Below, in pieces: positions 1 to 64,000 of a stretch of 64,000 nucleotides of DNA. Every line of letters begins with the position of its first letter. Within the stretch, counting starts at the first letter, position 1. The notes under the pieces were generated by a model that saw only the letters and a list, made by a program, of their open reading frames with translations, was not told where the DNA came from and did not search any database. Source of the DNA: Oerskovia rustica (GTDB lineage: Bacteria; Actinomycetota; Actinomycetes; Actinomycetales; Cellulomonadaceae); contig NZ_JACSQQ010000003.1 of the NCBI RefSeq assembly GCF_014836555.1, forward strand, positions 47,008-111,007, written 5' to 3'. The position numbers and the translations under genes were made by a program.

Positions 1-1
1 G

Positions 2-22
2 CCCCCCCCCCCCCCCCCCCCC
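2..22. repeat. poly-C homopolymer run (21 C)
   Basis: An uninterrupted run of 21 C at the very edge of the window, ten bases beyond the stop codon of the binding-protein gene that reads leftward. A second, longer run of the same base on the same strand lies at 6433-6470. Read from the minus strand both are poly-G placed just beyond the 3' end of a leftward operon. It could be a true homopolymer or a no-signal poly-G sequencing artefact. Confidence 0.9.
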
Positions 23-31
23 ACGGCTGCA

Positions 32-1318
32 CTACTTGGTGATCTCTTCCCAGCCGGTCGTCAGCTCGGTGGCCACGCCGTCGGCGTCGATCTCCTGCGC
101 GAGGAAGCGCTGGTACGCCGGCGTCGCGACCGTGTCCTTCCACTGCGCGTACGCGTCGACGAAGAGGTACGGCGCGGAGACGAGGTGCTGCCCCGAGGAG
201 AGGATCACGTCCCAGCCGTTCTCGGTGCCGAGCTTGGCCGCGAGGGCCTCCTGCGCCGAGGTCGTCGCAGGGATGAGGGCGTCGGCCTCGTTGAGGGCGG
301 CCAGGTTGTCGGTCTGCGTGAAGAACTCGATGAACTCCGCGGACTCCTCGACGTGCGCGGAGTCGATGTTCACGGACAGGGTCTGCGGGTTGGCGGCCTG
401 CTGCGCACCCTCCGACCCCTCGAGCGGCGGGAGCACGATCCAGTCGAAGCCCTCGGGGGCGTCGGTCGCGATGTTCGCGGCCTGGAACGAGCCCTGGATC
501 GTCATGGCGACCTGCCCGGCGTAGAACGTCGCGAGCGTCTCCGAACCGGTCTGGCTCAGGGTCACCGGCAGGATCGACCTGTCCTCGAACGCCATGGCGT
601 CCACGAGGTTCGGCACGGCCATCTCGCCCTCGCCGATCGACAGCGTCGCGTCCGCGCCGCTGCCCTCGAAGTAGGTGCCGCCGAAGCCCGGCGCGAAGGA
701 CATGTACGCGGCGGTGGGGCTCTTGAGCCCCCAGCCCAGGCCGTACGTGCCGTCCTTGGTCGTGGCCTGCGCGATCGCGCGCATCTCGTCCCACGTCATG
801 GTCTCGCCCGTGGGGATCGCGACGCCCGCGGCGTCGAGCAGCGTCTTGTTCGCGAACACCATGTAGGACTGGAGCTCGGTGGGGTACGCGATGACCTTGT
901 CGTCGACCGTGACCGCGTTGAGGATGCCCTCGGGGACGTCCGCGCGGAACTCGTCGGACATGTACTCCGAGAGGTCGGCCAGGTATCCGTCCGCCGCGAA
1001 GGGCACGATGCTCGCGGCCTCGTAGTGGATGATGTCCGGCGCCGCACCACCGTTGAACTGCGTGATGAGCTTGTCGTAGATGCCGTCCCACCCCGCGGGG
1101 ACGATCTCGACCTGGACGTCGGGGTTGGCCTCGTTCCAGTCGGAGACGATGCTCTCGGTCGCGGCGATGGCCGCGGGCTGGTCGGACAGCGACTGGAACT
1201 TCAGCGTGATCGGACCGGAGTCTCCACCGGCGTCGCTGTCTCCGCCGCTTCCGCAAGCGGTGAGGAACAGGGTGCCGATCGTGAGGCATGCGGCGATGGA
1301 CGCACCACGAGTCTTCAT
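32..1318 (-). CDS. ABC sugar transporter, substrate-binding lipoprotein (CUT1 family)
   Basis: Extracellular solute-binding protein of 428 residues that captures a sugar outside the membrane and delivers it to the two permeases encoded just upstream. The start at 1318 gives a short basic N-terminus, a hydrophobic segment and the lipobox LTAC near residue 21, so the mature protein should be a lipid-anchored lipoprotein; the reading frame is open further upstream but that part lacks any signal sequence. The body has the family-1 binding-protein pattern (an APDIIHYEAAS segment, a TWDEM motif, a late GSFQAA motif). It is the last gene of a leftward operon LacI-permease-permease-binding protein. 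No ATPase gene is present, as usual where one MsiK-type ATPase serves many importers. The substrate is not identifiable from sequence. Confidence 0.9.
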   Translation of the reverse strand: MKTRGASIAACLTIGTLFLTACGSGGDSDAGGDSGPITLKFQSLSDQPAAIAATESIVSDWNEANPDVQVEIVPAGWDGIYDKLITQFNGGAAPDIIHYEAASIVPFAADGYLADLSEYMSDEFRADVPEGILNAVTVDDKVIAYPTELQSYMVFANKTLLDAAGVAIPTGETMTWDEMRAIAQATTKDGTYGLGWGLKSPTAAYMSFAPGFGGTYFEGSGADATLSIGEGEMAVPNLVDAMAFEDRSILPVTLSQTGSETLATFYAGQVAMTIQGSFQAANIATDAPEGFDWIVLPPLEGSEGAQQAANPQTLSVNIDSAHVEESAEFIEFFTQTDNLAALNEADALIPATTSAQEALAAKLGTENGWDVILSSGQHLVSAPYLFVDAYAQWKDTVATPAYQRFLAQEIDADGVATELTTGWEEITK

Positions 1319-1398
1319 GTGTCTGCCTTTCTGAGGCGTGGGGGTCGTGCGGGTGGGGTGGGTGGGACGGGTTCCGTCGAGGCGGGTGCGCACTGCGC

Positions 1399-2226
1399 TC
1401 ACCCCTTGACGGCACCGGACAGGAGTCCGCCGGTGAGCCTTTTCTGCATGATCGAGAAGAAGACGATGCTGGGGATCGCGGCCAGCACGGCGCCCGCCGC
1501 GAGCGGGCCGAGGGCGACCTTGCCCTCGCCGCCGATGAACATCTTGAGAGTGATCGGCAGCGTGTAGTTCTCGGGCGACTGGAGGAGGACGAGCGCGAAG
1601 AAGAACTCGTTCCACGACGACACGAAGCTGAACATCGCGGTCGCGACGACGCCCGGCATGAGGAGCGGGAAGACGATCTGGCGGAGCACCGTCAGGCGGC
1701 TCGCGCCGTCCATCGAGCCCGCCTCCTCGAGCTCGATCGGGATCGAGCTCACGTAGCCCTGCAGCATCCACAGCGCGAACGGCAGCGTGTACGTCGTGTG
1801 CACCAGGGTCAGGCCGACCAGGCTGTCGGTCAGGCCGATGGTCCGCAGGATGAGGAACAGCGGCAGGATGATGAGGATGACCGGGAAGACCTGGCTGACC
1901 AGGATCCACCCGACGCCCATGCCGCGGACCAGGCCCTTGAGCCGGGCCAGGACGTACGCGCCGGGCAGCGCGATGAGGAGCACGAGCGCGGTCGAGACGA
2001 GCGCGACGATCGCGGAGTTCCACGCCGAGCGCACGAGGCCCTGGCGTTCGAGCGCGGCCGAGTAGTTGCCCCACTCGACGTCCTGCGGGATCAGGCTCAC
2101 GGTGAGCGAGTTGAGCTCCCCCGACGACTTGAGCGACGCCGAGATGAGCCACAGCAGCGGGAAGCCGAGGAAGACGATGTAGAAGCACAGCGCCACGTAC
2201 TGGGCTGGCCGGACGAGATGACGCAT
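1399..2226 (-). CDS. carbohydrate ABC transporter permease (MalG-like)
   Basis: Inner-membrane permease of 275 residues, one half of the channel of a CUT1 sugar importer. The N-terminus carries the first membrane segment (FYIVFLGFPLLWLISASLK) and there are about six in all. The EAA loop that docks to the ATPase is seen as EAGSMDGASRLTVLRQIVFPLLMPG around residues 167-192, with the conserved EAA-x3-G pattern slightly altered. It starts 4 nt after the stop of the preceding permease, so the two are probably translated as a coupled pair, and it is followed after 80 nt by the binding-protein gene. The family assignment is clear; the sugar is unknown. Confidence 0.92.
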   Translation of the reverse strand: MRHLVRPAQYVALCFYIVFLGFPLLWLISASLKSSGELNSLTVSLIPQDVEWGNYSAALERQGLVRSAWNSAIVALVSTALVLLIALPGAYVLARLKGLVRGMGVGWILVSQVFPVILIILPLFLILRTIGLTDSLVGLTLVHTTYTLPFALWMLQGYVSSIPIELEEAGSMDGASRLTVLRQIVFPLLMPGVVATAMFSFVSSWNEFFFALVLLQSPENYTLPITLKMFIGGEGKVALGPLAAGAVLAAIPSIVFFSIMQKRLTGGLLSGAVKG

Positions 2227-2230
2227 CAGA

Positions 2231-3199
2231 TCACTTCCCCGTGCTGTCGCGGTCTTGGCGGAACTGGGACCACAGGTAGATCGCGAGCAGGAGGACGACG
2301 ACGACCACGAGCACGACGCCCATGGCGGCCGCGTAGCCGATGTTCCTGTTCTTGAACGCCTCGAGGTACGTGTAGAGCATCGGCAGCATGGTGCGGCCGC
2401 CCGGTCCGCCCTCCGTCAGCACGTAGACCAGGGAGAACGAGTTGAAGTTCCAGATGAAGTTGAGCGAGGTGATCGACGTGATGATGGGCCGCAGGCTCGG
2501 GAGCGTGACCGCGGTGAACCGGCGCCACGCGTTCGCGCCGTCGATCGCCGCGGCCTCGTGGAGCTCGTCGGGGATCTGCTGGAGCCCGGCGAGCAGCGTC
2601 ACGGTGGTCTGCGGCATGCCGACCCAGATGCCCACGACGATCACGGCCGGCAGCGCGGTCGAGAAGTCCGCGAGCCAGTTGATGTCGTCGGGCAGGCCCA
2701 CGCTGCCGAGGAACGCGTTGAGCGGCCCGGCGTTGGGCGAGTAGATCATCCGCCACATGATCGCGACGACCACGGGTGGCATGGCCCACGGGATGAGCGC
2801 GAGCACCCGGGTCAGGCCCTGGAGCTTGAGGTCGGAGTTGAGCAGGAGCGCGAGGCCCATGGCCGCGACGAGCTGGAGCAGCGTCACGGAGACGGCCCAG
2901 ATCATGCCGATCCGGAACGAGTCCCAGAAGAACGAGTTGTCGGCCAGACGGACGAAGTTGTCCATCCCGACGAACGCGTACTCGGGGTTGCGGACCAGGC
3001 GGGCGTCGGTGAACGCGAGGCCCACGCCGACGAGGAGGGGCGCGACGCTCAGGACGAGGATCGGGAGCAGCGACGGGATGACGAGGGCGATGGCCTCGCG
3101 CCGCTTCGAGCGGGCCATCCCTCCGGTCCGGCGCGGCTTCGGCCGCTGGGGTGCGGGGGCGGTCGGTCGGGGGCCGGCCTCCACGGTGGGGGCTGTCAT
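2231..3199 (-). CDS. carbohydrate ABC transporter permease (MalF-like)
   Basis: Permease of 322 residues, partner of the permease that follows. A proline-rich, basic cytoplasmic N-terminus of about 30 residues precedes six membrane segments, the first being ALVIPSLLPILVLSVAPLLV. The EAA loop is well kept: ELHEAAAIDGANAWRRF, followed by TLPSLRPI. Its ATG overlaps the stop codon of the LacI gene by 4 nt (ATGA), so regulator and transporter are one transcript and probably translationally coupled. CUT1 family; substrate not inferable. Confidence 0.92.
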   Translation of the reverse strand: MTAPTVEAGPRPTAPAPQRPKPRRTGGMARSKRREAIALVIPSLLPILVLSVAPLLVGVGLAFTDARLVRNPEYAFVGMDNFVRLADNSFFWDSFRIGMIWAVSVTLLQLVAAMGLALLLNSDLKLQGLTRVLALIPWAMPPVVVAIMWRMIYSPNAGPLNAFLGSVGLPDDINWLADFSTALPAVIVVGIWVGMPQTTVTLLAGLQQIPDELHEAAAIDGANAWRRFTAVTLPSLRPIITSITSLNFIWNFNSFSLVYVLTEGGPGGRTMLPMLYTYLEAFKNRNIGYAAAMGVVLVVVVVLLLAIYLWSQFRQDRDSTGK

Positions 3200-4236
3200 G
3201 ACTTCTCTCCGTCGAGTACGTCGGTCGGTCGGGTGGATTCGCGGACGAGGAGGGTCGGTCCCACGTCCACGTGCCGGGTCTCCTGGTCGCTGCCCTCGAC
3301 CAGTCCGAGCAGGAGCTGGGCGGCCCGCCGACCACGTTCGGCGGATCCCAGGGAGACGCTCGTGAGGCTCGGGTAGAAGACGCGGCCGATCTCGGTGTCG
3401 TCCATGCCGGTCACGGCGAGGTCGGTGGGGACGTCGAGGCCGCTCTGGCGCGCCGCGTGCATCGCGCCGATCGCGAGCAGGTCGTTGGCCGCGACGATCG
3501 CGTCGAGGCCGCCGGCAGCGGCGTTGCGCTCGATGAGCGTGCGCGCGGCGGCGAGACCGGCGGCGACCGTGAAGTCCTCGGCGATCTCGACGTCGACGTG
3601 CTCGGCGGCGAACCCTGGAGCGGCGACGGCGGCGTCGAAGCCGCGCTGGCGTGCCTCACCGGGGGTCGTGTCGAGGGGGCCGTTGAGGAACGCGATGCGG
3701 CGGCGGCCGATGTCGAGCAGGTGGGTCACGGCCTGGCCGATCCCGCCCGCGGAGTCGGTCGACACCGAGTCGATGCCGTGGGCGCCGAGCGATCGTCCGA
3801 TCACGACGACCGGCACCGCGGACTCGTGGATCGCGCGGACGAGCTCCTCGCTCATGCGCAGGGGGCTGAGGACGATCCCGTCGACCATGCCGTTCGCGAG
3901 GCTGCGCACGAGGTCCGTGGTGGACTCCGCCGTGTCGCCCGTGGTCGTCACGACGACCCGGTAGCCGTAGGGCGCGATGACCGCGTGGATCGCGGACATC
4001 ATCTCGACGTAGACCTGGTTGCCGATGTCGGCGACCGCGAAGGCGATCTGGAACGTGCGGCGCATGCGCAGCGAGCGTCCGACGGCGTCGGGGCTGTATC
4101 CGAGCTCGTCGGCGGCGGCGCGCACGCGCTCGACCATGGCCTTGCTGGCGCCGGAGCCGTGCAGCGCTCGGGAGGTCGAGGCGAGCGACACCCCTGCGCG
4201 CTCGGCGACCTCGTTCAACGTTGCACGTGGTGCCAT
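3196..4236 (-). CDS. LacI-family transcriptional repressor
   Basis: A 346-residue regulator with an N-terminal helix-turn-helix (TLNEVAERAGVSLASTSRALHG, given in part: residues 6-27) and a periplasmic-binding-protein-like ligand domain. The start at 4236 is chosen because it puts the HTH at the N-terminus; the open frame runs 57 codons further upstream through the operator region without family similarity. As first gene of the leftward transport operon it is likely autoregulated: two perfect GGAAACGTTTCC palindromes lie 45-95 bp upstream of its start. The effector is probably the transported sugar. The HTH core reads SLASTSRALHG rather than the commoner TVSRVLNG, which may affect operator preference. 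Confidence 0.92.
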   Translation of the reverse strand: MAPRATLNEVAERAGVSLASTSRALHGSGASKAMVERVRAAADELGYSPDAVGRSLRMRRTFQIAFAVADIGNQVYVEMMSAIHAVIAPYGYRVVVTTTGDTAESTTDLVRSLANGMVDGIVLSPLRMSEELVRAIHESAVPVVVIGRSLGAHGIDSVSTDSAGGIGQAVTHLLDIGRRRIAFLNGPLDTTPGEARQRGFDAAVAAPGFAAEHVDVEIAEDFTVAAGLAAARTLIERNAAAGGLDAIVAANDLLAIGAMHAARQSGLDVPTDLAVTGMDDTEIGRVFYPSLTSVSLGSAERGRRAAQLLLGLVEGSDQETRHVDVGPTLLVRESTRPTDVLDGEKS

Positions 4237-4280
4237 CGGTTCCTGCCCTCTCCGTCGAAGGTGGTGCGGAAGATCTCGAT

Positions 4281-4329
4281 TTGGAAACGTTTCCAACGCA
4301 GCGGTGCGAAAGACTCTGGAAACGTTTCC
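4281..4329. promoter_or_regulatory. pair of LacI-type operators, GGAAACGTTTCC
   Basis: Two copies of the 12-bp perfect palindrome GGAAACGTTTCC lie at 4283-4294 (extended to TTGGAAACGTTTCCAA, 4281-4296) and 4318-4329, 35 bp apart centre to centre. They sit just upstream of the leftward LacI-permease-permease-binding-protein operon. The central CG step and the half sites are typical of LacI-family operators. Assignment to the adjacent LacI is inference from position. Confidence 0.8.
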
Positions 4330-4506
4330 GGATTGAGAGGCACTCTTGCACGCGGCCTCGGAGGGTGTCAACCGCCGGGCGGTTCCGGGCCCGACGACGG
4401 AGCCCACCTTCCGCGCGAGGGCGCGCTCCGACGTCGGGCAGGACCGGGCCGCGGGCTCTCCTCTCCGGGCCTGGGCTCCTCATGCGTGTGCGCTACCCTC
4501 GCGGGC

Positions 4507-5664
4507 ATGCCGATGACGTCACGCAGGGACCCCGCCGTGCTCGTCGCCGGGCTGGTCACCTCGATCCTGTGGGTCGGGACGGCGGTCCTGAGCGACTGGG
4601 TCCACGCGAACTTCACGTACCGGGTCCACAGCGCGCTCGTCCGCACGTTCCTCCCCCACCCGAACGGCACGGTCCCGGGCGGTTCGGCGATCACGGGTCA
4701 GACGATCCTCGCGGCGCTCCTCGCAGGGCTGGTCGTCATGGTCGTGGCGTACCTCGCGACGCGACGCCTGCCTCGACGCACCGGCACGTGGGGCGTCTTC
4801 CTCGGGACGTGGCTCGGGGTCGTGGCCGGCGGCACCGCGGGGTCCGTCGCGGACACGGTCGCGGACATCTCCTTCCCCGCCCCCCTGAACCCGGCGTTCC
4901 ATCTCCTCTCCGCGTCGTTCGACGGCGGCTGGTGGGGGCTCGTCAACGGCTGGCTCGTCGGGATCGCGCTCGTCGGGGCCCTCGCCCTGACGAACCGTTC
5001 CGCCGAGGAGGCGCTCCCCGCGACGCGCAGGGCGCGCAAGCCGCTGCGGGCCCGCGCCTGGCCGACCGTGCTCACCGCCGGGCTGACGGCCGCGCTCGTG
5101 TGGGTCGTGCTCGGGGCCGGCAGCTCGTGGCTCGTGTGGCACCGCAGCGCCCGGGGCCCGATCGACCTCGTCGCGGAGGTGGCCACGGGGGCGATGATCT
5201 TCCGCTTCGCGCCGCAAGGACGACCGGTCCAGGGCATGGAGGTGGCCCTCGCCCTGGTCGTGGGCCTGCTCGTCGCGGGCGGGACGTGGCTCGCGACCCG
5301 ACGGCTCCCGCCGAGCGCGGGGCGCTGGACCCTGGTGCTCGCGGTCTGGTTCGCCGCCGTCGCCGCCGCGACGGTCCCCGCGGCGACCCGGTCGTTCACG
5401 ACGTACACCGCGTTCGGGCTGCACTCGGCCACCATGAACATGGTGCTGCCCGTCGTGCAGGCGAGCCTCTTCTGGCCGCTCGTGACCGGCTGGGTCGCGG
5501 GTCTGGTCGCCGTCCTCGTGTACGCCAGGACAGGCGGTGCAGCGCCCACGGACGTCTCCCCCGAGGACTCCCCCGACCCGGGCGACCGCCCCGAGCCGGA
5601 CGTCGAGGAAGGCTCCCGGAGCGCACTGCACACCGATGCCGAGGAGCGCTCGCTCGTCCCCTAG
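4507..5664 (+). CDS. integral membrane protein with internal duplication
   Basis: Unrecognised 385-residue membrane protein with about eight hydrophobic segments. It is built from two homologous halves (about residues 8-160 and 186-340): VLVAGLVTSILWV aligns with VLTAGLTAALVWV, and AYLATRRLPRRTGTWGVFLGTWLG with TWLATRRLPPSAGRWTLVLAVWFA, an offset of roughly 178 residues. The halves are joined by a basic linker (TRRARKPLRARAWP) and the C-terminal 45 residues are acidic and hydrophilic. ATG at 4507 or 4513 are both possible. It lies between a leftward transport operon and the GH19 gene with no clear operon partner. Function unknown; transporter-like or scaffold roles are equally possible. Confidence 0.75.
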   Translation: MPMTSRRDPAVLVAGLVTSILWVGTAVLSDWVHANFTYRVHSALVRTFLPHPNGTVPGGSAITGQTILAALLAGLVVMVVAYLATRRLPRRTGTWGVFLGTWLGVVAGGTAGSVADTVADISFPAPLNPAFHLLSASFDGGWWGLVNGWLVGIALVGALALTNRSAEEALPATRRARKPLRARAWPTVLTAGLTAALVWVVLGAGSSWLVWHRSARGPIDLVAEVATGAMIFRFAPQGRPVQGMEVALALVVGLLVAGGTWLATRRLPPSAGRWTLVLAVWFAAVAAATVPAATRSFTTYTAFGLHSATMNMVLPVVQASLFWPLVTGWVAGLVAVLVYARTGGAAPTDVSPEDSPDPGDRPEPDVEEGSRSALHTDAEERSLVP

Positions 5665-5689
5665 GGTGACCGCTGAACGCAGGCGGGGC

Positions 5690-5716
5690 ACCGACGAGTC
5701 ACCGACGAGTCGTCGG
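5690..5716. repeat. direct repeat and 15-bp palindrome upstream of the GH19 gene
   Basis: The 11-mer ACCGACGAGTC occurs twice in tandem (5690-5700 and 5701-5711), and the second copy forms the perfect palindrome CCGACGAGTCGTCGG at 5702-5716. It lies 39-53 bp upstream of the start of the GH19 gene, a plausible operator position. No regulator can be assigned. Confidence 0.5.
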
Positions 5717-5754
5717 ACGACGTTCCGCCGGGGACAGTGACGAGAGGGTGGCTC

Positions 5755-6408
5755 ATGGCTGAGACAGGTTCGACGAGCGGCATCACGACGGGCTTCGTGG
5801 TGACCGAGGCGCAGTTCGAGGAGATGTTCCCGGACCGCAACCCGTTCTACACGTACGCGGGCCTGGTCGCCGCGACCGAGGCGTACCCGGAGTTCGCGAC
5901 GTCGGGCGGTCCCGAGATCGCTGCCCGCGAGGCCGCGGCGTTCCTCGCGAACGTGAGCCACGAGAGCACGGGCCTGCTCCACGTGAGCGAGCTCAACACG
6001 GCCGTGTACTCGCACTACTGCGACCCGTCGCAGCCGTACGGGTGCCCCGCGGGACAGGACGCCTACTACGGCAAGGGCCCCATCCAGCTCTCCTGGAACT
6101 TCAACTACAAGGCCGCGGGCGACGCCCTGGGCATCGACCTGCTGAACAACCCGTTCCTCGTCGAGACGGACCCGACCGTCGCCTGGAAGACCGCGCTCTG
6201 GTACTGGAACACGCAGCCCGGCGAGGGCACCATGACGTGCCACGAGGCGATCGTCGGGGAGCACGGCTTCCGCGAGACGATCCGCGCGATCAACGGCCCG
6301 CTCGAGTGCGACGGCGGCAACCCGCGCCAGGTCGCGAACCGGGTCGCGCTGTTCCGCCGCTACGCCGAGTTCCTGGGCACCACGACGGGCGACGCCCTGA
6401 CCTGCTGA
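5755..6408 (+). CDS. GH19 chitinase-family catalytic domain
   Basis: A 217-residue protein consisting almost only of a glycoside hydrolase family 19 catalytic domain, which cleaves beta-1,4 GlcNAc chains of chitin by inversion. The catalytic pair is visible: E70 in SHESTG and E79 in VSELN, with the family hallmark YYGKGPIQLSWNFNY at residues 104-118 and INGPLECDGG near the end. Start at 5755 is preferred over GTG 5737 because GAGAGGG lies 6 nt before the ATG. Odd: there is no signal peptide and no carbohydrate-binding module, whereas actinobacterial GH19 chitinases are usually secreted multi-domain enzymes. Either it uses another export or release route (as endolysins do), or an upstream part has been lost. 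The hydrolase family is clear, the substrate is not proven. Confidence 0.9.
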   Translation: MAETGSTSGITTGFVVTEAQFEEMFPDRNPFYTYAGLVAATEAYPEFATSGGPEIAAREAAAFLANVSHESTGLLHVSELNTAVYSHYCDPSQPYGCPAGQDAYYGKGPIQLSWNFNYKAAGDALGIDLLNNPFLVETDPTVAWKTALWYWNTQPGEGTMTCHEAIVGEHGFRETIRAINGPLECDGGNPRQVANRVALFRRYAEFLGTTTGDALTC

Positions 6409-6431
6409 GGCCCGCGGCACGACGGCGGAGC

Positions 6432-6485
<54 letters not shown>

Positions 6486-6535
6486 AGTCGGGGAGGACGA
6501 CGTACGGCGCGGGCCCTGTGGACGGGGCCGGGGGG

Positions 6536-7648
6536 CTAGGCCGAGTCCCTCACCACGAGCGACGTCGGCAGCGTGATGGCCGCAGGCTCCTGGCCCTCGA
6601 CGACCTCGAGCAGCAGCCGCACCATCTCGGCGCTGATGCGCTCGAAAGGCTGCCGCATGGTCGTGAGTGCGGGGTGGAGCGACGCGGCGACGCCCGAGTC
6701 GTCGAACCCGCCCACGGCCACGTCCTGCGGGACGCGCCGACCCGCCGCCTGGAGCGCGACGAGCGCGCCCGCCGCCATGAGGTCGGACGCGACGAACACG
6801 GCGTCGAGGTCGGGACGGCGCTCGAGCAGCTCGGCCATCGCGAGCCGACCCCGCTCGCGCGAGTAGTCGCCGTGCGCGACGAGCGACTCGTCGAACCGGT
6901 CCCCCAGGGCGTCGCGGTACCCGTCGAGGCGCAGCGTCCCGCCCGGGGTGTCGAGCGGCCCCGTGATCGTCGCGACGCGCGTGCGTCCCGAGTCGATCAG
7001 GTGCTGCGTCATGGTCCGCGCCCCGGCACGGTCGTCGGCCGCGACGTACCCGACGCGCCCCTCGTACCCGAGCGGCACACCGCATGCGACGGTCGGCACC
7101 TTGAGCTTGAGCAGCTCGGCCAGCATCGGGTTGCCCTGGTGCGAGCTGATGAGCAGGACGCCGTCGACGTGGCCCGCCGCGACGTACCCGCCGATCCGGC
7201 GACGCTCCTCGGGGGTCCCCGCGACCATGAGCAGCAGCGGCATCTCGCGCTTGGCGAGCTCCTCGGCCGCGCCTCGCAGCAGGATCGAGAAGTTGGGGTC
7301 CTCGAAGAGCAGGTGCTGCGGCTCGGTGAGCAGGAACGCGATCGAGTTCGACCGCCCCGTCACGAGGCTGCGAGCGTGCTGGTTCGCGGCGTACCCCGTG
7401 GTCCGGATCGCCTCGTTGACGGCAGCGAGCGCGTCGGGCGAGACCCAGTGGCCTCCGTTGATCACGCGGGACACGGTCCCGCGCGAGACGCCTGCGGCAG
7501 CGGCGACGTCGCGGATCGTGGGACGTCGCTTCGTGCTGCCCGACGGCGCCGCGCGCCTCTCGCGGGCAGGCTGCGGTGCGACCCCCGGCTCCTGCTCGGG
7601 GGCGGCGTCCTCACCAGGTTGCTCCACGACACGTGAGTCTAGGGACAT
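6536..7648 (-). CDS. LacI-family repressor of the galactan locus
   Basis: A 370-residue LacI-family regulator with an unusual 40-residue hydrophilic N-terminal extension before the HTH (TIRDVAAAAGVSRGTVSRV, about residues 44-62). The ligand domain is complete and ends SLVVRDSA. It is the last gene of a leftward operon (binding protein, two permeases, regulator), starting 3 nt after the permease stop. By position it is the likely controller of the divergent transport operon and GH42-GH53 pair; the candidate operators are the two CTGTG-N6-CACAG sites at 11049 and 11138. A shorter start cannot be excluded because the extension has no recognisable domain. Confidence 0.9.
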   Translation of the reverse strand: MSLDSRVVEQPGEDAAPEQEPGVAPQPARERRAAPSGSTKRRPTIRDVAAAAGVSRGTVSRVINGGHWVSPDALAAVNEAIRTTGYAANQHARSLVTGRSNSIAFLLTEPQHLLFEDPNFSILLRGAAEELAKREMPLLLMVAGTPEERRRIGGYVAAGHVDGVLLISSHQGNPMLAELLKLKVPTVACGVPLGYEGRVGYVAADDRAGARTMTQHLIDSGRTRVATITGPLDTPGGTLRLDGYRDALGDRFDESLVAHGDYSRERGRLAMAELLERRPDLDAVFVASDLMAAGALVALQAAGRRVPQDVAVGGFDDSGVAASLHPALTTMRQPFERISAEMVRLLLEVVEGQEPAAITLPTSLVVRDSA

Positions 7649-7650
7649 CC

Positions 7651-8592
7651 TCAGGCCTTGACCGCGCCGGCGGCCAGGTCGACCTGCCAGTAGCGCTGCA
7701 GGAGCAGGAACAGGGCGACGAGCGGGACGATCGACAGGAGCGCCCCGGTGATGACGAGCGTGTACAGCGCGGGCTGCGACGCACCCTGGTTGAGCAGCCC
7801 GGAGAGCCCCACCGTCAGGGGGAAGAGCTTGTCGTCGCCGAGCATGATGTACGGCAGCATGAAGTTGTTCCAGATCGCGACGAACTGGAACAGGAAGACC
7901 GTGACGAGCCCCGGGGCCATCATGGGCATCGCGACCTGCGCGAACGTGCGGAGCTCGCTCGCGCCGTCGGTCCGCGCGGCCTCGACGATCTCGTCGGGGA
8001 TCGAGGCGCCCGCGTAGATCCGGGCCAGGTAGATCCCGTAGGGGCTGATGATGCTCGGCAGGAGCACGGCCCAGTACGTGTTCGTGAGACCGACCTGGGC
8101 CATGAGCAGGTACTGCGGGATCGCGAGGACGACGCCCGGCACGAGGACGCCCGCGAGGAGCATGTTGAAGACCGCGGTCTTCCCGCGGAAACGGTACTTC
8201 GCGAGCGCGTAGCCGGCCATCGCGGACACGACGACCGAGAGCATGGCGCCGACCCCGGCGTAGAGGGCCGTGTTCGCCATCCATCGCCAGAACAGCCCGC
8301 CCCGGTAGGCGTTGAGGTCGGAAACGTTGTCCAGGAGGTGCGTCGAGGGCGCGAACGTGAACGTCGAGAAGAGCTCGCTCCCCGACTTGGTCGACGCGAC
8401 GACGACCCACAGCACGGGCAGAAGACAGTACAGCGCGCCCACGAGCAGGATCGCGGTCGCGGCCCCGCTCGGCCGTTCGCCCACCGACCGGTGGCCGGTC
8501 CGGGGGACGCGTCGGGTACGAGGCAGGACGGAGCCCGCCCGGGAGCCGGCGGTCTCGGCGACGAGCGCGGTCTCAGCGGCGTCGGTAGTCAT
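7651..8592 (-). CDS. carbohydrate ABC transporter permease (MalG-like)
   Basis: A 313-residue CUT1 permease. About 42 hydrophilic residues precede the first membrane segment (AILLVGALYCLLPVLWVVVA). The EAA loop reads EIVEAARTDGASELRTFAQV, followed by MPMMAPGLV. AGGAG lies before the ATG at 8592, which begins only 3 nt past the stop of the preceding permease. The context (GH42 beta-galactosidase and GH53 galactanase across the divergent promoter) suggests import of beta-1,4-galacto-oligosaccharides, an inference from neighbours rather than from the protein itself. Confidence 0.92.
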   Translation of the reverse strand: MTTDAAETALVAETAGSRAGSVLPRTRRVPRTGHRSVGERPSGAATAILLVGALYCLLPVLWVVVASTKSGSELFSTFTFAPSTHLLDNVSDLNAYRGGLFWRWMANTALYAGVGAMLSVVVSAMAGYALAKYRFRGKTAVFNMLLAGVLVPGVVLAIPQYLLMAQVGLTNTYWAVLLPSIISPYGIYLARIYAGASIPDEIVEAARTDGASELRTFAQVAMPMMAPGLVTVFLFQFVAIWNNFMLPYIMLGDDKLFPLTVGLSGLLNQGASQPALYTLVITGALLSIVPLVALFLLLQRYWQVDLAAGAVKA

Positions 8593-8594
8593 GG

Positions 8595-9557
8595 TCACTT
8601 CTCCTGACCGAAGGCACGGCTCTGCACCAGGCGCAGGAACCCGAACGAGAGGACGAACGTCGCGACGGCGATGATGACCGAGGTCGCGGCCGCCGAGTAC
8701 AGGTCGCCGCGGATGAACGCGTCGCGGTAGACCTTCATGAGAGGGGTCCACGTGCTCGAGATCGTGTTGCTGAGCGGCTTGAGGGTCGTCGGCTCGGCGA
8801 AGACCTGCAGGGTCGCGATCATCGAGAAGACGAACGTCATGATGATCGAGGGCACCACGATGGGGATCTTGATCCGCCACGCCATGCCGACCTGCGTGCA
8901 GCCGTCGAGCTCGGCGGCCTCGTACAGCTCGGACGGGATCGCGCGCAGCGACGTGTAGATGACGACCATGTTGAAGCCGACACCGCCCCACACCGCGATG
9001 TTCGCGACCGCGAAGATCACCAGGTTCGACGAGAACAGGGACGGGACGTCCCAGCCGAGCCGGTCGAACACGTAGTAGAACGGGCTCACTCCCGGCAGGT
9101 AGAGGAACCCCCACAGGAGCGAGGAGATCACGGCGGGCACGGCGTACGGCAGGAAGATCGAGACCCGCGAGAACTTGGTCGCGCGCGACCGGCGTGAGTC
9201 GAGCAGCAGCGCGAAGAGCAGTGCCAGGCCCAGCATGGTCGGCACGACGATCACGCCGTACAGCGCGACGCGGCCGACGGACGCGAGGAACTCCGGGTCG
9301 GCGAGCGACGCCGCGTAGTTCGCGAACCCGTTCCACACCTCGGTCCGCGAACCGGAACCCAGGCCCAGCCCGCTGACCTTCTCGGTGCGGAAGCTCAGGT
9401 ACACCGCGTACGCGATCGGCAGTGCGAGGACGAGGACGAACAGCACGATCGCGGGGGCGAGGAAGGCCCAGGGGGCTCCCTGGCGCCGGGACGCACCGGG
9501 TCGGCGGCGTCGCACCGCGGGCGGCGCGGTGGGCCGCGCTGGCGTGGTCGTGGTCAC
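8595..9557 (-). CDS. carbohydrate ABC transporter permease (MalF-like)
   Basis: A 320-residue CUT1 permease with a basic N-terminal tail (RRRRPGASRRQGAPW) and six or so membrane segments starting with AFLAPAIVLFVLVLALPIAY. The EAA loop is ELYEAAELDGCTQVGMAWRI followed by KIPIVVPSIIM. Second gene of the leftward galactan transport operon, 106 nt after the binding-protein gene. Partner of the MalG-like permease that follows. Confidence 0.92.
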   Translation of the reverse strand: MTTTTPARPTAPPAVRRRRPGASRRQGAPWAFLAPAIVLFVLVLALPIAYAVYLSFRTEKVSGLGLGSGSRTEVWNGFANYAASLADPEFLASVGRVALYGVIVVPTMLGLALLFALLLDSRRSRATKFSRVSIFLPYAVPAVISSLLWGFLYLPGVSPFYYVFDRLGWDVPSLFSSNLVIFAVANIAVWGGVGFNMVVIYTSLRAIPSELYEAAELDGCTQVGMAWRIKIPIVVPSIIMTFVFSMIATLQVFAEPTTLKPLSNTISSTWTPLMKVYRDAFIRGDLYSAAATSVIIAVATFVLSFGFLRLVQSRAFGQEK

Positions 9558-9663
9558 GATCTCTCCTCGGAAGGTCTCCGCCGATCGGGTGCGGACGGCG
9601 GTTGAAGCACGGTGCGGAAGGGAGGGGCGACCGCCCGGACTGACCGGGCGGCCGCCGTCGGGC

Positions 9664-10974
9664 CTACTCCTTGACGGTGAAGCCGGAGCTCACCATGTCG
9701 TCGAGCGTGACCTTCTGCATGGCCTCGACCGCAGCCGTGAACGCGGCCTGCGACCTCGCCTCGGTGGCCTTGCCGAACTCGTCGTTGTACGCCGAGTAGG
9801 TGACGTTGACGTTGGGGCCGTACGTGAAGCTGCCCGCGGTCTTGGCCGTCTCGGCCGCGATCTCGTAGAAGTCGGGCTGGTTCGCGAAGAACGTCGGCGG
9901 CTCGGACAGCGCCTCGGCCGACGCCGGGATGTTGGCCGGGTAGACGCCGGTCTGCTCGACGAGGAGGTCGACGCCCTCCTGCGACGCGTTGAGCCACGTG
10001 ATGAACTTCGCGGCCTGCTCGGGGTGCTTCGACTGGCTCGTCACGGCCGTCGCGGACCCGCCCCAGTTGCCCGTCGCGGGGTCGGCCGCGTCCCACTGCG
10101 GCATGGGGGCCATTTTCCACAGTCCTGCGGTGTCGGGGGCGTTGCCCTCGAGGACGCCGGGTGCCCAGATGGCCGAGAGCCACCCGATCTGCGTGCCGTT
10201 GTTGAGCGCGGCGTTCCACTCGGGGGTGTACATGGGCTTGTTGTCGATCACGCCGGACTCGACGAGCCCGCCCCAGTAGTCGGCGACCTTGAGCGTCGCC
10301 TCGTCGTCGACCGCGACGGTCCACGCGTCGCCGTCGATCCCCCACCAGGAGGCGCCGGCCTGCTGCGCGAGGCCCGTGAACCAGCCCGCGTCGGTCGCGG
10401 AGAACGTACCGAGGTACTTGGTCGGGTCCGCGGCCTGCAGGGCGGCAGCCGTCGCGGCGTACTCGTCCCAGGTCGTGGGCACGGTCAGGCCGAGCTGCTC
10501 GAAGATGTCGGCGCGGTAGTAGAACTGCATGGGGCCCGAGTCCTGCGGCACGGCGTAGACCGCGTCGGAGCCCAGGGTCACGTCGTTCCAGACGCCCTCC
10601 GGGAACTGGTCAGCGAGGTCCGCGACCTCGCCCGAGATGTCGGCGAGCGCGTCGGCCGAGACGAGCGTGGGGATCTTCTGGTACTCGGTCTGCATGATGT
10701 CGGGCGCCCCGCTGCCGGCCTTGACCGCGGTGAGCAGCTTGGTGATCGCGGGGTCGCCGCCGTCCTGCTTGTTGACCGTGACCTGGATGTCCGGGTTCGC
10801 CTCGTTCCAGGTCTCGACGACCTTGTCGACGTTGGGCGCCCAGGTCCAGAAGGTGAGCTCGACCGGGCCGTCGGCCGCGGGGGCGTCCGTGCCGTCGCCG
10901 GAGCTGCAGGCGGTCATCAGTAGTGCGGCGGAGGCGATGATCGCCGCTGCCTTCATGCCTGTGGACAGGCGCAT
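9664..10974 (-). CDS. ABC sugar transporter, substrate-binding lipoprotein
   Basis: A 436-residue binding protein. The start at 10974 is set by GAGGAGG 5 nt upstream and gives a signal peptide with lipobox MTAC (cysteine near residue 23). Family-1 fold features include APDIMQTEYQKIP and WDEYAA. First gene of the leftward operon and divergent from the GH42 gene, with 199 bp of regulatory DNA between. A TTGACA hexamer on the minus strand at 11091-11086 may be its -35 element, but no good -10 follows. Likely ligand: galacto-oligosaccharides released by the neighbouring GH53 enzyme (inference). Confidence 0.92.
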   Translation of the reverse strand: MRLSTGMKAAAIIASAALLMTACSSGDGTDAPAADGPVELTFWTWAPNVDKVVETWNEANPDIQVTVNKQDGGDPAITKLLTAVKAGSGAPDIMQTEYQKIPTLVSADALADISGEVADLADQFPEGVWNDVTLGSDAVYAVPQDSGPMQFYYRADIFEQLGLTVPTTWDEYAATAAALQAADPTKYLGTFSATDAGWFTGLAQQAGASWWGIDGDAWTVAVDDEATLKVADYWGGLVESGVIDNKPMYTPEWNAALNNGTQIGWLSAIWAPGVLEGNAPDTAGLWKMAPMPQWDAADPATGNWGGSATAVTSQSKHPEQAAKFITWLNASQEGVDLLVEQTGVYPANIPASAEALSEPPTFFANQPDFYEIAAETAKTAGSFTYGPNVNVTYSAYNDEFGKATEARSQAAFTAAVEAMQKVTLDDMVSSGFTVKE

Positions 10975-11048
10975 GAGGTCCTCCTCGTCAAGGAACCATC
11001 GCGCTTCTCGCCGGGGCTTCGGGCCACGGCGACTCACGACAGTGTGGG

Positions 11049-11064
11049 CTGTGCACGGTCACAG
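11049..11064. promoter_or_regulatory. candidate LacI operator 1 of the galactan locus
   Basis: CTGTGCACGGTCACAG, an imperfect palindrome (CTGTG-N6-CACAG) about 80 bp upstream of the binding-protein start. Its reverse complement differs at one base from the second site at 11138-11153, so the two sites are near-identical inverted copies 89 bp apart in the divergent promoter region. Confidence 0.7.
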
Positions 11065-11137
11065 TACTCACGACCTGCATGCTCTTGTCAACATCGTGTT
11101 TCATGCTGTTACCTAGGTGTTGCAGCGCCGGTCATAC

Positions 11138-11153
11138 CTGTGATCGTGCACAG
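11138..11153. promoter_or_regulatory. candidate LacI operator 2 of the galactan locus
   Basis: CTGTGATCGTGCACAG, about 20-35 bp upstream of the GH42 start. It matches the reverse complement of the site at 11049-11064 in 15 of 16 positions. Position just before the ribosome-binding site fits repression of the GH42-GH53 transcript. Confidence 0.7.
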
Positions 11154-11173
11154 TGACGTGTTGAGGAGAGCGC

Positions 11174-13243
11174 ATGACTTCCGTCCAGCCCCGCCCGGTC
11201 GGCCCCGTCTACGACGGCTGGCTGCCCGGCGTCGACGCGATCTGCTACGGCGGTGACTACAACCCCGAGCAGTGGCCCGAGGAGGTCTGGGAGCAGGACG
11301 TCGCCCTGATGCACGAGGCCGGGGTCAACCTCGTCAGCATCGGGATGTTCAGCTGGGCACTCATGGAGCCGCGCGAAGGAGAGTTCGACCTCGCCTGGCT
11401 CGACCGCCTGATCGACCTTCTGCACGCCCACGGCATCCGCGTCGACCTCGGCACCCCCACCGCGTCCCCGCCCGCCTGGTTCTTCCACGCCTACCCCGAC
11501 TCGCGCGTCGTGACCCGCGACGGCAGGGTCCTCGGGTTCGGCTCGCGCGGCATGGTCTCGCCCAGCTCGCCCGAGTACCGCCGTGCGTGCGTGCGCATCA
11601 CGACCGAGCTCGCGAGGCGCTACGGCTCGCACCCCGCGCTCGCGCTGTGGCACGTGCACAACGAGTACGGCGCCCCCGTCTCGGACGACTACTCGCCCGC
11701 GAGCGCCGCGGCCTTCCGCGAGTGGCTGCGCGAGCGCTACGGCGACCTCGACGGCCTCAACGCCGCCTGGGGCACCCGCTTCTGGGGCCAGGTCTACGGC
11801 GAGTGGGAGCACGTGGACGTGCCGGCCGTCGCGGCCTCCGTCGTCAACCCCGCGCAGCGTCTCGACTTCGCGCGCTTCACCAACGACGCGCTGCTGGCCT
11901 GCTTCGTGGCCGAGCGCGACGCGATCCGGGCGCACTCGACCGTGCCCGTCACGACAAACTTCATGGCGGGCGAGTGCCCGTCGACCGACCTGTGGGCGTG
12001 GGCCCGCGAGGTCGACGTCGTCTCGAACGACCACTACCTGCGGGCCGGCGACCCGCGCAACGAGGTGGGGCTCGCGCTCGCCGCGGACCTCACTCGCTCG
12101 GTCGCGGGCGGCAAGCCGTGGCTGCTGCTCGAGCACTCGACGTCGGGCGTGAACTGGCAGCCGCGCAACGTCGCCAAGCGCCCCGGGGAGATGGCGCGCA
12201 ACGCGTTCTCGCACCTGGGCCGAGGGGCCGACGCGATCATGTTCTTCCAGTGGCGTGCCTCGCGCTCAGGAGCGGAGAAGTTCCACTCGGCGATGCTGCC
12301 GCACGCGGGCACGGGAAGCCGGGTGTGGCGCGAGGTCGTGGCGCTCGGCGCCGACCTGGGCAAGGTCGCGGAGGTGCGCGGGTCGCGCGTGCACGCCGAC
12401 GTCGCGATCCTGTGGGACCCCGAGTCGTTCTGGGCGCAGGACCTCGAGTGGCGTCCCAGCGTGGACGCGCAGCACCGCGAGCGCGTCGACGCGTTCTACG
12501 ACCGGTTCTGGCGCGACGGGGTCCAGGTGGACTTCGCGCACCCGGCGCAGGACCTGTCGGGGTACCGCCTGGTCGTCGCGCCCGCGTCGTACCTGCTGAC
12601 GCAGGGGTCGGCCGACAACCTCACGCGCTACGTCGAGGGCGGCGGCACGCTCCTGGTGTCGTACTTCTCGGCCGCGGTCGACGAGCACGACGCCGTGCAC
12701 CCGGGTGGGTTCCTGGCGCCGCTGCGCCGCGCGCTCGGCCTCACTGTCGAGGAGTTCCTGCCCCTGCGGGAGGGCGAGTCGCTGGCCGTCGCGCTCGACG
12801 GCGGCGAGACGGTGCCCGCCCTGACGGGCACGCTCGCGGGCGACGTGTGGGCCGACGACATCACGCTCGACGGCGCCCAGGTCGTGGGCACGTACGTCGA
12901 CGGCCCCGCCCCGGGCGCCCCCGCGATCACGCGCCACGCGCTCGGCGAGGGCACGGGCTGGTACGTCTCGACGCGCCTCGACGTCACGGACCTCGGCACG
13001 CTCCTGGGCGCCGTCTACGCGGACGCGGGACTGGCGCCGTCGGGCCTGGTCGAGGGCTTCGAGGTCGTGCGCCGCCGCGGCGACGACGCCGAGTACGTCG
13101 TCGCGATCAACCACACCGGGCACGAGGTCAAGCTGCCCGGGCTCCCCGCCGGGGCCACGGACCTCGTGAGCGGCGAGGCCACGCCCGGCACCGCCGCGGT
13201 CGCGGCGGGGGCGGTGCGCGTGCTGCGCGCCCCGCTCGTCTGA
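11174..13243 (+). CDS. GH42 beta-galactosidase
   Basis: A 689-residue glycoside hydrolase family 42 enzyme that releases galactose from beta-galactosides with retention. The TIM barrel starts at about residue 23 (ICYGGDYNPEQWP, a family hallmark). Acid/base E164 lies in HNEYG and the nucleophile is E320 in LLLEHST. The trimerisation domain and a small C-terminal beta domain follow, giving the usual family length. There is no signal peptide, so it acts in the cytoplasm on imported galacto-oligosaccharides. AGGAGAG precedes the ATG at 11174. It faces the transport operon and is followed after 54 nt by the secreted GH53 galactanase, forming a full galactan pathway. Confidence 0.95.
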   Translation: MTSVQPRPVGPVYDGWLPGVDAICYGGDYNPEQWPEEVWEQDVALMHEAGVNLVSIGMFSWALMEPREGEFDLAWLDRLIDLLHAHGIRVDLGTPTASPPAWFFHAYPDSRVVTRDGRVLGFGSRGMVSPSSPEYRRACVRITTELARRYGSHPALALWHVHNEYGAPVSDDYSPASAAAFREWLRERYGDLDGLNAAWGTRFWGQVYGEWEHVDVPAVAASVVNPAQRLDFARFTNDALLACFVAERDAIRAHSTVPVTTNFMAGECPSTDLWAWAREVDVVSNDHYLRAGDPRNEVGLALAADLTRSVAGGKPWLLLEHSTSGVNWQPRNVAKRPGEMARNAFSHLGRGADAIMFFQWRASRSGAEKFHSAMLPHAGTGSRVWREVVALGADLGKVAEVRGSRVHADVAILWDPESFWAQDLEWRPSVDAQHRERVDAFYDRFWRDGVQVDFAHPAQDLSGYRLVVAPASYLLTQGSADNLTRYVEGGGTLLVSYFSAAVDEHDAVHPGGFLAPLRRALGLTVEEFLPLREGESLAVALDGGETVPALTGTLAGDVWADDITLDGAQVVGTYVDGPAPGAPAITRHALGEGTGWYVSTRLDVTDLGTLLGAVYADAGLAPSGLVEGFEVVRRRGDDAEYVVAINHTGHEVKLPGLPAGATDLVSGEATPGTAAVAAGAVRVLRAPLV

Positions 13244-13297
13244 GGGCTCACCACGGGCCCTGCTCGACCCATCAACGCACCACGTCAAGGAGGACGG

Positions 13298-15202
13298 ATG
13301 AGATCGACGAGGAAGAGCACGCTGGGGGTCCTGGTGGCCGCGCTGGCGTTCGCCGGGGCCGCACCTGCGGTCGCGGCGGACGCGGCGCCCGTGGCGACCG
13401 GCACCCTGGTGAACCCCGGCTTCGAGGCCGGGCTCACGGGCTGGACCGTCACGAGCACCACGGGGCACGACGGCGCCGCGAAGGCCGAGAGCACCGGCCA
13501 CGGCTCGTCGTCGGGCCGGCTGACGCACTGGGCCGGTGACGCCTACGACGTCACGACGGCCCAGACCGTCGAGGGGCTGTCCACAGGCTGGTGGACGGCG
13601 AGCGCCTGGGTGAAGTCGGGCGGCGCGCTCGACGCGACGCGGCTCGCGCTCACGGGCTGCGGGGCCGACGACGCCACGACGACCCCGATCACCGAGCAGG
13701 ACGACCAGTGGGTCCGGCTGTCGGTCTCGGCGTACGTGACGGGCGGCGACTGCACGGTCGCGGTCGTGACGGACGGGCCGGGGGGCACTTGGGCGTCGGT
13801 CGACGACGTGACGCTCGAACGGAGGCGCGTGGTGCGCGACGTGCGCGGTGGCGACCTGTCGGGCGTCGCCAAGAACGAGGACTTCGGGGCGACGTACGCG
13901 AGCACCGACGGCACCCCGGGCGACCCGGTCGAGATCCTCGCGGAGGCGGGCATGAACCTGGGCCGCCTCAAGGTGTGGGTCGACCCGGCCGACGGGTACA
14001 ACGAGATCACGCACGTCGTGGAGAGCGCCCGGCGCATCGAGGCCGCGGGCATGGACGTCATGATCGACTTCCACTACTCCGACCGCTGGACCGACCCGGG
14101 TGCGCAGGGCACCCCGGCGGCGTGGGTCGGCGGGACCACGCAGGAGCTGGCGCAGGACGTCTACGACCACACGCGCGACGTCCTGGTCGCGCTCCGCGAC
14201 GCGGGCGTGACCACGGACTACGTGCAGGTCGGCAACGAGATCAACCCCGGCTTGATGTGGCCCTACGGGCAGACGTGGGACGTTGTCCCGGGCGACGGGT
14301 ACGACACCGCGCAGTGGGACTCGCTCGCGGCGTTCCTGAGCGCGGGCTCCCGTGCCGTGCGCGACGTGGCCCCCGAGGCGCAGGTGATCCTGCACCTGAC
14401 GAACATCAACAACGGGATCGGCGGCCTGACCTGGTGGTTCGACGAGGTCACCTCACGTGGGGTCGACTTCGACGTGATCGGCCTGAGCTACTACGGCTAC
14501 TGGCACGGCAGCCTGGGCGACCTGCAGGCCGCGGTCGGTACCCTGTCCGAGCGCTACGACCGTGACGTCATGGTCGTCGAGACCGCCTACCCGTTCACGC
14601 TCGACGACGGCACGCCCGCGTGGGAGAACGTGATCGACACCGAGGCGAAGCTCGTGCCGGGCTACCCCGCGACGCCCACCGGGCAGGCCGCGGCGCTGCG
14701 CGCGGTCCAGGACGTCGTCGCGTCGGCACCGAGCGGGCGCGGGCTGGGCGTCGTGTACTGGGAGCCCGCGTGGACGTCGGTCGAGGGCAACGGCTGGGAC
14801 CCGGCCGACCCGTCGTCGGGCAACGCGTGGGAGAACCAGGCGATGTTCGACCTCGACGGCCGCCTCCTCGCACCCGTCGCGGCAGAGCTCGCCCCCGACG
14901 CGGCGACGTCCGTGTGGTCGGCATCGGCGGTCTACACCGCCGGGGACGTCGTCCTGCACGACGGCGCCGCGTACGTCGCGTCGTGGTGGACCTCGGGTCA
15001 GGAGCCGGGCGCCTCGGCGTACGGGCCGTGGCAGGAGGCCGCCGCGGCCGACGAGTCGGGCACGAGCCCCTGGGTCGCGACGCGCGTGTACGTCGCGGGC
15101 GAGCGCGCGACGTTCGACGGCTCGACGTTCCAGGCGCGCTGGTGGACGAGGAACCAGCAGCCCGACGGTTCCGCGTGGGGCCCGTGGGAGCGCGTCGGCT
15201 GA
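13298..15202 (+). CDS. secreted GH53 endo-beta-1,4-galactanase with carbohydrate-binding modules
   Basis: A 634-residue secreted enzyme that cuts beta-1,4-galactan (pectin side chains) internally. Domains in order: Sec signal peptide ending near AVAA (residue 27); a beta-sandwich module at about 38-177, starting NPGFEAGLTGW, resembling the CBM61-type galactan-binding module often fused to GH53; the GH53 barrel at about 180-525 (start RGGDLSGVAKNEDFG) with acid/base E314 in VGNEINPG and nucleophile E428 in VVETAYP; then two CBM5/12-type repeats (about 539-581 and 591-633), each with the WxxxxxYxxGD and WWTxxQxP pattern. The tandem CBM5/12 modules are better known from chitinases, so the pairing with a galactanase is unusual. 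AAGGAGGA precedes the ATG. Likely co-transcribed with the GH42 gene. Confidence 0.95.
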   Translation: MRSTRKSTLGVLVAALAFAGAAPAVAADAAPVATGTLVNPGFEAGLTGWTVTSTTGHDGAAKAESTGHGSSSGRLTHWAGDAYDVTTAQTVEGLSTGWWTASAWVKSGGALDATRLALTGCGADDATTTPITEQDDQWVRLSVSAYVTGGDCTVAVVTDGPGGTWASVDDVTLERRRVVRDVRGGDLSGVAKNEDFGATYASTDGTPGDPVEILAEAGMNLGRLKVWVDPADGYNEITHVVESARRIEAAGMDVMIDFHYSDRWTDPGAQGTPAAWVGGTTQELAQDVYDHTRDVLVALRDAGVTTDYVQVGNEINPGLMWPYGQTWDVVPGDGYDTAQWDSLAAFLSAGSRAVRDVAPEAQVILHLTNINNGIGGLTWWFDEVTSRGVDFDVIGLSYYGYWHGSLGDLQAAVGTLSERYDRDVMVVETAYPFTLDDGTPAWENVIDTEAKLVPGYPATPTGQAAALRAVQDVVASAPSGRGLGVVYWEPAWTSVEGNGWDPADPSSGNAWENQAMFDLDGRLLAPVAAELAPDAATSVWSASAVYTAGDVVLHDGAAYVASWWTSGQEPGASAYGPWQEAAAADESGTSPWVATRVYVAGERATFDGSTFQARWWTRNQQPDGSAWGPWERVG

Positions 15203-15228
15203 CGTCCCCCGTACTCCCCACGCCCGAC

Positions 15229-15257
15229 GCGCCGCTCACCTCGGAGGTGAGCGGCGC
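15229..15257. terminator. strong hairpin between convergent genes
   Basis: A perfect 12-bp stem (15229-15240 with 15246-15257) around a TCGGA loop, located between the GH53 stop and the stop of the leftward DUF4126 gene. No T tract, as common in very GC-rich genomes. Probably a bidirectional terminator. Confidence 0.75.
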
Positions 15258-15280
15258 CGTCGGGCCGGGATGGGGTCGCC

Positions 15281-15742
15281 TCAGGGGCGCGTCGCGAACG
15301 CCGCGAGCGAGAGCGCGAACGCGTCCTCGACGACCGCGGCCCGCCAGTCGGGGCGCCTGCCGACCGCGGCCGCGCGCCACGCGGCGCCGCCCCAGGTACC
15401 CGCAGCGCCACCGGCCGCCCCGAGGAGCAGCGGGAAGAGGACCCCGGCCTCGGCGCGGCGCGCGAGCACGAGCGCGCCCACCGCGCCCGAGACCATGCGG
15501 ATCGGCGGACCGGGCTGCTCGAGCCGCGAACCCGCGCTCGGCAGCTTGTCGCCCGTGAGCTCGGCCGCGACCCCCAGCGCACTGACTACCTTGGCGACCA
15601 CAGCCCACGGCCCGGACAGCGACGACGTGAGCAGCGGAGGGGCCAGGCCGAGCGACGCACGGCTGCCCGCCGCGACACCGATCGCGAGCGACCGGGCGAG
15701 GACGTCGAACGAGGATCGCGAGGCACCACGGGCTCGGGTCAT
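15281..15742 (-). CDS. DUF4126-like membrane protein
   Basis: A 153-residue hydrophobic protein resembling the DUF4126 family: GSRASLGLAPPLL near the N-terminus, GDKLPSAGSRLEQPGPPIRMVSGA in the middle (GDK, RL and PP conserved), and glycine/alanine-rich membrane segments. The start at 15742 is preferred over an upstream alternative because the extra 12 residues are not hydrophobic and lack family similarity. Function of the family is unknown. It precedes no obvious operon partner; 48 nt separate it from the NmrA-like gene. Confidence 0.75.
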   Translation of the reverse strand: MTRARGASRSSFDVLARSLAIGVAAGSRASLGLAPPLLTSSLSGPWAVVAKVVSALGVAAELTGDKLPSAGSRLEQPGPPIRMVSGAVGALVLARRAEAGVLFPLLLGAAGGAAGTWGGAAWRAAAVGRRPDWRAAVVEDAFALSLAAFATRP

Positions 15743-15790
15743 GCTCCCCACGATCACGCGCGGACCGGGCCCCGGCAACCGGGGGAGCCG

Positions 15791-16546
15791 CTAGCGGGAA
15801 CGCCCGTACCGCTCGACCAGGTGCTGCCCGTACGTCCCCGTCCCGGAGGGCTCGCCCGGCACCATGTGGTGGCCTGCCGCGTACGCGGCGAAGGTCCGTC
15901 CCGGCAACCGCACCTGGGCGACCCCGCGCCGGCTGCCCGTCGCCCGCAGCCAGGCGCGCGCGGCCTCGCGGCCCGTGATGCGCTCGGGCCCGCCGACGTC
16001 CACGACCCGGCCCGACGGCCCGGCGGCGACGATCTCCACGAGGCGCGCGGCGACGTCGGGCACCGCGATCGGCTGGACCTCGAGCGCCGGCGTGAGCAGC
16101 ACGGGCGAGAAGCGCTGCGCGATGAAGAGGTTGTCGACGAACTCGTGGAACTGCGTGGCCCGCAGGATCGTGTGCGGGAGGCCGGACGCGGCCAGCAGGT
16201 CCTCGACCTCGACCTTCGCCGTGTAGTAGCCGAGCGGGATCTGGTCGACGCCCACGATCGACTGGAACACGACGTGCCCCACCCCGGCGTCGCGGGCCGC
16301 AGCCACGACATGGCGGCCCATCTCGACGTCGGCCCGGGGGCCGCGGGTCGCGAGGTGCAGGACGGTCTCCGCACCGTCGAACGCCTCCCGCAGGCCCTCG
16401 CCCGTGGTGAGGTCCCCGACCACGAAGGCCGGGCCGGGCCTGGCGGACCGGCTGAGCACGCGGACGTCGTGCCCCGCGGCGCGCAGGAGCGTCACGGTGG
16501 GGGTGCCGAGCGTGCCGGTGCCGCCGGTCACGAGGATCGTGGTCAT
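15791..16546 (-). CDS. NmrA-like NAD(P)-binding protein (atypical SDR)
   Basis: A 251-residue Rossmann protein. The dinucleotide-binding motif ILVTGGTGTLGTPTV opens the protein (TGGTGxLG), VLSRSARPG marks the second strand and VVFQSIVGVD the fourth. The segment YYTAKVEVEDLL keeps the Y-x3-K pair typical of extended SDRs. Proteins of this type act as oxidoreductases or NAD(P)H-sensing regulators; nothing here decides which. The start at 16546 places the Rossmann motif at residue 4; the longer open frame upstream has no family match. Confidence 0.85.
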   Translation of the reverse strand: MTTILVTGGTGTLGTPTVTLLRAAGHDVRVLSRSARPGPAFVVGDLTTGEGLREAFDGAETVLHLATRGPRADVEMGRHVVAAARDAGVGHVVFQSIVGVDQIPLGYYTAKVEVEDLLAASGLPHTILRATQFHEFVDNLFIAQRFSPVLLTPALEVQPIAVPDVAARLVEIVAAGPSGRVVDVGGPERITGREAARAWLRATGSRRGVAQVRLPGRTFAAYAAGHHMVPGEPSGTGTYGQHLVERYGRSR

Positions 16547-16569
16547 GGACGCATCCTCTCGCGTCGGGC

Positions 16570-16866
16570 TCAGCCCTGCCGGGCGTCGCGGTCGGACGTC
16601 GCGAGCCTCCAGGCGTCCGACCGTCGAATCCTGACCTGCACCCCCACGAGGAACACGTTGAGGCACAGCAGGAACCCGACACCCACCCAGCGCCCCACAG
16701 GATCCTGGTCGCTGTCCCCGCCGAAGATCGCCACCGCCCCGGCGATCACGAAGTTCACGACGATCACTACGACGACGGCACCGGCGAACCGGCGGAGAGC
16801 TGCGAGCTTCTTCGCGTCGAGCCGCTTCGGCTCCTCGCCTCCCCCTCCCACCTGCGGGCCGTTCAC
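16570..16866 (-). CDS. small two-TM membrane protein, unknown function
   Basis: A 98-residue protein with a glycine-rich N-terminus, a basic stretch (EPKRLDAKKLAALRRF) and two membrane helices (AGAVVVVIVVNFVIAGAVAIF and VGVGFLLCLNVFLVGVQV). The C-terminus is basic and cytoplasmic. Its ATG overlaps the stop of a 32-codon upstream ORF (ATGA), suggesting coupled translation. Not recognised as a named family. Confidence 0.65.
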   Translation of the reverse strand: MNGPQVGGGGEEPKRLDAKKLAALRRFAGAVVVVIVVNFVIAGAVAIFGGDSDQDPVGRWVGVGFLLCLNVFLVGVQVRIRRSDAWRLATSDRDARQG

Positions 16867-16961
16867 GACCGACCCCTTCGCAGTGTGACGAGCGCCTCGA
16901 CCTGGTCCCCCGCCAGCCGACGCAGACCATCGACATCCGCCCCCTGCAGTCCCTCGCTCAT
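16863..16961 (-). CDS. 32-residue ORF, possible truncated WXG100-like protein
   Basis: A very short ORF with a strong Shine-Dalgarno (AGGAGGAG, about 5 nt before the ATG at 16961) and a 4-nt overlap with the next gene, both signs of real translation. The peptide begins MSEGLQGADVDGLRRLAG, similar to the start of WXG100/ESX-like helical proteins (GADVxxLRxLA), but it stops before the turn motif. It may be a decayed secretion substrate kept as a leader for the membrane protein, or an unrelated microprotein. Confidence 0.45.
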   Translation of the reverse strand: MSEGLQGADVDGLRRLAGDQVEALVTLRRGRS

Positions 16962-17158
16962 GCTCTCCTCCTGGCGATCTCGTCGGTCAGGGCAGCACGC
17001 TTTCCGACGACGCGGACCGGCCCGAGGGGAGAAGTGCCCATCGGGTCGCGGGACACCCAGGTCTCCGGCGTCGTCCACAGGTCAGGTTCCGACGTCCTCG
17101 TCCACAGAGGGTCGTCCCGCCTCGGCGGGGCTCGCCACCCGCGCGGCACCCTACCGGC

Positions 17159-17788
17159 ATGAGCCACGGCAACCGCCCTTCCCACCCCCGACGACGCGCG
17201 ACGAACCGGCACCCGGTCTCCCCCCTGGGCCTGCCCACCCTCCGGGCGCTCTGGCAACGCCAGGCCGCCGAGGCCAACGGCCCCGACGGCTTCCACCACG
17301 TCCACGGACCGCACACCCACGGCTGGCTCCTCGACGACGCCGTGCCCGAGCTGCTGGAACCGGTCCTGCACCCCGACGACGACCCGCTCGAACCGACGTT
17401 CTTCGCGAACCTCGACGGGCCACTGGCCGAGGCCCTCCTCGCACGGCTCGCCCCGACCCGGCTCGCCCACCGGTCGAACGGCTCACCGCCGCTGGGGAGC
17501 CTGCTCCGGGCCGCCGCCCAGCACCCGGACGACGTGACGCTCCACGGGTTCGTGGTCGGACCGGGACGCTGCGACGAGCGCCTGGTCGCAGAAGGCGCGA
17601 TCCTCCGCTTCGAGGCAGACCTGCTCGTGACCGAGCAGCACGTCCCGGACTGCGAGTGCGAGCTCCTGTGGGCCTACGTGGTCGACGAGCTGGGCCTCGA
17701 CGACGCCCTCAACGCGCCGCACCGCATCCACCGGATCCACCGCGCGGACGCACCGGGCGAGACCTGGTGGCGCCTGCTGTGGGCGTAG
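17159..17788 (+). CDS. hypothetical protein (209 aa)
   Basis: Unrecognised soluble protein. A basic, proline-rich N-terminus of about 20 residues is followed by a histidine-rich segment (FHHVHGPHTHGW, about residues 45-56) and an acidic, leucine-rich C-terminal half with CECE and a terminal WWRLLWA. No signal peptide or membrane segment. It stands alone between two leftward groups, reading toward the MarR gene. The HH-x-H cluster hints at metal binding but this is speculation. Confidence 0.65.
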   Translation: MSHGNRPSHPRRRATNRHPVSPLGLPTLRALWQRQAAEANGPDGFHHVHGPHTHGWLLDDAVPELLEPVLHPDDDPLEPTFFANLDGPLAEALLARLAPTRLAHRSNGSPPLGSLLRAAAQHPDDVTLHGFVVGPGRCDERLVAEGAILRFEADLLVTEQHVPDCECELLWAYVVDELGLDDALNAPHRIHRIHRADAPGETWWRLLWA

Positions 17789-17806
17789 CGGGCGCCGGTG
17801 GGCGCG

Positions 17807-18337
17807 TCAGCCCCGGTCGAGGAAGGCCTCGCTCGCCCCTTCGAAGCGCCGCATGAGCTCGGTGAAGGCCAGGCGGTCCTGCGCGGACCAGCCGTCGAGC
17901 AGCTCGTCGACGAGCGCGTCGCCCGCGGCGACGAACGTCCTGGCGACGCTGGCACCCGCCTCGGTGAGGTGGACGCGCGAGGCCCGGGCGTCGTCGGGGT
18001 CCTCGCGACGCTCGGTGAGCCCTGCGGCGTCGAGGCGGCGCAGGATCTTGCTGACGTTCGACGGCCCCGTGGACAGGTGCTCGGCGATGGCCGAGGGCCG
18101 CCGCGGGCCCTGCCGCCACACGACCGTGAGCACCACGATCGCCGGAGTGTCCAGGTCGATCCCCTCGCGCGCCGCGACGGCCGCGAGGAAGTCACCGCTC
18201 GTCCACAGGCCCATGACCCGGACCAGGGAGTCGAGCAGGTCGGACCGGTACCCGGGCACGCGCGGGTCGCCCGTCGGGGTGGCCGCCCGGGCGGGGCCGT
18301 CGCCCGGCCCCGCCCCGTGCTGCGGTGCGTCGGTCAC
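17807..18337 (-). CDS. MarR-family transcriptional regulator
   Basis: A 176-residue winged-helix regulator: IVVLTVVWRQGPRRPSAIAEHL leads into the recognition helix STGPSNVSKILRRL and the wing ERREDPDDARASRVHLTEAG (given in parts; residues about 68-128). An N-terminal 28-residue proline/alanine-rich tail is extra. Its start overlaps the stop of the upstream SDR gene by 4 nt, so both are one transcript. Likely autoregulates the pair through the palindrome TAGTGTC-N5-GACACTA at 19150-19168. Confidence 0.9.
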   Translation of the reverse strand: MTDAPQHGAGPGDGPARAATPTGDPRVPGYRSDLLDSLVRVMGLWTSGDFLAAVAAREGIDLDTPAIVVLTVVWRQGPRRPSAIAEHLSTGPSNVSKILRRLDAAGLTERREDPDDARASRVHLTEAGASVARTFVAAGDALVDELLDGWSAQDRLAFTELMRRFEGASEAFLDRG

Positions 18338-19119
18338 GCGACCCGGGTGCCGCCGTCGACCGGCAGGACCACACCGGTGATGAAGCTGGCCTGGTCGGAC
18401 AGCAGGAACGCGACGGCGTCCGCGATCTCGGACGGCTGGCCGAGGCGCTTCATCGGGACGTCGGCCGCGTACCCGGCGCGGGCCTCCTCGGGCAGCGACG
18501 CGAGCGCGGCCGTCTCGATCGCGCCCGGTGCGACGGCGTTGATGCGGATGCCGTCGGTCACGTACTCGATCGCCGTGCCGTACGTGAGGGACACGACACC
18601 TGCCTTCGCGGCCGAGTACGGCGCGAGTCCGGGCGACGCCTTGAGGCCCGCGATCGACGCGATGTTGACGATGCTGCCGCCGCCGTGGCCGATCATGTGG
18701 GCGATCTCGGCCTTCATCGACAGGAACGTCCCGCGCAGCGTGACGTCGAGCGTGCGGTCCCAGCCGTCCTCGGGCATCTCGTCGAGACGGAAGGGCCGGG
18801 TGCCCACGCCTGCGTTGTTGACCGCGAGGTGCAGCCCGCCGAAGGTCTCGACGGCGAACGCCACGAGCGCGCTCACGTCTGCAGGGTCGGCGACGTTCGC
18901 GCGGCGGTAGGCCGCACGCCCGCCCGCGGCCTCGATGTCGGCGACGACCCGCGCACCGGCGTCGTCGTCGACGTCGGAGACGACGACGGCCGCCCCCTGG
19001 GAGGCCAGCCGCTTCGCGACCGCCTCCCCGATGCCTGCACCGGAGGCCGTGACGAGGGCGACCTTGCCCTGGAAGGGCGAGCCGTCGAGGGGTGCGCCGG
19101 TGACGTGGGGGGTGGACAT
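18334..19119 (-). CDS. SDR-family oxidoreductase
   Basis: A classical short-chain dehydrogenase of 261 residues, NAD(P)(H)-dependent. The cofactor motif is TASGAGIGEA (24-33, the first Gly of TGxxxGIG is Ala), NNAG is at 101-104, and the catalytic set S155, Y168 and K172 (YSAAK) is complete. The C-terminal FITGVVLPVDGG pattern is typical. GGAGG precedes the ATG. Co-transcribed with the MarR gene, so probably part of a response to a small molecule the regulator senses; the substrate is unknown. Confidence 0.92.
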   Translation of the reverse strand: MSTPHVTGAPLDGSPFQGKVALVTASGAGIGEAVAKRLASQGAAVVVSDVDDDAGARVVADIEAAGGRAAYRRANVADPADVSALVAFAVETFGGLHLAVNNAGVGTRPFRLDEMPEDGWDRTLDVTLRGTFLSMKAEIAHMIGHGGGSIVNIASIAGLKASPGLAPYSAAKAGVVSLTYGTAIEYVTDGIRINAVAPGAIETAALASLPEEARAGYAADVPMKRLGQPSEIADAVAFLLSDQASFITGVVLPVDGGTRVA

Positions 19120-19149
19120 GGGGACCTCCGGGTGACGATGCGAGAATTT

Positions 19150-19168
19150 TAGTGTCTTCGCGACACTA
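19150..19168. promoter_or_regulatory. palindromic operator, probable MarR site
   Basis: TAGTGTC-TTCGC-GACACTA, 31-49 bp upstream of the SDR start and covering the likely promoter of the SDR-MarR operon. It also overlaps the last codon of the upstream VanZ-family gene. Size and geometry fit a MarR dimer. Confidence 0.7.
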
Positions 19169-19597
19169 TCTTCGGGTCAACGGGCGTCGGGCGCCCAGAA
19201 TTCCCGCCACGGCTGCCGCGCCCGCGAGCGCCCCCGTGGTGTTCATCACGACGTCCTGCACGGTCGAGTACCTGCCCGGGATCACGAGCTGCGACAGCTC
19301 GACCGCGAGCGACACGGCGAACCCCGCCAGGACCACGAACCCCACCGCCCGCCCGAGCGGCACCGCGGGACGAGCCCCGGACAGCACGAGCAGCCCCAGC
19401 ACGCCGAACGGCAGGAACATCACCACGTTCGAGGCCGCCTCGAGGAACTCGTACGACATCGCCACCCCCACCGACCGGAACGCGTCCAGGACGGCGAGCG
19501 CCCACCCGGGCGCGGCCGTCGACTGCGGGGACGGCCAGCACGTCACGACCAGCACGGCGGCAAGGTAGACGGCGAAGGTCCAGCGGAGGAGGCGCAC
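19166..19597 (-). CDS. VanZ-family membrane protein
   Basis: A 143-residue protein with four membrane helices and the VanZ-family core: ASNVVMFLPFGVLGLLV, then AVELSQLVIPGRYSTVQDVVMNTTGALAG. The E-x2-Q and D-x3-N-x2-G residues of the family are kept. Only 46 nt separate its stop from the SDR start, though the MarR-type operator between them suggests separate control. VanZ of enterococci gives mild teicoplanin tolerance, but most actinobacterial homologues have no known role. Confidence 0.85.
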   Translation of the reverse strand: MRLLRWTFAVYLAAVLVVTCWPSPQSTAAPGWALAVLDAFRSVGVAMSYEFLEAASNVVMFLPFGVLGLLVLSGARPAVPLGRAVGFVVLAGFAVSLAVELSQLVIPGRYSTVQDVVMNTTGALAGAAAVAGILGARRPLTRR

Positions 19598-19625
19598 GGC
19601 TCACACCCTACGGAAGGATGGTCGG

Positions 19626-20069
19626 GTGACCGCGACCTCTCCCCTGCCCGACGACGCCCGCTGCCCCTGCCTGTCCGGAGAGACGTACGGGGCGTGCTGC
19701 GGGCGGTACCACCGCGGGCTCGCTGCGGGCGGCTCCGACACGGTGGGGGCTCCGACGGCCGAGGCCTTGATGCGTTCGCGCTACGCGGCGTTCGCAGTCG
19801 GCGACGCCGACTACCTGCTCGCGACCTGGCACCCCTCGACGCGTCCCACGGACCTGGACCTCGACGACGACGTGACGTGGCGTCGTCTGGACGTCGTCGC
19901 GACGAGCGCGGGCGGCCCGCTCGACCGGACGGGCGTGGTGGAGTTCGTCGCCCACTACCGGTCCGCGGAGACCCGCGAGCGCGGGTCGCTGCACGAGGTC
20001 AGCGCGTTCGTCCGGGAGGGCGGACGCTGGTACTACGTCGACGGTGACGTCCCTGCCCACCGAGGGTGA
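19626..20069 (+). CDS. YchJ-family protein with SEC-C metal-binding motif
   Basis: A 147-residue protein of the YchJ/UPF0225 family. The N-terminal zinc-type SEC-C motif CPCLSGETYGACCGRYH is at residues 13-29, followed by an NTF2-like domain beginning TAEALMRSRYAAFAVGDADYLLATWHP and ending RWYYVDGD (a typical signature in both parts). It starts at GTG 19626. Biochemical role is unknown; a link to metal or disulfide handling is inference from the motif. Confidence 0.9.
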   Translation: MTATSPLPDDARCPCLSGETYGACCGRYHRGLAAGGSDTVGAPTAEALMRSRYAAFAVGDADYLLATWHPSTRPTDLDLDDDVTWRRLDVVATSAGGPLDRTGVVEFVAHYRSAETRERGSLHEVSAFVREGGRWYYVDGDVPAHRG

Positions 20070-20094
20070 CCGCTCACCGCGCCGTCACCCTCGG
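20060..20094. terminator. hairpin at the end of the YchJ gene
   Basis: CCGAGGGTGAC (20060-20070) pairs perfectly with GTCACCCTCGG (20084-20094) around a 13-nt loop. It overlaps the YchJ stop codon and lies between two convergent genes. No T tract. Confidence 0.6.
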
Positions 20095-20112
20095 CGGGTG
20101 GGCGCGTCGCAC

Positions 20113-21015
20113 TCAGCTCGTCCCGACCAGGACCACGGCCGACAGCACCCCGAGGACGGCCACAGGATGCACCCAGCGTTCGGCGTCGGTGCCGAGCTTC
20201 TGGAGGCACGTCACGGTCGCGATCCCGAGCGTGAGCCAGAGCGGGTGCCCCGCGAAGGTCAACGCCACCATGAACGGTGCACACGTGAGCACGCACGCGC
20301 GGGCGTGGAACCAGCCGAACCGCAGGGCCGCGACGTCGGCCGGCCGGCCCTCGACGCCCAGCGGGACCGAGCGATGGCACCGGGCCAGGGCTCGCCGGAC
20401 GACGGGGGTCAGCTGCCACGCCGACGCCGCGACGAGGACCGCGGCGGCGGCCATGACCCCGGGACGCAGCAGGCCGACGACGAACGTCACCCCGAGTCCC
20501 ACGACCATCCACAGCGCGAGGTAGGCGGCGACGAACGTCGCCGTGGTCCGGTGCCGTCGCCTGCGCGGCGAGGCGAACGCCGCGTGCCGCACGGACGGGA
20601 CCAGCCCGGGCAGCATCATCGCGACGACCATGAGCCCCCAGTGCCCCCAGTCCGCCGCCGCTCCGGGCACGAACCCGTGGATGCCGTCGGCCCAGCCCGT
20701 CGCGGGTGCCGCCGGGTCGAGCCACGCGGAGGACCACCCGGCGCCCGCTCCCTGGAGCGCGTGGTGCCCCGCCGCGGGTCCCGGTCCGCTGGCGCCGGCG
20801 CCCGACGTGGGCGACCAGGAACCGAGGAGCGCCACCCACGCGGCGGCCGCCGCCAGCAGGACCGGCCACTCGGGATGACGGCCGAGGAACCGTCGCGCCT
20901 CGGTGCCCGCCGCCCGGACGCCCCGCCCGTGGCCAGCCGCCCCGCGGACGCGCAGCCCGTGGGCTGCCGGGCGCACGGCGGCTGGGCGCGGAGGACGCCC
21001 GGCCGCGACGGTCAC
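20113..21015 (-). CDS. DUF2182 membrane protein (putative metal-binding)
   Basis: A 300-residue integral membrane protein of the DUF2182 type, with the family hallmark WGLMVVAMMLPGLVPSVRHAAF (given in part, about residues 125-146), AAYLALWMVVGLGV, QLTPVVRRALARCH and a final FHARACVLTCAPFMVALT (histidine and cysteines within a membrane helix). About 45 alanine/arginine-rich residues precede the first helix. Its GTG start overlaps the stop of the tyrosinase gene (GTGA), so the two are translationally coupled. The methionine, histidine and cysteine residues in membrane helices suit copper or another soft metal; with a type-3 copper enzyme upstream, a role in copper supply is an attractive inference but unproven. 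Confidence 0.85.
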   Translation of the reverse strand: MTVAAGRPPRPAAVRPAAHGLRVRGAAGHGRGVRAAGTEARRFLGRHPEWPVLLAAAAAWVALLGSWSPTSGAGASGPGPAAGHHALQGAGAGWSSAWLDPAAPATGWADGIHGFVPGAAADWGHWGLMVVAMMLPGLVPSVRHAAFASPRRRRHRTTATFVAAYLALWMVVGLGVTFVVGLLRPGVMAAAAVLVAASAWQLTPVVRRALARCHRSVPLGVEGRPADVAALRFGWFHARACVLTCAPFMVALTFAGHPLWLTLGIATVTCLQKLGTDAERWVHPVAVLGVLSAVVLVGTS

Positions 21016-22487
21016 TGGACCATGAGGCGGACGGTCCGCACGACGACCTCGGGCGCCGCCAACGCCTCCTGCTCGTCGTGGACGACGGGGTGGAAGGTCA
21101 GGTGCAGGTGACCGGGGTCCCAGGCTCCTCTCTCGCCGAGGACGGCCGCGACGTCGGTGATGTCGAAGACGTACGACAGCCCGTGCTCGGCGTCGGCCTC
21201 CTGCGACTCGCGGACTCCGAAGAGCGGCAGGTTCCCGACGAGCGCGTCGTCGTCCTCGGTGTCGCCCACGTACACGGCGTAGGTGGGCGGCTGGTTGTCG
21301 CCCTCCAGCGTGATGTGCTCGAGCACGAGCAGCAGCCGCTCCGGCTCGGTCGGCGACGCCGCCCGGTCGGTCAGGTCCCGGGCCGCGCCCGGCCCGACCG
21401 CGATGTCGACGCTCGCCGTCCCGGACGCGAGGCGTACCGGTTCACGGTTGACCGCGACGGCCTCGGGCGGGACCTGCTCGAGGCGCCGCACCTCCTCCTC
21501 GCGACGAGCATCGTCCTCGCCCCCTGCGTCTCCGATACCGGCCACGGGCCGCCTCCTCTCACGCTTCAGCGTGCGGGCCGACGGCGGGACGCCGATGTCC
21601 GCGTACACGTACCCGAACGCGCTGGTGTCGAGCACCTCCCAGCTCTCGGGTTCTCTGCGGGCCCCGGACGGGTCGAGGAACGCGAACTTCTGGGTGAACA
21701 CGCTCTTCGCGGGGTCGCGCCCCTGCCCGGTGTGGGACCGCCACACCTCCCACAGCCGGTCGATGTTGGAGTGGTGCAGCCAGAAGACGGCGTCGGAGGC
21801 CGCGGTGTTGAAGTTCCCCATCTTGCCGCCCACGAAGTTGTGGACGGTGCCGTGCGGTGTGCCTTCGAGGGTGCCGATCGTGCCGGGGAGATGACTGAAC
21901 CCGGTCGTGGGCCCGCCGAAAGTGGCCGTGTTCGGGATCTTCGACGTGAAGAGCGGCTGGTGGAACCAGCCCTTCGCGGTGGTCTCGGTGGCGGCGAGGG
22001 CTGCCGTCCCGGCGTTCACGCCGCTCTTGCGCTGCACCTCGTAGAGCGGGTTGGCGAGGCCGTCCGGCCCGATGGGGTCCCGGAAGGGCGGTGGCAGCGT
22101 GTTGGTCGTGGCCGTGTCGTAGTCCCAGTAGGGCAGGGCCCACGTGTCCTTGACCTTCTGAGGGATGTCGTTCCGGTTGCGGATGATGTCGCGGCAGATC
22201 GCCTCGAAGTAGCCCAGGTAGAGCCGGTGCCAGGGCAGGAAGTACCAGGAGCCGTGCTGGCACTGGTTGCGCAGCCCGTCGTGGGGGTCCGGGCTCATGC
22301 CGTGGACCTGGGTCTGGTGCAGCCAGGACCGGGCTCCCGTGGGCGGGCCGGCCTTGAGGACCGCGACGGCCTTCGCGTACGCGTCGATGACGGCTTGGCC
22401 GTCGGGTCCCTGCAGGTAGAGCTTCCAGACGTCCTGACGGACGAACGGTCCACCCAGCTGCGGGTCGGGGTGCGGTGCGCTTGCCAT
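21012..22487 (-). CDS. tyrosinase / polyphenol oxidase-like type-3 copper protein
   Basis: A 491-residue type-3 copper oxidase, oxidising phenols to quinones. The CuA site shows H62, H78 (CQHGSWYFLPWHRLY) and H87; the CuB site shows H212 and H216 (HGTVHNFVGG) and the HH pair at 238-239 in FWLHHSNIDRLWEVW. A C-terminal region (about 360-491) resembles the beta-rich polyphenol oxidase domain found after plant-type catalytic cores and may shield the active site. No signal or Tat peptide is visible, so the enzyme is predicted to be cytoplasmic unless a partner carries it. No melC1-type caddie gene is adjacent; instead a DUF2182 membrane protein follows with GTGA overlap. GAGGGGG precedes the ATG. 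Confidence 0.92.
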   Translation of the reverse strand: MASAPHPDPQLGGPFVRQDVWKLYLQGPDGQAVIDAYAKAVAVLKAGPPTGARSWLHQTQVHGMSPDPHDGLRNQCQHGSWYFLPWHRLYLGYFEAICRDIIRNRNDIPQKVKDTWALPYWDYDTATTNTLPPPFRDPIGPDGLANPLYEVQRKSGVNAGTAALAATETTAKGWFHQPLFTSKIPNTATFGGPTTGFSHLPGTIGTLEGTPHGTVHNFVGGKMGNFNTAASDAVFWLHHSNIDRLWEVWRSHTGQGRDPAKSVFTQKFAFLDPSGARREPESWEVLDTSAFGYVYADIGVPPSARTLKRERRRPVAGIGDAGGEDDARREEEVRRLEQVPPEAVAVNREPVRLASGTASVDIAVGPGAARDLTDRAASPTEPERLLLVLEHITLEGDNQPPTYAVYVGDTEDDDALVGNLPLFGVRESQEADAEHGLSYVFDITDVAAVLGERGAWDPGHLHLTFHPVVHDEQEALAAPEVVVRTVRLMVQ

Positions 22488-22738
22488 GGTGTTCCCCCTC
22501 GTGTGCCGGCGGGGGCGTGGGAGCGGGTGATCGGTCGTGCCCCGGGCCGCGATGCCCGGGCGGACGGGCTGCTCGCCCGCCGCGTCCCCCTGCGTCGTGC
22601 AGGGGCGACCGCCCCCGCACTTCCAGGGTGCGCCTCGTGGGGGTTCTTGTCGCGCGGGCCCCGCGGCGCAGGCGCGTCACCCTCGGCGGCCTCGTGCGTC
22701 ACTCTCGGCGGGCGACGGCCCGGGTCTACCCTGGCCGG

Positions 22739-23848
22739 GTGTCTTCGACCCAGCGTTCGTTCGCGTCCGACAACTACGCCCCCGCCCACCCCGCGGTCCT
22801 CGCGTCCCTGACCGCGGCGAACGTGGGGCACGCCGGGTCCTACGGCGCGGACCCGTGGACCGGGCGTCTCCAGGAGGTCGTCCGGCACCACTTCGGCGAG
22901 GCGGCCACGGCGTACCCGGTGTTCAACGGGACGGGCGCGAACGTCGTCGCCCTCACGTCGATGCTGCCGCGCTGGGGCGCGGTCGTGACGTCGGAGCACG
23001 CGCACATCCATCAGGACGAGAACGCTGCGCCGGAGCGTGTCGGCGGCATCAAGCTCCTCACGGTCCCGTCGCCGGACGGGAAGCTGACCCCTGCGGCGAT
23101 CGACCGGTTCGTGGGCGACCTGGGCGACCAGCACCGCGCGCAGCCCCTCGTCGTCTCGATCACGCAGGCGACCGAGCTGGGCACGGTCTACTCCCCCGAC
23201 GAGATCCGCGCGATCAGCGACCGCGCGCACGCCGCGGGCCTGCGGGTCCACCTCGACGGGGCCCGCCTCGCGAACGCGGCGGCCTCGCTCGGGGTGTCGC
23301 TGCGTGCGACCACGACCGACGTCGGAGTGGACGTCGTGTCGTTCGGCGGCACCAAGAACGGCCTGCTGTTCGGTGAGGCCGTCGTGGTCCTGGACCCCGA
23401 CGCGGCCCAGGGGGTCGACTTCGTGCGCAAGATGACCATGCAGCTCGCGTCCAAGATGCGCTTCGTCTCGGCGCAGCTCACGGCGCTGCTCGAGGACGAC
23501 CTGTGGCGCACCAACGCGGCGCACGCCAACGCGATGGCCGCGCGCCTGCGTGCGGCGCTCTCGCCCGTGGCGAGCGAGGCAGAGGTCCCCGACGGCGGGA
23601 CGCAGGCGGCGTCGTCGGGCCTGGCATTCACGCAGCCCACCCAGGCGAACGCGGTGTTCGCGGTGCTGCCGCGCGCCGTCGCGGAGGCCCTGCGCGCGGA
23701 CTTCGCGTTCTACGACTGGGCGGCCACCGCTCCCGACCGCGTCACGGGCGCCGAACGCGTCGAGGCCCGGTGGATGTGCTCGTGGGACACGACGGAGGAG
23801 GACGTCGACGCGTTCGCCGCCGCGGTCCGCACGGCGCTCGGCGCGTGA
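22739..23848 (+). CDS. threonine aldolase family PLP enzyme
   Basis: A 369-residue fold-type I PLP enzyme of the beta-eliminating lyase/threonine aldolase family, which splits L-threonine or allo-threonine to glycine and acetaldehyde. Visible features: SFASDNYAPAHP at the N-terminus, HIHQDENAAPERVGGIKL, the aspartate of VHLDGARLANAAASL and the cofactor lysine in FGGTKNGLLFGEAVV. The GTG at 22739 is used because it directly precedes the conserved N-terminus; the upstream open frame is unrelated. Two copies of CGTCACyCTCGGCGG lie 28-64 bp upstream. Confidence 0.9.
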   Translation: MSSTQRSFASDNYAPAHPAVLASLTAANVGHAGSYGADPWTGRLQEVVRHHFGEAATAYPVFNGTGANVVALTSMLPRWGAVVTSEHAHIHQDENAAPERVGGIKLLTVPSPDGKLTPAAIDRFVGDLGDQHRAQPLVVSITQATELGTVYSPDEIRAISDRAHAAGLRVHLDGARLANAAASLGVSLRATTTDVGVDVVSFGGTKNGLLFGEAVVVLDPDAAQGVDFVRKMTMQLASKMRFVSAQLTALLEDDLWRTNAAHANAMAARLRAALSPVASEAEVPDGGTQAASSGLAFTQPTQANAVFAVLPRAVAEALRADFAFYDWAATAPDRVTGAERVEARWMCSWDTTEEDVDAFAAAVRTALGA

Positions 23849-23856
23849 ACGCCGCC

Positions 23857-23891
23857 GCGGGCGGGGGCGGGCCGGGGTAGGCCCCGCCCGC
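23857..23891. terminator. bidirectional terminator hairpin
   Basis: GCGGGCGGGG (23857-23866) pairs with CCCCGCCCGC (23882-23891) around a 15-nt loop, between two convergent stops (threonine aldolase and the repeat-containing surface protein). Very stable; no T tract. Confidence 0.65.
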
Positions 23892-23927
23892 GCCGGGGCA
23901 CGCTCGGGCGGTGGTCCGGTCAGGACC

Positions 23928-26900
23928 TCATGCCCGACGGCGTCGCGCACCCACGAGGAGCGCGCCACCTCCGCCGACCAGCAGCAGCGCGACGGCGGCG
24001 ATGCCCGCGACGCGGGCTCCCGTGGCCGCGAGACCGCCGTCCGCGGTGTTCGCGGTGTTGGTCAGGGTCACCGCGACGGTCTGGCCCGCGCCGATCGTGA
24101 CCGACGTGACCTTCTCGCCGTCGACCGTGAAGACCGGGCTCCCCCAGCGCACGCCCGCGACCTTCGGCAGGTCGACCTCCGCGAGGTCGACGACCGTCCC
24201 CGCGGGGAGGTTCGCCGGGCCCTCCACGACGGTGCCGTCGGCGCGGACCGTCAGGGTGCCCTCGGTGTGCTCGCCGTTGACGGTCCCGGAGATCGCGACC
24301 GTGAACTGCGTGTCCGCGGGGACCTTCGACGCATTCGTCCCCGTGACCTCCTTGGTGATCGTGAACCCGCCGACCTGGGCGGCCACGACGTCTGCCGTGT
24401 TGGTCAGGGTGACCGCCGCGTTCTCGCCGTCGGCGATGGTGACCTGGGCCGGGCTGAACACCGGGGTGCCCCAGACGACGCCCGCGACCGCGGGCAGGTC
24501 GATCTCGGTGAACGTGACGACCGTGCCGACCGGGAGGTTCTGCGGGCCGTTCACGACGGTGCCGTCGGCGCGGACCGTCGCAGTCCCCGCCACGGCCTGA
24601 CCGTCGAGCTCGTAGGAGTAGGCGACCGTGAACTCGGTCCCGGCCGGGACGACCGAGGCGCCGGAGCCCTCGACGACCTTGCTGAGCGAGAACCCGCCAG
24701 CGGGCTCGGCGTTCGCCGTGTTGGTCAGGCTGACCGCGGTGTTCTCGCCGTCGGCGACCGTGACGCTCGCCGGGCTGAACTCCGGCGCCCCCCACACGAC
24801 GCCGTCGACCGACGGCAGGTCGATCTCGTCGAACGTCACGACCGTGCCGACCGGGAGGTTCTGCGGACCGTCCACGACGGTCCCGTCAGCGCGCACGACG
24901 AGCGTGCCCGATGCCGGTGAGCCACCCAGGTCGTAGGAGTAGGCCACGTTGAACTCGGTGTCTCCCGGGACCTGGCCGGCCGTCTCGCCCACGACGCTCT
25001 TGCTCATCGAGAAGCCGCCTGCGGGCTCGGCGTCCGCCGTGTTGGTCAGGGTGACCTCGACGGTCTGGTCCGCGCCGATGGTGACGACGTCGGGGCTGAA
25101 GACCGGGGTCCCCCACACGACGCCGTCGATGTCCGGGAGGGCGATCTCGCCCAGCGTCACGACGGTCCCCTCGACCAGGTTGCCCGGGAAGAGCACGGGG
25201 GTGCCGTCGGTCAGGCCCGCGAGGGTGCCGGTCTGCGTCTGGCCGTCCTGCTCGTAGGAGTACTGCACGGTGAACTCGGTCCCGTCCGGGACCAGGTCGG
25301 CAGCCGCACCCGTGACGGCCTTCGTGATCGAGAACGTCCCCACGGCGAGGTCGGCCGTGTTCGTGAGCGTGACGGCGGTGTTCTCGCCGCTGCCGATCGT
25401 GACGCTCGCCGGGCTGAAGACCGGCGCGCCCCACTCGACGCCGACCACGTGGGCGGGCGCGAGCTCGGTGAACGTCACCACGGTGCCCGCGACGAGGTTC
25501 TGCGGGCCGTCGACGACGGTCCCGTCGGCGAGGAGCGTCAGGGTCCCGCCGAGCGTGGCGCTGCCGACCGTGTACTCGTAGGTCGCGGTGAACTCGGTGC
25601 CCGCCGGGACGCGGCCCGCGGCCTCTCCCGTGACGGACTTGGCCATCGAGAACCCGCCGAGCGGGACGACGACCGCGTTCGCGGTGTTCGTCACCGTCAC
25701 CAGGGCGTTCTCGCCGTCGGCGATCGTGACCGAGGCCGGGCTGAAGACCGGCGCGCCCCAGACCACGCCGTCGACCGACGGCAGGTCGATCTCGTCGAAC
25801 GTCACGACCGTGCCGACCGGGAGGTTCTGCGGGCCGTCGACGACGGTCCCGTCCGCACTCACCGTCAGGTCGCCCGTGGTCGCGACGCCACCCAGGTCGT
25901 ACGAGTACCGCACGGTGAACTCGGTCGCGTCGGGCACCTGGTCCGCTGCGAGCCCGGTGACCGCCTTCGCGAGCGAGAAGCCGCCCGCCGGGGCGTCGAG
26001 CGCCGTGTTCGTCAGCGTGACCTTGGCCTTCTCGTTCGCGCCGACCACGAGGCTCTCCGGGCTGAACACCGGGGTGCCCCACACCACGCCGTCGACCGCG
26101 GGGAGCGCGATCTCCTCGAACGTCACGACAGTGCCCTCACGGAGGTTCTGCGGGCTGTCGACCACGGTCCCGTCCGCCGTGACGCTCATCGTGCCCGAGG
26201 TGGGCACGCCGTCCAGGTCGTAGGCGTAGCGAACGGTGAACTCGGTGCCCGCGGGCACCTTGCCGGCGGCCGCGCCCGTGACGGACTTGGCCATCGAGAA
26301 CCCGCCCGCCCGTGCTTCCTCGGCGGTGTTCGTCAGCGTGACCTTGGCGTTCTCGTTCGCGCCGACCACGAGGCTCTCCGGGCTGAAGACCGGCGCTCCC
26401 CACACGACGCCGTCGACGTCGGGCAGGCTCACCTCGCCGAACGTGACGACCGTGCCGGCCGGGAGGTTCTGCGGGCCGTCGACGACGGCGCCGTCTGCGC
26501 GCACGGTCAGGGTGCCGGACAGCGGTGCGCCGTCGAGCTCGTAGGAGTAGGCCACCGTGAACGCGGTGTCCGCGGGCACCGTGCCCGCAGGAGCGTTGTC
26601 GACGACCTTCTGGACCGAGAAGCCACCGACGGGGATCACCGCGGCGTCGGCCGAGTTGGTCAGCGTGACCAGGGGGTTCGTGCCGTCGGCGACCGTGACG
26701 GAGGCGGGGTCGAACGACGGCGCGCCCCACACCACGCCGGGCACGGTCGGCAGGTCGATCTCGGTGAAGGTCACGACCGCGCCGACAGGCAGGTCCTGCG
26801 GACCGTCGACCACGGTGCCGTCGGCGAGGACCTTCACGGTCCCCTGGGTCGACGTACCGTCGACCGTCACGGTGTAGGCGACGGTGAACTCTGTGTTGGC

Positions 26901-28397
26901 GGGGACCTGCCCCGCGGCGAGCCCGGTGAGCGCCTTGGCGACCGAGAACCCGCCGAGCTGCGCCGACGCGGTGTTGGTGAGCCGCACGGCGGTCTTCCCG
27001 GAGGCACCGACCGTGACGGTGTCCGACGGGGCGAACGACGGGGTGCCCCACTCGACCCCGGGGACGACGGGCAGCTCGGGCTCGGAGAGCGTCACGACGG
27101 TCCCGGCGGGCAGGCCCGCCGGACCGTCCACGACCGTGCCGTCGGCCTTCACCGTGAGGGTGCCCGTGACGGGCGTCCCGTTCGCGGTGTACGAGTACGC
27201 GACGGTGAACTCGGTGCCGGCCGGCACGAGGTCCGCGCCGTCACCGACCACGCTCTTGGCGACGGTGAACCCACCGGGCTCGACCGAGAGGCACGTGAAC
27301 GGGCCGGGCCCGGTCCAGGGGTAGCTGTGCATCTCGAGCCCGGTCGTGAGTCCGTCGATGCCGAAGCTCAGGTCGCCGCCGACGATCACGCGCCCGTTCG
27401 TGGCGGTCGAGATCGTGGCGTCCGCTGCGGGCGCGAGGATGGTCCCGAGGAACTGGTCGCCGCGCCCGATGCTCAGGCTAGGGGTCTCGACGAAGTTCCA
27501 GAGCGTGCGCGCGGCCCAGTTGCCGAACCCGGGGGTGTTGAAGTCGTTGATGAACCCCGTCCCGTTGCCGGACCAGTAGTTCGGCGCGATGTCGACAGGC
27601 TCCGTGCCGGTCACGTTGATCGCGATCGAGACCTTGTCGGGGATCCCGACGAAGTACATCTCCTTGGCGCCGTCGAGCAGCGTCGCGGGGATCGTGAACA
27701 CCTGCGGGTCGTCCGTCCCGGACCCCGTGAAGGTGAGCTGGTTGCCCGAGCGCGTCACGGCCGTCCCGCCCCACGAGGCGATCGTGGCCGAGGTGTCCTC
27801 GACGACCGTGCGGAAGTCGGCCCAGGGCGCGAGCGCGGCCGGAGCCCCGATCCCCTGCTGGACCGGCGCGCTGGACGCCGACCCGGTGGTGCTGAGCGAA
27901 CCGTCGATCGTCAGCGTGCCGCCGACGTTCACCCCGCCGCCGTTCGGCTGCGTCGAACCGACGGTGATGCCGGTCTCCGCCCCCACGGTCATGGAGCCGC
28001 CCACGTGCAGCATGGTCGACCCGTCGGGCGGCGCGATCTGCGACCCCGCCCCGACGGCGCCGATGCTGAAGTTGCCGGGGGCGTCGAACGTCGCGTCGCC
28101 CTCGACGACCAGGACGCCCTCCGACTCGGCGGCGCTGTGGAGCGCCGAGTAGTTCCCCCCGACCCAGACCGCCACGTTGCTGTCGGTGAAGATCGGGACG
28201 CCGGTCGACACGTTGGGCATCTCACCCGGCGCCGGGCACTGCGGGAGCTGCGCCTTGGCCGCGGCGGACGCAGGTGCCACGAGCGGACCCGCGCCCAGCG
28301 CGACCGCTCCCGTCAGGGCGAGGACCGCGGCGGTGGCGGCGGCGACGGCCCTGCCGAACGGGGAACCCGCTCGACGAGCCCGGTGGGGGGTGCTCAT
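23928..28397 (-). CDS. LAATG-anchored surface protein: choice-of-anchor A domain plus ten DUF5979 repeats
   Basis: A 1489-residue cell-surface protein. Order: Sec signal peptide (to about residue 46, APASAAA); a choice-of-anchor A-type domain at about 50-370 (DSNVAVWVGGNYS, VGGSMTVGAE, and WNFVETPSLSIGRGDQFLGTILAP, given in part); then ten repeats of about 107 residues of the DUF5979 type, each starting near GGFSxAKxVTG and ending VTLTNTA, with internal TEFTVxYSY and DGTVVDGPQNLPxGTVVTF; finally a sorting signal LAATG (1456-1460), a hydrophobic helix and RRRRA. LAxTG is the class E sortase signal of high-GC actinobacteria, so the protein should be attached covalently to the wall, but no sortase gene lies nearby. 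GAAGGAG precedes the ATG. Probably adhesive or stalk-forming; ligand unknown. Confidence 0.92.
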   Translation of the reverse strand: MSTPHRARRAGSPFGRAVAAATAAVLALTGAVALGAGPLVAPASAAAKAQLPQCPAPGEMPNVSTGVPIFTDSNVAVWVGGNYSALHSAAESEGVLVVEGDATFDAPGNFSIGAVGAGSQIAPPDGSTMLHVGGSMTVGAETGITVGSTQPNGGGVNVGGTLTIDGSLSTTGSASSAPVQQGIGAPAALAPWADFRTVVEDTSATIASWGGTAVTRSGNQLTFTGSGTDDPQVFTIPATLLDGAKEMYFVGIPDKVSIAINVTGTEPVDIAPNYWSGNGTGFINDFNTPGFGNWAARTLWNFVETPSLSIGRGDQFLGTILAPAADATISTATNGRVIVGGDLSFGIDGLTTGLEMHSYPWTGPGPFTCLSVEPGGFTVAKSVVGDGADLVPAGTEFTVAYSYTANGTPVTGTLTVKADGTVVDGPAGLPAGTVVTLSEPELPVVPGVEWGTPSFAPSDTVTVGASGKTAVRLTNTASAQLGGFSVAKALTGLAAGQVPANTEFTVAYTVTVDGTSTQGTVKVLADGTVVDGPQDLPVGAVVTFTEIDLPTVPGVVWGAPSFDPASVTVADGTNPLVTLTNSADAAVIPVGGFSVQKVVDNAPAGTVPADTAFTVAYSYELDGAPLSGTLTVRADGAVVDGPQNLPAGTVVTFGEVSLPDVDGVVWGAPVFSPESLVVGANENAKVTLTNTAEEARAGGFSMAKSVTGAAAGKVPAGTEFTVRYAYDLDGVPTSGTMSVTADGTVVDSPQNLREGTVVTFEEIALPAVDGVVWGTPVFSPESLVVGANEKAKVTLTNTALDAPAGGFSLAKAVTGLAADQVPDATEFTVRYSYDLGGVATTGDLTVSADGTVVDGPQNLPVGTVVTFDEIDLPSVDGVVWGAPVFSPASVTIADGENALVTVTNTANAVVVPLGGFSMAKSVTGEAAGRVPAGTEFTATYEYTVGSATLGGTLTLLADGTVVDGPQNLVAGTVVTFTELAPAHVVGVEWGAPVFSPASVTIGSGENTAVTLTNTADLAVGTFSITKAVTGAAADLVPDGTEFTVQYSYEQDGQTQTGTLAGLTDGTPVLFPGNLVEGTVVTLGEIALPDIDGVVWGTPVFSPDVVTIGADQTVEVTLTNTADAEPAGGFSMSKSVVGETAGQVPGDTEFNVAYSYDLGGSPASGTLVVRADGTVVDGPQNLPVGTVVTFDEIDLPSVDGVVWGAPEFSPASVTVADGENTAVSLTNTANAEPAGGFSLSKVVEGSGASVVPAGTEFTVAYSYELDGQAVAGTATVRADGTVVNGPQNLPVGTVVTFTEIDLPAVAGVVWGTPVFSPAQVTIADGENAAVTLTNTADVVAAQVGGFTITKEVTGTNASKVPADTQFTVAISGTVNGEHTEGTLTVRADGTVVEGPANLPAGTVVDLAEVDLPKVAGVRWGSPVFTVDGEKVTSVTIGAGQTVAVTLTNTANTADGGLAATGARVAGIAAVALLLVGGGGALLVGARRRRA
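24050..27275. repeat. ten tandem ~320-bp protein-coding repeats
   Basis: Repeat units start (in the minus-strand sense) near 27275, 26960, 26630, 26305, 25985, 25660, 25345, 25020, 24700 and 24375. They are similar but not identical at the DNA level, with long shared stretches around the GPQNLP and VVWG codons, so repeat-number change by recombination and assembly collapse are both possible. Confidence 0.85.
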
Positions 28398-28684
28398 GAC
28401 GCTCCTTCGGATGACCGGAACAGATGTCCAACTACCCAGAAGACCAGACCCCGACGGCGGTATGACGGGAGTTTCGGGTGCTCCCGATCACATCCCGCGA
28501 CACGGTCGCACTTCTGCGCACCGAAATGCGGGACAAGGTGGGGCGACCGTGGTAATTCGACCATCACCGCCCGGATGTGGTGTTCACCTCATCACGTCGC
28601 GGGTTCCCGAAGGGCAGGGTGAACGCGCCCCCACCTGGGCGCACCCGCTGTCCGCACGCTTCCTGGCTCGCCACGGACGACGAA
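28398..28684. other. intergenic region upstream of the surface-protein gene
   Basis: About 290 bp with lower coding signal. It must hold the promoter of the leftward surface-protein gene. The only structure noticed is GTTCACC (28582-28588) inverted against GGTGAAC near 28618, 29 bp apart. No riboswitch, RNA gene or clear promoter was recognised. Confidence 0.5.
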
Positions 28685-28715
28685 GGCCGCCCCGTCGTCG
28701 AACGACGGGGCGGCC
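28685..28715. terminator. strong terminator hairpin downstream of the pit operon
   Basis: A perfect 14-bp stem GGCCGCCCCGTCGT / ACGACGGGGCGGCC with a 3-nt loop, 25 bp beyond the stop of the leftward small membrane gene. The best hairpin in the window; probably ends the phosphate-transport transcript. Confidence 0.85.
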
Positions 28716-28739
28716 TCCTGTCGGGGGTCGTGCGGGAGG

Positions 28740-29018
28740 TCAGTGACCGCCGGACGCGAGGAACCAGATGCCCACCGCGCACGCGGCCAGCACCGTGCCG
28801 AAGCACACCACGGCGGCGGTGAGACGCAGGCCCGTGGGGCGCGCCGTCGTCGGGCCGGAGTCCGTGCCCGACGGCGCACCCTCCACCGCGAGCGCCGCAC
28901 CCTGCGACGGGGCGAGCAGGCGGACTCCCAGCGCGAACAGCGCGGGCAGGCCCGCACCGACGATCGCGCCGGCGACCACGACCTGGAGCAGGGCGTCGAA
29001 GTGGATGAACTCGCTCAT
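28740..29018 (-). CDS. small membrane protein co-encoded with Pit transporter
   Basis: A 92-residue protein with two hydrophobic helices (about 10-33 and 66-88) separated by a hydrophilic loop rich in Ser, Gly and Thr. Its ATG overlaps the pit stop by 4 nt (ATGA). Small membrane genes in this position are common next to actinobacterial pit genes, so an accessory or regulatory subunit of the phosphate transporter is plausible; no catalytic motif is seen. Confidence 0.75.
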   Translation of the reverse strand: MSEFIHFDALLQVVVAGAIVGAGLPALFALGVRLLAPSQGAALAVEGAPSGTDSGPTTARPTGLRLTAAVVCFGTVLAACAVGIWFLASGGH

Positions 29019-30298
29019 GCGTGGACTCCCTCACGGGCGGTGGCGGTCGGAGCAACGGCGTTCGGGGCGGCGGCGTTCGCGGCCGTGGTCGCGGCGATCG
29101 TGGCCTCGGCCTCGGCCGTGACCTCGACGGCGACGGCCGTGAAGGACTCGGCGGCGTCGACCACAGCGGTCTCGCCCTCGCCGTCCCACTCGTCGTTGAC
29201 GTTCGACGCGTCGACCGGCTTGCGGCGCGAAGCGACCCAGATCGCGGTCGAGACGCCGATGAGGATCGTGAAGACCGCGACGGTCCCGCCGACGCCACCG
29301 ATGACGTCCTGCAGCCAGAAGCACAGCGCACCGACGATGCCGGCGGCCGGCAGCGTCAGGCCCCACGCGGCGAGCATCTTGCCCGCGACGCCCCAGCGGA
29401 CCTTCGCACCCGGCATGCCGACGCCCGAGCCGAGGATCGAACCGGTCGCGACGTGCGTCGTCGACAGCGAGAAGCCGAAGTGGCTCGAGAGGAGGATGAC
29501 CGCGGCCGAGGAGGTCTCGGCGGCCATGCCCTGGCGCGAGTCGATCTCGACGAGGCCCTTGCCGAGCGTGCGGATGACGCGCCAGCCGCCCAGGTACGTG
29601 CCCAGCGCCATGAAGAACGCGCACGACAGGACGACCCAGAACGGGACTCCCGAGTCGGACGGGACGGCGCCGCCCGCGATGAGCGCGAGCAGGATGATGC
29701 CCATCGACTTCTGCGCGTCGTTGGTGCCGTGCGCGAGCGAGACGAGCGAGGCGGAGCCGATCTGGCCCCAGCGGAACCCGCGGCTCGTCGTGTCCTGCGG
29801 CAGGTCCTTGGTGATGCGAGCGACCAGGAAGGTGCCGAGCGCGGCGACCCCGATCGCGATCACGGGAGCGAGCAGGGCGGGGATCATCACCTTGGACAGG
29901 ACACCGGTCCACAGGACCCCGCTCGTCCCGACCGCAGCCAGGACCGAACCCACGACGCCGCCGATGAGGGCGTGCGACGAGCTCGACGGGATACCCAGCA
30001 ACCAGGTCAGCAGGTTCCAGGTGATGCCACCCACCAGGCCGGCGAGCACCACCTCGAGGGTGATGACGTTCGCGTCCACGATCCCCTTGGCGATGGTCGC
30101 CGCCACGGCCAGGGACAGGAACGCCCCGACCAGGTTGAGGACTGCAGACAGCGCGACGGCGGTCTTGGGCTTGAGGGCACGTGTAGCGATGGACGTGGCC
30201 ATCGCGTTGCCGGTGTCGTGGAAGCCGTTCGTGAAGTCGAAGGCCAGGGCCGTCACCACCACGAGCGCGAGCAGGATCGTCTCGGTCACGTACTCCAT
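29015..30298 (-). CDS. pit: Pit-family inorganic phosphate transporter
   Basis: A 427-residue PiT permease that imports phosphate (as a metal-phosphate complex) driven by the proton gradient. The two family signatures are visible: FDFTNGFHDTGNAMATSIAT near residue 20 and SLAHGTNDAQKSMGIILLAL in the second half, each with the GxxDxxNA/GTNDAQ pattern, in about ten membrane helices. After the last helix comes a 70-residue alanine/threonine-rich acidic tail. Upstream, three 11-bp repeats matching a PHO box (30352-30384) suggest control by a PhoP-type response regulator. The small membrane gene downstream is coupled. Confidence 0.93.
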   Translation of the reverse strand: MEYVTETILLALVVVTALAFDFTNGFHDTGNAMATSIATRALKPKTAVALSAVLNLVGAFLSLAVAATIAKGIVDANVITLEVVLAGLVGGITWNLLTWLLGIPSSSSHALIGGVVGSVLAAVGTSGVLWTGVLSKVMIPALLAPVIAIGVAALGTFLVARITKDLPQDTTSRGFRWGQIGSASLVSLAHGTNDAQKSMGIILLALIAGGAVPSDSGVPFWVVLSCAFFMALGTYLGGWRVIRTLGKGLVEIDSRQGMAAETSSAAVILLSSHFGFSLSTTHVATGSILGSGVGMPGAKVRWGVAGKMLAAWGLTLPAAGIVGALCFWLQDVIGGVGGTVAVFTILIGVSTAIWVASRRKPVDASNVNDEWDGEGETAVVDAAESFTAVAVEVTAEAEATIAATTAANAAAPNAVAPTATAREGVHA

Positions 30299-30351
30299 GG
30301 TGGACGCTGGATGACAGCGGTCTGAACCAAGTCGGCGAGTCTTCGACGACT

Positions 30352-30384
30352 GTTCACCTGGAGTTCATCTGGCGTTCGAAGCCC
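30352..30384. promoter_or_regulatory. PHO box (three 11-bp direct repeats)
   Basis: GTTCACCTGGA, GTTCATCTGGC and GTTCGAAGCCC follow each other with exact 11-bp spacing, 54-86 bp upstream of the pit start; a fourth, weaker unit CTTCGAAAGTG continues at 30385. Streptomyces-type PhoP sites are direct repeats of 11 bp beginning GTTCA. Two units fit well, the third partly. Confidence 0.75.
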
Positions 30385-30493
30385 CTTCGAAAGTGCTCTG
30401 TGGGCGCCGTCTGACGGGCGGAAACGGCTCGACATCCGGACGGTCCTGGCCCGGCGACCACCCGTGAGGACCGCCGGCGCCGAACCCGAGCGC

Positions 30494-30970
30494 TCACCCC
30501 TTGCGTCCCTCCAGCACCGCGAGGTAGTGCGGGTTCTCCATGACGCCGAGCACGTTCCCGAACGGGTCCACGACGGCCGCGGTCACGAACCCGCCGTCTC
30601 CCTGCGGCGTGACCGGCTGGTACTCGGTGCCGCCGAGCGCGAGCAGCCGCGCGTAGGTGGCGCGGACGTCGTCGACGTGCCAGTAGACGACCGCTCCGCC
30701 GGGCGCCGTCGCGGCCCCTGCGGGCGCGTACGAGCGGTCGATGATCCCGAGCTCGTGCTGGTAGTCGCCCACCCGGAACTCGACGTACGCGGCGGGGGCC
30801 GGCGCTGGCGGCATGACGTAGTACGGGTCGACGCCGAACACCTCGGTGTACCAGGCGACCGCGGCCGGGACGTCGTCGGACCAGAAGCTCACGGTCGTCA
30901 GGCCGCGCGGGGTCGTGGCGGCGGTGCGGGCGGTGGTGGTGCTCGGGGTCGTGCCGGTCGTGTCGCTCAT
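30494..30970 (-). CDS. VOC (glyoxalase/bleomycin-resistance) superfamily protein
   Basis: A 158-residue VOC-fold protein with two beta-alpha-beta-beta-beta modules: TVSFWSDDVPAAVAWYTEVFGV (in part, residues about 26-47) and VVYWHVDDVRATYARLLALGG, ending DPFGNVLGVMENPHY. It has the usual actinobacterial GNxxG ending. The metal-ligand positions are not clear enough to propose lyase or dioxygenase activity. The start at 30970 omits 27 upstream residues with no family similarity but leaves a Thr-rich N-terminus of about 22 residues. Single gene, leftward, 108 nt before the Nudix gene's stop. Confidence 0.85.
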   Translation of the reverse strand: MSDTTGTTPSTTTARTAATTPRGLTTVSFWSDDVPAAVAWYTEVFGVDPYYVMPPAPAPAAYVEFRVGDYQHELGIIDRSYAPAGAATAPGGAVVYWHVDDVRATYARLLALGGTEYQPVTPQGDGGFVTAAVVDPFGNVLGVMENPHYLAVLEGRKG

Positions 30971-31078
30971 CGTCGGGCTCCTCGTGCCGTGCGCTCCAGC
31001 AGCGGTTCGTGCTGTCGTCTCCCACGCTAGCGACGGTGCGCCACGGCGCATCCGGCGAGCACCCCGGGAAGGGCAGGA

Positions 31079-31852
31079 TCAGCCCGCGGGCCGCATGAGG
31101 GGCGGGTTCAGCACGGCGGGCACGGAGGCGGGCGCCTCGTCCTGCCCGACGACGTCGCGCGGCCCGGCGGAGCGCTCCGCCTCGGGCGCGAGCCGGTAGA
31201 GCGCGGCGGGCCGGCCCGTCCCGCCCGAGGTCGACTCCCCCGTCTCGACGAGGAACCCCGGGGTGCCGACGGCCTTGCGGTGGAAGTTGCGGGGATCGAG
31301 CCGGGTGCCCCAGACGGCCTCGTAGACCGCTCGGAGCTGCGCGATCGTGAACTCGGGGCCGCAGAAGGCGGTCGCGAGCGTCGAGTACTCGAGCTTCGCG
31401 CGGGCACGCTCGACGCCGTCGCGCAGGATGCGGTGGTGGTCGAACGCGAGCCCTTCCGGGTCCGCGAGCGCCTCCTCGACCGGGTACCAGTCGACCTGTG
31501 CGGCGTCGCTGCCCGCGGTCGGCAGGCCGTACGTGGGTGCGAGCAGGAGGTGCGCGACGGTCAGCACGGGGCCGCGCGGGTCGCGGCCGAGCGGCCCGTA
31601 GGTGCGGAGCTGTTCGAGGTGGCCGGGGACCGCGACGCCCGTCTCCTCGGCGAGCTCGCGGGCGGCGGCCTGCGGCAGGGACTCGTCGGGCAGGACGAAC
31701 CCGCCCGGCAGGGCGAGGCGGTCCCGGAAGGGGTCGAGGAGCCGCGTCACGAGCAGGACCTGGAGCGTGCCGTCGCGGACCGTCAGCGCGACGACGTCGA
31801 CCGTGACGGGGATCCGGGCGGCGGACGGCGGGGTCTCCGGGTGCTCGCTCAT
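31079..31852 (-). CDS. Nudix domain-HTH protein, NrtR-like regulator
   Basis: A 257-residue protein with an N-terminal Nudix domain and a C-terminal winged helix, the layout of NrtR regulators of NAD metabolism. The Nudix box is intact: G51-x5-E57-x7-R65-E66-L67-x-E69-E70-x-G72, so hydrolysis of ADP-ribose-like compounds is possible. The wHTH region (about 145-225) includes FTIAQLRAVYEAVWG and DPRNFHRKAVG, motifs typical of the NrtR DNA-binding part. An extra 30-residue tail follows. Divergent from the SPFH and NAD-kinase-like genes, with two operator-like sites in the 96-bp gap. Inference: an ADP-ribose-sensing repressor of its neighbours and itself. Confidence 0.9.
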   Translation of the reverse strand: MSEHPETPPSAARIPVTVDVVALTVRDGTLQVLLVTRLLDPFRDRLALPGGFVLPDESLPQAAARELAEETGVAVPGHLEQLRTYGPLGRDPRGPVLTVAHLLLAPTYGLPTAGSDAAQVDWYPVEEALADPEGLAFDHHRILRDGVERARAKLEYSTLATAFCGPEFTIAQLRAVYEAVWGTRLDPRNFHRKAVGTPGFLVETGESTSGGTGRPAALYRLAPEAERSAGPRDVVGQDEAPASVPAVLNPPLMRPAG

Positions 31853-31869
31853 GCCTCCACCCTACCTTC

Positions 31870-31890
31870 TTATCGTCAAGTTGACGCTAA
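31870..31890. promoter_or_regulatory. NrtR-type operator 1
   Basis: A 21-bp palindrome with half sites TTATCGTCAA and TTGACGCTAA around a central G (one mismatch per arm). It lies 18-38 bp upstream of the Nudix-HTH start. NrtR operators in other bacteria are 21-bp palindromes of similar AT-flanked form. Confidence 0.8.
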
Positions 31891-31903
31891 CGACGATCCT
31901 GGC

Positions 31904-31924
31904 TTATCGTCAAAGTGACACAAA
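31904..31924. promoter_or_regulatory. NrtR-type operator 2
   Basis: A second, weaker copy: TTATCGTCAA then AGTGACACAAA, identical to the first site over the left ten bases, 34 bp away and 25-45 bp upstream of the SPFH start. The pair suggests control of both divergent transcripts by one regulator. Confidence 0.7.
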
Positions 31925-31948
31925 CAACGACGACGGACGGAGCCTCCC

Positions 31949-32995
31949 ATGGCCACCATCAAGCGCTACCCCTGGCTGCGACACTTCCTCGGCAGCCCCA
32001 CGGGCGCCGTGATCCACCTCAAGACGGGGCGCGTCGCGCACCGCGGGATCGGCCAGGCCTTCTGGTTCCGTCCCGGGACCTCGGTCCTCAGCGAGGTCCC
32101 CGTCGACGACCAGGAGCTGCCCGTCCTCTTCCACGCCACGACGCGCGACCACCAGGACGTCACGGTCCAGGTCAACGTGACGTACCGGTTCGCGGACCCG
32201 GCCGTCGTCTCGCAGCGGCTCGACTTCGGGATCGACCCCGACACCGGCGCCGCGACGACCACGGGCCGCGACCAGGTCGCGACGATCATCGGCCAGCTCG
32301 CGCAGAGCCACGCGATCGACCACCTCGCGGCCGTCCCTCTGACGACCGCGCTCGAGCAGGGCGTGAGCCAGGTCCGGGCCCAGCTCGTGGAGGCACTGGG
32401 CTCGGACGCCCGGCTGGCCTCGACCGGCATCGAGGTCCTCGGGGTCCACGTGCTCGCGGTCCGCCCCGACGGCGACGTCGAGCGCGCCCTCCAGACACCG
32501 TTGCGCGAGCACGTCCAGGCCGAGGCCGACCGCTCGACGTACGAGCGGCGGGCGCTGGCCGTCGAGCGCGAGCGCACCATCTCGGAGAACGAGCTCGCGA
32601 GCCAGATCGAGCTCGCCACGCGGCGGGAGAGGCTCGTCGCGCAGGAGGGCGCCAACCTCCGGCGCGAGGCCGAGGAGACCGCCGCCGCGGCGCTCGTCGA
32701 GGCCCGGGCCGCGGCCGAGCGTCGGGACCTCACGTCGGCCGCTCAGGCCGAGGAGATCCGCCGGCTCGGCGAGGCGAACAACGCCAAGTTCCGGACCGTC
32801 ATGGACGTCTACGAGGGCATGGACCGGTCGACCATCCTGGCCGTGGCGATGCGCGACCTCGCCGGGGCGCTGCCCAAGATCGGCAGCCTGACCATCACGC
32901 CCGACCTCCTCAGCGGGGCGCTCGCCGCGTTCACCGGTGCGGGGGCCGGGGGCGGCTCGGCCACCGGCGGCGCCACCGCCGGCCGGGGAGCGTGA
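31949..32995 (+). CDS. SPFH/band-7 domain protein
   Basis: A 348-residue SPFH-domain protein (stomatin/prohibitin/flotillin superfamily). The SPFH core runs from about 20 to 175 (HLKTGRVAHRGIGQAFWFRPG, in part; VTVQVNVTYRFADPA; LASTGIEVLGVHVLAVRPDGDVERAL, in part), followed by a long charged coiled coil at about 185-275 (EADRSTYERRALAVERERT) and a glycine-rich tail. Unusually there is no N-terminal membrane helix, so membrane association, if any, must be by a hairpin or a partner. First gene of a two-gene rightward operon with the NAD-kinase-like gene and under the shared operators. Possible role: scaffold for the NAD-linked proteins (inference). Confidence 0.9.
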   Translation: MATIKRYPWLRHFLGSPTGAVIHLKTGRVAHRGIGQAFWFRPGTSVLSEVPVDDQELPVLFHATTRDHQDVTVQVNVTYRFADPAVVSQRLDFGIDPDTGAATTTGRDQVATIIGQLAQSHAIDHLAAVPLTTALEQGVSQVRAQLVEALGSDARLASTGIEVLGVHVLAVRPDGDVERALQTPLREHVQAEADRSTYERRALAVERERTISENELASQIELATRRERLVAQEGANLRREAEETAAAALVEARAAAERRDLTSAAQAEEIRRLGEANNAKFRTVMDVYEGMDRSTILAVAMRDLAGALPKIGSLTITPDLLSGALAAFTGAGAGGGSATGGATAGRGA

Positions 32996-32996
32996 C

Positions 32997-34037
32997 GTGC
33001 CCCTCCAGCGGCGCGTGGTCGTCGTGCACCGGCGGACCGAGCTCGACGAGCTCCTCGACCGGCACGCGACCCGCGGTCAGGCCGAGTTCTTCCTCCGCAC
33101 GCGCGGCCGCACGCTCGCCACGGTCCAGGAGCGGCACGACGCGGTGACCGAGGCCCGCGCCCGGGTCGTCGCCGCGATCCCCGAGGGCTGGCGGCGGGCC
33201 GACGTCGAGCGCGCCGACCTCGGCCGGTTCCTCGTGGCCCCCGAGGACGTCGTGGTCGTGGTCGGGCAGGACGGGCTCGTCGCGAACGTCGCCAAGTACC
33301 TCACGGACCAGCCGGTGCTGGGCGTCGACCCCGAGCCGGGGACCAACGCGGGCGCGCTCGTCCGGCTCGACGTCACCACGGCCGTCCGTCTCCTGACCCG
33401 CGCGGGGAAGGCCGCGAGCACCCCCGGCAGTGCCGGTCCTACCCGCCCCAGGCCCGACGGCGCCGCGCACCTCGGCAGCCTCGGCTGGCGGACCGAGGAC
33501 CTCACGACGGTCGTGGCCCACCTCGACGACGGGCAGCACCTGGCCGCGCTCAACGAGGTCTTCGTGGGGCACCCGTCGCACCAGTCGGCGCGGTACCGGA
33601 TCGCCGCGGACGGGCCCGGAGGCGGGCGAGGAGCGCGCGGGGGCAGCGGCGAGCGGGGCGCGGCCGGTGGTCGCGGCGGGGAACGCGGGTCCGTCCGGGT
33701 CGAGCGGCAGTCGTCGTCGGGCGTGATCGTCGCGACCGGCGCCGGCGCGACGGGCTGGTGCGCATCGATCGCGCGCGAGCGCGGCGGGCGACGCCTCCCC
33801 AGCCCCACGGACCCGCTGCTCGCCTGGTTCGTGCGCGAGGCGTGGCCGTCGCCCGCGACCGGCGCGGACCTGACCGAAGGGCTGCTCGACGCGGGCGGCG
33901 AGCTCCGGCTCACGGTCGAGTCGGACCAGCTCGTGGTCTTCGGCGACGGCGTCGAGTCGGACCGGCTCGTCGCGACCTGGGGCCAGGAGATCACGGTGCG
34001 GGTCGGGGCGAACCGGCTGCGGCTGGTCGTCGGCTGA
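32997..34037 (+). CDS. degenerate NAD-kinase-like protein
   Basis: A 346-residue protein that resembles ATP-NAD kinases over its length. Residues 84-96 (DVVVVVGQDGLVA) align with the GGDGT motif but read GQDGL; VLGVDPEPGTNAGAL matches the following substrate loop; LNEVFVGHPSHQSARYRI matches the NE motif; SSGVIVATGAGATGWCASI matches the DG...TPTGSTAY segment. The aspartate of the motif is kept, two other positions are not, so activity or substrate may have changed. A low-complexity Gly/Arg/Ala insert lies at about 208-232. GTG at 32997 begins 1 nt after the SPFH stop, so the genes are one unit. With the NrtR-like regulator this makes an NAD-linked locus. Family assignment is from motifs only. 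Confidence 0.75.
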   Translation: MPLQRRVVVVHRRTELDELLDRHATRGQAEFFLRTRGRTLATVQERHDAVTEARARVVAAIPEGWRRADVERADLGRFLVAPEDVVVVVGQDGLVANVAKYLTDQPVLGVDPEPGTNAGALVRLDVTTAVRLLTRAGKAASTPGSAGPTRPRPDGAAHLGSLGWRTEDLTTVVAHLDDGQHLAALNEVFVGHPSHQSARYRIAADGPGGGRGARGGSGERGAAGGRGGERGSVRVERQSSSGVIVATGAGATGWCASIARERGGRRLPSPTDPLLAWFVREAWPSPATGADLTEGLLDAGGELRLTVESDQLVVFGDGVESDRLVATWGQEITVRVGANRLRLVVG

Positions 34038-34085
34038 CCTGGTCGTCACCGAGCAGGACCGCCACGGGTCCGTCATGGTGGAGCG

Positions 34086-34838
34086 ATGACGACCTATTCC
34101 GGGACGAAGGAGTTCGAGGGCGCGACCTTCGTCAGGGCCAGCTTCAAGGGCGCCACCCTGCGGTTCTCCGACGTCAGCGGTGTGACGATGCGCGGCGTCG
34201 ACCTGGACGGCCTCGACATCGACAGCCACGACCTGTTCTTCGGCCGCCTGATCGTCAACGGGGTCGACGTGGTGCCGTACGTGGACGCCGAGCTCAACCG
34301 GCAGTTTCCCGGTCGCGAGCTGCAGAAGGCGCAGACCGTCGAGGGGCTGCGCGAGGGGTGGGTCGCCGTGCAGGCCGCGTGGCAGGAGACGGTGGACGGC
34401 ACGCCACCTGACCTGGTGGACGCCCACGTGGAGGACGAGTGGTCCTTGGCCCAGACCCTGCGGCACCTCGTCCTGGCGACCGACGCCTGGCTCGGCGGCG
34501 GGATCCTGCGGAGGCAGCAGCCGTTCCACGAGATCGGGCAGATCTTCACCGGCGCCGACCGGATGGGCTTCGACATGTCGATCTTCCGCGCGCAGCCGCC
34601 TGCGTACGAGGAGATCCTCGCGGTGCGGGCCGAGCGGCAGGGGCAGGTGACCGAGTTCCTGGCCACGGCCACCCCGGGCCTGCTCGCGGAGGAACGCGAC
34701 GACCCGTGGGGCGGCGAAGACTGGCACCCCACCGTGGGGGACTGCGTGCGCGTGATCCTGGAGGAGGAGTGGGCGCACCTGCGCTACGTCCGCCGGGATC
34801 TCGCTCTGCTCCGTGAGGAGCCGCTCGCGTCACCGTGA
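34086..34838 (+). CDS. DinB-family protein with N-terminal pentapeptide repeats
   Basis: A 250-residue two-part protein. Residues 8-50 form pentapeptide-like repeats (FEGATFVRASFKGATLRFSD), a right-handed beta helix; residues about 85-245 form a DinB-type four-helix bundle with the histidines of LAQTLRHLVLATDAW and EEEWAHLRYVRRDL as likely metal ligands, plus HPTVGDC. DinB-like proteins in actinobacteria often act as thiol (mycothiol/bacillithiol) transferases, but this one is uncharacterised. It starts 48 nt after the NAD-kinase-like gene and could be a third gene of that operon. Confidence 0.8.
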   Translation: MTTYSGTKEFEGATFVRASFKGATLRFSDVSGVTMRGVDLDGLDIDSHDLFFGRLIVNGVDVVPYVDAELNRQFPGRELQKAQTVEGLREGWVAVQAAWQETVDGTPPDLVDAHVEDEWSLAQTLRHLVLATDAWLGGGILRRQQPFHEIGQIFTGADRMGFDMSIFRAQPPAYEEILAVRAERQGQVTEFLATATPGLLAEERDDPWGGEDWHPTVGDCVRVILEEEWAHLRYVRRDLALLREEPLASP

Positions 34839-34851
34839 GGCGGCCGGGTAC

Positions 34852-35769
34852 CTAGCCGCGGAACGGGGTCCGATGCTCGCTCAGGACCCGGTCGAGAGCG
34901 GCCCGTCCCGCGGGTCCCCACCCGGGCTTACCGCCGGGGAGGCCACGGTCCCCGTTCTGGCCCATGAGCATCAGGAAGAGACTCTTGAGCGCGGCGAGCC
35001 CGCGGGACCGTCGGATCGTCTCCTCATCCGCCATCGCGTAGGTGGCGAAGAAGCGTTCGGCCGAGCCCGCCGGCAGGAGCACCCACGCAGCGGCCAGGTC
35101 CCACGCCGGGTCGCCGGCGAACAGCTCACCGAAGTCGACGACGCCTGCCAGCGTCCCGTCCGAGACGACGACGTTCGCGGGATGCAGGTCGCCGTGCACC
35201 CACACCGGCGGGCCCTGCCAGGCGGCGGCCGCGACGGCGTCGTCCCAGACGGCCCGGACGCCGTCTGCGTCGGGACCGATCGCCTCGGCGTCGACGGCTC
35301 CGAAGAAGTGGTCGAAGCCGTCCTTGCAGTCCCGGGGATGCGTGCCGCGGGCGGGGTCGACGGGCGCGTCGACGGGCGCCGGCACGTGCAGCGACCGCAG
35401 GAACGTCGCCAGCGTGTCCGCAGCGTGCGCGCCGCGCGTGATCGACCCGTGGTCCAGCGGTTGGCCCGGCACCCACGTCACGACCGTCCAGATCTTGGGG
35501 AGACGCTCGGACGGTGCGCCCTCCCGGACAGGGACGGGGACGGGCAGCGGCAGGTCTGGCGCGAGCAGCGGCAGCCACCGTCGCTCCTTGAGCTGGTGGT
35601 CGTGGGTGGTGTCCATGCGCTGGACGCGCACAGCGAGCTCGTCCCCCAGGCGCCACATCTGGTTGCCCCAGCCGCCCTCCACCTCGCGAAGCGGCAGCTC
35701 GGACAGGTCCGGGTGCTGTTCGCGCAGAACGTCGCGAAGGAGACTCGCGGTGATCTCGACCTCGCTCAT
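34852..35769 (-). CDS. aminoglycoside phosphotransferase (APH)-family kinase
   Basis: A 305-residue APH/choline-kinase fold protein. The catalytic loop VWVHGDLHPANVVV contains the conserved D and N and VVDFGELFAGDPAWDLA contains the DFG-like metal-binding D. The N-lobe nucleotide region is WGNQMWRLGDELAVRVQR. Related proteins phosphorylate aminoglycosides, macrolides or housekeeping metabolites; nothing here points to antibiotic resistance. Leftward, convergent with the DinB gene (13-nt gap). Confidence 0.88.
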   Translation of the reverse strand: MSEVEITASLLRDVLREQHPDLSELPLREVEGGWGNQMWRLGDELAVRVQRMDTTHDHQLKERRWLPLLAPDLPLPVPVPVREGAPSERLPKIWTVVTWVPGQPLDHGSITRGAHAADTLATFLRSLHVPAPVDAPVDPARGTHPRDCKDGFDHFFGAVDAEAIGPDADGVRAVWDDAVAAAAWQGPPVWVHGDLHPANVVVSDGTLAGVVDFGELFAGDPAWDLAAAWVLLPAGSAERFFATYAMADEETIRRSRGLAALKSLFLMLMGQNGDRGLPGGKPGWGPAGRAALDRVLSEHRTPFRG

Positions 35770-35902
35770 GCGCAGTGACCCTACTCCGACCACTCCGGCC
35801 TCTCCTCGCCGCGCTGGGGACGGAGGCCCCTGCGAGTCCAGGTCGCGTCGGCGACTACCGTGGGGCGCTCGTGCCCGATCCGAGCTGGAGCGTCCTCGCA
35901 CC

Positions 35903-36418
35903 GTGATCTCTACCCTCCTGGTCCAGTACCCGTGGTTCTCCCCGGCGGTCCTCGCTCTGCTCGTGATCGTCGGCCCGGTCGCGGGAAGGTGGCTGTACGG
36001 GCGCCCACGGATCGCCTGGACGCTGTGCGGGATCTCGCTCGTGCCGATCGTGCTGCTCACGCTCGTCCCCTCCAGCCGGGAGATCGCCGAGCGGTGCACC
36101 GTCGCCTGGGCACTGCCGACGTTCGGCCGCGTCGAGCTCATGGCCAACGTGATCCTCTTCGTGCCGCCCGTCCTGCTCGCGGCGATCGCGAGCCGTCGCC
36201 CGTTCGTCGCGTTCCTCGGCGGCGTCGCGGGCTCCGCCGCGGTCGAGCTGGTCCAGGCGCTCCTCCCCGCCCTCGGACGGTCGTGCGACACGAACGACTG
36301 GCTCACCAACTCGATCGGGGCCGCGATCGGCGCCCTCCTGGCCGGTGCCGCGATCTGGGCCGTACGACGGTGGCCGTCGCGCGAGCCAGAATCCTCCGAC
36401 GAGGCGGCACGCGCCTGA
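35903..36418 (+). CDS. VanZ-family membrane protein (second copy)
   Basis: A 171-residue membrane protein with about five helices. The family core is NVILFVPPVLLAAIA, then AAVELVQALLPALGRSCDTNDWLTNSIGAAIGALLAG (in part), keeping E-x2-Q and D-x3-N-x2-G. The GTG at 35903 is the first start after an otherwise non-hydrophobic frame, though the ribosome-binding site is poor. Second of three VanZ-family genes in the window. Function unknown. Confidence 0.82.
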   Translation: MISTLLVQYPWFSPAVLALLVIVGPVAGRWLYGRPRIAWTLCGISLVPIVLLTLVPSSREIAERCTVAWALPTFGRVELMANVILFVPPVLLAAIASRRPFVAFLGGVAGSAAVELVQALLPALGRSCDTNDWLTNSIGAAIGALLAGAAIWAVRRWPSREPESSDEAARA

Positions 36419-36506
36419 GCGAAGGGGACGAGACAGGTCTTTCGACGGTCGCACGTCGGCCGAACGGCCCTACCCAAGCAGGGACGGGAACCCTAGCGTG
36501 CTGGTC

Positions 36507-37244
36507 ATGAGCGTGCGTGAGGAACACCGGGCCGCCTTGCGCGCGCTCGACGGCGATCCGGCCGCCGTGCGCGCCTACCTCACCGCCCGCTCAGGGCTGC
36601 CCGGGCCTCGGGCGAACCTCGAGCTGATCGGCGCGTTCGCCGACGTCGCGCCGGCGGGCCTCGTTCTCGCCCTGGCCGACTCCCCCGACGAGTACCTGCG
36701 CTGCTGCGGGACGGTCGGCCTCGGCCGGCTCGTCGTCGACGTCACCACCGGTGCACGCACCGACCTGACCGACCTGCTGCGCGTCCGTGCGGCCGAGGGG
36801 GCGTGGCGCGTCCGTGAGGCCGTCGCGATGGCGCTGCAGCGCATCGGTGACGCCGAGCCCGCCCTCCTCCTCGCGCTCGTGGCTTCCTGGGTCGACGACC
36901 AGGACCCGCTGGTTCGCCGCGCCGCGGTCGCCGGGATCTGCGAGCCGCGCCTCCTGCGAACCCCCGCCCCCGCGACGGCCGCCCTGGACGCCTGCGCCGC
37001 CGCGACCGCCTCGATCCACGCGCTCCCGTCCGACGCCCGCCGCGACACGGGCGTCCGGGCGCTGCGCCAGGCCCTCGGCTACGGCTGGAGCGTCGCCGTC
37101 GCGGGCGACCCGGACGCCGGTCTGCCGCGCTTCGCCGCGCTGCGCGGCTCGGACGACCCGGACGTGGCGTGGATCGTGCGCGAGAACGAGAAGAAGACCC
37201 GCCTTCGCCGCCTGCTCGACCCGCCCGACGTGCCGTCCCGCTGA
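36507..37244 (+). CDS. HEAT-repeat-like protein
   Basis: A 245-residue alpha-helical protein with HEAT-like units (PDEYLRCCGTVGLGRLV; GAWRVREAVAMALQRIGD; PLVRRAAVAGICEPRLL), ending in a basic tail (ENEKKTRLRRLL). No catalytic motif or membrane segment. HEAT proteins mediate protein or nucleic-acid contacts. ATG 36507 follows a GTG nine bases upstream; either may be used. Stands between two VanZ-family genes, all rightward. Confidence 0.72.
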   Translation: MSVREEHRAALRALDGDPAAVRAYLTARSGLPGPRANLELIGAFADVAPAGLVLALADSPDEYLRCCGTVGLGRLVVDVTTGARTDLTDLLRVRAAEGAWRVREAVAMALQRIGDAEPALLLALVASWVDDQDPLVRRAAVAGICEPRLLRTPAPATAALDACAAATASIHALPSDARRDTGVRALRQALGYGWSVAVAGDPDAGLPRFAALRGSDDPDVAWIVRENEKKTRLRRLLDPPDVPSR

Positions 37245-37407
37245 TCCGGGGGCCGCGCGAGCGCGCCCGGGCGACGACGACGGTCGTACTCGCCGTCTCC
37301 TCGGGTCCGCCCACGGACGGATGCCGAGCTCGTGGCACGACGGGCACTGTGGCGTGGAGCCGCGGCACCAGCCGCAGCACACGTCTCGGAGAAGGTGCAG
37401 ATCACCC

Positions 37408-37989
37408 GTGTTCCACCAGGTCCCGGTCCTCCCGGTCGTCGTCCCTCTGGCCGCGGCGGTGTTCGCGGGGTTGATGTGGTCGCTGATCCGCAGCAGGCGC
37501 TTCTCCGTGCCGCGAGCCGCGGTCGCCCTCGCGCTCGGCGTCTACGTCGCCGGGATCGTCGCGAACACCGTCTTCCCGGTCTTCCTCGACAAGCCCGTCA
37601 GCAGCGCCCCCTGGGGCAGCCATCTCGCCGTCGTACCGTTCGCGGACTACGAGGTCGCCGATGCGGTCATGAACGTGCTGGTCTTCGTCCCGGTCGGCGT
37701 CCTCGTGCCGCTGCTCGCGCCCCGGGCCTCGTGGCGACGGGCCGTGGCAGCGGCAGCGGTCCTCAGCCTGACGATCGAGGTCACCCAGCTCGTGACGGCG
37801 CACCTGCTCGGTGGGGGGCACATCGCGGACGTGAACGACCTGATCTTCAACGTCACCGGTGGGGCCGTCGGCTTCGCGGTGTTCTCGGCGCTCGTGAAGA
37901 TCCCGTCCGTCAGCGCCTTCGTCGACCGGTTCCGCTGGCACGAGGTCGAGGTCCGCCGGGGCGAGGTCGACGCGGCGCCGCGCGGGTGA
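37408..37989 (+). CDS. VanZ-family membrane protein (third copy)
   Basis: A 193-residue membrane protein. The core VMNVLVFVPVGVLVPLLA, then TIEVTQLVTAHLLGGGHIADVNDLIFNVTGGAVG (in part), carries the E-x2-Q and D-x3-N-x3-G pattern. About five helices are followed by a charged C-terminal tail (RFRWHEVEVRRGEVD). GTG 37408 is preceded by GAGAAGG at a good distance. Function unknown. Confidence 0.85.
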   Translation: MFHQVPVLPVVVPLAAAVFAGLMWSLIRSRRFSVPRAAVALALGVYVAGIVANTVFPVFLDKPVSSAPWGSHLAVVPFADYEVADAVMNVLVFVPVGVLVPLLAPRASWRRAVAAAAVLSLTIEVTQLVTAHLLGGGHIADVNDLIFNVTGGAVGFAVFSALVKIPSVSAFVDRFRWHEVEVRRGEVDAAPRG

Positions 37990-38128
37990 CACCGCCCCAG
38001 GGGCAGGCCGAGCTCTTCTTCCGCTCGCGAGGAGCCCGTGGCCTGTACGCGGGAGCGGGCCCGCGGGAGGGTTGACCCACGGCCCGACGACCGGGCCTCC
38101 ACAGCAACAGCCGAGAGCGAGACAGCCC

Positions 38129-38485
38129 ATGACGACGGCAGCCGACCACGACTCCTACATCGCCGCAGCGCCCGAGGTCTTCCAGCCGTCGCTGAGACGG
38201 TTGCGCGCGCTGCTGTCCCGCGCCCTGCCGGAAGCGGAGGAGATCGTGGCCTACGACATGCCGGGGTTCGCCGTCGACGGCTCGGTCGTCGCGAGCTACG
38301 CGGCGTTCAGCAAGCAGTGCGGGCTCTACGTCCTCCCGGGCGCCATCACCGCACATGCCGACGAGATCGCAGCCGCCGGCCTCAAGACGACCAAGACCGG
38401 CATCACCTTCTCGCCGCACAGACCCCTCCCGGACGACCTCGTCGAACGCCTGGCGACGGCGTCACGTCAGGCGGCCGGGGCCTGA
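38129..38485 (+). CDS. DUF1801-family (YdhG-like) protein
   Basis: A 118-residue protein of the DUF1801 fold: DHDSYIAAAPEVFQPSLRRLRALL, ALPEAEEIVAYDMPGF, then YAAFSKQCGLYVLPGAI (in parts) and TGITFSPHRPLPDDLVERL. This fold includes the iron-chaperone-like YdhG proteins but most members are uncharacterised. The start at 38129 is preferred over one 19 codons upstream because the family begins at DHDSYI. Single gene, convergent with the GH43 gene. Confidence 0.85.
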   Translation: MTTAADHDSYIAAAPEVFQPSLRRLRALLSRALPEAEEIVAYDMPGFAVDGSVVASYAAFSKQCGLYVLPGAITAHADEIAAAGLKTTKTGITFSPHRPLPDDLVERLATASRQAAGA

Positions 38486-38562
38486 CGCCTCAGCCTGGGA
38501 GCGGCGCCCCGGCGGTCAGCGTCGGCCTCCGATCTGGGCCGCCCAGGACCGAGGGGCGCGCG

Positions 38563-40290
38563 CTAGCGCCCCCGGTACTCCACGCACTCGACGTCCGCGA
38601 CCGTCGCGGTCGTCGTCCCGCGGCCCGTCGCGTACGGGCCGAGCCACACGCCCAGGAACCCGCCCGCCTCGGGTGAGCTGAGCCGCCCGCCGTGCACGGT
38701 CGCGACGGCGTGGAAGCCACGCAACGTCCGGACCCCGAGCGCGTACTCCTGACCGGTGGCGTGCAGCACCACGTCCACAGGCCCCTCGGCCAGCCCCAGC
38801 GGCCCGAGCGCCGCGCGCCCCACGACGACCTCCTCTCCCCCGAAGCGCTCGACCACGAGCACCTCGCGCCCGCCGGTCACCGAGCCCGGCACGGTGCCCG
38901 GCACGGAGCCGGGCACCGCGCCCAGCGGCCGGACCGTCGCCCCGCCAGGAACAGCAACAGAGGCCGCCCGCGTCACGACCGCCGCGATCCACGCCTCCTC
39001 GGACTGGCGCACCGCGAGCCCGGCCCACTCGTCGGGCCCGGCGGGGTCGACGTCGACGCGCACGGTCAGGTCCATGTCCGCGTGCTGCTGGCGGCGGCCC
39101 AGGAACGCGGGGGTCGCGACGTCGGACAGCGTCGCGGGCAGCAGCGGGAGCCGCAGGTGCCAGGGACGCTCGGTCAGGGACCAGAACGGGTCCCCGGTCC
39201 GCACCTGGTTCCACGCGAGGTCGAGCCCCTCGCCGGGCCCGTCGAACGTCTCGTGCACGACGACGGCGCCCACCCCGGCAGGCTGGCCCACCACGGCAGG
39301 CGAGCCCACCCCCGGAAGCCGCGCTCCGACGTCGGGCAGGGGGAAACCGCCCGCGACGTGGCCCACGCCCGGGGCGACCACGGGCCACCCGTCCTCCCAC
39401 ACGACGGGCGCGAGGAACGTCTCGCGCCCCAAGTTGGGGAAGTAGCCGCCGTAGGGGCGGCTGCCGAGCAGGACCGTCCACCACTCGCCGGCGGCGGTCT
39501 CCACGAGGTCGGCGTGCCCGACGCCGACCACGGGGAAGTCCCGGCCCAGGTGGCGGTGCGTGAGGATCGGGTTCGCGGGGTTGCCCGTGTACGGGCCGGT
39601 GACGGTGTCCGCGCGCGCGACCGAGACCGCGTGCTGGTGCTCGGTACCGCCCTCGGAGGCGAGCAGGTAGTAGTGGTCGCCGACCCGGTACAGGTGCGGG
39701 CCCTCGGCCCAGACCGCGCCGTGCAGCGCGCCGCGCCACAGGACGTGCTCGGGGCCGACGAGCGCGCCCGCGGCGAGGTCGAGCTCGCGCAGCCACACCT
39801 CGGTCTGCCCCTCCCACTCCCCCGGGTCGGCGAGTCGCGTCGCGGTGAGCCACACGCGCCCGGTCGAGTCGTCGAAGAACACCGACGGGTCGATCCCGTC
39901 GCCCTCGAGCCACACCGGGTCGGACCACGGTCCGGCGGGGTCGGTCGCGGTCACGAGGAGGTGCCCGCCCTGGCCCTGGGTGTGGACGAGCGTCGTGACG
40001 ACGTAGAACGTCCCGTCGTGGTGCCGGATCGTCGCGGCGTACAGCCCACCCGAGGACGGCACGGTCGACAGGTCCACCTGCTCGGTGCGGTGGATCGCGT
40101 GGCCCACCTGGGTCCACGTCACGAGGTCGTGGCTGTGGAAGACCGGCAGGCCCGGGAAGTACTCGAACGTCGAGGTGACGAGGTAGTAGTCGTCGGGTGC
40201 GACGGTCCCGTCCGCCCGGGTGGCCCCGGGGACCCGGCAGATGCTGGGGTCGGGGTGCGTCCCGGGCAGGACGGGGTTGGTGAAGGTCAC
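38563..40290 (-). CDS. GH43 beta-xylosidase / alpha-L-arabinofuranosidase
   Basis: A 575-residue glycoside hydrolase family 43 enzyme. The five-bladed propeller starts NPVLPGTHPDPS with general base D14; D134 in GDGIDPSVFFDD is the pKa modulator and E196 in VWAEGPHLY the acid. A C-terminal beta-sandwich (about 345-570, GH43_C2-like) completes the xylosidase/arabinofuranosidase layout. No signal peptide, so it acts on imported oligosaccharides. A short tandem repeat VPGSVPGTVPGSVTGG interrupts the C-terminal domain. Last gene of the leftward xylo-oligosaccharide operon, one base after the GH3 stop. Confidence 0.93.
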   Translation of the reverse strand: MTFTNPVLPGTHPDPSICRVPGATRADGTVAPDDYYLVTSTFEYFPGLPVFHSHDLVTWTQVGHAIHRTEQVDLSTVPSSGGLYAATIRHHDGTFYVVTTLVHTQGQGGHLLVTATDPAGPWSDPVWLEGDGIDPSVFFDDSTGRVWLTATRLADPGEWEGQTEVWLRELDLAAGALVGPEHVLWRGALHGAVWAEGPHLYRVGDHYYLLASEGGTEHQHAVSVARADTVTGPYTGNPANPILTHRHLGRDFPVVGVGHADLVETAAGEWWTVLLGSRPYGGYFPNLGRETFLAPVVWEDGWPVVAPGVGHVAGGFPLPDVGARLPGVGSPAVVGQPAGVGAVVVHETFDGPGEGLDLAWNQVRTGDPFWSLTERPWHLRLPLLPATLSDVATPAFLGRRQQHADMDLTVRVDVDPAGPDEWAGLAVRQSEEAWIAAVVTRAASVAVPGGATVRPLGAVPGSVPGTVPGSVTGGREVLVVERFGGEEVVVGRAALGPLGLAEGPVDVVLHATGQEYALGVRTLRGFHAVATVHGGRLSSPEAGGFLGVWLGPYATGRGTTTATVADVECVEYRGR

Positions 40291-40291
40291 C

Positions 40292-42763
40292 TCAGACCTC
40301 GCCCACCACGAGCGGTGCGTGCAGCTCGCGCGTGTGGTCGACCACGCGCACGTCGCCCACGAGCGACACCGGGGCCACGAGCCGCACGTCGGCGCTCGAC
40401 GCCCCGAACCGGAGCTCGATCGCGCCCGGCTCGACGATCCGGCGCCCGTCGCGGCCCGTGAAGGACAGGACGTCGGCGGGCACGGTCGCGCTCACGCGCG
40501 CCGAGGCGCCCGCGGCGAGCGGCACGCGCACGTACCCGACGAGCCGCTGCACGGGCCGCACGACCGACGCGACGGGGTCGTGCGCGTAGAGCTGCACGAC
40601 CTCGATGCCGTCGCGCCCGCCCGTGTTCCGCACGACGAACGACGCCTCGAAGGCCCCGTCGGTCGCGGCCTCGGTCGCGCTCACCACGAGGTCCGACCAG
40701 TCGAAGCTCGTGTAGGTGAGCCCGTGGCCGAACGCGAAGGCCGCGGTCGGGTCGATGTTCGACACGTCGGTCGCCTGCGCGAGCGTCGCGGCCAGGTAGG
40801 AGGTCGGCTGGGCGCCCTCGGTCCCGGGCACGCTCACGGGCAGCCGGCCCGACGGCGCCACGCGCCCCGACAGGACGCCCGCGACCGCGGGGGTCCCCTC
40901 CTCGCCCGCGAAGAACGCCTGGACGATCGCGGCGGCGCCGGGCTCACCGGGCGCCGGGGTCGCGGCCGCGCCGAGCGCGTAGGGACGACCCGAGAGGATC
41001 GTCGCGACCACGGGGCGACCTGTGGCGAGCAGCGCGTCGAGCAGGTCCTGCTGGGCGCCGGGCAGGCGCAACGACTCGGCGTCGCAGCCCTCACCGCTCG
41101 TGCCGCGACCGAACAGGCCGGCCCGGTCGCCCAGGGCGCCCACGACGACGTCGGCCTCGCGGGCGAGGTGCACCGCCGCGGCGATGCCTGCGGCGTCGGC
41201 GGCCGCGACCTCGGCCGTGCTCACGGCCCCGGTCGAGGACGGGTCGCTCGTGCCGTCGAGCGTGATCGCGGGCAGCACGTCGACCGTGACGCCCGGCAGC
41301 TCGGCGCGCAGGGACTCGGCGAGCGTGGGCAGCGAGAGCCCGAGCGGGATCTCGGGGTGGGCCAGACCCACGTGCGCGGGGAACGAGTAGCAGCCGAGCA
41401 CGGCCATGGGGTCCTCGGCCGTGGGGCCCACGACCGCGACGCGGCGCACGTCCGGGCCGAGCGGCAGCACGCCGTCGTTCGCGAGCAGGACCACGGCCTG
41501 CTCGGCGACCTCGCGGGCGAGCGCCCGGTTCGTGGGTCCGTCGAGGTCGACGGTCCCGCGCAGCGCAGCCACGGCTGCATCGTCACCCGATCCGGAGACG
41601 GCAGCGAGCACGTCCGCGGGCACGTCGCGCAGCACCTCGGGGACGGGGTCCCAGTCGGCGTCGAGCAGTCCGAGGTCGACCTTCTGGCGCAGCACGCGCT
41701 CGAGGGCGCGGTCCACGAGCGCGACGTCGACGTCCCCGGCCTCGAGGGCCGCGACGAGCGGCTCGCCGAACGTCTTGACGGTCGGCAGCTCGACGTCGAC
41801 CCCGGCCGCGAGCGCCGCCGCGGCGGCCTCGGCCCAGTCGCCGGCCACGCCGTGCATGATCTTGAGGAACGCGATCCCGAAGTAGTCGGCGACCACGGTC
41901 CCGTCGAAGCCCCACGTGTCGCGCAGCAGACCCGTGAGGAGGTCGCGGTCGGCGGCCGAGGGGATGCCGTCGGTGTCGGTGTACGCGTGCATGACCGACC
42001 GCACGCCGCCCTCGCGGACGGCCATCTCGAACGGCGGCAGGATGACGTCGGCGCGCTCGCGCGCCCCCATCGAGACGGGCGCGTGGTTGCGCCCGCCGCG
42101 CGAGGCCGAGTACCCGGCGAAGTGCTTGAGCGTCGCGACGATCCCTGCGGACTCCAGGCCCTGGACGTAGGCCGTGGCGACGGTCCCGACGAGGTACGGG
42201 TCCTCGCCGATGGTCTCCTCGACACGGCCCCAGCGGGCGTCGCGCACGACGTCGAGCACGGGGGCCAGGCCCTGGTGCACGCCGACCGAGCGCATGTCCT
42301 GCCCGATCCGCGTCGACATGCGGCGCACGAGCGCGGGGTCGAACGTCGCACCCCACGACAGCGGCACGGGGTAGGCCGTCGCACCCCACGCGGCGAAGCC
42401 CGCGAGGCACTCCTCGTGCGCGAGGGCCGGGATGCCGAAACGGTTCGCCGAGCGCACGCGCTCCTGCGTGCGCAGCAGCGACAGCGCACCCAGGGCCGGG
42501 TCGACCGGGTTGGTCCCGAAGGGCCGCGTGAGCTGCCCCAGCCCGTCGGGCAGGATCGCGTCGAGGTCGACGCCGTCCTCCATGTCGTGCTGGTGCGGGG
42601 CGACCTCGCCGCCCTCGGCCGACGCGCCGACCCACACCCCGAAGAGCTGGGCGACCTTCTCGCGCAGCGTCATCTCGGCCATGAGCGCCTTGACGCGGGT
42701 CGCGGTGCCGACCGTCGGGTCGGACCACACGGGCAGTTCGGTCTGGTTCGTCTGAGGAGTCAT
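40292..42763 (-). CDS. GH3 beta-xylosidase (BxlA-like)
   Basis: An 823-residue family 3 glycoside hydrolase: barrel with KHFAGYSASRGGRNHAPVS (about 213-231) and nucleophile D293 in VVADYFGIAF, then the alpha/beta sandwich and a fibronectin-III-like C-terminal domain. No signal peptide. The order binding protein-permease-permease-GH3 with a LacI gene divergent matches the bxlREFGA xylobiose cluster of Streptomyces, so intracellular cleavage of xylo-oligosaccharides is the best guess. Start at 42763 is preferred over one 16 codons upstream because it follows a plausible ribosome-binding site and the upstream part is not conserved-looking. Confidence 0.92.
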   Translation of the reverse strand: MTPQTNQTELPVWSDPTVGTATRVKALMAEMTLREKVAQLFGVWVGASAEGGEVAPHQHDMEDGVDLDAILPDGLGQLTRPFGTNPVDPALGALSLLRTQERVRSANRFGIPALAHEECLAGFAAWGATAYPVPLSWGATFDPALVRRMSTRIGQDMRSVGVHQGLAPVLDVVRDARWGRVEETIGEDPYLVGTVATAYVQGLESAGIVATLKHFAGYSASRGGRNHAPVSMGARERADVILPPFEMAVREGGVRSVMHAYTDTDGIPSAADRDLLTGLLRDTWGFDGTVVADYFGIAFLKIMHGVAGDWAEAAAAALAAGVDVELPTVKTFGEPLVAALEAGDVDVALVDRALERVLRQKVDLGLLDADWDPVPEVLRDVPADVLAAVSGSGDDAAVAALRGTVDLDGPTNRALAREVAEQAVVLLANDGVLPLGPDVRRVAVVGPTAEDPMAVLGCYSFPAHVGLAHPEIPLGLSLPTLAESLRAELPGVTVDVLPAITLDGTSDPSSTGAVSTAEVAAADAAGIAAAVHLAREADVVVGALGDRAGLFGRGTSGEGCDAESLRLPGAQQDLLDALLATGRPVVATILSGRPYALGAAATPAPGEPGAAAIVQAFFAGEEGTPAVAGVLSGRVAPSGRLPVSVPGTEGAQPTSYLAATLAQATDVSNIDPTAAFAFGHGLTYTSFDWSDLVVSATEAATDGAFEASFVVRNTGGRDGIEVVQLYAHDPVASVVRPVQRLVGYVRVPLAAGASARVSATVPADVLSFTGRDGRRIVEPGAIELRFGASSADVRLVAPVSLVGDVRVVDHTRELHAPLVVGEV

Positions 42764-42770
42764 GGTGGAG

Positions 42771-43733
42771 CTACTTTCCGCCGACGCCCATGAGGCCCTG
42801 GACCAGGGCACGCCGGGCGAACAGGTACACGAGCAGGATCGGGATCATCGACATGACGACCGCCGCGAGGAGGCCGGGGATGTTGACGCCGTACTGCGTC
42901 TGGAAGTTGAAGAGGCCGAGGGTGATGACCTTGGTCGACTCGGACTGCGTGAGGATCAGGGGGAACAGGAACCCGTTCCACGCCTGCAGCGCCGAGTAGA
43001 CGACGATCGTCGCGACGCCGCCCTTGGACAGCGGCAGCACGAGCTGCATGAACACCCGCCTGGGCGACGCGCCGTCGAGGGCCATGGCCTCGTAGAGCTC
43101 GTTGGTGATGTCGCGCATCGAGCCGCTGAGGATGATCGTGCAGATCGGCAGGCAGAACGCCGCGGTCGGCAGGATCACGCCGATCAGGTTGTCGTACAGG
43201 CCCACGACCGAGATGACGTAGAAGATCGGGACGATCACGGCGCTCGCGGGGACCGCGAGGCCCAGGAGGAACATCCGGAAGATGCCCGTGGTGGCGCGCG
43301 AGCGGTTGCGCACGATCGCGTACGACAGCGGCGGCACGAGCAGCACCACGATCCCGACCACGGCGACCGTCACGACGAGCGTGTTGAGGAAGTAGCGGCC
43401 GAAGCCCTGGTCGAACGCGTTGGTGAAGTTGTCGAGCGTGAACGTGGTCGGCAGGGACAGGGGGCCGCCCTCGGCGTACCCGGCCTGCGTCTGGAACGAC
43501 GCCGTGACGAGCACGTAGAGGGGGATCGCGACGATCAGCAGCCAGATCGTGACCGCGACGCCCGCGCCCCAGTTGGGCCGGTTGCGGCTGCCCTTTCCTG
43601 ACCGGCTGCCTGCCCGACGGCGCAGCGGGACGCCCGCGCTCGTCGCGCCCGGGCGGGACGCACCACCCGAGCCGGGCGACGTCGTCGGGCCGGAGACCTG
43701 CTCCGCGGGGGTGACGCTCAGGTCGTTGCTCAT
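42771..43733 (-). CDS. carbohydrate ABC transporter permease (BxlG/MalG-like)
   Basis: A 320-residue CUT1 permease. A 55-residue Ser/Gly/Arg-rich tail precedes the first helix (VTIWLLIVAIPLYVLVTASF). The EAA loop is ELYEAMALDGASPRRVFMQL then VLPLSKGG. Its ATG shares one base with the stop of the preceding permease (TGATG). Part of the xylo-oligosaccharide import system. Confidence 0.92.
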   Translation of the reverse strand: MSNDLSVTPAEQVSGPTTSPGSGGASRPGATSAGVPLRRRAGSRSGKGSRNRPNWGAGVAVTIWLLIVAIPLYVLVTASFQTQAGYAEGGPLSLPTTFTLDNFTNAFDQGFGRYFLNTLVVTVAVVGIVVLLVPPLSYAIVRNRSRATTGIFRMFLLGLAVPASAVIVPIFYVISVVGLYDNLIGVILPTAAFCLPICTIILSGSMRDITNELYEAMALDGASPRRVFMQLVLPLSKGGVATIVVYSALQAWNGFLFPLILTQSESTKVITLGLFNFQTQYGVNIPGLLAAVVMSMIPILLVYLFARRALVQGLMGVGGK

Positions 43734-44653
43734 CACACGCCCTCCAGCTCGCTGCGCATCTTGTCGTACCCGGACAGGCGGACCATGACCAGGGAGATCG
43801 CGGTCGCCGCGACGACCAGGACCACGGCGATCGCCGACGCGAGCCCGAAGTCGAAGCCGCGGAACGCCTTCTGGTACATGTAGAAGGCCGTGATGGTCGT
43901 GTCCGTGCCGGGCCCGCCGTTGGTCAGGATGAGGACCGTGTCGAACGTCGTCAGGCCGCCGACGACCATGAGGATGACCGACGTGATCATGGTGTTGCGC
44001 AGCTGCGGGAGCGTGATCGCGAAGAACGAGCGCACGCGCCCGGCGCCGTCGATCTCGGCCGCCTCGTAGAGCATGGGCGGCACGGCCTTCGCGGCACCCT
44101 GGTAGATCAAGGCGTGCAGCGGCGTGAACTGCCACAGGCTCACGAACACCAGGACGGCGATCGCGGTCGACTGGTTGCCGAACAGGTTGCCGTCGCCGAA
44201 CAGCCACTCCATCTGGGCCGGGACGCCGAAGTTCGGGTCGAGCACCGCGCGCCACAGGACCGACACCGCGGCCGCGGACAGCAGCAGCGGCACGAAGAAG
44301 ATCGCCGAGAGCACCGCACGGTTCCACTGGTGGCCCGCGGCCCACACACCCAGCAGCATCGCGACCGGGGTCTGGGTCACGACGCCGAGTGCCGTCAGCA
44401 CGAGCGAGAGCCCGATGCTCTTGAGCATCACGGGGTCGTCGAGGAGGCGGGACCAGTTCTCGGTCCCGACGAGCTCGGGGCTGCCCAGGCCGCTCCACTG
44501 CGTGAACGACAGCACGAGCACGAGGACCATGGGCAGGAGGGCGAAGAGCCCGAAGAACAGGGCGGCGGGCAGGGCCCAGACCACGCCCGGGCGACCGACC
44601 TGGAGGTCGGCGGCGCCCGGGCGCGTGCGCCCCTGGGGTGCGCGGGTGGTCAT
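43733..44653 (-). CDS. carbohydrate ABC transporter permease (BxlF/MalF-like)
   Basis: A 306-residue CUT1 permease with six or seven helices beginning VVWALPAALFFGLFALLPMVL. The EAA loop is MLYEAAEIDGAGRVRSFFAI then TLPQLRNTMI. Follows the binding-protein gene by 25 nt in the leftward xylo-oligosaccharide operon. Confidence 0.92.
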   Translation of the reverse strand: MTTRAPQGRTRPGAADLQVGRPGVVWALPAALFFGLFALLPMVLVLVLSFTQWSGLGSPELVGTENWSRLLDDPVMLKSIGLSLVLTALGVVTQTPVAMLLGVWAAGHQWNRAVLSAIFFVPLLLSAAAVSVLWRAVLDPNFGVPAQMEWLFGDGNLFGNQSTAIAVLVFVSLWQFTPLHALIYQGAAKAVPPMLYEAAEIDGAGRVRSFFAITLPQLRNTMITSVILMVVGGLTTFDTVLILTNGGPGTDTTITAFYMYQKAFRGFDFGLASAIAVVLVVAATAISLVMVRLSGYDKMRSELEGV

Positions 44654-44678
44654 GACGATCTCCGTCCGGGGGACCGGG

Positions 44679-45989
44679 TCAGCGCGAGGCCGGCAGGGAC
44701 TTCATCGCAGCGATGAAGCCGTCGGCGTCGATCTGGCCGCTGAAGAACTGCTGGACCGCGATCTTGAGCGGGGTGCCGGCAGCCGGGGGGAAAGCCTGGT
44801 CCCAGGACATCTGGAAGTGCGGCGCGTTCTTCACGAGGTCGAACTGGAAGGCGGCGTACTCGGGGCTCGCGGCCTGGTCCAGGAACTGCTCGGTGTTGGT
44901 CGTGGTCGGCAGGTTGCCGATCGCGAGCTGCGCCTCGACGAACTCGTCCGAGTACATGAGCTTGAGGAAGTCGCGCACGGCGTCCGGGTAGCGCGTCTTG
45001 GCGAGCACCGAGTAGAAGTTGTTGGTGTTGCCCGTGATGTTGGCCGCGTCGCCCTTGCCGCCGTCGATCGCGGGGAAGGCCGTGTAGCCGAGGTTGGCGT
45101 CGGTCCACGCGGGGTCCACGTCGTAGTGCGTCGAGTAGTTCCACGAGCCCATGAGCTCGAACGCCGCCTTGCCCGTGCGCAGGAGCGCGGGCGAGCCGCC
45201 GTCGGTGAACTTCACCGAGTCGAAGTTGGTGCCGAAGGCGCCGGCGTCGATGAGCTCGGACAGCTTGTCGAGGGCCTCGTGGCTCTCGGCCGAGTCCCAC
45301 ACGTCGGTGTCGCCCGCGAGGGCCTTCTCGAAGAGCTCGGGGCCCGCGACGCGGTCGAACGCGTACTGGTACCACATGAGGGTCGGCCACTGGTCGGCGC
45401 CGCCGAGGGCGATCGGCGTGACGCCCTGGGCCTTGAGGGTCTCGACCGCCGCGAGGAGCTCGTCCCAGGTCTCGGGGGCCTCGATGCCGGCGTCCGCGAG
45501 GACCTGCTTGTTGTGGAACAGCATGACCGGCTGCGTGCCGCGCATCGGGATGCCGTAGGACGTGCCGTCGATCACGGCCGAGTTGAACACCGCGGGCAGG
45601 AACGCGTCCTTGAGCTGGGGGTCCTCGGCGATGAAGTCGTCGAGGGGAAGCAGCAGGTCGGCGTCGACGAAGGGCTCGATCGAGCCGCCGCCCCAGTTGA
45701 AGAAGACGTCCGGCGCCGCGTTGGTGTCGATGATCGTCTGGAGCTTCTGCTGGTAGTCGGCGCCGGGGATGGTGTCGAGGACGACCTTGACGTCCGAGGT
45801 CTTGTTGAACGTGTCGACCATCTGCTGCTCGACCTTGTTGGTCGCGTCCCCGTAGACCATCACGTGGATCTCGTTCTCGGGGCGGCGCGACCCACCGGAG
45901 TCCCCGCTCGCGCACGCAGCGAGCGGGAGGACCAGCGCCGACGCCACGGCCGCGGCCGTGAGCGACTTCCGCGTTCTTGTGTTCATCAT
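44679..45989 (-). CDS. ABC xylo-oligosaccharide-binding lipoprotein (BxlE-like)
   Basis: A 436-residue solute-binding lipoprotein: signal peptide with lipobox LAAC (cysteine near residue 26), then a family-1 binding fold (NAAPDVFFNWGGGSI, TWDELLAAV, ELMGSWNYS). Two adjacent ATG codons (45989, 45986) can start it. First gene of the leftward operon; the 188-bp gap to the divergent LacI gene holds CGAAA-N-TTTCG palindromes. The substrate is inferred from the GH3 and GH43 genes downstream and the similarity of gene order to the Streptomyces bxl cluster. Confidence 0.92.
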   Translation of the reverse strand: MMNTRTRKSLTAAAVASALVLPLAACASGDSGGSRRPENEIHVMVYGDATNKVEQQMVDTFNKTSDVKVVLDTIPGADYQQKLQTIIDTNAAPDVFFNWGGGSIEPFVDADLLLPLDDFIAEDPQLKDAFLPAVFNSAVIDGTSYGIPMRGTQPVMLFHNKQVLADAGIEAPETWDELLAAVETLKAQGVTPIALGGADQWPTLMWYQYAFDRVAGPELFEKALAGDTDVWDSAESHEALDKLSELIDAGAFGTNFDSVKFTDGGSPALLRTGKAAFELMGSWNYSTHYDVDPAWTDANLGYTAFPAIDGGKGDAANITGNTNNFYSVLAKTRYPDAVRDFLKLMYSDEFVEAQLAIGNLPTTTNTEQFLDQAASPEYAAFQFDLVKNAPHFQMSWDQAFPPAAGTPLKIAVQQFFSGQIDADGFIAAMKSLPASR

Positions 45990-45999
45990 CGAACCCTTT

Positions 46000-46010
46000 C
46001 GAAAGTTTCG
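46000..46010. promoter_or_regulatory. BxlR-type operator 1 (CGAAAGTTTCG)
   Basis: An 11-bp palindrome CGAAA-G-TTTCG, 11-21 bp upstream of the binding-protein start, overlapping a second palindrome CTTTCGAAAG (45996-46005). A further half-site CGAAAG is at 46021-46026. Such CGAA/TTCG inverted repeats suit a LacI-family repressor. Confidence 0.75.
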
Positions 46011-46142
46011 GCGTCTGCGCCGAAAGTACTCGGTTGCCCTGGACTCTAAGACGCGAAATCCTCGGGGTCAACACCGAGCCTGAACTGTTACCTGCTGCGA
46101 GAAGCCTGGGAACTGCTCGTCGAGACCTCGGAGATCACCCAT

Positions 46143-46153
46143 CGAAACTTTCC
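46143..46153. promoter_or_regulatory. BxlR-type operator 2 (CGAAACTTTCC)
   Basis: A one-mismatch copy of the 46000 palindrome, 25-35 bp upstream of the LacI start, consistent with autoregulation. Confidence 0.65.
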
Positions 46154-46177
46154 GCCCGAGGCGCTACGCTGACCCGC

Positions 46178-47188
46178 ATGACCGACGACGTTCTTCCCGG
46201 CCGGGTCACCCTCGCCGCCGTGGCGGCCGAGGCCCAGGTGTCCCTCTCGACCGTGTCCAAGGTGCTCAACGGGCGCACCGACGTGTCCGCAGGGACCCGC
46301 GACCGGGTCGAGGCGCTGCTCGTCCAGCACGGCTACCGGCGACGCAAGAGCCCCACCGCCTCGGCCCCCCTCATCGAGATCGTGTTCCACGAGCTCGAGA
46401 GCATCTGGGCCATGGAGCTCATCCGCGGCGTCGAGGACGTCGCGCGCGAGCACGGGGCGAGCGTCGTGCTGACCGAGTCGGGCACCCGGCACGCCCCCGG
46501 GCCCGAGTGGATCGAGGGCGTCCTCGCCCGCCGGCCGCTCGGCGTCGTGCTCGTCTTCTCGACGCTGCCCGCGGCCGTCAAGGAACAGCTCCGCTCACGG
46601 GCCATCCCGTTCGCGGTCATCGACCCCGCCGGGGACCCCGAGCCCGACGTCCCGTCGGTCGGCTCCGCGAACTGGCAGGGCGGGCTCATGGCCACGCGTC
46701 ACCTCATCGAGCTCGGCCACCGCCGCATCGGCGTCATCACGGGCCCCGAGGACATGATGTGCTCGCTCGCCCGCCTCGACGGCTACCGTTCGGCGCTCGG
46801 CACGGCCGGCATCGCGGCCGACCCCGACCTGGTGCGGTTCGGCGACTTCCACCCGCAGGGCGGCACCGACCGCGCCGAGGAGCTCCTGAGCCTGCCCGAG
46901 CCCCCCACCGCGATCTTCGCGGGTTCCGACCTCCAGGCCCTCGGCGTGCTCGAGGCCGCGCGCCGCCACGGGTTGCGCGTCCCCGAGGACCTCTCGATCG
47001 TCGGGTACGACGACGTCCCCGTGGCCCGCTGGTCCAGCCCCGCGCTGACCACGGTCCACCAGCCGCTCCAGGAGATGGGCCAGGAGGCCGCGCGGCTCGT
47101 CCTCAAGGCGCGCGAGGGCGACGTGACGAACACGCGCATGGACCTCGCGACGAGCCTCGTGGTGCGCGGGAGCACGGCGGCTCGATAG
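46178..47188 (+). CDS. LacI-family repressor of the xylo-oligosaccharide operon (BxlR-like)
   Basis: A 336-residue LacI-family regulator. HTH: TLAAVAAEAQVSLSTVSKVL (about 11-30), followed by the hinge region (VEALLVQHGYRRR) and a full ligand domain ending SLVVRGSTAAR. Divergent from the binding-protein gene, with matching palindromes in front of both. Probably derepressed by xylobiose or a related sugar, by analogy with BxlR of Streptomyces. Confidence 0.92.
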   Translation: MTDDVLPGRVTLAAVAAEAQVSLSTVSKVLNGRTDVSAGTRDRVEALLVQHGYRRRKSPTASAPLIEIVFHELESIWAMELIRGVEDVAREHGASVVLTESGTRHAPGPEWIEGVLARRPLGVVLVFSTLPAAVKEQLRSRAIPFAVIDPAGDPEPDVPSVGSANWQGGLMATRHLIELGHRRIGVITGPEDMMCSLARLDGYRSALGTAGIAADPDLVRFGDFHPQGGTDRAEELLSLPEPPTAIFAGSDLQALGVLEAARRHGLRVPEDLSIVGYDDVPVARWSSPALTTVHQPLQEMGQEAARLVLKAREGDVTNTRMDLATSLVVRGSTAAR

Positions 47189-47319
47189 CACCTGGGATAC
47201 CCCAGCCCCGTACGCCCCGCCACCGGGGGCCACGTGACTCTCTTCACGCGCATCTCGCGTCACGTCGGCCCCGCAACCGTGTCTACCGTGGTGAACGCAC
47301 AACCCCGGAGGTACGAACC

Positions 47320-47526
47320 ATGAGCACCCAGCACGCCACCGAGCCCGCCCCCGTCACGGCCGGGCTCTCGCGCCGCGAGATCCACCACGCCCAGACCGCC
47401 TCCCCTGCCCCGAGCCTCTGGCAGCGCCTGCACAGCAGCCCCTCGCACCCGGTCGTGCTCACGGTCACGACCATGGCCCTGGGCATCCTCGCGGGCATCG
47501 GCGCGGGCGCACTCCTCAACCTCTGA
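47320..47526 (+). CDS. small single-TM membrane protein, unknown function
   Basis: A 68-residue protein with a hydrophilic N-terminal half and one C-terminal helix (VVLTVTTMALGILAGIGAGALL). The start at 47320 is supported by GGAGG eight bases upstream; the much longer open frame in which it lies is a shadow of the LacI gene. Stands alone between the LacI gene and the feo operon. No family recognised. Confidence 0.65.
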   Translation: MSTQHATEPAPVTAGLSRREIHHAQTASPAPSLWQRLHSSPSHPVVLTVTTMALGILAGIGAGALLNL

Positions 47527-47562
47527 CGGGACCTACGGCCCGGGCCGCCCGGGACCTCCAGC

Positions 47563-47587
47563 ACGTGAGGTGAGGCTCACCTCACGT
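47563..47587. promoter_or_regulatory. iron box (IdeR/DtxR operator)
   Basis: A perfect 25-bp inverted repeat with the 19-bp core TGAGGTGAGGCTCACCTCA (47566-47584), closely matching the DtxR/IdeR consensus TTAGGTTAGGCTAACCTAA. It ends 14 bp before the feoA start, so a bound repressor would cover the promoter or first transcribed bases. Confidence 0.9.
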
Positions 47588-47601
47588 CTAGCGTCGAGAG
47601 C

Positions 47602-47832
47602 ATGAACCTGGCTGAGGTCCCACCGGGGGCGCACGTCGTCCTGTCGTCGGTCCGCGAGGACGCACGCACCTCGCCGGGCTCCGGGGTTCGCCTGCGCGAG
47701 CTGGGACTCCGACCGGGCGCAGGCATGACCGTCGCGCTGCGGACCCCGTTCGGCGGGCGCGTCGTCCTCGTCGGCCGCCGCCGCATCGCGCTCGACGCCG
47801 CGACGGTCCGCCGGCTCGAGATCGCGTCGTGA
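47602..47832 (+). CDS. feoA: FeoA-type ferrous iron transport protein
   Basis: A 76-residue SH3-like FeoA domain protein: GSGVRLRELGLRPGAGMTV (about 27-45), with the LRELGLRPG hallmark, and VVLVGRRRIALDAATVRRLEI at the end. It is thought to regulate the FeoB channel on the cytoplasmic side. First gene of the feo operon, directly behind the iron box, and its stop overlaps the FeoB GTG start (GTGA). Confidence 0.92.
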   Translation: MNLAEVPPGAHVVLSSVREDARTSPGSGVRLRELGLRPGAGMTVALRTPFGGRVVLVGRRRIALDAATVRRLEIAS

Positions 47833-49934
47833 GCTGTCCGCACTGCGACGTGGGACCCGGACGCGGCACCGAGGGGCACGACGGCGCCGCGCACCCGCCC
47901 GCGCGACGTCGCCGTCGCGGGACCGGCCCGGGGGTACCGCTCGACGCGACGGACCTCCCCGCCGCGCGGATCCTGCTCGTCGGGACGCCCAATTCCGGGA
48001 AGTCGACCCTCTTCAACCGCCTCACGGGCGCCCGCCAGACCACCCGCAACGCTCCCGGGACGACGGTCGAGCTCGCCCGTGGGACCTGGCGCCCCGGGCC
48101 CGGCCGGTCCGCGGAGGAGCGCGGCTCCCAGGAGACCGCGGTCGCCCTCGCCGCCTCGTCGACCCTCGCGATCGTCGACCTGCCCGGCGCCTACTCGCTG
48201 ACCCCCGTCTCGCCCGACGAGGCCGTGACCGCGGCCGAGATCGCCCGCAGCACAGCGGGCACCGGGGGCGCTGCGGGCACTGCGGGCACCCGGCGCACGG
48301 ACGACGCCGTCTGCCTGCTCGTCGCCAACGCGGCCGAGCTCCACAGCGCGCTGTTCCTCCTCGGGCAGGTCGGCGCCCTGACCGACCGTGTCGTGGTCGC
48401 CCTCACCATGACCGACGTCGCCACGGTCGACGGCCTCGTCGTCGACCCGGACCGGCTCGCGGACCGGCTCGGTGTCCCGGTCGTCGAGGTCGACCCTCGC
48501 ACGGGACACGGCACGGACGACCTCGCCGAGGCCGTGCGCACCGTCGCGGCGAACCCGCGCGCCGTCGTCGGGCTGCCTGCTCCTGCCGACGACCGCCCGG
48601 CGGGCGACCTCGACCGGATCGACGCGCTGCTCGGCTGGGCCGACGACGTGGTCGAGGCGATCGACGCCCACCACTCCCCGACCCGGAGCCGAGCCGACCG
48701 GATCGACCGCTGGCTGCTCAACCCGTGGGTCGGGCTGCCCGTGTTCGTCCTGACCCTCTGGGCGCTGTTCCAGCTCGCCACGTGGGCGGCCGCGCCGATC
48801 ATGGGAGCCGCCGAGGCGCTCGTGACCGGTCCCGTCGCGGGAGTCGTCTCGTGGGCGCTCGCCGGCCTGGGGCTGGGCGGCGGGTGGTTCGAGGGCCTGG
48901 TGGTCGACGGCGTCGTCGCGGGCGTCGGCGTCGTCGTCGCGTTCGCGCCGCTCATGGCCATGATGTTCCTCGCGATCGGGCTGCTCGAGGACTCTGGCTA
49001 CGTAGCACGGGTCGCGGTCCTGGCGGACCGGCTCATGCGTTCGGTCGGGCTCGACGGCCGCGTCATCATGCCGCTCATCGTCGGCTTCGGCTGCAACCTG
49101 CCCGCCCTCGCGGCGACCAAGACGCTCCCGCACGCCCGGCAGCGTCTGCTCACGGGGCTCCTGGTCCCGTACGCGTCGTGCCCCGCGCGGCTGACGGTGT
49201 ACGTCCTGCTGGCCGGGACGTTCTTTCCCCGGCACACGGGCCTCGTGGTGCTCGCCATGTACGTGCTGAGCGTGCTGCTCGTGCTCGGCGGGGCCTTCGC
49301 GCTGCGCGGCACGCTGTTCCGCGACCTCGACCGGGAACCCCTCGCGCTGGTCCTCCCGGCGTACCACGTGCCGCGCCTCGGCCCGCTCCTGGCGACCACG
49401 GGCCGGCGTGTGCTCGCGTTCCTGCGCGGCGCGGGCACGATCATCGTCGCGGTCCTCGTCGCCGTGTGGCTGCTGCTCGCGATCCCCGTCACCGCCGGCC
49501 ACACGTTCGGCGAGGTCCCTGTGCACGACTCGGCGTACGGCCGCCTGACCGACCAGGTCGCGCCCGTGTTCGCCCCCGCTGGCTACGGCGACTGGCGCAC
49601 GACGTCCGCCCTGGTCACCGGGTTCGTCGCCAAGGAGGTCGCGGTCGGGGCGCTCGCGCAGGCGTACGCCGTGGACGAGCCCACCGGGTCGTCACCGGGC
49701 GAGCTCGGCGAGCAGCTGCGCACCACGCTCGACGAGACCTCGGGCGGGCACGCCTCGGCCGCGGCGCTCGCGTTCATGGTCTTCGTGCTCGCCTACACGC
49801 CGTGCCTCGCGACGGTCGCCGAGCAGAAGCGCCTGTTCGGCTGGCGCTGGACCCTGGGTGCGGTCGCGGCCCAGCTCACGGTCGCCTGGGTCCTGTCGGT
49901 CGCGACGTTCCAGCTCCTGCGGCTCGTCTGGTGA
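47829..49934 (+). CDS. feoB: FeoB ferrous iron transporter
   Basis: A 701-residue ferrous iron permease with an N-terminal G domain: G1 GTPNSGKST (52-60), G3 DLPG, and LTMTDVATVDG in the G4 region where NxxD is usual (here TMTD). The membrane part has the family features FVLTLWALFQL, the gate-like IMPLIVGFGCNLPALAATKTL (in part) and YASCPARLTVYVLLAGTFF. Unusual: a basic 45-residue N-terminal extension with a CPHC motif (C3, C6) before the G domain, which could bind iron or another metal. GTG start overlaps feoA; downstream FeoC-like gene overlaps too, so the three are coupled. Confidence 0.95.
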   Translation: MSCPHCDVGPGRGTEGHDGAAHPPARRRRRGTGPGVPLDATDLPAARILLVGTPNSGKSTLFNRLTGARQTTRNAPGTTVELARGTWRPGPGRSAEERGSQETAVALAASSTLAIVDLPGAYSLTPVSPDEAVTAAEIARSTAGTGGAAGTAGTRRTDDAVCLLVANAAELHSALFLLGQVGALTDRVVVALTMTDVATVDGLVVDPDRLADRLGVPVVEVDPRTGHGTDDLAEAVRTVAANPRAVVGLPAPADDRPAGDLDRIDALLGWADDVVEAIDAHHSPTRSRADRIDRWLLNPWVGLPVFVLTLWALFQLATWAAAPIMGAAEALVTGPVAGVVSWALAGLGLGGGWFEGLVVDGVVAGVGVVVAFAPLMAMMFLAIGLLEDSGYVARVAVLADRLMRSVGLDGRVIMPLIVGFGCNLPALAATKTLPHARQRLLTGLLVPYASCPARLTVYVLLAGTFFPRHTGLVVLAMYVLSVLLVLGGAFALRGTLFRDLDREPLALVLPAYHVPRLGPLLATTGRRVLAFLRGAGTIIVAVLVAVWLLLAIPVTAGHTFGEVPVHDSAYGRLTDQVAPVFAPAGYGDWRTTSALVTGFVAKEVAVGALAQAYAVDEPTGSSPGELGEQLRTTLDETSGGHASAAALAFMVFVLAYTPCLATVAEQKRLFGWRWTLGAVAAQLTVAWVLSVATFQLLRLVW

Positions 49935-50257
49935 GCACCACGGCGCACGCTCCCGCGCGGCACCGCGACCTCGTGCGGCCGGTGCTGGCGAGGATCCGCG
50001 CGGGCGACACGACCGACGAGGCCGCCGTCGCGCTCGGCCTCGACCCCGGGCTCGTCGACGCGACCGTCGCGCAGCTCGTCCGGCTGAGGCTCGTGCAGGT
50101 CGCGGGCCCGCCGCGAGCCGGGGGGCCCTGCTCGGGGTCGGGCTGCCCCGGCACGCCGGGTGCTCCGGGTACCCCGGGCACTCCCGGCGACGCACAGCCC
50201 ACCCGTCGCCTCCCCTCGGCCTGCACGGGCTGCCCCTTGGCTCCGCGCTCCCGCTGA
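49931..50257 (+). CDS. FeoC-like winged-helix protein with cysteine tail
   Basis: A 108-residue protein coupled to FeoB by GTGA. The first 60 residues look like a winged helix (VLARIRAGDTTDEAAVALGLDPGLVDATVAQLVRLRLVQV, in parts), as in FeoC. The tail has four cysteines in two pairs (PCSGSGCPG and SACTGCPL) split by a collagen-like GTPGAPGTPGTPGD stretch. Four Cys could hold an iron-sulfur cluster as in proteobacterial FeoC, but the arrangement is different. Position and fold support a FeoC role; the cluster is inference. Confidence 0.7.
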   Translation: MSTTAHAPARHRDLVRPVLARIRAGDTTDEAAVALGLDPGLVDATVAQLVRLRLVQVAGPPRAGGPCSGSGCPGTPGAPGTPGTPGDAQPTRRLPSACTGCPLAPRSR

Positions 50258-50328
50258 GCGGTGCTCGGTGCGCGCCGCCGTCGGGCCTCCGCGCGCGGCC
50301 CCGCACCACGCCGGGCAGACTCGAGGAA

Positions 50329-51861
50329 GTGAGCCCCGCACCCCGAACCCCCCGCCCGGACCGCCGGCCGGGCGCTGCGCTGGGCTGGGCGGTCGCCGCC
50401 GCGGTCGGGGCGCTCGCGTTCCTCGTGCGGTGGCACCTCGTGGGCGGGACGGTCGGCCTCCGCGGGTATCACGGGTACGACGACGGCGTGTACTTCTCGT
50501 CGGCCGTGGCGTTCGCGCACGGCCTCCTGCCCTACCGCGACTTCCTGCTCCTGCACCCACCCGGCTCGATGCTCGCCCTGACGCCCTTCGCGGCGCTCAC
50601 CGCGTGGACGAGCGACAGCGACGCCCTGGTCGCCGCGCGCGTGGGCTTCCTGCTGGTCGGCGCCGCGAACGCCGTCCTGGTGACGCGGGTCGCGCGCCGG
50701 TGGGGCACGACCGCGATGGTCGTGGGCGGCGTCCTGTACGCCGTGTCGTACGCCGCGGCGTGGGCCGAGCGCATCACGCTGCTCGAGCCCTTGGGGTCGC
50801 TGTGCCTGCTGGGCGGGGTCGTCCTGGTGCTGCGCGGCCTCGATGCGGACCGGCGCCCCGCGACAGCCTCCGGGATGGGCTGGCTGTGGGCGGGCGGCGC
50901 GGTCCTGGGGCTCGGCGTGAGCGTCAAGATCTGGGGCGTCGTGCCGCTCGCGGTCGTGGTCGTCTGGTTGCTCGTGACGGCGGGGTGGCGGGTCGCGGTG
51001 CGGGCGGGCGCGGGGGCGGTCGGGGCGGTCGTGGTCGTGATGGCGCCGTTCGCGCTGGCCGCGGGCTCGGACATGTTCCGCATGGTCGTGCTCGACCAGC
51101 TCGGGCGACCGCGCGAGACGGACACGGGGGTCCTCCAGCGGCTCACGTGGATCGCGGGCACGGGGAACGCGGAGTGGGCCCGGACCCCGACGGCGCAGCT
51201 CGCCCTGGTCTGGGCCGTGCTGGGCCTCGTGGTCGTCGCGGCGGTCGCTGCCTGGGTCGGGCGGCGCGGTCGCCTGTGGGTCGCGCTGCTCGCCGTCCAG
51301 ACCGTGGTGCTCGTGGCGTCGCCGTCGGCGTACCAGCAGTACGCGGCGTTCGTCGTCCCGGCGCTCGTGCTGGTCGTCGCGGCCACGGCCTCGCTCGTGC
51401 CGGCGCGTTGGCGGCAGCCGGTCGCGGCGCTCGTGTGCCTGGGCTTCACGCTCGGTGCCGGGGTGACGGCGACGCAGCGCGTCGTGCCTTTCCCGGCCGC
51501 CGCGGTGCGGTCCCACCTGCCGGAGGACGGGTGCGTCCGCGCCGACTCCCCCGCGCTGCTCGCGCTGACCGAGGTCCTGAGCCGCGACCTGGCGCGCGGC
51601 TGCGAGCTGCCCGTGGACCTGTCGGGGTACGCGTACGACGTCGGGGCGAAGGACTCCGTGGGGCGCCCCGTGCCGCGCGACCAGAACGCCGCGTGGCAGC
51701 GCGAGGCGTTGCGCTACCTGACGTCGGGGTCGGCGACGCTCCTGGTGCGCTCGGTCGGGAACGGCTTCGACGAGGCGACGACGCGGACCCTCGACGAGAC
51801 GACCGCGACGGTCGTCGAGCGTCGTGGCGTGCGGGTGCTGGTCCCGCACGAGGGGCCGTAG
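50329..51861 (+). CDS. polytopic membrane glycosyltransferase-like protein (GT39/GT-C type)
   Basis: A 510-residue protein with about ten membrane helices. The first external loop has YHGYDDGVYFSSAVAFAHGL, the acidic DD position used by GT-C glycosyltransferases for the lipid-linked sugar, then PYRDFLLLHPPGSML. The C-terminal soluble part (about 400-510) is periplasmic-like. Such proteins transfer sugars from polyprenyl phosphate to wall glycans or proteins. The GTG at 50329 has GAGGAA just upstream. Acceptor unknown. Confidence 0.8.
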   Translation: MSPAPRTPRPDRRPGAALGWAVAAAVGALAFLVRWHLVGGTVGLRGYHGYDDGVYFSSAVAFAHGLLPYRDFLLLHPPGSMLALTPFAALTAWTSDSDALVAARVGFLLVGAANAVLVTRVARRWGTTAMVVGGVLYAVSYAAAWAERITLLEPLGSLCLLGGVVLVLRGLDADRRPATASGMGWLWAGGAVLGLGVSVKIWGVVPLAVVVVWLLVTAGWRVAVRAGAGAVGAVVVVMAPFALAAGSDMFRMVVLDQLGRPRETDTGVLQRLTWIAGTGNAEWARTPTAQLALVWAVLGLVVVAAVAAWVGRRGRLWVALLAVQTVVLVASPSAYQQYAAFVVPALVLVVAATASLVPARWRQPVAALVCLGFTLGAGVTATQRVVPFPAAAVRSHLPEDGCVRADSPALLALTEVLSRDLARGCELPVDLSGYAYDVGAKDSVGRPVPRDQNAAWQREALRYLTSGSATLLVRSVGNGFDEATTRTLDETTATVVERRGVRVLVPHEGP

Positions 51862-51871
51862 GACGACCGTT

Positions 51872-51886
51872 GGGGCCTCAGGCCCC
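51872..51886. terminator. small GC hairpin between convergent genes
   Basis: GGGGCC-TCA-GGCCCC, 11 bp beyond the glycosyltransferase stop and before the stop of the leftward UDG-family gene. Short, very GC-rich, no T tract. Confidence 0.45.
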
Positions 51887-51895
51887 GCGCCCGCC

Positions 51896-52675
51896 TCAGA
51901 CCGCTCCGCCCGGCGCCCTCCACTCGATCGTGTGCGCCGGGTCGCTGCGCGGCCGTTGCACGGTGCCGTTCTCGCCGAGCGCACGGATCCAGGCGTCGTC
52001 CCCGAACCAGTCGGGCATCCCGTACGGCAGGTCACCGCGCGGGATCGGTGCGTAGTCGGCCTCCTCGAAGGTCGCGCCGTAGGTCGGGACGGTCGCGTCG
52101 CCGTCGGGGTCCGGCGTCACGACGCCCCGCAGGTCGCCGACCGCGTCGCGCAACGCGTCGAGCAGCGCCTTGGGGTCGCGGCTCGAGGGGTGCGGGACCT
52201 TGTGGACGGGGACGTTCGGGGCGCCCTCCCAGCGCCCCAGGGCGTCGCGCGCCTGGGCCCCGAACGCGACGACCGCCTGGAGACCGGGTCCCGTGACGGC
52301 GTCGAACAGCTGGTTGCGCCAGCGCGTGTGCTCGGGGGCACGCAGGATCTCGCGCGCGGCCTCGTCCGCGCGCGAGGGCAACGTCGCGTACGCGTAGGCG
52401 TTGAGGCACACGTAGCTGCGCGTCAGCCCGAGCTTGGTGAGGAAGCCCTGGACGCGCTGGCCCGCGTTGCCCACGAGCGAGCGGCCCGCGATGCGTTCGG
52501 TGGGGCCGGGGTCGGACGCGATGACGAGCAGGCGCGCGGACCCGTCGAGGCGGCCCCGGTAGAGCACGGGACCCCAGTCGTGCCAGAACAGCGCGGCGTG
52601 CTCGCCGTAGCTCGGGAGCCGCTCGAATATCTCGGCGATCTCGGGCGGCGGTCCGGGGTCGTGGTCGGTGCTCAT
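51896..52675 (-). CDS. uracil-DNA glycosylase superfamily protein
   Basis: A 259-residue protein with a UDG-like fold: LLVIASDPGPTE (motif near residue 50), then AGRSLVGNAGQRVQGFLTKLG, VCLNAYAYATLP and KVPHPSS (the HPS motif). The first motif has DPGP where typical family 4/5 enzymes have GEAPG or NPGP; a longer C-terminal region (about 185-259) is extra. Base excision is likely but not certain. Third gene of a leftward set after the S41 peptidase (31-nt gap). Confidence 0.8.
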   Translation of the reverse strand: MSTDHDPGPPPEIAEIFERLPSYGEHAALFWHDWGPVLYRGRLDGSARLLVIASDPGPTERIAGRSLVGNAGQRVQGFLTKLGLTRSYVCLNAYAYATLPSRADEAAREILRAPEHTRWRNQLFDAVTGPGLQAVVAFGAQARDALGRWEGAPNVPVHKVPHPSSRDPKALLDALRDAVGDLRGVVTPDPDGDATVPTYGATFEEADYAPIPRGDLPYGMPDWFGDDAWIRALGENGTVQRPRSDPAHTIEWRAPGGAV

Positions 52676-52706
52676 GTCGTTCCTCCGTTCGCGCGCGGAC
52701 CGGCTC

Positions 52707-54446
52707 TCAGCCGGCGCGGAGCAGCCCCAGGCAGAACGCCTGGAGGTCGACGTTGTCCCGCAGCAGGTCGTCGCGGGTCATGTCGTACGGGACGCCCGCG
52801 ATCCCGAGGTCCTCGACCGGGATGCCGTCGCCCCGGCCCGAGCGGATGGTCCGCCGCACCGCGACGGTCAGCGACGTCCCTGCGGGCATGGGCGGCAGCG
52901 CGCGCTCGGTGCCCGCGAGCGCGTCGCGCACCTGGGACAGCGTCCAGACGTTGGCCCCACCGCCCCCGGTGGCCTGCCCGACGGCGACGAGCGGACCCAC
53001 GTCGTTGTCGACCCACCCGGCCGCGAACAGGTCGCCCGACGAGTACGTGTTCGGGTCGACGACCGCGACCGCGGGTCCGGGGTAGACCCGTCCGCGGTCG
53101 TTGCACCAGGCGGGGTCGGTCAGCGGCAGGGGCTGCGCGTACTGCTCGCCGGTCGACACGGCGTCCTGGAGCGAGCCGTTCCACGCCTCGAGCTCGAGCC
53201 GGTTGAACGGGCTGGCGGCCATGAGCCGGGTGAGGGGTGTGGCGACGAGGCTGAAGCGCGTGGGGACGACCGGGTGGTCCGTGAAGAGCTGCAGCGCGCG
53301 CTCGGCGGCCCAGACGAGCCCGCCGGGGTTGCCGCGCAGGTCCACGACGACCCCTCCCGCGGGCAGGAGCCCCAGGAGCCGGGTCATCTCGTCGAGGTAG
53401 GCGGCGTCGTCCCCCACGTCGAACGACCACAGCCGCAGCAGGCCGTGGTCGGCGTCGAGCGCCCGCGCGGCGAGGACGTCCTGGAGCGGGGTGGGGATCC
53501 AGTCCGTGCCCACCCCGCCCGCGTTCCCGGTCGGGAGACGGCCCGACGGCGCCGCTCCCCCTGCGCGGGCGACGCCCGCTCGCGTCGTGCTCGCCCGGGG
53601 AAGGGGCGGCGGTGGTGGCGCGGCAGGCTCGGCCTCGTCCTCGGTGGCCCACAGCTCGGGGACGAACGTGAGCTTCTTGGCCCGGCGCACGGCGTCCGCG
53701 GCGGGGTCGACCGCGACCTTGAGCGCCGCGCGCGTGGCTCGGCTGACGGCCGTCTCGGCCCGACCGGGGGCGACGACGGTCCAGTCGAAGCGTGTCTCCC
53801 GGGTGGCCCCGCGGCGCGTCCGGTACTCGACGACGACCCAGTGCTCGTCGGGCGGCGGCCCGTAGTCGAGAGCGCGGAACGTCAGGGACTCGAGCGCGCG
53901 CGAGCGCCGCGCGTCGGGTCGCCCGCCGGTCTCGCGGTCGGCGTGGACCTCGACCGCGCGGGCGATGGGCACGCCGTTCCATGCGAGGACCTCGACACCT
54001 GGGGCGAACGACCTGTCGGTCGTGGCGCCGGGGCCGACCTTGGTCACGAGGAAGTGCGGCTCGTGGTCGGGCCCGTGGGCCTCGATCAGGAACGGCAGCG
54101 TCGCGACCTGCCCGCGTGCGGCGACGGGCCCGACGTAGCGGGTGTGCGCGTCGCGCAGCCCGGTGAGGATGCCCGTGAGCGCGAGGTGGAACTCGGCGTC
54201 GGTCAGGTCGACGGCGCGGCGCCGCAGCAGCGTGAGCCCCTGCACGGGGTCGCTCGCGTAGGCCGCGCGCTTGGCGGGCAGGTGGGAGTAGAGCCCGCCC
54301 AGGACCGTGACGAACGTGTCGACGACCTGGAGCCGTTCGCCGCCGTCGAGGTGCGCGGCTGCGGGGACGTCGGCGAGGGTCGTGGCCGTGACGGCCTCGG
54401 CGAGCAGGCGCCGGACGCGGGCGTCGCGCGGGTCGGTGGTCGTCAC
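52707..54446 (-). CDS. S41-family (C-terminal processing type) peptidase
   Basis: A 579-residue protein with an S41 catalytic core: GGVVVDLRGNPGGLVWAAER (about residues 362-381) and the nucleophile region VVDPNTYSSGDLFAAGWV, with TGGGGA as the end of the active-site loop. An N-terminal helical part and a PDZ-like region (about 120-165, VTKVGPGATTDRSFAPGVEV, in part) precede; a Pro/Ala-rich linker (PPPPPLP) lies near residue 285. No signal peptide, so a cytoplasmic protease or a degenerate relative. Between an amidohydrolase and a UDG-like gene, all leftward with short gaps. Confidence 0.8.
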   Translation of the reverse strand: MTTTDPRDARVRRLLAEAVTATTLADVPAAAHLDGGERLQVVDTFVTVLGGLYSHLPAKRAAYASDPVQGLTLLRRRAVDLTDAEFHLALTGILTGLRDAHTRYVGPVAARGQVATLPFLIEAHGPDHEPHFLVTKVGPGATTDRSFAPGVEVLAWNGVPIARAVEVHADRETGGRPDARRSRALESLTFRALDYGPPPDEHWVVVEYRTRRGATRETRFDWTVVAPGRAETAVSRATRAALKVAVDPAADAVRRAKKLTFVPELWATEDEAEPAAPPPPPLPRASTTRAGVARAGGAAPSGRLPTGNAGGVGTDWIPTPLQDVLAARALDADHGLLRLWSFDVGDDAAYLDEMTRLLGLLPAGGVVVDLRGNPGGLVWAAERALQLFTDHPVVPTRFSLVATPLTRLMAASPFNRLELEAWNGSLQDAVSTGEQYAQPLPLTDPAWCNDRGRVYPGPAVAVVDPNTYSSGDLFAAGWVDNDVGPLVAVGQATGGGGANVWTLSQVRDALAGTERALPPMPAGTSLTVAVRRTIRSGRGDGIPVEDLGIAGVPYDMTRDDLLRDNVDLQAFCLGLLRAG

Positions 54447-54510
54447 GTTCCCTCCCAGCGGTGGTGCGGTGCGGTGGAGCGGCGGTCGGCGAGATCGCTG
54501 CGACGCGACC

Positions 54511-56052
54511 TCAGTAGTAGGCGCGCAGGCCGTCGAGCACTCCCTCGTGGAAGCCGCGCCCGACGACCTGGGCGAGCCAGGCGTCGTCGGGCATCAGGGA
54601 CTCGAGCGGCGGGACGACGATCGTCCCGAGGTCGCGCGGGAGCCCGCCGACCGGGCCGACGCCCGTGGGCATGTCGAGCGCGAGGCGCAGGGGCGCGCCC
54701 TCGTCGCTCATGCTCCCGGCCCATGCCGCGGCGCGCGCCTGGGCTGCGGTGATCTCGGCCTGCGGGTCGGCACGGACGGCCTCGAGCCGGTCGACGACGT
54801 CGTCCCACCCCCAGGGCGTCGTGCCGTCGTCGGGGTGCGTGAGGCTCAGGCGCATGTCGCGCGAGCCGACGGTGAGGGCCGTGAGGTCGGGCGCGCCCGC
54901 GGCGGCCGTGAGCGCGGGAGTCCCGTAGCGCGCGACGCCGTCGATCACGACGAGGTCCACGTCCTCCTCGGTCGCGGCGACGACGGAGGCGAACGGGTCG
55001 GCGCCACGCTCGGCGCGCAGCACGAGGACGTCCGCGAGCGCCCCGGGCTGCAGCCGCCCGGTCTGCCGCCCCCAGCCGCGTGCGAGGACGTCGCCGGGCA
55101 CGCAGGTCACCATGCGCACGAGGTCCTCGTCGCTGAGGTTCCACCCGGCGTGGTCGGCGGCGAGGCGCGCGGCCTTGAGCTCGCCCAGGACGTTCTTCGA
55201 GCCCGACGGCGCCCAGTCCGCCCCGAGGCACACGGCGAGTCCCGCGTCCCTCGCCGCGGGGACGTCGGTGGTGACGCCGTAGAGCCACAGGTTGGAGAAG
55301 GGCGACCAGACGACGGCGCCGGGGTCGGCCCAGCGCGCGAAGCCGGCCGCATCGACCGCGGTCGCGTGGACCGCGACGAACCGGGGCTGGAGGCAGCCGG
55401 CCGACTCGGCGTCGGTGTACTCGCGGGCGACGAGGCTGCCGGGCTGCCCCTCGGCGCAGTGGTAGACGAACAGCGATCCGGCGCGCATGCGGTTCGCGCG
55501 GTCGGCGAGGTCGGCGGGCTTGGCCGTGAGGACCGACGCGAGGACCTTGTTGCGGTCCCCCGTCCCGAAGCTCTCGTCGTCGATCTCGCGCACGAGCCAC
55601 CCGTCGCGCGGGCGGTTCATGGGCGGGGAGCCCTGGACCGAGGTCGTGCCGCCCACGATCGCCTTGGTCTCGACGTACGCGAGGAGCTCGTGCGGGCTCG
55701 CGGTGATGAACGCGTACGCGGGCCACGTGGTGCTCGCGGCGTAGGTCCTGGCACGGGGCCACGAGTCGTGGTGCGCGAACGGGACGGCCTGCGACGGCTC
55801 GGTCCACAGGGGCAGCGTGTCGTAGGCCAGGTGGTTGTGGAGGTCGATCAGGCCCGGCAGGACGAGCGAGCTGCCGACGTCGACGACCGGGCATCCGTCG
55901 AAGCGTGCGGGACCGGGCCGGGTGCTGCGGGTGACGGCGGCGACGCGGCCGTCGTCGTCGATCCACACGCGGCCCGTGAAGACCGCGGACTCGGACGGCG
56001 CGACCGACCGGTCGTCCGACAGTGCGACGACGCGTCCACGGATCGCCCACAT
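54511..56052 (-). CDS. amidohydrolase-superfamily protein
   Basis: A 513-residue metal-dependent hydrolase of the amidohydrolase superfamily. LPGLIDLHNHLAYD supplies the H-x-H metal ligands (about residues 72-74), FVAVHATAVDA a further histidine and CLGADWAPSGSKNVLGEL the aspartate; the deaminase/chlorohydrolase-like subgroup is suggested by GALADVLVL near the end of the barrel. Substrate unknown. 64 nt before the S41 gene, so possibly one transcript. Confidence 0.82.
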   Translation of the reverse strand: MWAIRGRVVALSDDRSVAPSESAVFTGRVWIDDDGRVAAVTRSTRPGPARFDGCPVVDVGSSLVLPGLIDLHNHLAYDTLPLWTEPSQAVPFAHHDSWPRARTYAASTTWPAYAFITASPHELLAYVETKAIVGGTTSVQGSPPMNRPRDGWLVREIDDESFGTGDRNKVLASVLTAKPADLADRANRMRAGSLFVYHCAEGQPGSLVAREYTDAESAGCLQPRFVAVHATAVDAAGFARWADPGAVVWSPFSNLWLYGVTTDVPAARDAGLAVCLGADWAPSGSKNVLGELKAARLAADHAGWNLSDEDLVRMVTCVPGDVLARGWGRQTGRLQPGALADVLVLRAERGADPFASVVAATEEDVDLVVIDGVARYGTPALTAAAGAPDLTALTVGSRDMRLSLTHPDDGTTPWGWDDVVDRLEAVRADPQAEITAAQARAAAWAGSMSDEGAPLRLALDMPTGVGPVGGLPRDLGTIVVPPLESLMPDDAWLAQVVGRGFHEGVLDGLRAYY

Positions 56053-56196
56053 GAGATCCCCCCGGTCGAGCGACGGGCGTACCTGTTCTCGACGCTAGAC
56101 CCGCGGGCGCGCGTCGGCGAGGGAGCGGGAGGGTGATTTCCCTGAGGTGCCACCAGGTCGGGGCGGGAGAAAGGGCGTGCTCCGCCCCACGAATCT

Positions 56197-56225
56197 GTAC
56201 TAGTGTCCAACTTGAACACCCGTAC
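56197..56225. promoter_or_regulatory. 29-bp palindromic operator, probable TetR site
   Basis: GTAC-TA-GTGTCCAACTTGAACAC-CC-GTAC is a palindrome centred on 56211, with arms GTGTcCAA and TTGaACAC (56203-56219) and outer GTAC boxes. It lies 27-55 bp upstream of the FBP gene that begins a rightward group containing a TetR regulator. Confidence 0.65.
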
Positions 56226-56251
56226 AAATTCGACGGAAACCGGAGCCGCAC

Positions 56252-56752
56252 GTGCGACCACTGACCCGGCAGGAGACCCGCCACGCCTTCAGGAACACCA
56301 CCACGCAGGAGACGAAGGTCCTGCGGCTCCCCGCCACGTTCGACACGCTCGACTGGTCCCGCCTCGACTACCTCGGCTGGCGCGACCCCCGGTCACCCCT
56401 GCGCGCGTACCTCGTCGCCCTCGTCGACGACGTGCCCCACGGCGTCATGCTCCGCCAGTCGGCGACCCGCAACGAGCTCGCGAGCCGCGCCGTGATGTGC
56501 GTGCTGTGCCGCTTCACCCGGCGCTTCAACGAGGTCGCCCTGTTCTCGGCCGCCCGCGCAGGGGCGGACAAGCGCGCCCGCCTCGACACCCTCGGCATCT
56601 ACGTGTGCGTCGACCTCGACTGCCACACGAACGTCCACAGCACCCCGCTCCCGGGCCCCCTCGACCCGCCGGCCGCGGAGATCGTCGCGTCCCGTCGCGA
56701 CGGGCTGCGCACCCGGACCAGCGCGTTCGTGCGCTCCGTCGTGATGCAATAG
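56252..56752 (+). CDS. FBP-domain (FusB-like) zinc-finger protein
   Basis: A 166-residue protein with a C-terminal treble-clef zinc finger of the FBP type: C83 and C86 (MCVLCRF), C119 and C124 (YVCVDLDCH), preceded by the helical N-terminal part (RPLTRQETRHAFRNTT) and WRDPRSPLRAYLV. The FBP/FusB family binds elongation factor G; staphylococcal FusB gives fusidic acid resistance, but most actinobacterial members have not been tested. Starts at GTG 56252 behind a palindrome and precedes a TetR gene by 27 nt. Confidence 0.85.
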   Translation: MRPLTRQETRHAFRNTTTQETKVLRLPATFDTLDWSRLDYLGWRDPRSPLRAYLVALVDDVPHGVMLRQSATRNELASRAVMCVLCRFTRRFNEVALFSAARAGADKRARLDTLGIYVCVDLDCHTNVHSTPLPGPLDPPAAEIVASRRDGLRTRTSAFVRSVVMQ

Positions 56753-56779
56753 GCCGCTGCCGACACCGAGGAGAACACC

Positions 56780-57370
56780 ATGGGGAGCTATCTCGCACGA
56801 GACGCGCGCCGCAGGACCATCCTGGACGCGGCCGTGGTCGTCCTGGGACGCGACGGCATCGCCGCCGTGACGGCCCGCTCGGTCGCGGCGGAGCTCGGCG
56901 GCTCCCAGGGGCAGATCCACCACCACTTCGGGTCGACGACGCAGCTCGTCGCCGAGGCCTGGCTCCTGTACACCCGGACCGAGGTCGAGCAGTTCGAGGC
57001 CGAGGCGGCGAACCTCGACCCGCAGGAAGCGGTCGGCCACTTCTTCGAGGGCCTGCGCGGCGGGCAGGACGGCGGTGCCCTCGCCCTCTGGGCCGAGGCG
57101 GGCTCGTACGCGCGGTTCACCCAGGAGTTCGCCCCCGCATACCTGACATCGCTCCAGCAGGTCTGCACGGTCCTCGAACGGCTCCTCGACCGGGAACGGC
57201 CCGACGACGGCAACCGCGACGCCGCCCTGCGCCTGCTCATGGTCGGGATCGGCCTGGCCGGGCTGACCGCGATCGCACCGACCGACGAGACCGGCATCGC
57301 CCCGGGGCAGGTCGTCGGCTCGGCGATCGCGCAGGAGCTCTCCCGCCTCCGCACTCAACCACGCGCCTAG
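56780..57370 (+). CDS. TetR-family transcriptional regulator
   Basis: A 196-residue TetR regulator. HTH: AAELGGSQGQIHHHFGSTTQL (in part, about residues 36-56) after DAAVVVLGRDGIAAVTARSV. The C-terminal ligand domain resembles the AcrR/BetI type (VEQFEAEA, LALWAEAGSYARFTQEF). Co-directional with the FBP gene upstream (27-nt gap), so likely autoregulatory through the 29-bp palindrome at 56197-56225. Confidence 0.9.
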   Translation: MGSYLARDARRRTILDAAVVVLGRDGIAAVTARSVAAELGGSQGQIHHHFGSTTQLVAEAWLLYTRTEVEQFEAEAANLDPQEAVGHFFEGLRGGQDGGALALWAEAGSYARFTQEFAPAYLTSLQQVCTVLERLLDRERPDDGNRDAALRLLMVGIGLAGLTAIAPTDETGIAPGQVVGSAIAQELSRLRTQPRA

Positions 57371-57433
57371 GGGGCCATCCCTCTCGGTGCCGAGCACGCG
57401 GTGGGCGTCTCTCTTCGGCTGAACTCGGACGCC

Positions 57434-57475
57434 AACCGCATGCTCGGGCGACGGGAACCGCATGCTCGGCGACGC
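57434..57475. repeat. 20-bp tandem repeat
   Basis: AACCGCATGCTCGG occurs at 57434-57447 and again at 57456-57469, each followed by (G)CGACG. It lies in the 210-bp gap between the TetR gene and the AhpD-like gene. Origin unknown; probably a local duplication. Confidence 0.6.
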
Positions 57476-57580
57476 TGGAGACCTTCCGGCGCGGCCGGCA
57501 CCGTGCGAGCCTGGAGGGACAGCCCCGGGGCGCGGTGCTCCCTACCGCGAGCGCACAGCCGCCCGGGAAGGAGACCTGCC

Positions 57581-58198
57581 ATGAGCTGGATCCGAGAGGC
57601 CGACGAGAGCGAGCCCAGCGGCGCCGTCGCGGCAGCGTTCGCGAAGGACCACGAGACGCTGGGGTACGTCGCGAACCTCACGCGGCTCCTCGCGAACCGG
57701 CCCGCGGTGCTCGACGCGTGGATCGGGCTCAACGGCGCGATCAAGGCGTCCATGTCGCCCCGCCGGTACGAGCTCGCGACCCTCGCGGCGGCGCTGCGGC
57801 TCCGGTCGACGTACTGCGCGCTCGCGCACGGCGCGGTCCGCGCCGCCCACCACGCCGGGGCCGACGCCGTGCGCGAGGTCGCCGAGGGGCACGACACCGT
57901 CCAGCTCTCGCCGATCGACCGCGCCGTCATGGACCTCGCGGACAAGGTCGCGGCCGGGGCCGCCGACATGACCGAGCCCGACCTCACCGAGCTGCGCGAC
58001 CTCGGGCTCGACGACGGCGAGATCCTCGACGTGATCCTGGCCGCGTCGGCGCGCTGCTTCTTCAGCTCGGTCCTGGACGCGACCGGGACGCAGGCCGACG
58101 CGGTGTTCGCCGACCTCGACCCGGCGATGCGCGACGCCCTGACCGTCGGCCGGCCGATCGCGACCCCCGACCCCGTGGGCCGACACCTCGCCGGCTGA
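57581..58198 (+). CDS. AhpD-like carboxymuconolactone decarboxylase-family protein
   Basis: A 205-residue all-helical protein of the AhpD/CMD family. The active-site helix is STYCALAHGAVRAAHHAG, with E of RRYELATLA upstream; only one cysteine is present where CxxC is usual in AhpD proper (C-x3-H kept). The start has a strong GGAAGGAG seven bases before the ATG at 57581. Downstream of the FBP-TetR pair and possibly regulated with it; peroxidase-like activity is inference. Confidence 0.85.
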   Translation: MSWIREADESEPSGAVAAAFAKDHETLGYVANLTRLLANRPAVLDAWIGLNGAIKASMSPRRYELATLAAALRLRSTYCALAHGAVRAAHHAGADAVREVAEGHDTVQLSPIDRAVMDLADKVAAGAADMTEPDLTELRDLGLDDGEILDVILAASARCFFSSVLDATGTQADAVFADLDPAMRDALTVGRPIATPDPVGRHLAG

Positions 58199-58360
58199 CG
58201 CCCGGCCGCCCCCCTCCCCCCCCGCGGCTCCCCGCAAGGCCCCCGTCGCCCTGTGAATCACAGCGCTCATTGGCGATGTTCCCGCAGGGGCACTTGTCGG
58301 GGTGTCTCGCGCGCTCGGCGGCTGACCGTCGACGTCGTACTGGTGCACGGGGGTCTGGGG

Positions 58361-59266
58361 TCAGGCGTCGAGGTGTGCCAGGAGCGTGGGGATGAAGTGG
58401 CGATGGTGGTGGAAGACGCCGCCGTGGCCTGATCCCGGGTAGATGGCGAGGGTGCTGTCGGGGATGCGGGCGAGCATGTCGCGGGACAGCGCGGTGGGGA
58501 CCATGCGGTCGTGGTCACCGTTGCCGATCAGCGTCGGCGCCGTGATCGCGGCAAGGTCCTGCGGCTGCTGGCGGCCCCAGGCCTTGATGCCGGTGATCTG
58601 GCGCCGGAATGCGGTCAGAGTGATGGGGTCGTCGCGGTCCGTCACGCGTTCGCGGATCCTCGTGAGGTAGTCCTTCGCAGCGGCCTTGCCTGCGGGCGTG
58701 CGGGGGAAGAAGAGGAACTCCTTGACGTCGGTGCGGGCGAGCGCGGCGCGGACCATGTCGACGTAGATGTAGGCGCCGCCGGTGGGGTGGTCGATCCCGG
58801 CGCCGCCCGCTGGCCCGGTGCCGGTGAGGACGAGCCTCCGCACGAGTCCGGGATCATCGAGGGCGACCTGCTGCGCGACGAACCCGCCGAGCGAGAAGCC
58901 GAACAGGTCGATCCTGGTGAGGTCGAGCGCGGCGACGAACGCGCGCGCGGCGTCGGCCATGCCCTGGACGGTCAGGGGGACGGTGCCGGTCGATCCGCCC
59001 ACTCCGGGGAGGTCCACGGCGATGACGCGGCGACCAGCGGCCAGGGCGTCGACGACGCGCGGGTCCCACTCGTCGAGGGTGGCACCCAGGTGGGTGAGGA
59101 GCAGGACCGGTGTGCCTGCGTCGGCGCCGAGCTCGCGGTAGGCGAGGGTGTCGCCGGCGACGTCCAGATGGAGGGTGGGGGCGGTGACCCAGGTCATCGC
59201 TCGTGCTGCGCCGCCGACGGTCTCGCGGGTGCGATGGCCCGTCGGGGTGGCGGGTGCGTCAGGCAT
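58361..59266 (-). CDS. alpha/beta-hydrolase
   Basis: A 301-residue alpha/beta-hydrolase fold protein: LLLTHLGATLDEWDPRVV (oxyanion-hole region, LTHLG rather than HG), nucleophile Ser in GFSLGGFVAQQ, acid in NGDHDRMVP and His in PGSGHGGVFHHH. Its start overlaps the stop of the upstream oxidoreductase gene by 8 nt, so both form one operon under the HxlR regulator. Substrate unknown; esterase or haloperoxidase-like. Confidence 0.88.
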   Translation of the reverse strand: MPDAPATPTGHRTRETVGGAARAMTWVTAPTLHLDVAGDTLAYRELGADAGTPVLLLTHLGATLDEWDPRVVDALAAGRRVIAVDLPGVGGSTGTVPLTVQGMADAARAFVAALDLTRIDLFGFSLGGFVAQQVALDDPGLVRRLVLTGTGPAGGAGIDHPTGGAYIYVDMVRAALARTDVKEFLFFPRTPAGKAAAKDYLTRIRERVTDRDDPITLTAFRRQITGIKAWGRQQPQDLAAITAPTLIGNGDHDRMVPTALSRDMLARIPDSTLAIYPGSGHGGVFHHHRHFIPTLLAHLDA

Positions 59267-60284
59267 GGTTGGCGTCCTCCTCGGAGGTCGTGGTGACGAG
59301 GATCTTGCCGCGAGCTCGACCAGCGAGGAGTTGATCGAGTGCGACCAGGGTGTCGTCAAGAGGCAGGACGCGGTCGACGACCGGGCGCAGGACGCCGTCA
59401 TCGACGAGACCGGCAGTCGCGGCCAGGGCTTCGCCGTCGGGCTGGATGAACAGGAACCGGTAGCGCACGCCGAGGCGCCGGGCCTGCCGCCGCAGGCGGA
59501 GGCTGAGGACGGCGAGCGCGGCCTTGACGACGCGTCCCGCGCCGGCTTGATCGGCCAAGTGCGGGTCGGGTGTCCCGGCGATCCCGACGACGAGGCCGCC
59601 GCGACGCAGGACACGCAGGGAGCGGGTGGTGATGTCGCCGCCCTGGGTGTCGACGACGATGTCGACGGGGGTGTCGGCGAGCCGGTCGACGAAGTCCTCG
59701 CTGCGGTAGTCGATGACGACATCGGCGCCCAAGGCTCTGACGAGGTCGGCGCTGTCGGCCGACGCCGTCGTGGCGACGGTGGCACCCAGGTGCTTGGCGA
59801 GCTGGATCACGGCCGAGCCGACTCCGCCGGCCCCGCCGTGCACGAGGACGGTCTGCCCCGGCCGGACCTGACCGAGGGTGACGAGCGCCTGCCATGCGGT
59901 CAGGGCGACGACGGGCAGGGCGGCAGCGTCGACGAGAGGGATGCTCGACGGGGCGGGTGCCAGGGCGGCGGCGTCGACGGCGACGACCTCGGCCCAGGAG
60001 CCCATGCCGACGACGCCCGTGTAGCCGTAGACCCGGTCACCGGGGCCGAAGCCGGTCACGTCCTCACCGACGGCGATGACCTCGCCGGAGAGCTCTCCAC
60101 CCATGACCTTGGGCAGGTCGAGGTGGAAGACGGCCTTGAACTCGCCGATGCGGGTGCGCTCGTCGGCGTGATTGACCCCGGCCGCGACCATCCGCACGAG
60201 AACCTCGTGCGGGGCCGGCATCGGCTCGGGCATCTCGACCGCCCGGAGCGGCTTTCCGTACGTCTCCAGGACGAAGGCCTTCAT
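59259..60284 (-). CDS. zinc-independent MDR-family NADP oxidoreductase (quinone-reductase-like)
   Basis: A 341-residue medium-chain dehydrogenase/reductase: GroES-like domain (MKAFVLETYGKPLRAVEMPE, start; GELSGEVIAVGEDVTGFGPGDRVYGY, in part) and a Rossmann domain with HGGAGGVGSAVIQLAKHLGA (the HGGAGGVG motif of quinone reductases). The metal-binding cysteines of zinc alcohol dehydrogenases are absent. Start at 60284 has AGGAGA upstream. Divergent from the HxlR gene and first in a two-gene operon with the hydrolase, a layout typical of electrophile or quinone detoxification. Confidence 0.9.
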   Translation of the reverse strand: MKAFVLETYGKPLRAVEMPEPMPAPHEVLVRMVAAGVNHADERTRIGEFKAVFHLDLPKVMGGELSGEVIAVGEDVTGFGPGDRVYGYTGVVGMGSWAEVVAVDAAALAPAPSSIPLVDAAALPVVALTAWQALVTLGQVRPGQTVLVHGGAGGVGSAVIQLAKHLGATVATTASADSADLVRALGADVVIDYRSEDFVDRLADTPVDIVVDTQGGDITTRSLRVLRRGGLVVGIAGTPDPHLADQAGAGRVVKAALAVLSLRLRRQARRLGVRYRFLFIQPDGEALAATAGLVDDGVLRPVVDRVLPLDDTLVALDQLLAGRARGKILVTTTSEEDANHA

Positions 60285-60312
60285 CGTGTCTCCTCGGGCC
60301 GGCCGAAACCAG

Positions 60313-60382
60313 CCAAGTAGTTGCATTGTGTTACTGCTTGGTTTCAGCGTAGAGTGAGTGATCACGAAGTGCAACTACCTGG
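60313..60382. promoter_or_regulatory. inverted repeat between divergent oxidoreductase and HxlR genes
   Basis: CCAAGTAGTTGCA (60313-60325) and TGCAACTACCTGG (60370-60382) are inverted copies with 12 of 13 bases matching, 57 bp apart. One lies before each divergent start, which fits binding of an HxlR dimer at two sites. Confidence 0.7.
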
Positions 60383-60392
60383 ATGGAGGGCG

Positions 60393-60800
60393 ATGATCTC
60401 CGAACCGCGATCGTCGTGCCCGATCAATCGCAGCCTGGAGCTGCTCGGTGATCGGTGGAGCCTGCTGATCCTGCGTGACATCGCCTTGCACGACCGGCGG
60501 TCCTTCCGCGAGCTGCTCACCGGCAGTCAGGAGGGCATCAGCGCGCCTGTCTTGTCGCGCCGCCTGGCCGACCTCGTCGATCAGGGCCTCCTGACGAAGG
60601 CCGAGACCGCCCGCGGCAAGCAGGGCAGGTACTCGCTCACCGAACTCGGACTGGCGACGATGCCGCTCCTGGTCGAGCTCGCACACCTGGGAGGGCGACT
60701 CGACCCCTCCACCCGCGCCTACGCGCCCGACATCGGCGACGGCCCCGACGCGATCGAAGCAGCCGTCTCCGCCCTGCGCGCAGCGCACATCGGCGCCTGA
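60393..60800 (+). CDS. HxlR-family transcriptional regulator
   Basis: A 135-residue winged-helix regulator of the HxlR family: CPINRSLELLGDRWSLLILRD (in part, with the N-terminal cysteine C9 used for redox or electrophile sensing in several family members), SFRELL, ISAPVLSRRLADLVDQGLL and the wing GRYSLTELG. ATG 60393 has GGAGGG upstream. Divergent from the oxidoreductase-hydrolase operon; the shared inverted repeat suggests it controls both. Confidence 0.9.
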   Translation: MISEPRSSCPINRSLELLGDRWSLLILRDIALHDRRSFRELLTGSQEGISAPVLSRRLADLVDQGLLTKAETARGKQGRYSLTELGLATMPLLVELAHLGGRLDPSTRAYAPDIGDGPDAIEAAVSALRAAHIGA

Positions 60801-61120
60801 CGCGCGCCAGCGTTCTGTGCCGGCCAGACAGGGCGACAGATCGATCACGACTGGCCACGACACGCTCATCGACACTTGAGTGAACATCCCGGCCGTCTCA
60901 GGAACGACCGTTCATGAGACACCAGCGGCGGTCGGGCGGCTGGCCGGCGCGTCATGTCTCACCGCCGGCACCTTCCGACTCCCCGACCGCCCCACCACCC
61001 AGATCGAGCGCATCATGCTCGGTACCGGAGCACCCGGCACCCCGGCACGTGACGCGAAGAACACGCCTCCGGCGCCACCCTGCGACGCGGTGCACCCGGG
61101 AACCGTCCTAGGGTCGAAGC
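60801..61120. other. 320-bp intergenic region
   Basis: No convincing gene. It holds one 26-bp near-palindrome (60895-60920) and must contain the promoter of the GH3 lipoprotein gene. The ribosome-binding site of that gene is weak. Open frames here show no family similarity. Confidence 0.5.
60895..60920. promoter_or_regulatory. 26-bp near-perfect palindrome
   Basis: GTCTCA-g-GAACG-ac-CGTTC-a-TGAGAC pairs in 11 of 13 positions. It is 94-120 bp past the HxlR stop and about 200 bp before the GH3 lipoprotein start. It could be a terminator of the HxlR gene or an operator; it lacks a T tract and has almost no loop, which favours an operator. Confidence 0.5.
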
Positions 61121-62338
61121 ATGAGGTCGTCCCGTCGAGGCGCCACGAGCGCCGCCCTGCTCACCACCGTCCTGCTGCTCGCCGCGTGCTCCCCGGGGGG
61201 CGGGACGCCCTCCCCGACGAGCGCTCCGCCGTCGGGCACGCCCAGCCCCACCGCGACCGAGACGCCCACCCCTCCCCCCACCCCCGACCCGACCGCCGAC
61301 GCCCCGGACCCCCTCGCCGGGTGGAGCCTGGAGCAGAAGGTGGGCCAGCTCCTCATGGTCGGGGTGAACGTGGGGCAGATCGACCAGGCGAGCTACGACG
61401 CGGTGCACCAGCACCACGTGGGCAACGTGTTCCTCGCGGGCCGCACCCAGGCAGGGTCGGTGCGCGTGAAGAACCTCGTCGACTCGTTCACGGCCCTGGT
61501 GTCCGACGAGACGACGCACGGGACACCGATGTTCGTCTCGACCGACCAGGAGGGCGGCGAGGTCCAGGTGCTCCGCGGGCCCGGCTTCTCCGACATGCCG
61601 AGCGCCATGGAGCAGTCCGCGCTCGCCCCCGCGGATCTCCAGAACCAGGCCACGACGTGGGGCAAGGAGCTCGCGGACGCGGGGATCGACCTCAACCTCG
61701 CTCCCGTCATGGACGTCGTGACGAGCCCCGAGACGGCGGCGACCAACGCGCCGATCGGGTACTTCGAGCGGAACTACGGGTTCGGGGTCGAGACCGTGAC
61801 GTCGCACGCGAACGCGTTCAGCGCGGGCATGGAGGCGAACGACGTCGACGTCGCGATCAAGCACTTCCCGGGGCTGGGCCGCGTCGGGGGCAACACCGAC
61901 ACGACGGCGGACGTCCGCGACGCCGCGACGACACGCGACGACCCGTCGGTCGCGGCCTTCCGGTCGGGGATCGAGGCGGGCGCGGCGTTCGTCATGACGT
62001 CGACGGCGATCTACGACCAGATCGACGGCAGCCTCCCCGCCGCGTTCTCGCCCGTGGTCGTGGACGGGCTGCTGCGCGGCGACCTCGGCTTCGGGGGCGT
62101 CGTCATCACCGACGACGTGTCGAAGGCCGAGCAGGTGCAGGCATGGTCCCCGGGCGATCGGGCGGTCCTGACGATCGCCGCGGGCGGCGACATGGTGCTC
62201 GCCTCGGCCGACCCGACCGTGGTCCCCGAGATGGCGACGGCCCTCGTCGAGCGCGCGCAGGCCGACCCCGCCTTCGCGGCCAAGGTCGACTCTGCGGTGC
62301 TGCGGGTCCTGGCGGCCAAGGAACGCCTGGGATCCTGA
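61121..62338 (+). CDS. GH3 lipoprotein, beta-N-acetylhexosaminidase (NagZ/LpqI-like)
   Basis: A 405-residue lipoprotein: signal peptide with lipobox LAAC (C23), a Pro/Thr-rich spacer (about 27-62) and a single-domain GH3 barrel as in NagZ, which trims GlcNAc from muropeptides. Seen: QKVGQLLMVG, FVSTDQEGGEVQVL, LNLAPVMDVV, IKHFPGLGRVGGNTDT (about 247-262) and nucleophile D331 in VVITDDVSKAEQV. The D-x-H acid/base dyad normally in the KHFPGHG loop is not apparent here (NTDTT), so mechanism or activity may differ. Membrane-anchored on the outside, suiting wall recycling. Confidence 0.88.
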   Translation: MRSSRRGATSAALLTTVLLLAACSPGGGTPSPTSAPPSGTPSPTATETPTPPPTPDPTADAPDPLAGWSLEQKVGQLLMVGVNVGQIDQASYDAVHQHHVGNVFLAGRTQAGSVRVKNLVDSFTALVSDETTHGTPMFVSTDQEGGEVQVLRGPGFSDMPSAMEQSALAPADLQNQATTWGKELADAGIDLNLAPVMDVVTSPETAATNAPIGYFERNYGFGVETVTSHANAFSAGMEANDVDVAIKHFPGLGRVGGNTDTTADVRDAATTRDDPSVAAFRSGIEAGAAFVMTSTAIYDQIDGSLPAAFSPVVVDGLLRGDLGFGGVVITDDVSKAEQVQAWSPGDRAVLTIAAGGDMVLASADPTVVPEMATALVERAQADPAFAAKVDSAVLRVLAAKERLGS

Positions 62339-62356
62339 GGGGACCGTCGGCCGCGC

Positions 62357-62422
62357 CTGTCCACGCCCGTCCACACCGTGCTCCACACGTTGTCCCCATG
62401 CCTGTCCACAAAGTTATCCACA
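62357..62422 (+). other. array of six DnaA-box-like 9-mers
   Basis: CTGTCCACG (62357), CCGTCCACA (62367), TGCTCCACA (62379), TTGTCCCCA (62390), CTGTCCACA (62402) and the perfect box TTATCCACA (62414) lie in one orientation at 10-12 bp steps; an inverted CTGTCCCCA follows at 62434-62426. They occupy the gap between convergent GH3 and livF genes. No dnaA, dnaN, rpmH or parAB gene is near, so this is not the usual oriC context; a DnaA-titration or regulatory cluster is more likely. Confidence 0.6.
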
Positions 62423-62459
62423 GACCTGGGGACAGTGTGCACAGGGGGCGGGCCCCCGC

Positions 62460-63165
62460 TCACGCGACCCCGAGGTACGCCTCCTTGATGCTCGGGTCCG
62501 CGAGCAGCTCCCGGCCGCCCCCGGAACGCACGACCTCCCCCGTCTCGAGCACGTACGCGCGGTGCGAGCGCGACAGCGCCTGCCGCGCGTTCTGCTCGAC
62601 CAGCAGCACCGTGGTGCCCTGCGCGTTGATCTCCGAGACGATCCGGAAGATCTGCTGGATGACCATGGGCGCCAGGCCCATCGACGGCTCGTCGAGCAGC
62701 ATGAGCCGGGGCCGCGCCATGAGCGCGCGCCCGATCGCGAGCATCTGCTGCTCGCCCCCGGACATGGTCCCGCCCACCTGCGACGTGCGGTCCTCGAGCC
62801 GCGGGAACAGCTCGAAGACGCGGGCCAGCGTCTCGTCGTGCACGGCCTTGTTCTCGAACGTGCGCCCGTAGGCCCCCATCTCGAGGTTCTCCAGGACCGT
62901 CATGCCGGGAAAGATCCCACGCCCCTCGGGCGCCTGCACGATCCCCTCCAGGACCCGCAGGTGCGGCTTCATGCGCGTGATGTCCTTGCCGTCGAACACG
63001 ATCTTCCCGCGCGACAGCGGCCGGATCCCCGAGACCGCACGCATGGTCGTCGTCTTCCCGGCGCCGTTGGCCCCGATGAGGGTCACGAGCTCGCCCTCCT
63101 CGACCGTGATCGACACTCCGCGCACGGCCTCGATCCGCCCGTAGGCGACCGTCATGTCCGTGATC

Positions 63166-63179
<14 letters not shown>
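62460..63179 (-). CDS. livF: branched-chain amino-acid-type ABC transporter ATPase LivF
   Basis: A 239-residue ABC ATPase of the HAAT family. Walker A GANGAGKTT, signature MSGGEQQMLAIGRALM and Walker B LMLLDEPSMGLAPM are intact; the H-loop position reads VEQN (LLVEQNARQAL), as usual for LivF. Powers uptake of branched-chain amino acids or related compounds (urea-type systems have similar ATPases). Overlaps livG by 14 nt; permease and binding-protein genes should lie beyond the window. Confidence 0.9.

Positions 63180-64000
<821 letters not shown>

Follow-up and report, generated by a model that had tools for sequence, protein, structure and literature searches.

A conserved gene module that joins an NrtR-type regulator to an SPFH protein and an NADK2-like protein

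Three adjacent genes in Oerskovia rustica, encoding a Nudix-winged-helix regulator, an SPFH/band-7 protein and a protein with the NAD kinase fold, form a genuine conserved module. The locus is best explained as a response module that is complete in itself and has spread horizontally, and our verdict is that a new pair of effectors is under control of the NrtR type. In terms of mechanism, an ADP-ribose-sensing repressor may control an SPFH assembly that carries an NADK2-like kinase, in response to NAD breakdown or ADP-ribosylation; we judge the chances that this is right to be about even. No description of an SPFH-NADK-like pair was found in the literature searched, leaving aside Rodionov 2008 (NrtR) and Burroughs and Aravind 2016 (RNA repair).

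The window, i.e. the whole stretch of 64,000 nucleotides that was analysed, carries the regulator gene on the reverse strand (31079-31852, 257 aa, intact Nudix box). It is divergent from two genes on the forward strand: that of the SPFH protein (31949-32995, 348 aa, without a membrane helix and with a long C-terminal helix) and that of the NAD-kinase-fold protein of the NADK2 type (32997-34037, 346 aa, with GQDGL replacing GGDGT). All three reading frames are open where the sequence-only reading had placed them, and its spacings agree with the coordinates: a gap of 96 bp (31853-31948) separates the regulator and SPFH genes, and the kinase-like gene starts with GTG 1 nt downstream of the SPFH stop. 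The kinase-like protein is 96% identical to its relative in Oerskovia turbata. Apart from the regulator, the host genome has no NrtR_WHD match.

We fetched 80 GTDB loci from 360 candidates, using the kinase-like protein alone as the query. The SPFH gene lies directly upstream of the kinase-like gene in nearly all of these loci, and in most of them the Nudix gene is divergent from it, giving the full triad. Among 150 genomes of the host's family the kinase-like protein is found in 50, the SPFH protein in 50 and both in 49; both effectors are present in 49 of the 51 genomes that carry either one. The exceptions are a contig that terminates within the SPFH gene (G142) and an orphan remnant (G132). 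One kinase-like match (G058, E 5e-5, within a 3166-aa frame) was dropped as spurious, and tblastn gave no confirmation of the loci L125 and L126. Inside genera the presence of the module is patchy, as for mobile or frequently lost modules. The pairwise distance matrices of the three proteins in 77 complete loci are correlated at r 0.92-0.97, which 0 of 999 permutations reached; because shared species history adds to this figure, it indicates co-inheritance and not contact.

Besides the actinomycetotal host family, the triad is spread over Alpha-, Beta- and Gammaproteobacteria. The order Nudix (-), SPFH (+), kinase-like (+) is annotated in Rhizobium, Methylomonas and Providencia, and tblastn finds the triad also in Cupriavidus, Proteus and Acinetobacter; the triad of P. 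mirabilis is without a match in Escherichia coli. In Treponema and Roseomonas the effector pair is present and an adjoining regulator of this type is absent, which counts against the best explanation. Since some lineages have the pair without the regulator, the two effectors form the core, which the regulator often accompanies. In a distant actinobacterial locus (L190) all three genes are on one strand and the kinase-like frame stops mid-protein.

The sequence-only reading had made its idea of a system depend on co-location in other genomes, and co-location is what we find: in family genomes, in Proteobacteria and, for the pair, in Treponema. Its suggestion that a DinB-pentapeptide gene (34086-34838) may belong to the system has to be dropped, as this gene accompanies Oerskovia loci only and is missing in some of these too. 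When flanking ORFs were compared all against all, local synteny and likely antisense ORFs emerged, but no constant fourth gene.

The kinase-like protein scores 15.7 bits with the Pfam model NAD_kinase (PF01513), below the gathering cut-off of 25.5, and this model matches even weakly in just 9 of 37 relatives. The profile of the family finds human NADK2 at ~1e-15 and the best canonical NAD kinase at 1e-7, and only NADK2 aligns over the N-terminal region. The predicted structure (pLDDT 90) does match NAD kinases, as the earlier proposal needed: the best match is human mitochondrial NADK2, with Z 24.3 and an rmsd of 3.0 A over 279 residues, and canonical NAD kinases are found at Z 19-22 (best about 21.7). 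The likeness to NADK2 (7r4j, 7n29) in structure and profile includes the N-terminal helical region. The differences are an identity of about 24%, GQDGL for GGDGT, and the SPFH gene alongside which the protein is encoded.

At the GGDG position the 141 members of the family have GQDGL (132), GPDGL (7), GSDGL (1) or GPDGM (1). The second Gly is Gln in 132 and Pro or Ser in the other nine, and the next residue, where T, S or N is expected, is Leu in all but one. The motif had been read correctly and is a rule of the family, but the word degenerate does not suit it: it is altered and conserved, and because the alteration is uniform across several phyla the protein appears specialised, not decayed. 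In NAD kinases the NAD site consists of GGDG, an NE/D motif and region II, the Asp of GGDG is the catalytic base, and the equivalent Asp, Asn and Glu are required for activity (PMC8553519). In the alignment of the kinase-like family Asp92 and Asn186 are invariant and Glu187 is kept in at least 90%; the catalytic Asp, the Asn-Glu and a C-terminal Asp-Gly are invariant or nearly so across very distant members. Gln in place of this Gly of the phosphate-binding motif could mean that kinase activity is reduced or abolished, or that the substrate has changed, which counts against the best explanation.

Two other readings depend on these residues. The protein might be a catalytically dead sensor, in which binding of NAD or ADP-ribose switches the SPFH assembly; this would account for the change of GGDG to GQDG and for the Leu that follows it. 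However, a pure sensor needs none of the near-invariant Asp, Asn-Glu and Asp-Gly, and we regard this as quite improbable. Alternatively, it might be a second NAD(H) kinase of the ordinary sort, which supplies more NADP(H) during redox stress and which the SPFH protein serves only to stabilise or localise, with a regulator that senses NAD status. The retained catalytic residues, NADK2 as the closest fold and the link of NADK2 to the removal of reactive oxygen (PMC8553519) all agree with this. However, a housekeeping NAD kinase with GGDGT is already encoded elsewhere in the host genome, GQDGL is kept across phyla in contrast to true NAD kinases, and operators in common with ADP-ribosylglycohydrolase genes, described below, suggest ADP-ribose and not redox. 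A second NAD kinase of this sort is in our opinion unlikely.

The SPFH protein matches PF01145 (Band_7) with about 51 bits (cut-off 23.6). Its model (pLDDT 87) has the SPFH fold plus one very long helix, and aligns with HflK/C, prohibitin, erlin, vault and flotillin at Z 12-14. An N-terminal membrane anchor is typical of SPFH/band-7 proteins, not universal. In this family no membrane-helix-like segment is found: the highest hydropathy over 19 residues is 1.77 and the median 1.25, in agreement with what had been read from the sequence. With the known SPFH assemblies (HflK/C, prohibitin, erlin, flotillin, major vault protein) the protein shares the SPFH fold and, according to the model, the predicted long C-terminal helix. 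In contrast to them, it has no membrane helix and its partner is the NADK-fold gene, not FtsH or NfeD genes.

The regulator is confirmed as an NrtR-like Nudix-winged-helix protein: PF00293 (NUDIX) gives 67.3 bits and PF21906 (NrtR_WHD) 59 bits, each above the cut-off, its profile matches 3gz5 and 5bs6 over the full length, and among solved structures SoNrtR, 2fml and AraR are nearest to it. With the ADPR-responsive NtrR equivalog (NCBIfam NF050029) it scores 118 bits, below the curated cut-off of 400. Of 81 relatives, 75 have an intact Nudix box (REUxEE); the six exceptions comprise the proteobacterial members and the distant L124. Ligand hydrolysis by the regulator cannot be essential to the system, and it may tune the system in the main clade.

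Regulators of the NrtR family sense ADP-ribose (PMC6800001, PMC4666351); MsNrtR shows no hydrolase activity and is released from DNA by ADP-ribose (PMC6800001). Ligands differ within the family, with arabinose for AraR and a response to NAD for NdnR (PMC4666351), and by analogy this variety would count against ADP-ribose as the ligand here. Further, the AraR_C domain matches the regulator as well, and it could be that the regulator senses a sugar like AraR while the kinase acts on a substrate other than a pyridine nucleotide, for instance a sugar, a nucleoside or a lipid. RefSeq labels relatives of the kinase-like protein either 'hypothetical protein' or, in line with this idea, 'sugar kinase', and a weak Pfam match to DAGK_cat points the same way. 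However, the comparison of flanking ORFs gave no regular linkage to sugar or lipid genes, the Nudix box that is lost in AraR-type regulators (PMC4666351) is kept in this clade, and the operator recurs upstream of ADP-ribosylglycohydrolase genes. We give little credence to a sugar or lipid pathway.

In the gap lie two 21-bp palindromes of the TTATCGTCANNNTGACGATAA type, a predicted operator 1 at 31870-31890 (TTATCGTCAAGTTGACGCTAA, 17/18 consensus positions) and a predicted operator 2 at 31904-31924 (TTATCGTCAAAGTGACACAAA, 15/18 consensus positions), 34 bp apart from start to start. Two sites that agree with the motif at 14/18 or more positions occur in 105 of 108 homologous gaps. Two sites at 12/18 or more positions occur in 0 mononucleotide shuffles of these gaps, a figure that is optimistic because the set holds relatives together with some duplicate loci and is itself the source of the motif. 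The genome-wide scans are independent of the gap set. In seven Oerskovia genomes the two gap operators are the sole matches with up to 3 mismatches, and a reversed-motif control under the same conditions has 0 matches. In 91 family genomes 32 of the 33 places with at most 1 mismatch fall in the cassette gap, and at this level there are no matches in the 64 genomes without the cassette. The similar operator-like sites that had been noticed in the gap are thereby borne out, at a level far above chance.

The start-to-start spacing in homologous gaps is mostly 34 or 45, sometimes 56: these are steps of one helical turn, and the operators are helically phased. The only promoter-like match is TTGACG-N18-TATCGT (31881-31910, forward strand), a candidate promoter of the SPFH-kinase operon by consensus match only (9/12), and each of its hexamers is inside one of the two operators. 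This overlap fits a repressor that would act on both divergent genes. Judged from sequence, the two putative operators would be a dedicated switch for this module. Gammaproteobacterial gaps contain repeats of the same layout in other letters, TTAnnGTC-N5-GACnnTAA; DNA motifs are highly variable among NrtR-family regulators (PMC4666351).

In general there is a resemblance to the NrtR family (SoNrtR 3gz5, MsNrtR, BtAraR 5bs6, NdnR): a Nudix domain with the NrtR winged helix, 21-bp palindromes, for which tandem sites are reported in AraR, and autoregulation, which the operators suggest here. However, the family targets NAD-synthesis or pentose genes, whereas this regulator would target the SPFH-kinase pair. 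Here, too, the main clade keeps the Nudix box and the host genome has only two operator sites.

Streptomyces has the SPFH-kinase pair without an adjoining Nudix gene, yet both operators are kept. We scanned 61 Streptomyces genomes for the operator and read the target loci among the matches listed. A near-universal site, TAGTCGTCTGCCTGACGATAA with close variants, is just upstream of the regulator orthologue in 15 of 15 loci read, and the other operator loci read are upstream of SPFH-kinase in 10 of 10. Among the matches listed, 13 further places belong to neither. Two of them are at the arcA-Pnkp spot, which is the site of the cassette in other species; the operators near arcA without SPFH (L259, L261) look like remains of a lost cassette. 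One is upstream of a SIR2-like gene (PF13289, 33.9 bits), and five have no clear target.

In at least 5 of the 61 genomes (G903, G910, G915, G916, G919) an operator is found just upstream of an ADP-ribosylglycohydrolase gene; three of the proteins were checked and have 209-217 bits in PF03747 (cut-off 26.2). The sharing of operators ties the regulon to ADP-ribose, and these putative sites give the best independent indication that the signal may be ADP-ribose or a relative. Of the NAD/ADP-ribose-responsive system proposed from the letters, it is the link to NAD and ADP-ribose that gains from them. That such sites are found in only these genomes (at least 5 of 61, among the matches listed) counts against the best explanation. 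Further, four of the five sites extend into a longer inverted repeat that covers the ribosome-binding region, while G910 has the core only. Because the repeat spans that region too, an RNA role is possible at the four; the longer repeat could have another role, which counts against an ADP-ribose regulon. The Streptomyces glycohydrolase genes adjoin RlaP genes.

Nudix-HTH repressors together with ADP-ribosylglycohydrolases have been predicted to be host systems against ADP-ribosylation (PMC9503650, section 3.8); SPFH or NAD kinase is not named in that paper. Our module has in common with these systems a Nudix-HTH negative regulator and the theme of ADP-ribose. However, no glycohydrolase gene adjoins the triad at the host locus, and the glycohydrolase is linked via shared operators in Streptomyces, not via neighbourhood. 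The module resembles the glycohydrolase-centred systems by its switch and is not one of them by its content.

For the ADP-ribose-sensing mechanism we infer repression, an ADP-ribose-like ligand, phosphotransfer, a kinase placed on the SPFH protein and a role in stress. The regulator would be the dedicated repressor of the module. ADP-ribose or a close relative, released when NAD is cleaved or when macromolecules are stripped of ADP-ribose, would bind at its Nudix domain and lift the repression; in the main actinobacterial clade, where the Nudix box is intact, this box may in addition degrade the ligand and so reset the switch. The SPFH protein would form a soluble ring or cage and recruit the translationally coupled kinase. 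With its catalytic Asp and Asn-Glu motif the kinase would phosphorylate NAD(H) or an ADP-ribose-type nucleotide, by which NADP(H) would be restored or the nucleotide withdrawn from circulation.

A bolder version, which we hold as tentative and rather doubtful, is that an SPFH cage loaded with an NADK2-type kinase with a new substrate (such as ADP-ribose or a modified NAD) provides bacteria with an inducible defence or damage response when toxins or phages cleave NAD and carry out ADP-ribosylation, with a repressor that both detects the signal and breaks it down. Searches for viral or phage homologues, which would speak for phage or viral carriage, found none, and PADLOC gave weak partial matches only (best E about 0.003) and no system. 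A phage role, which the sequence-only reading had put forward beside stress, is possible but unsupported.

A unit conserved over several phyla suggests a physiological function that current annotation has overlooked. It would bring an SPFH assembly into NAD/ADP-ribose biology, and add to the NADK2 fold a bacterial branch in which the catalytic motif is altered yet conserved. Further, it would extend the NrtR family with a regulon outside NAD synthesis.

The kinase-like protein of the window carries an insertion of about 30 residues, rich in glycine, arginine and serine (33612-33698), that is absent or much shorter in other genera; in the predicted model the confidence of this insertion is low. 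In Roseomonas the kinase-like protein (locus L192, 4989-6173, loci being numbered in their own coordinates) is extended at its C-terminus, and the extension includes a hydrophobic segment that possibly spans the membrane.

At three loci the triad, or a remnant of it, is adjoined by tet(H) or tet(J) tetracycline-efflux genes (L198, 4980-5924; L199, 3094-5924; L197, 3097-5924). In pHHV216 the kinase-like gene and a partial SPFH gene lie between a transposase on one side and tetR(H)-tet(H) on the other.

Two records, labelled Sphaerisporangium cinnabarinum (L080) and Sporosarcina beigongshangi (L091), hold Cellulosimicrobium-like and Arthrobacter-like cassettes, respectively; this mismatch between label and cassette reflects mislabelling, contamination or transfer. 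The regulator also has close relatives at other loci of the host's bacterial family, where they form a separate second group (E about 1e-82 to 1e-93; genomes G104, G008, G032 and others).

Elsewhere in the window, a large repetitive ORF of 1489 residues (23928-28397, minus strand) contains numerous domains that resemble one another, each about 100 residues long, and ends, at its C-terminus, in a hydrophobic segment with a basic tail; it is adhesin-like.

In one Streptomyces genome the RNA-repair genes Pnkp and Hen1 adjoin the SPFH-kinase pair (L218, 5674-10739). In genomes G903 and G925 (L261 and L259) this same arcA-Pnkp spot retains operator-like sites but lacks the cassette. Another Streptomyces locus (L253, 71-1865) has an ADP-ribosylglycohydrolase gene with an operator-like palindrome, next to a gene for the RNA-repair nucleotidyltransferase RlaP. 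Finally, a SIR2-like gene in Streptomyces genome G919 is directly preceded by an operator-type site (L266, 1838-3500); this one case represents a second NAD-consuming type of operator target.
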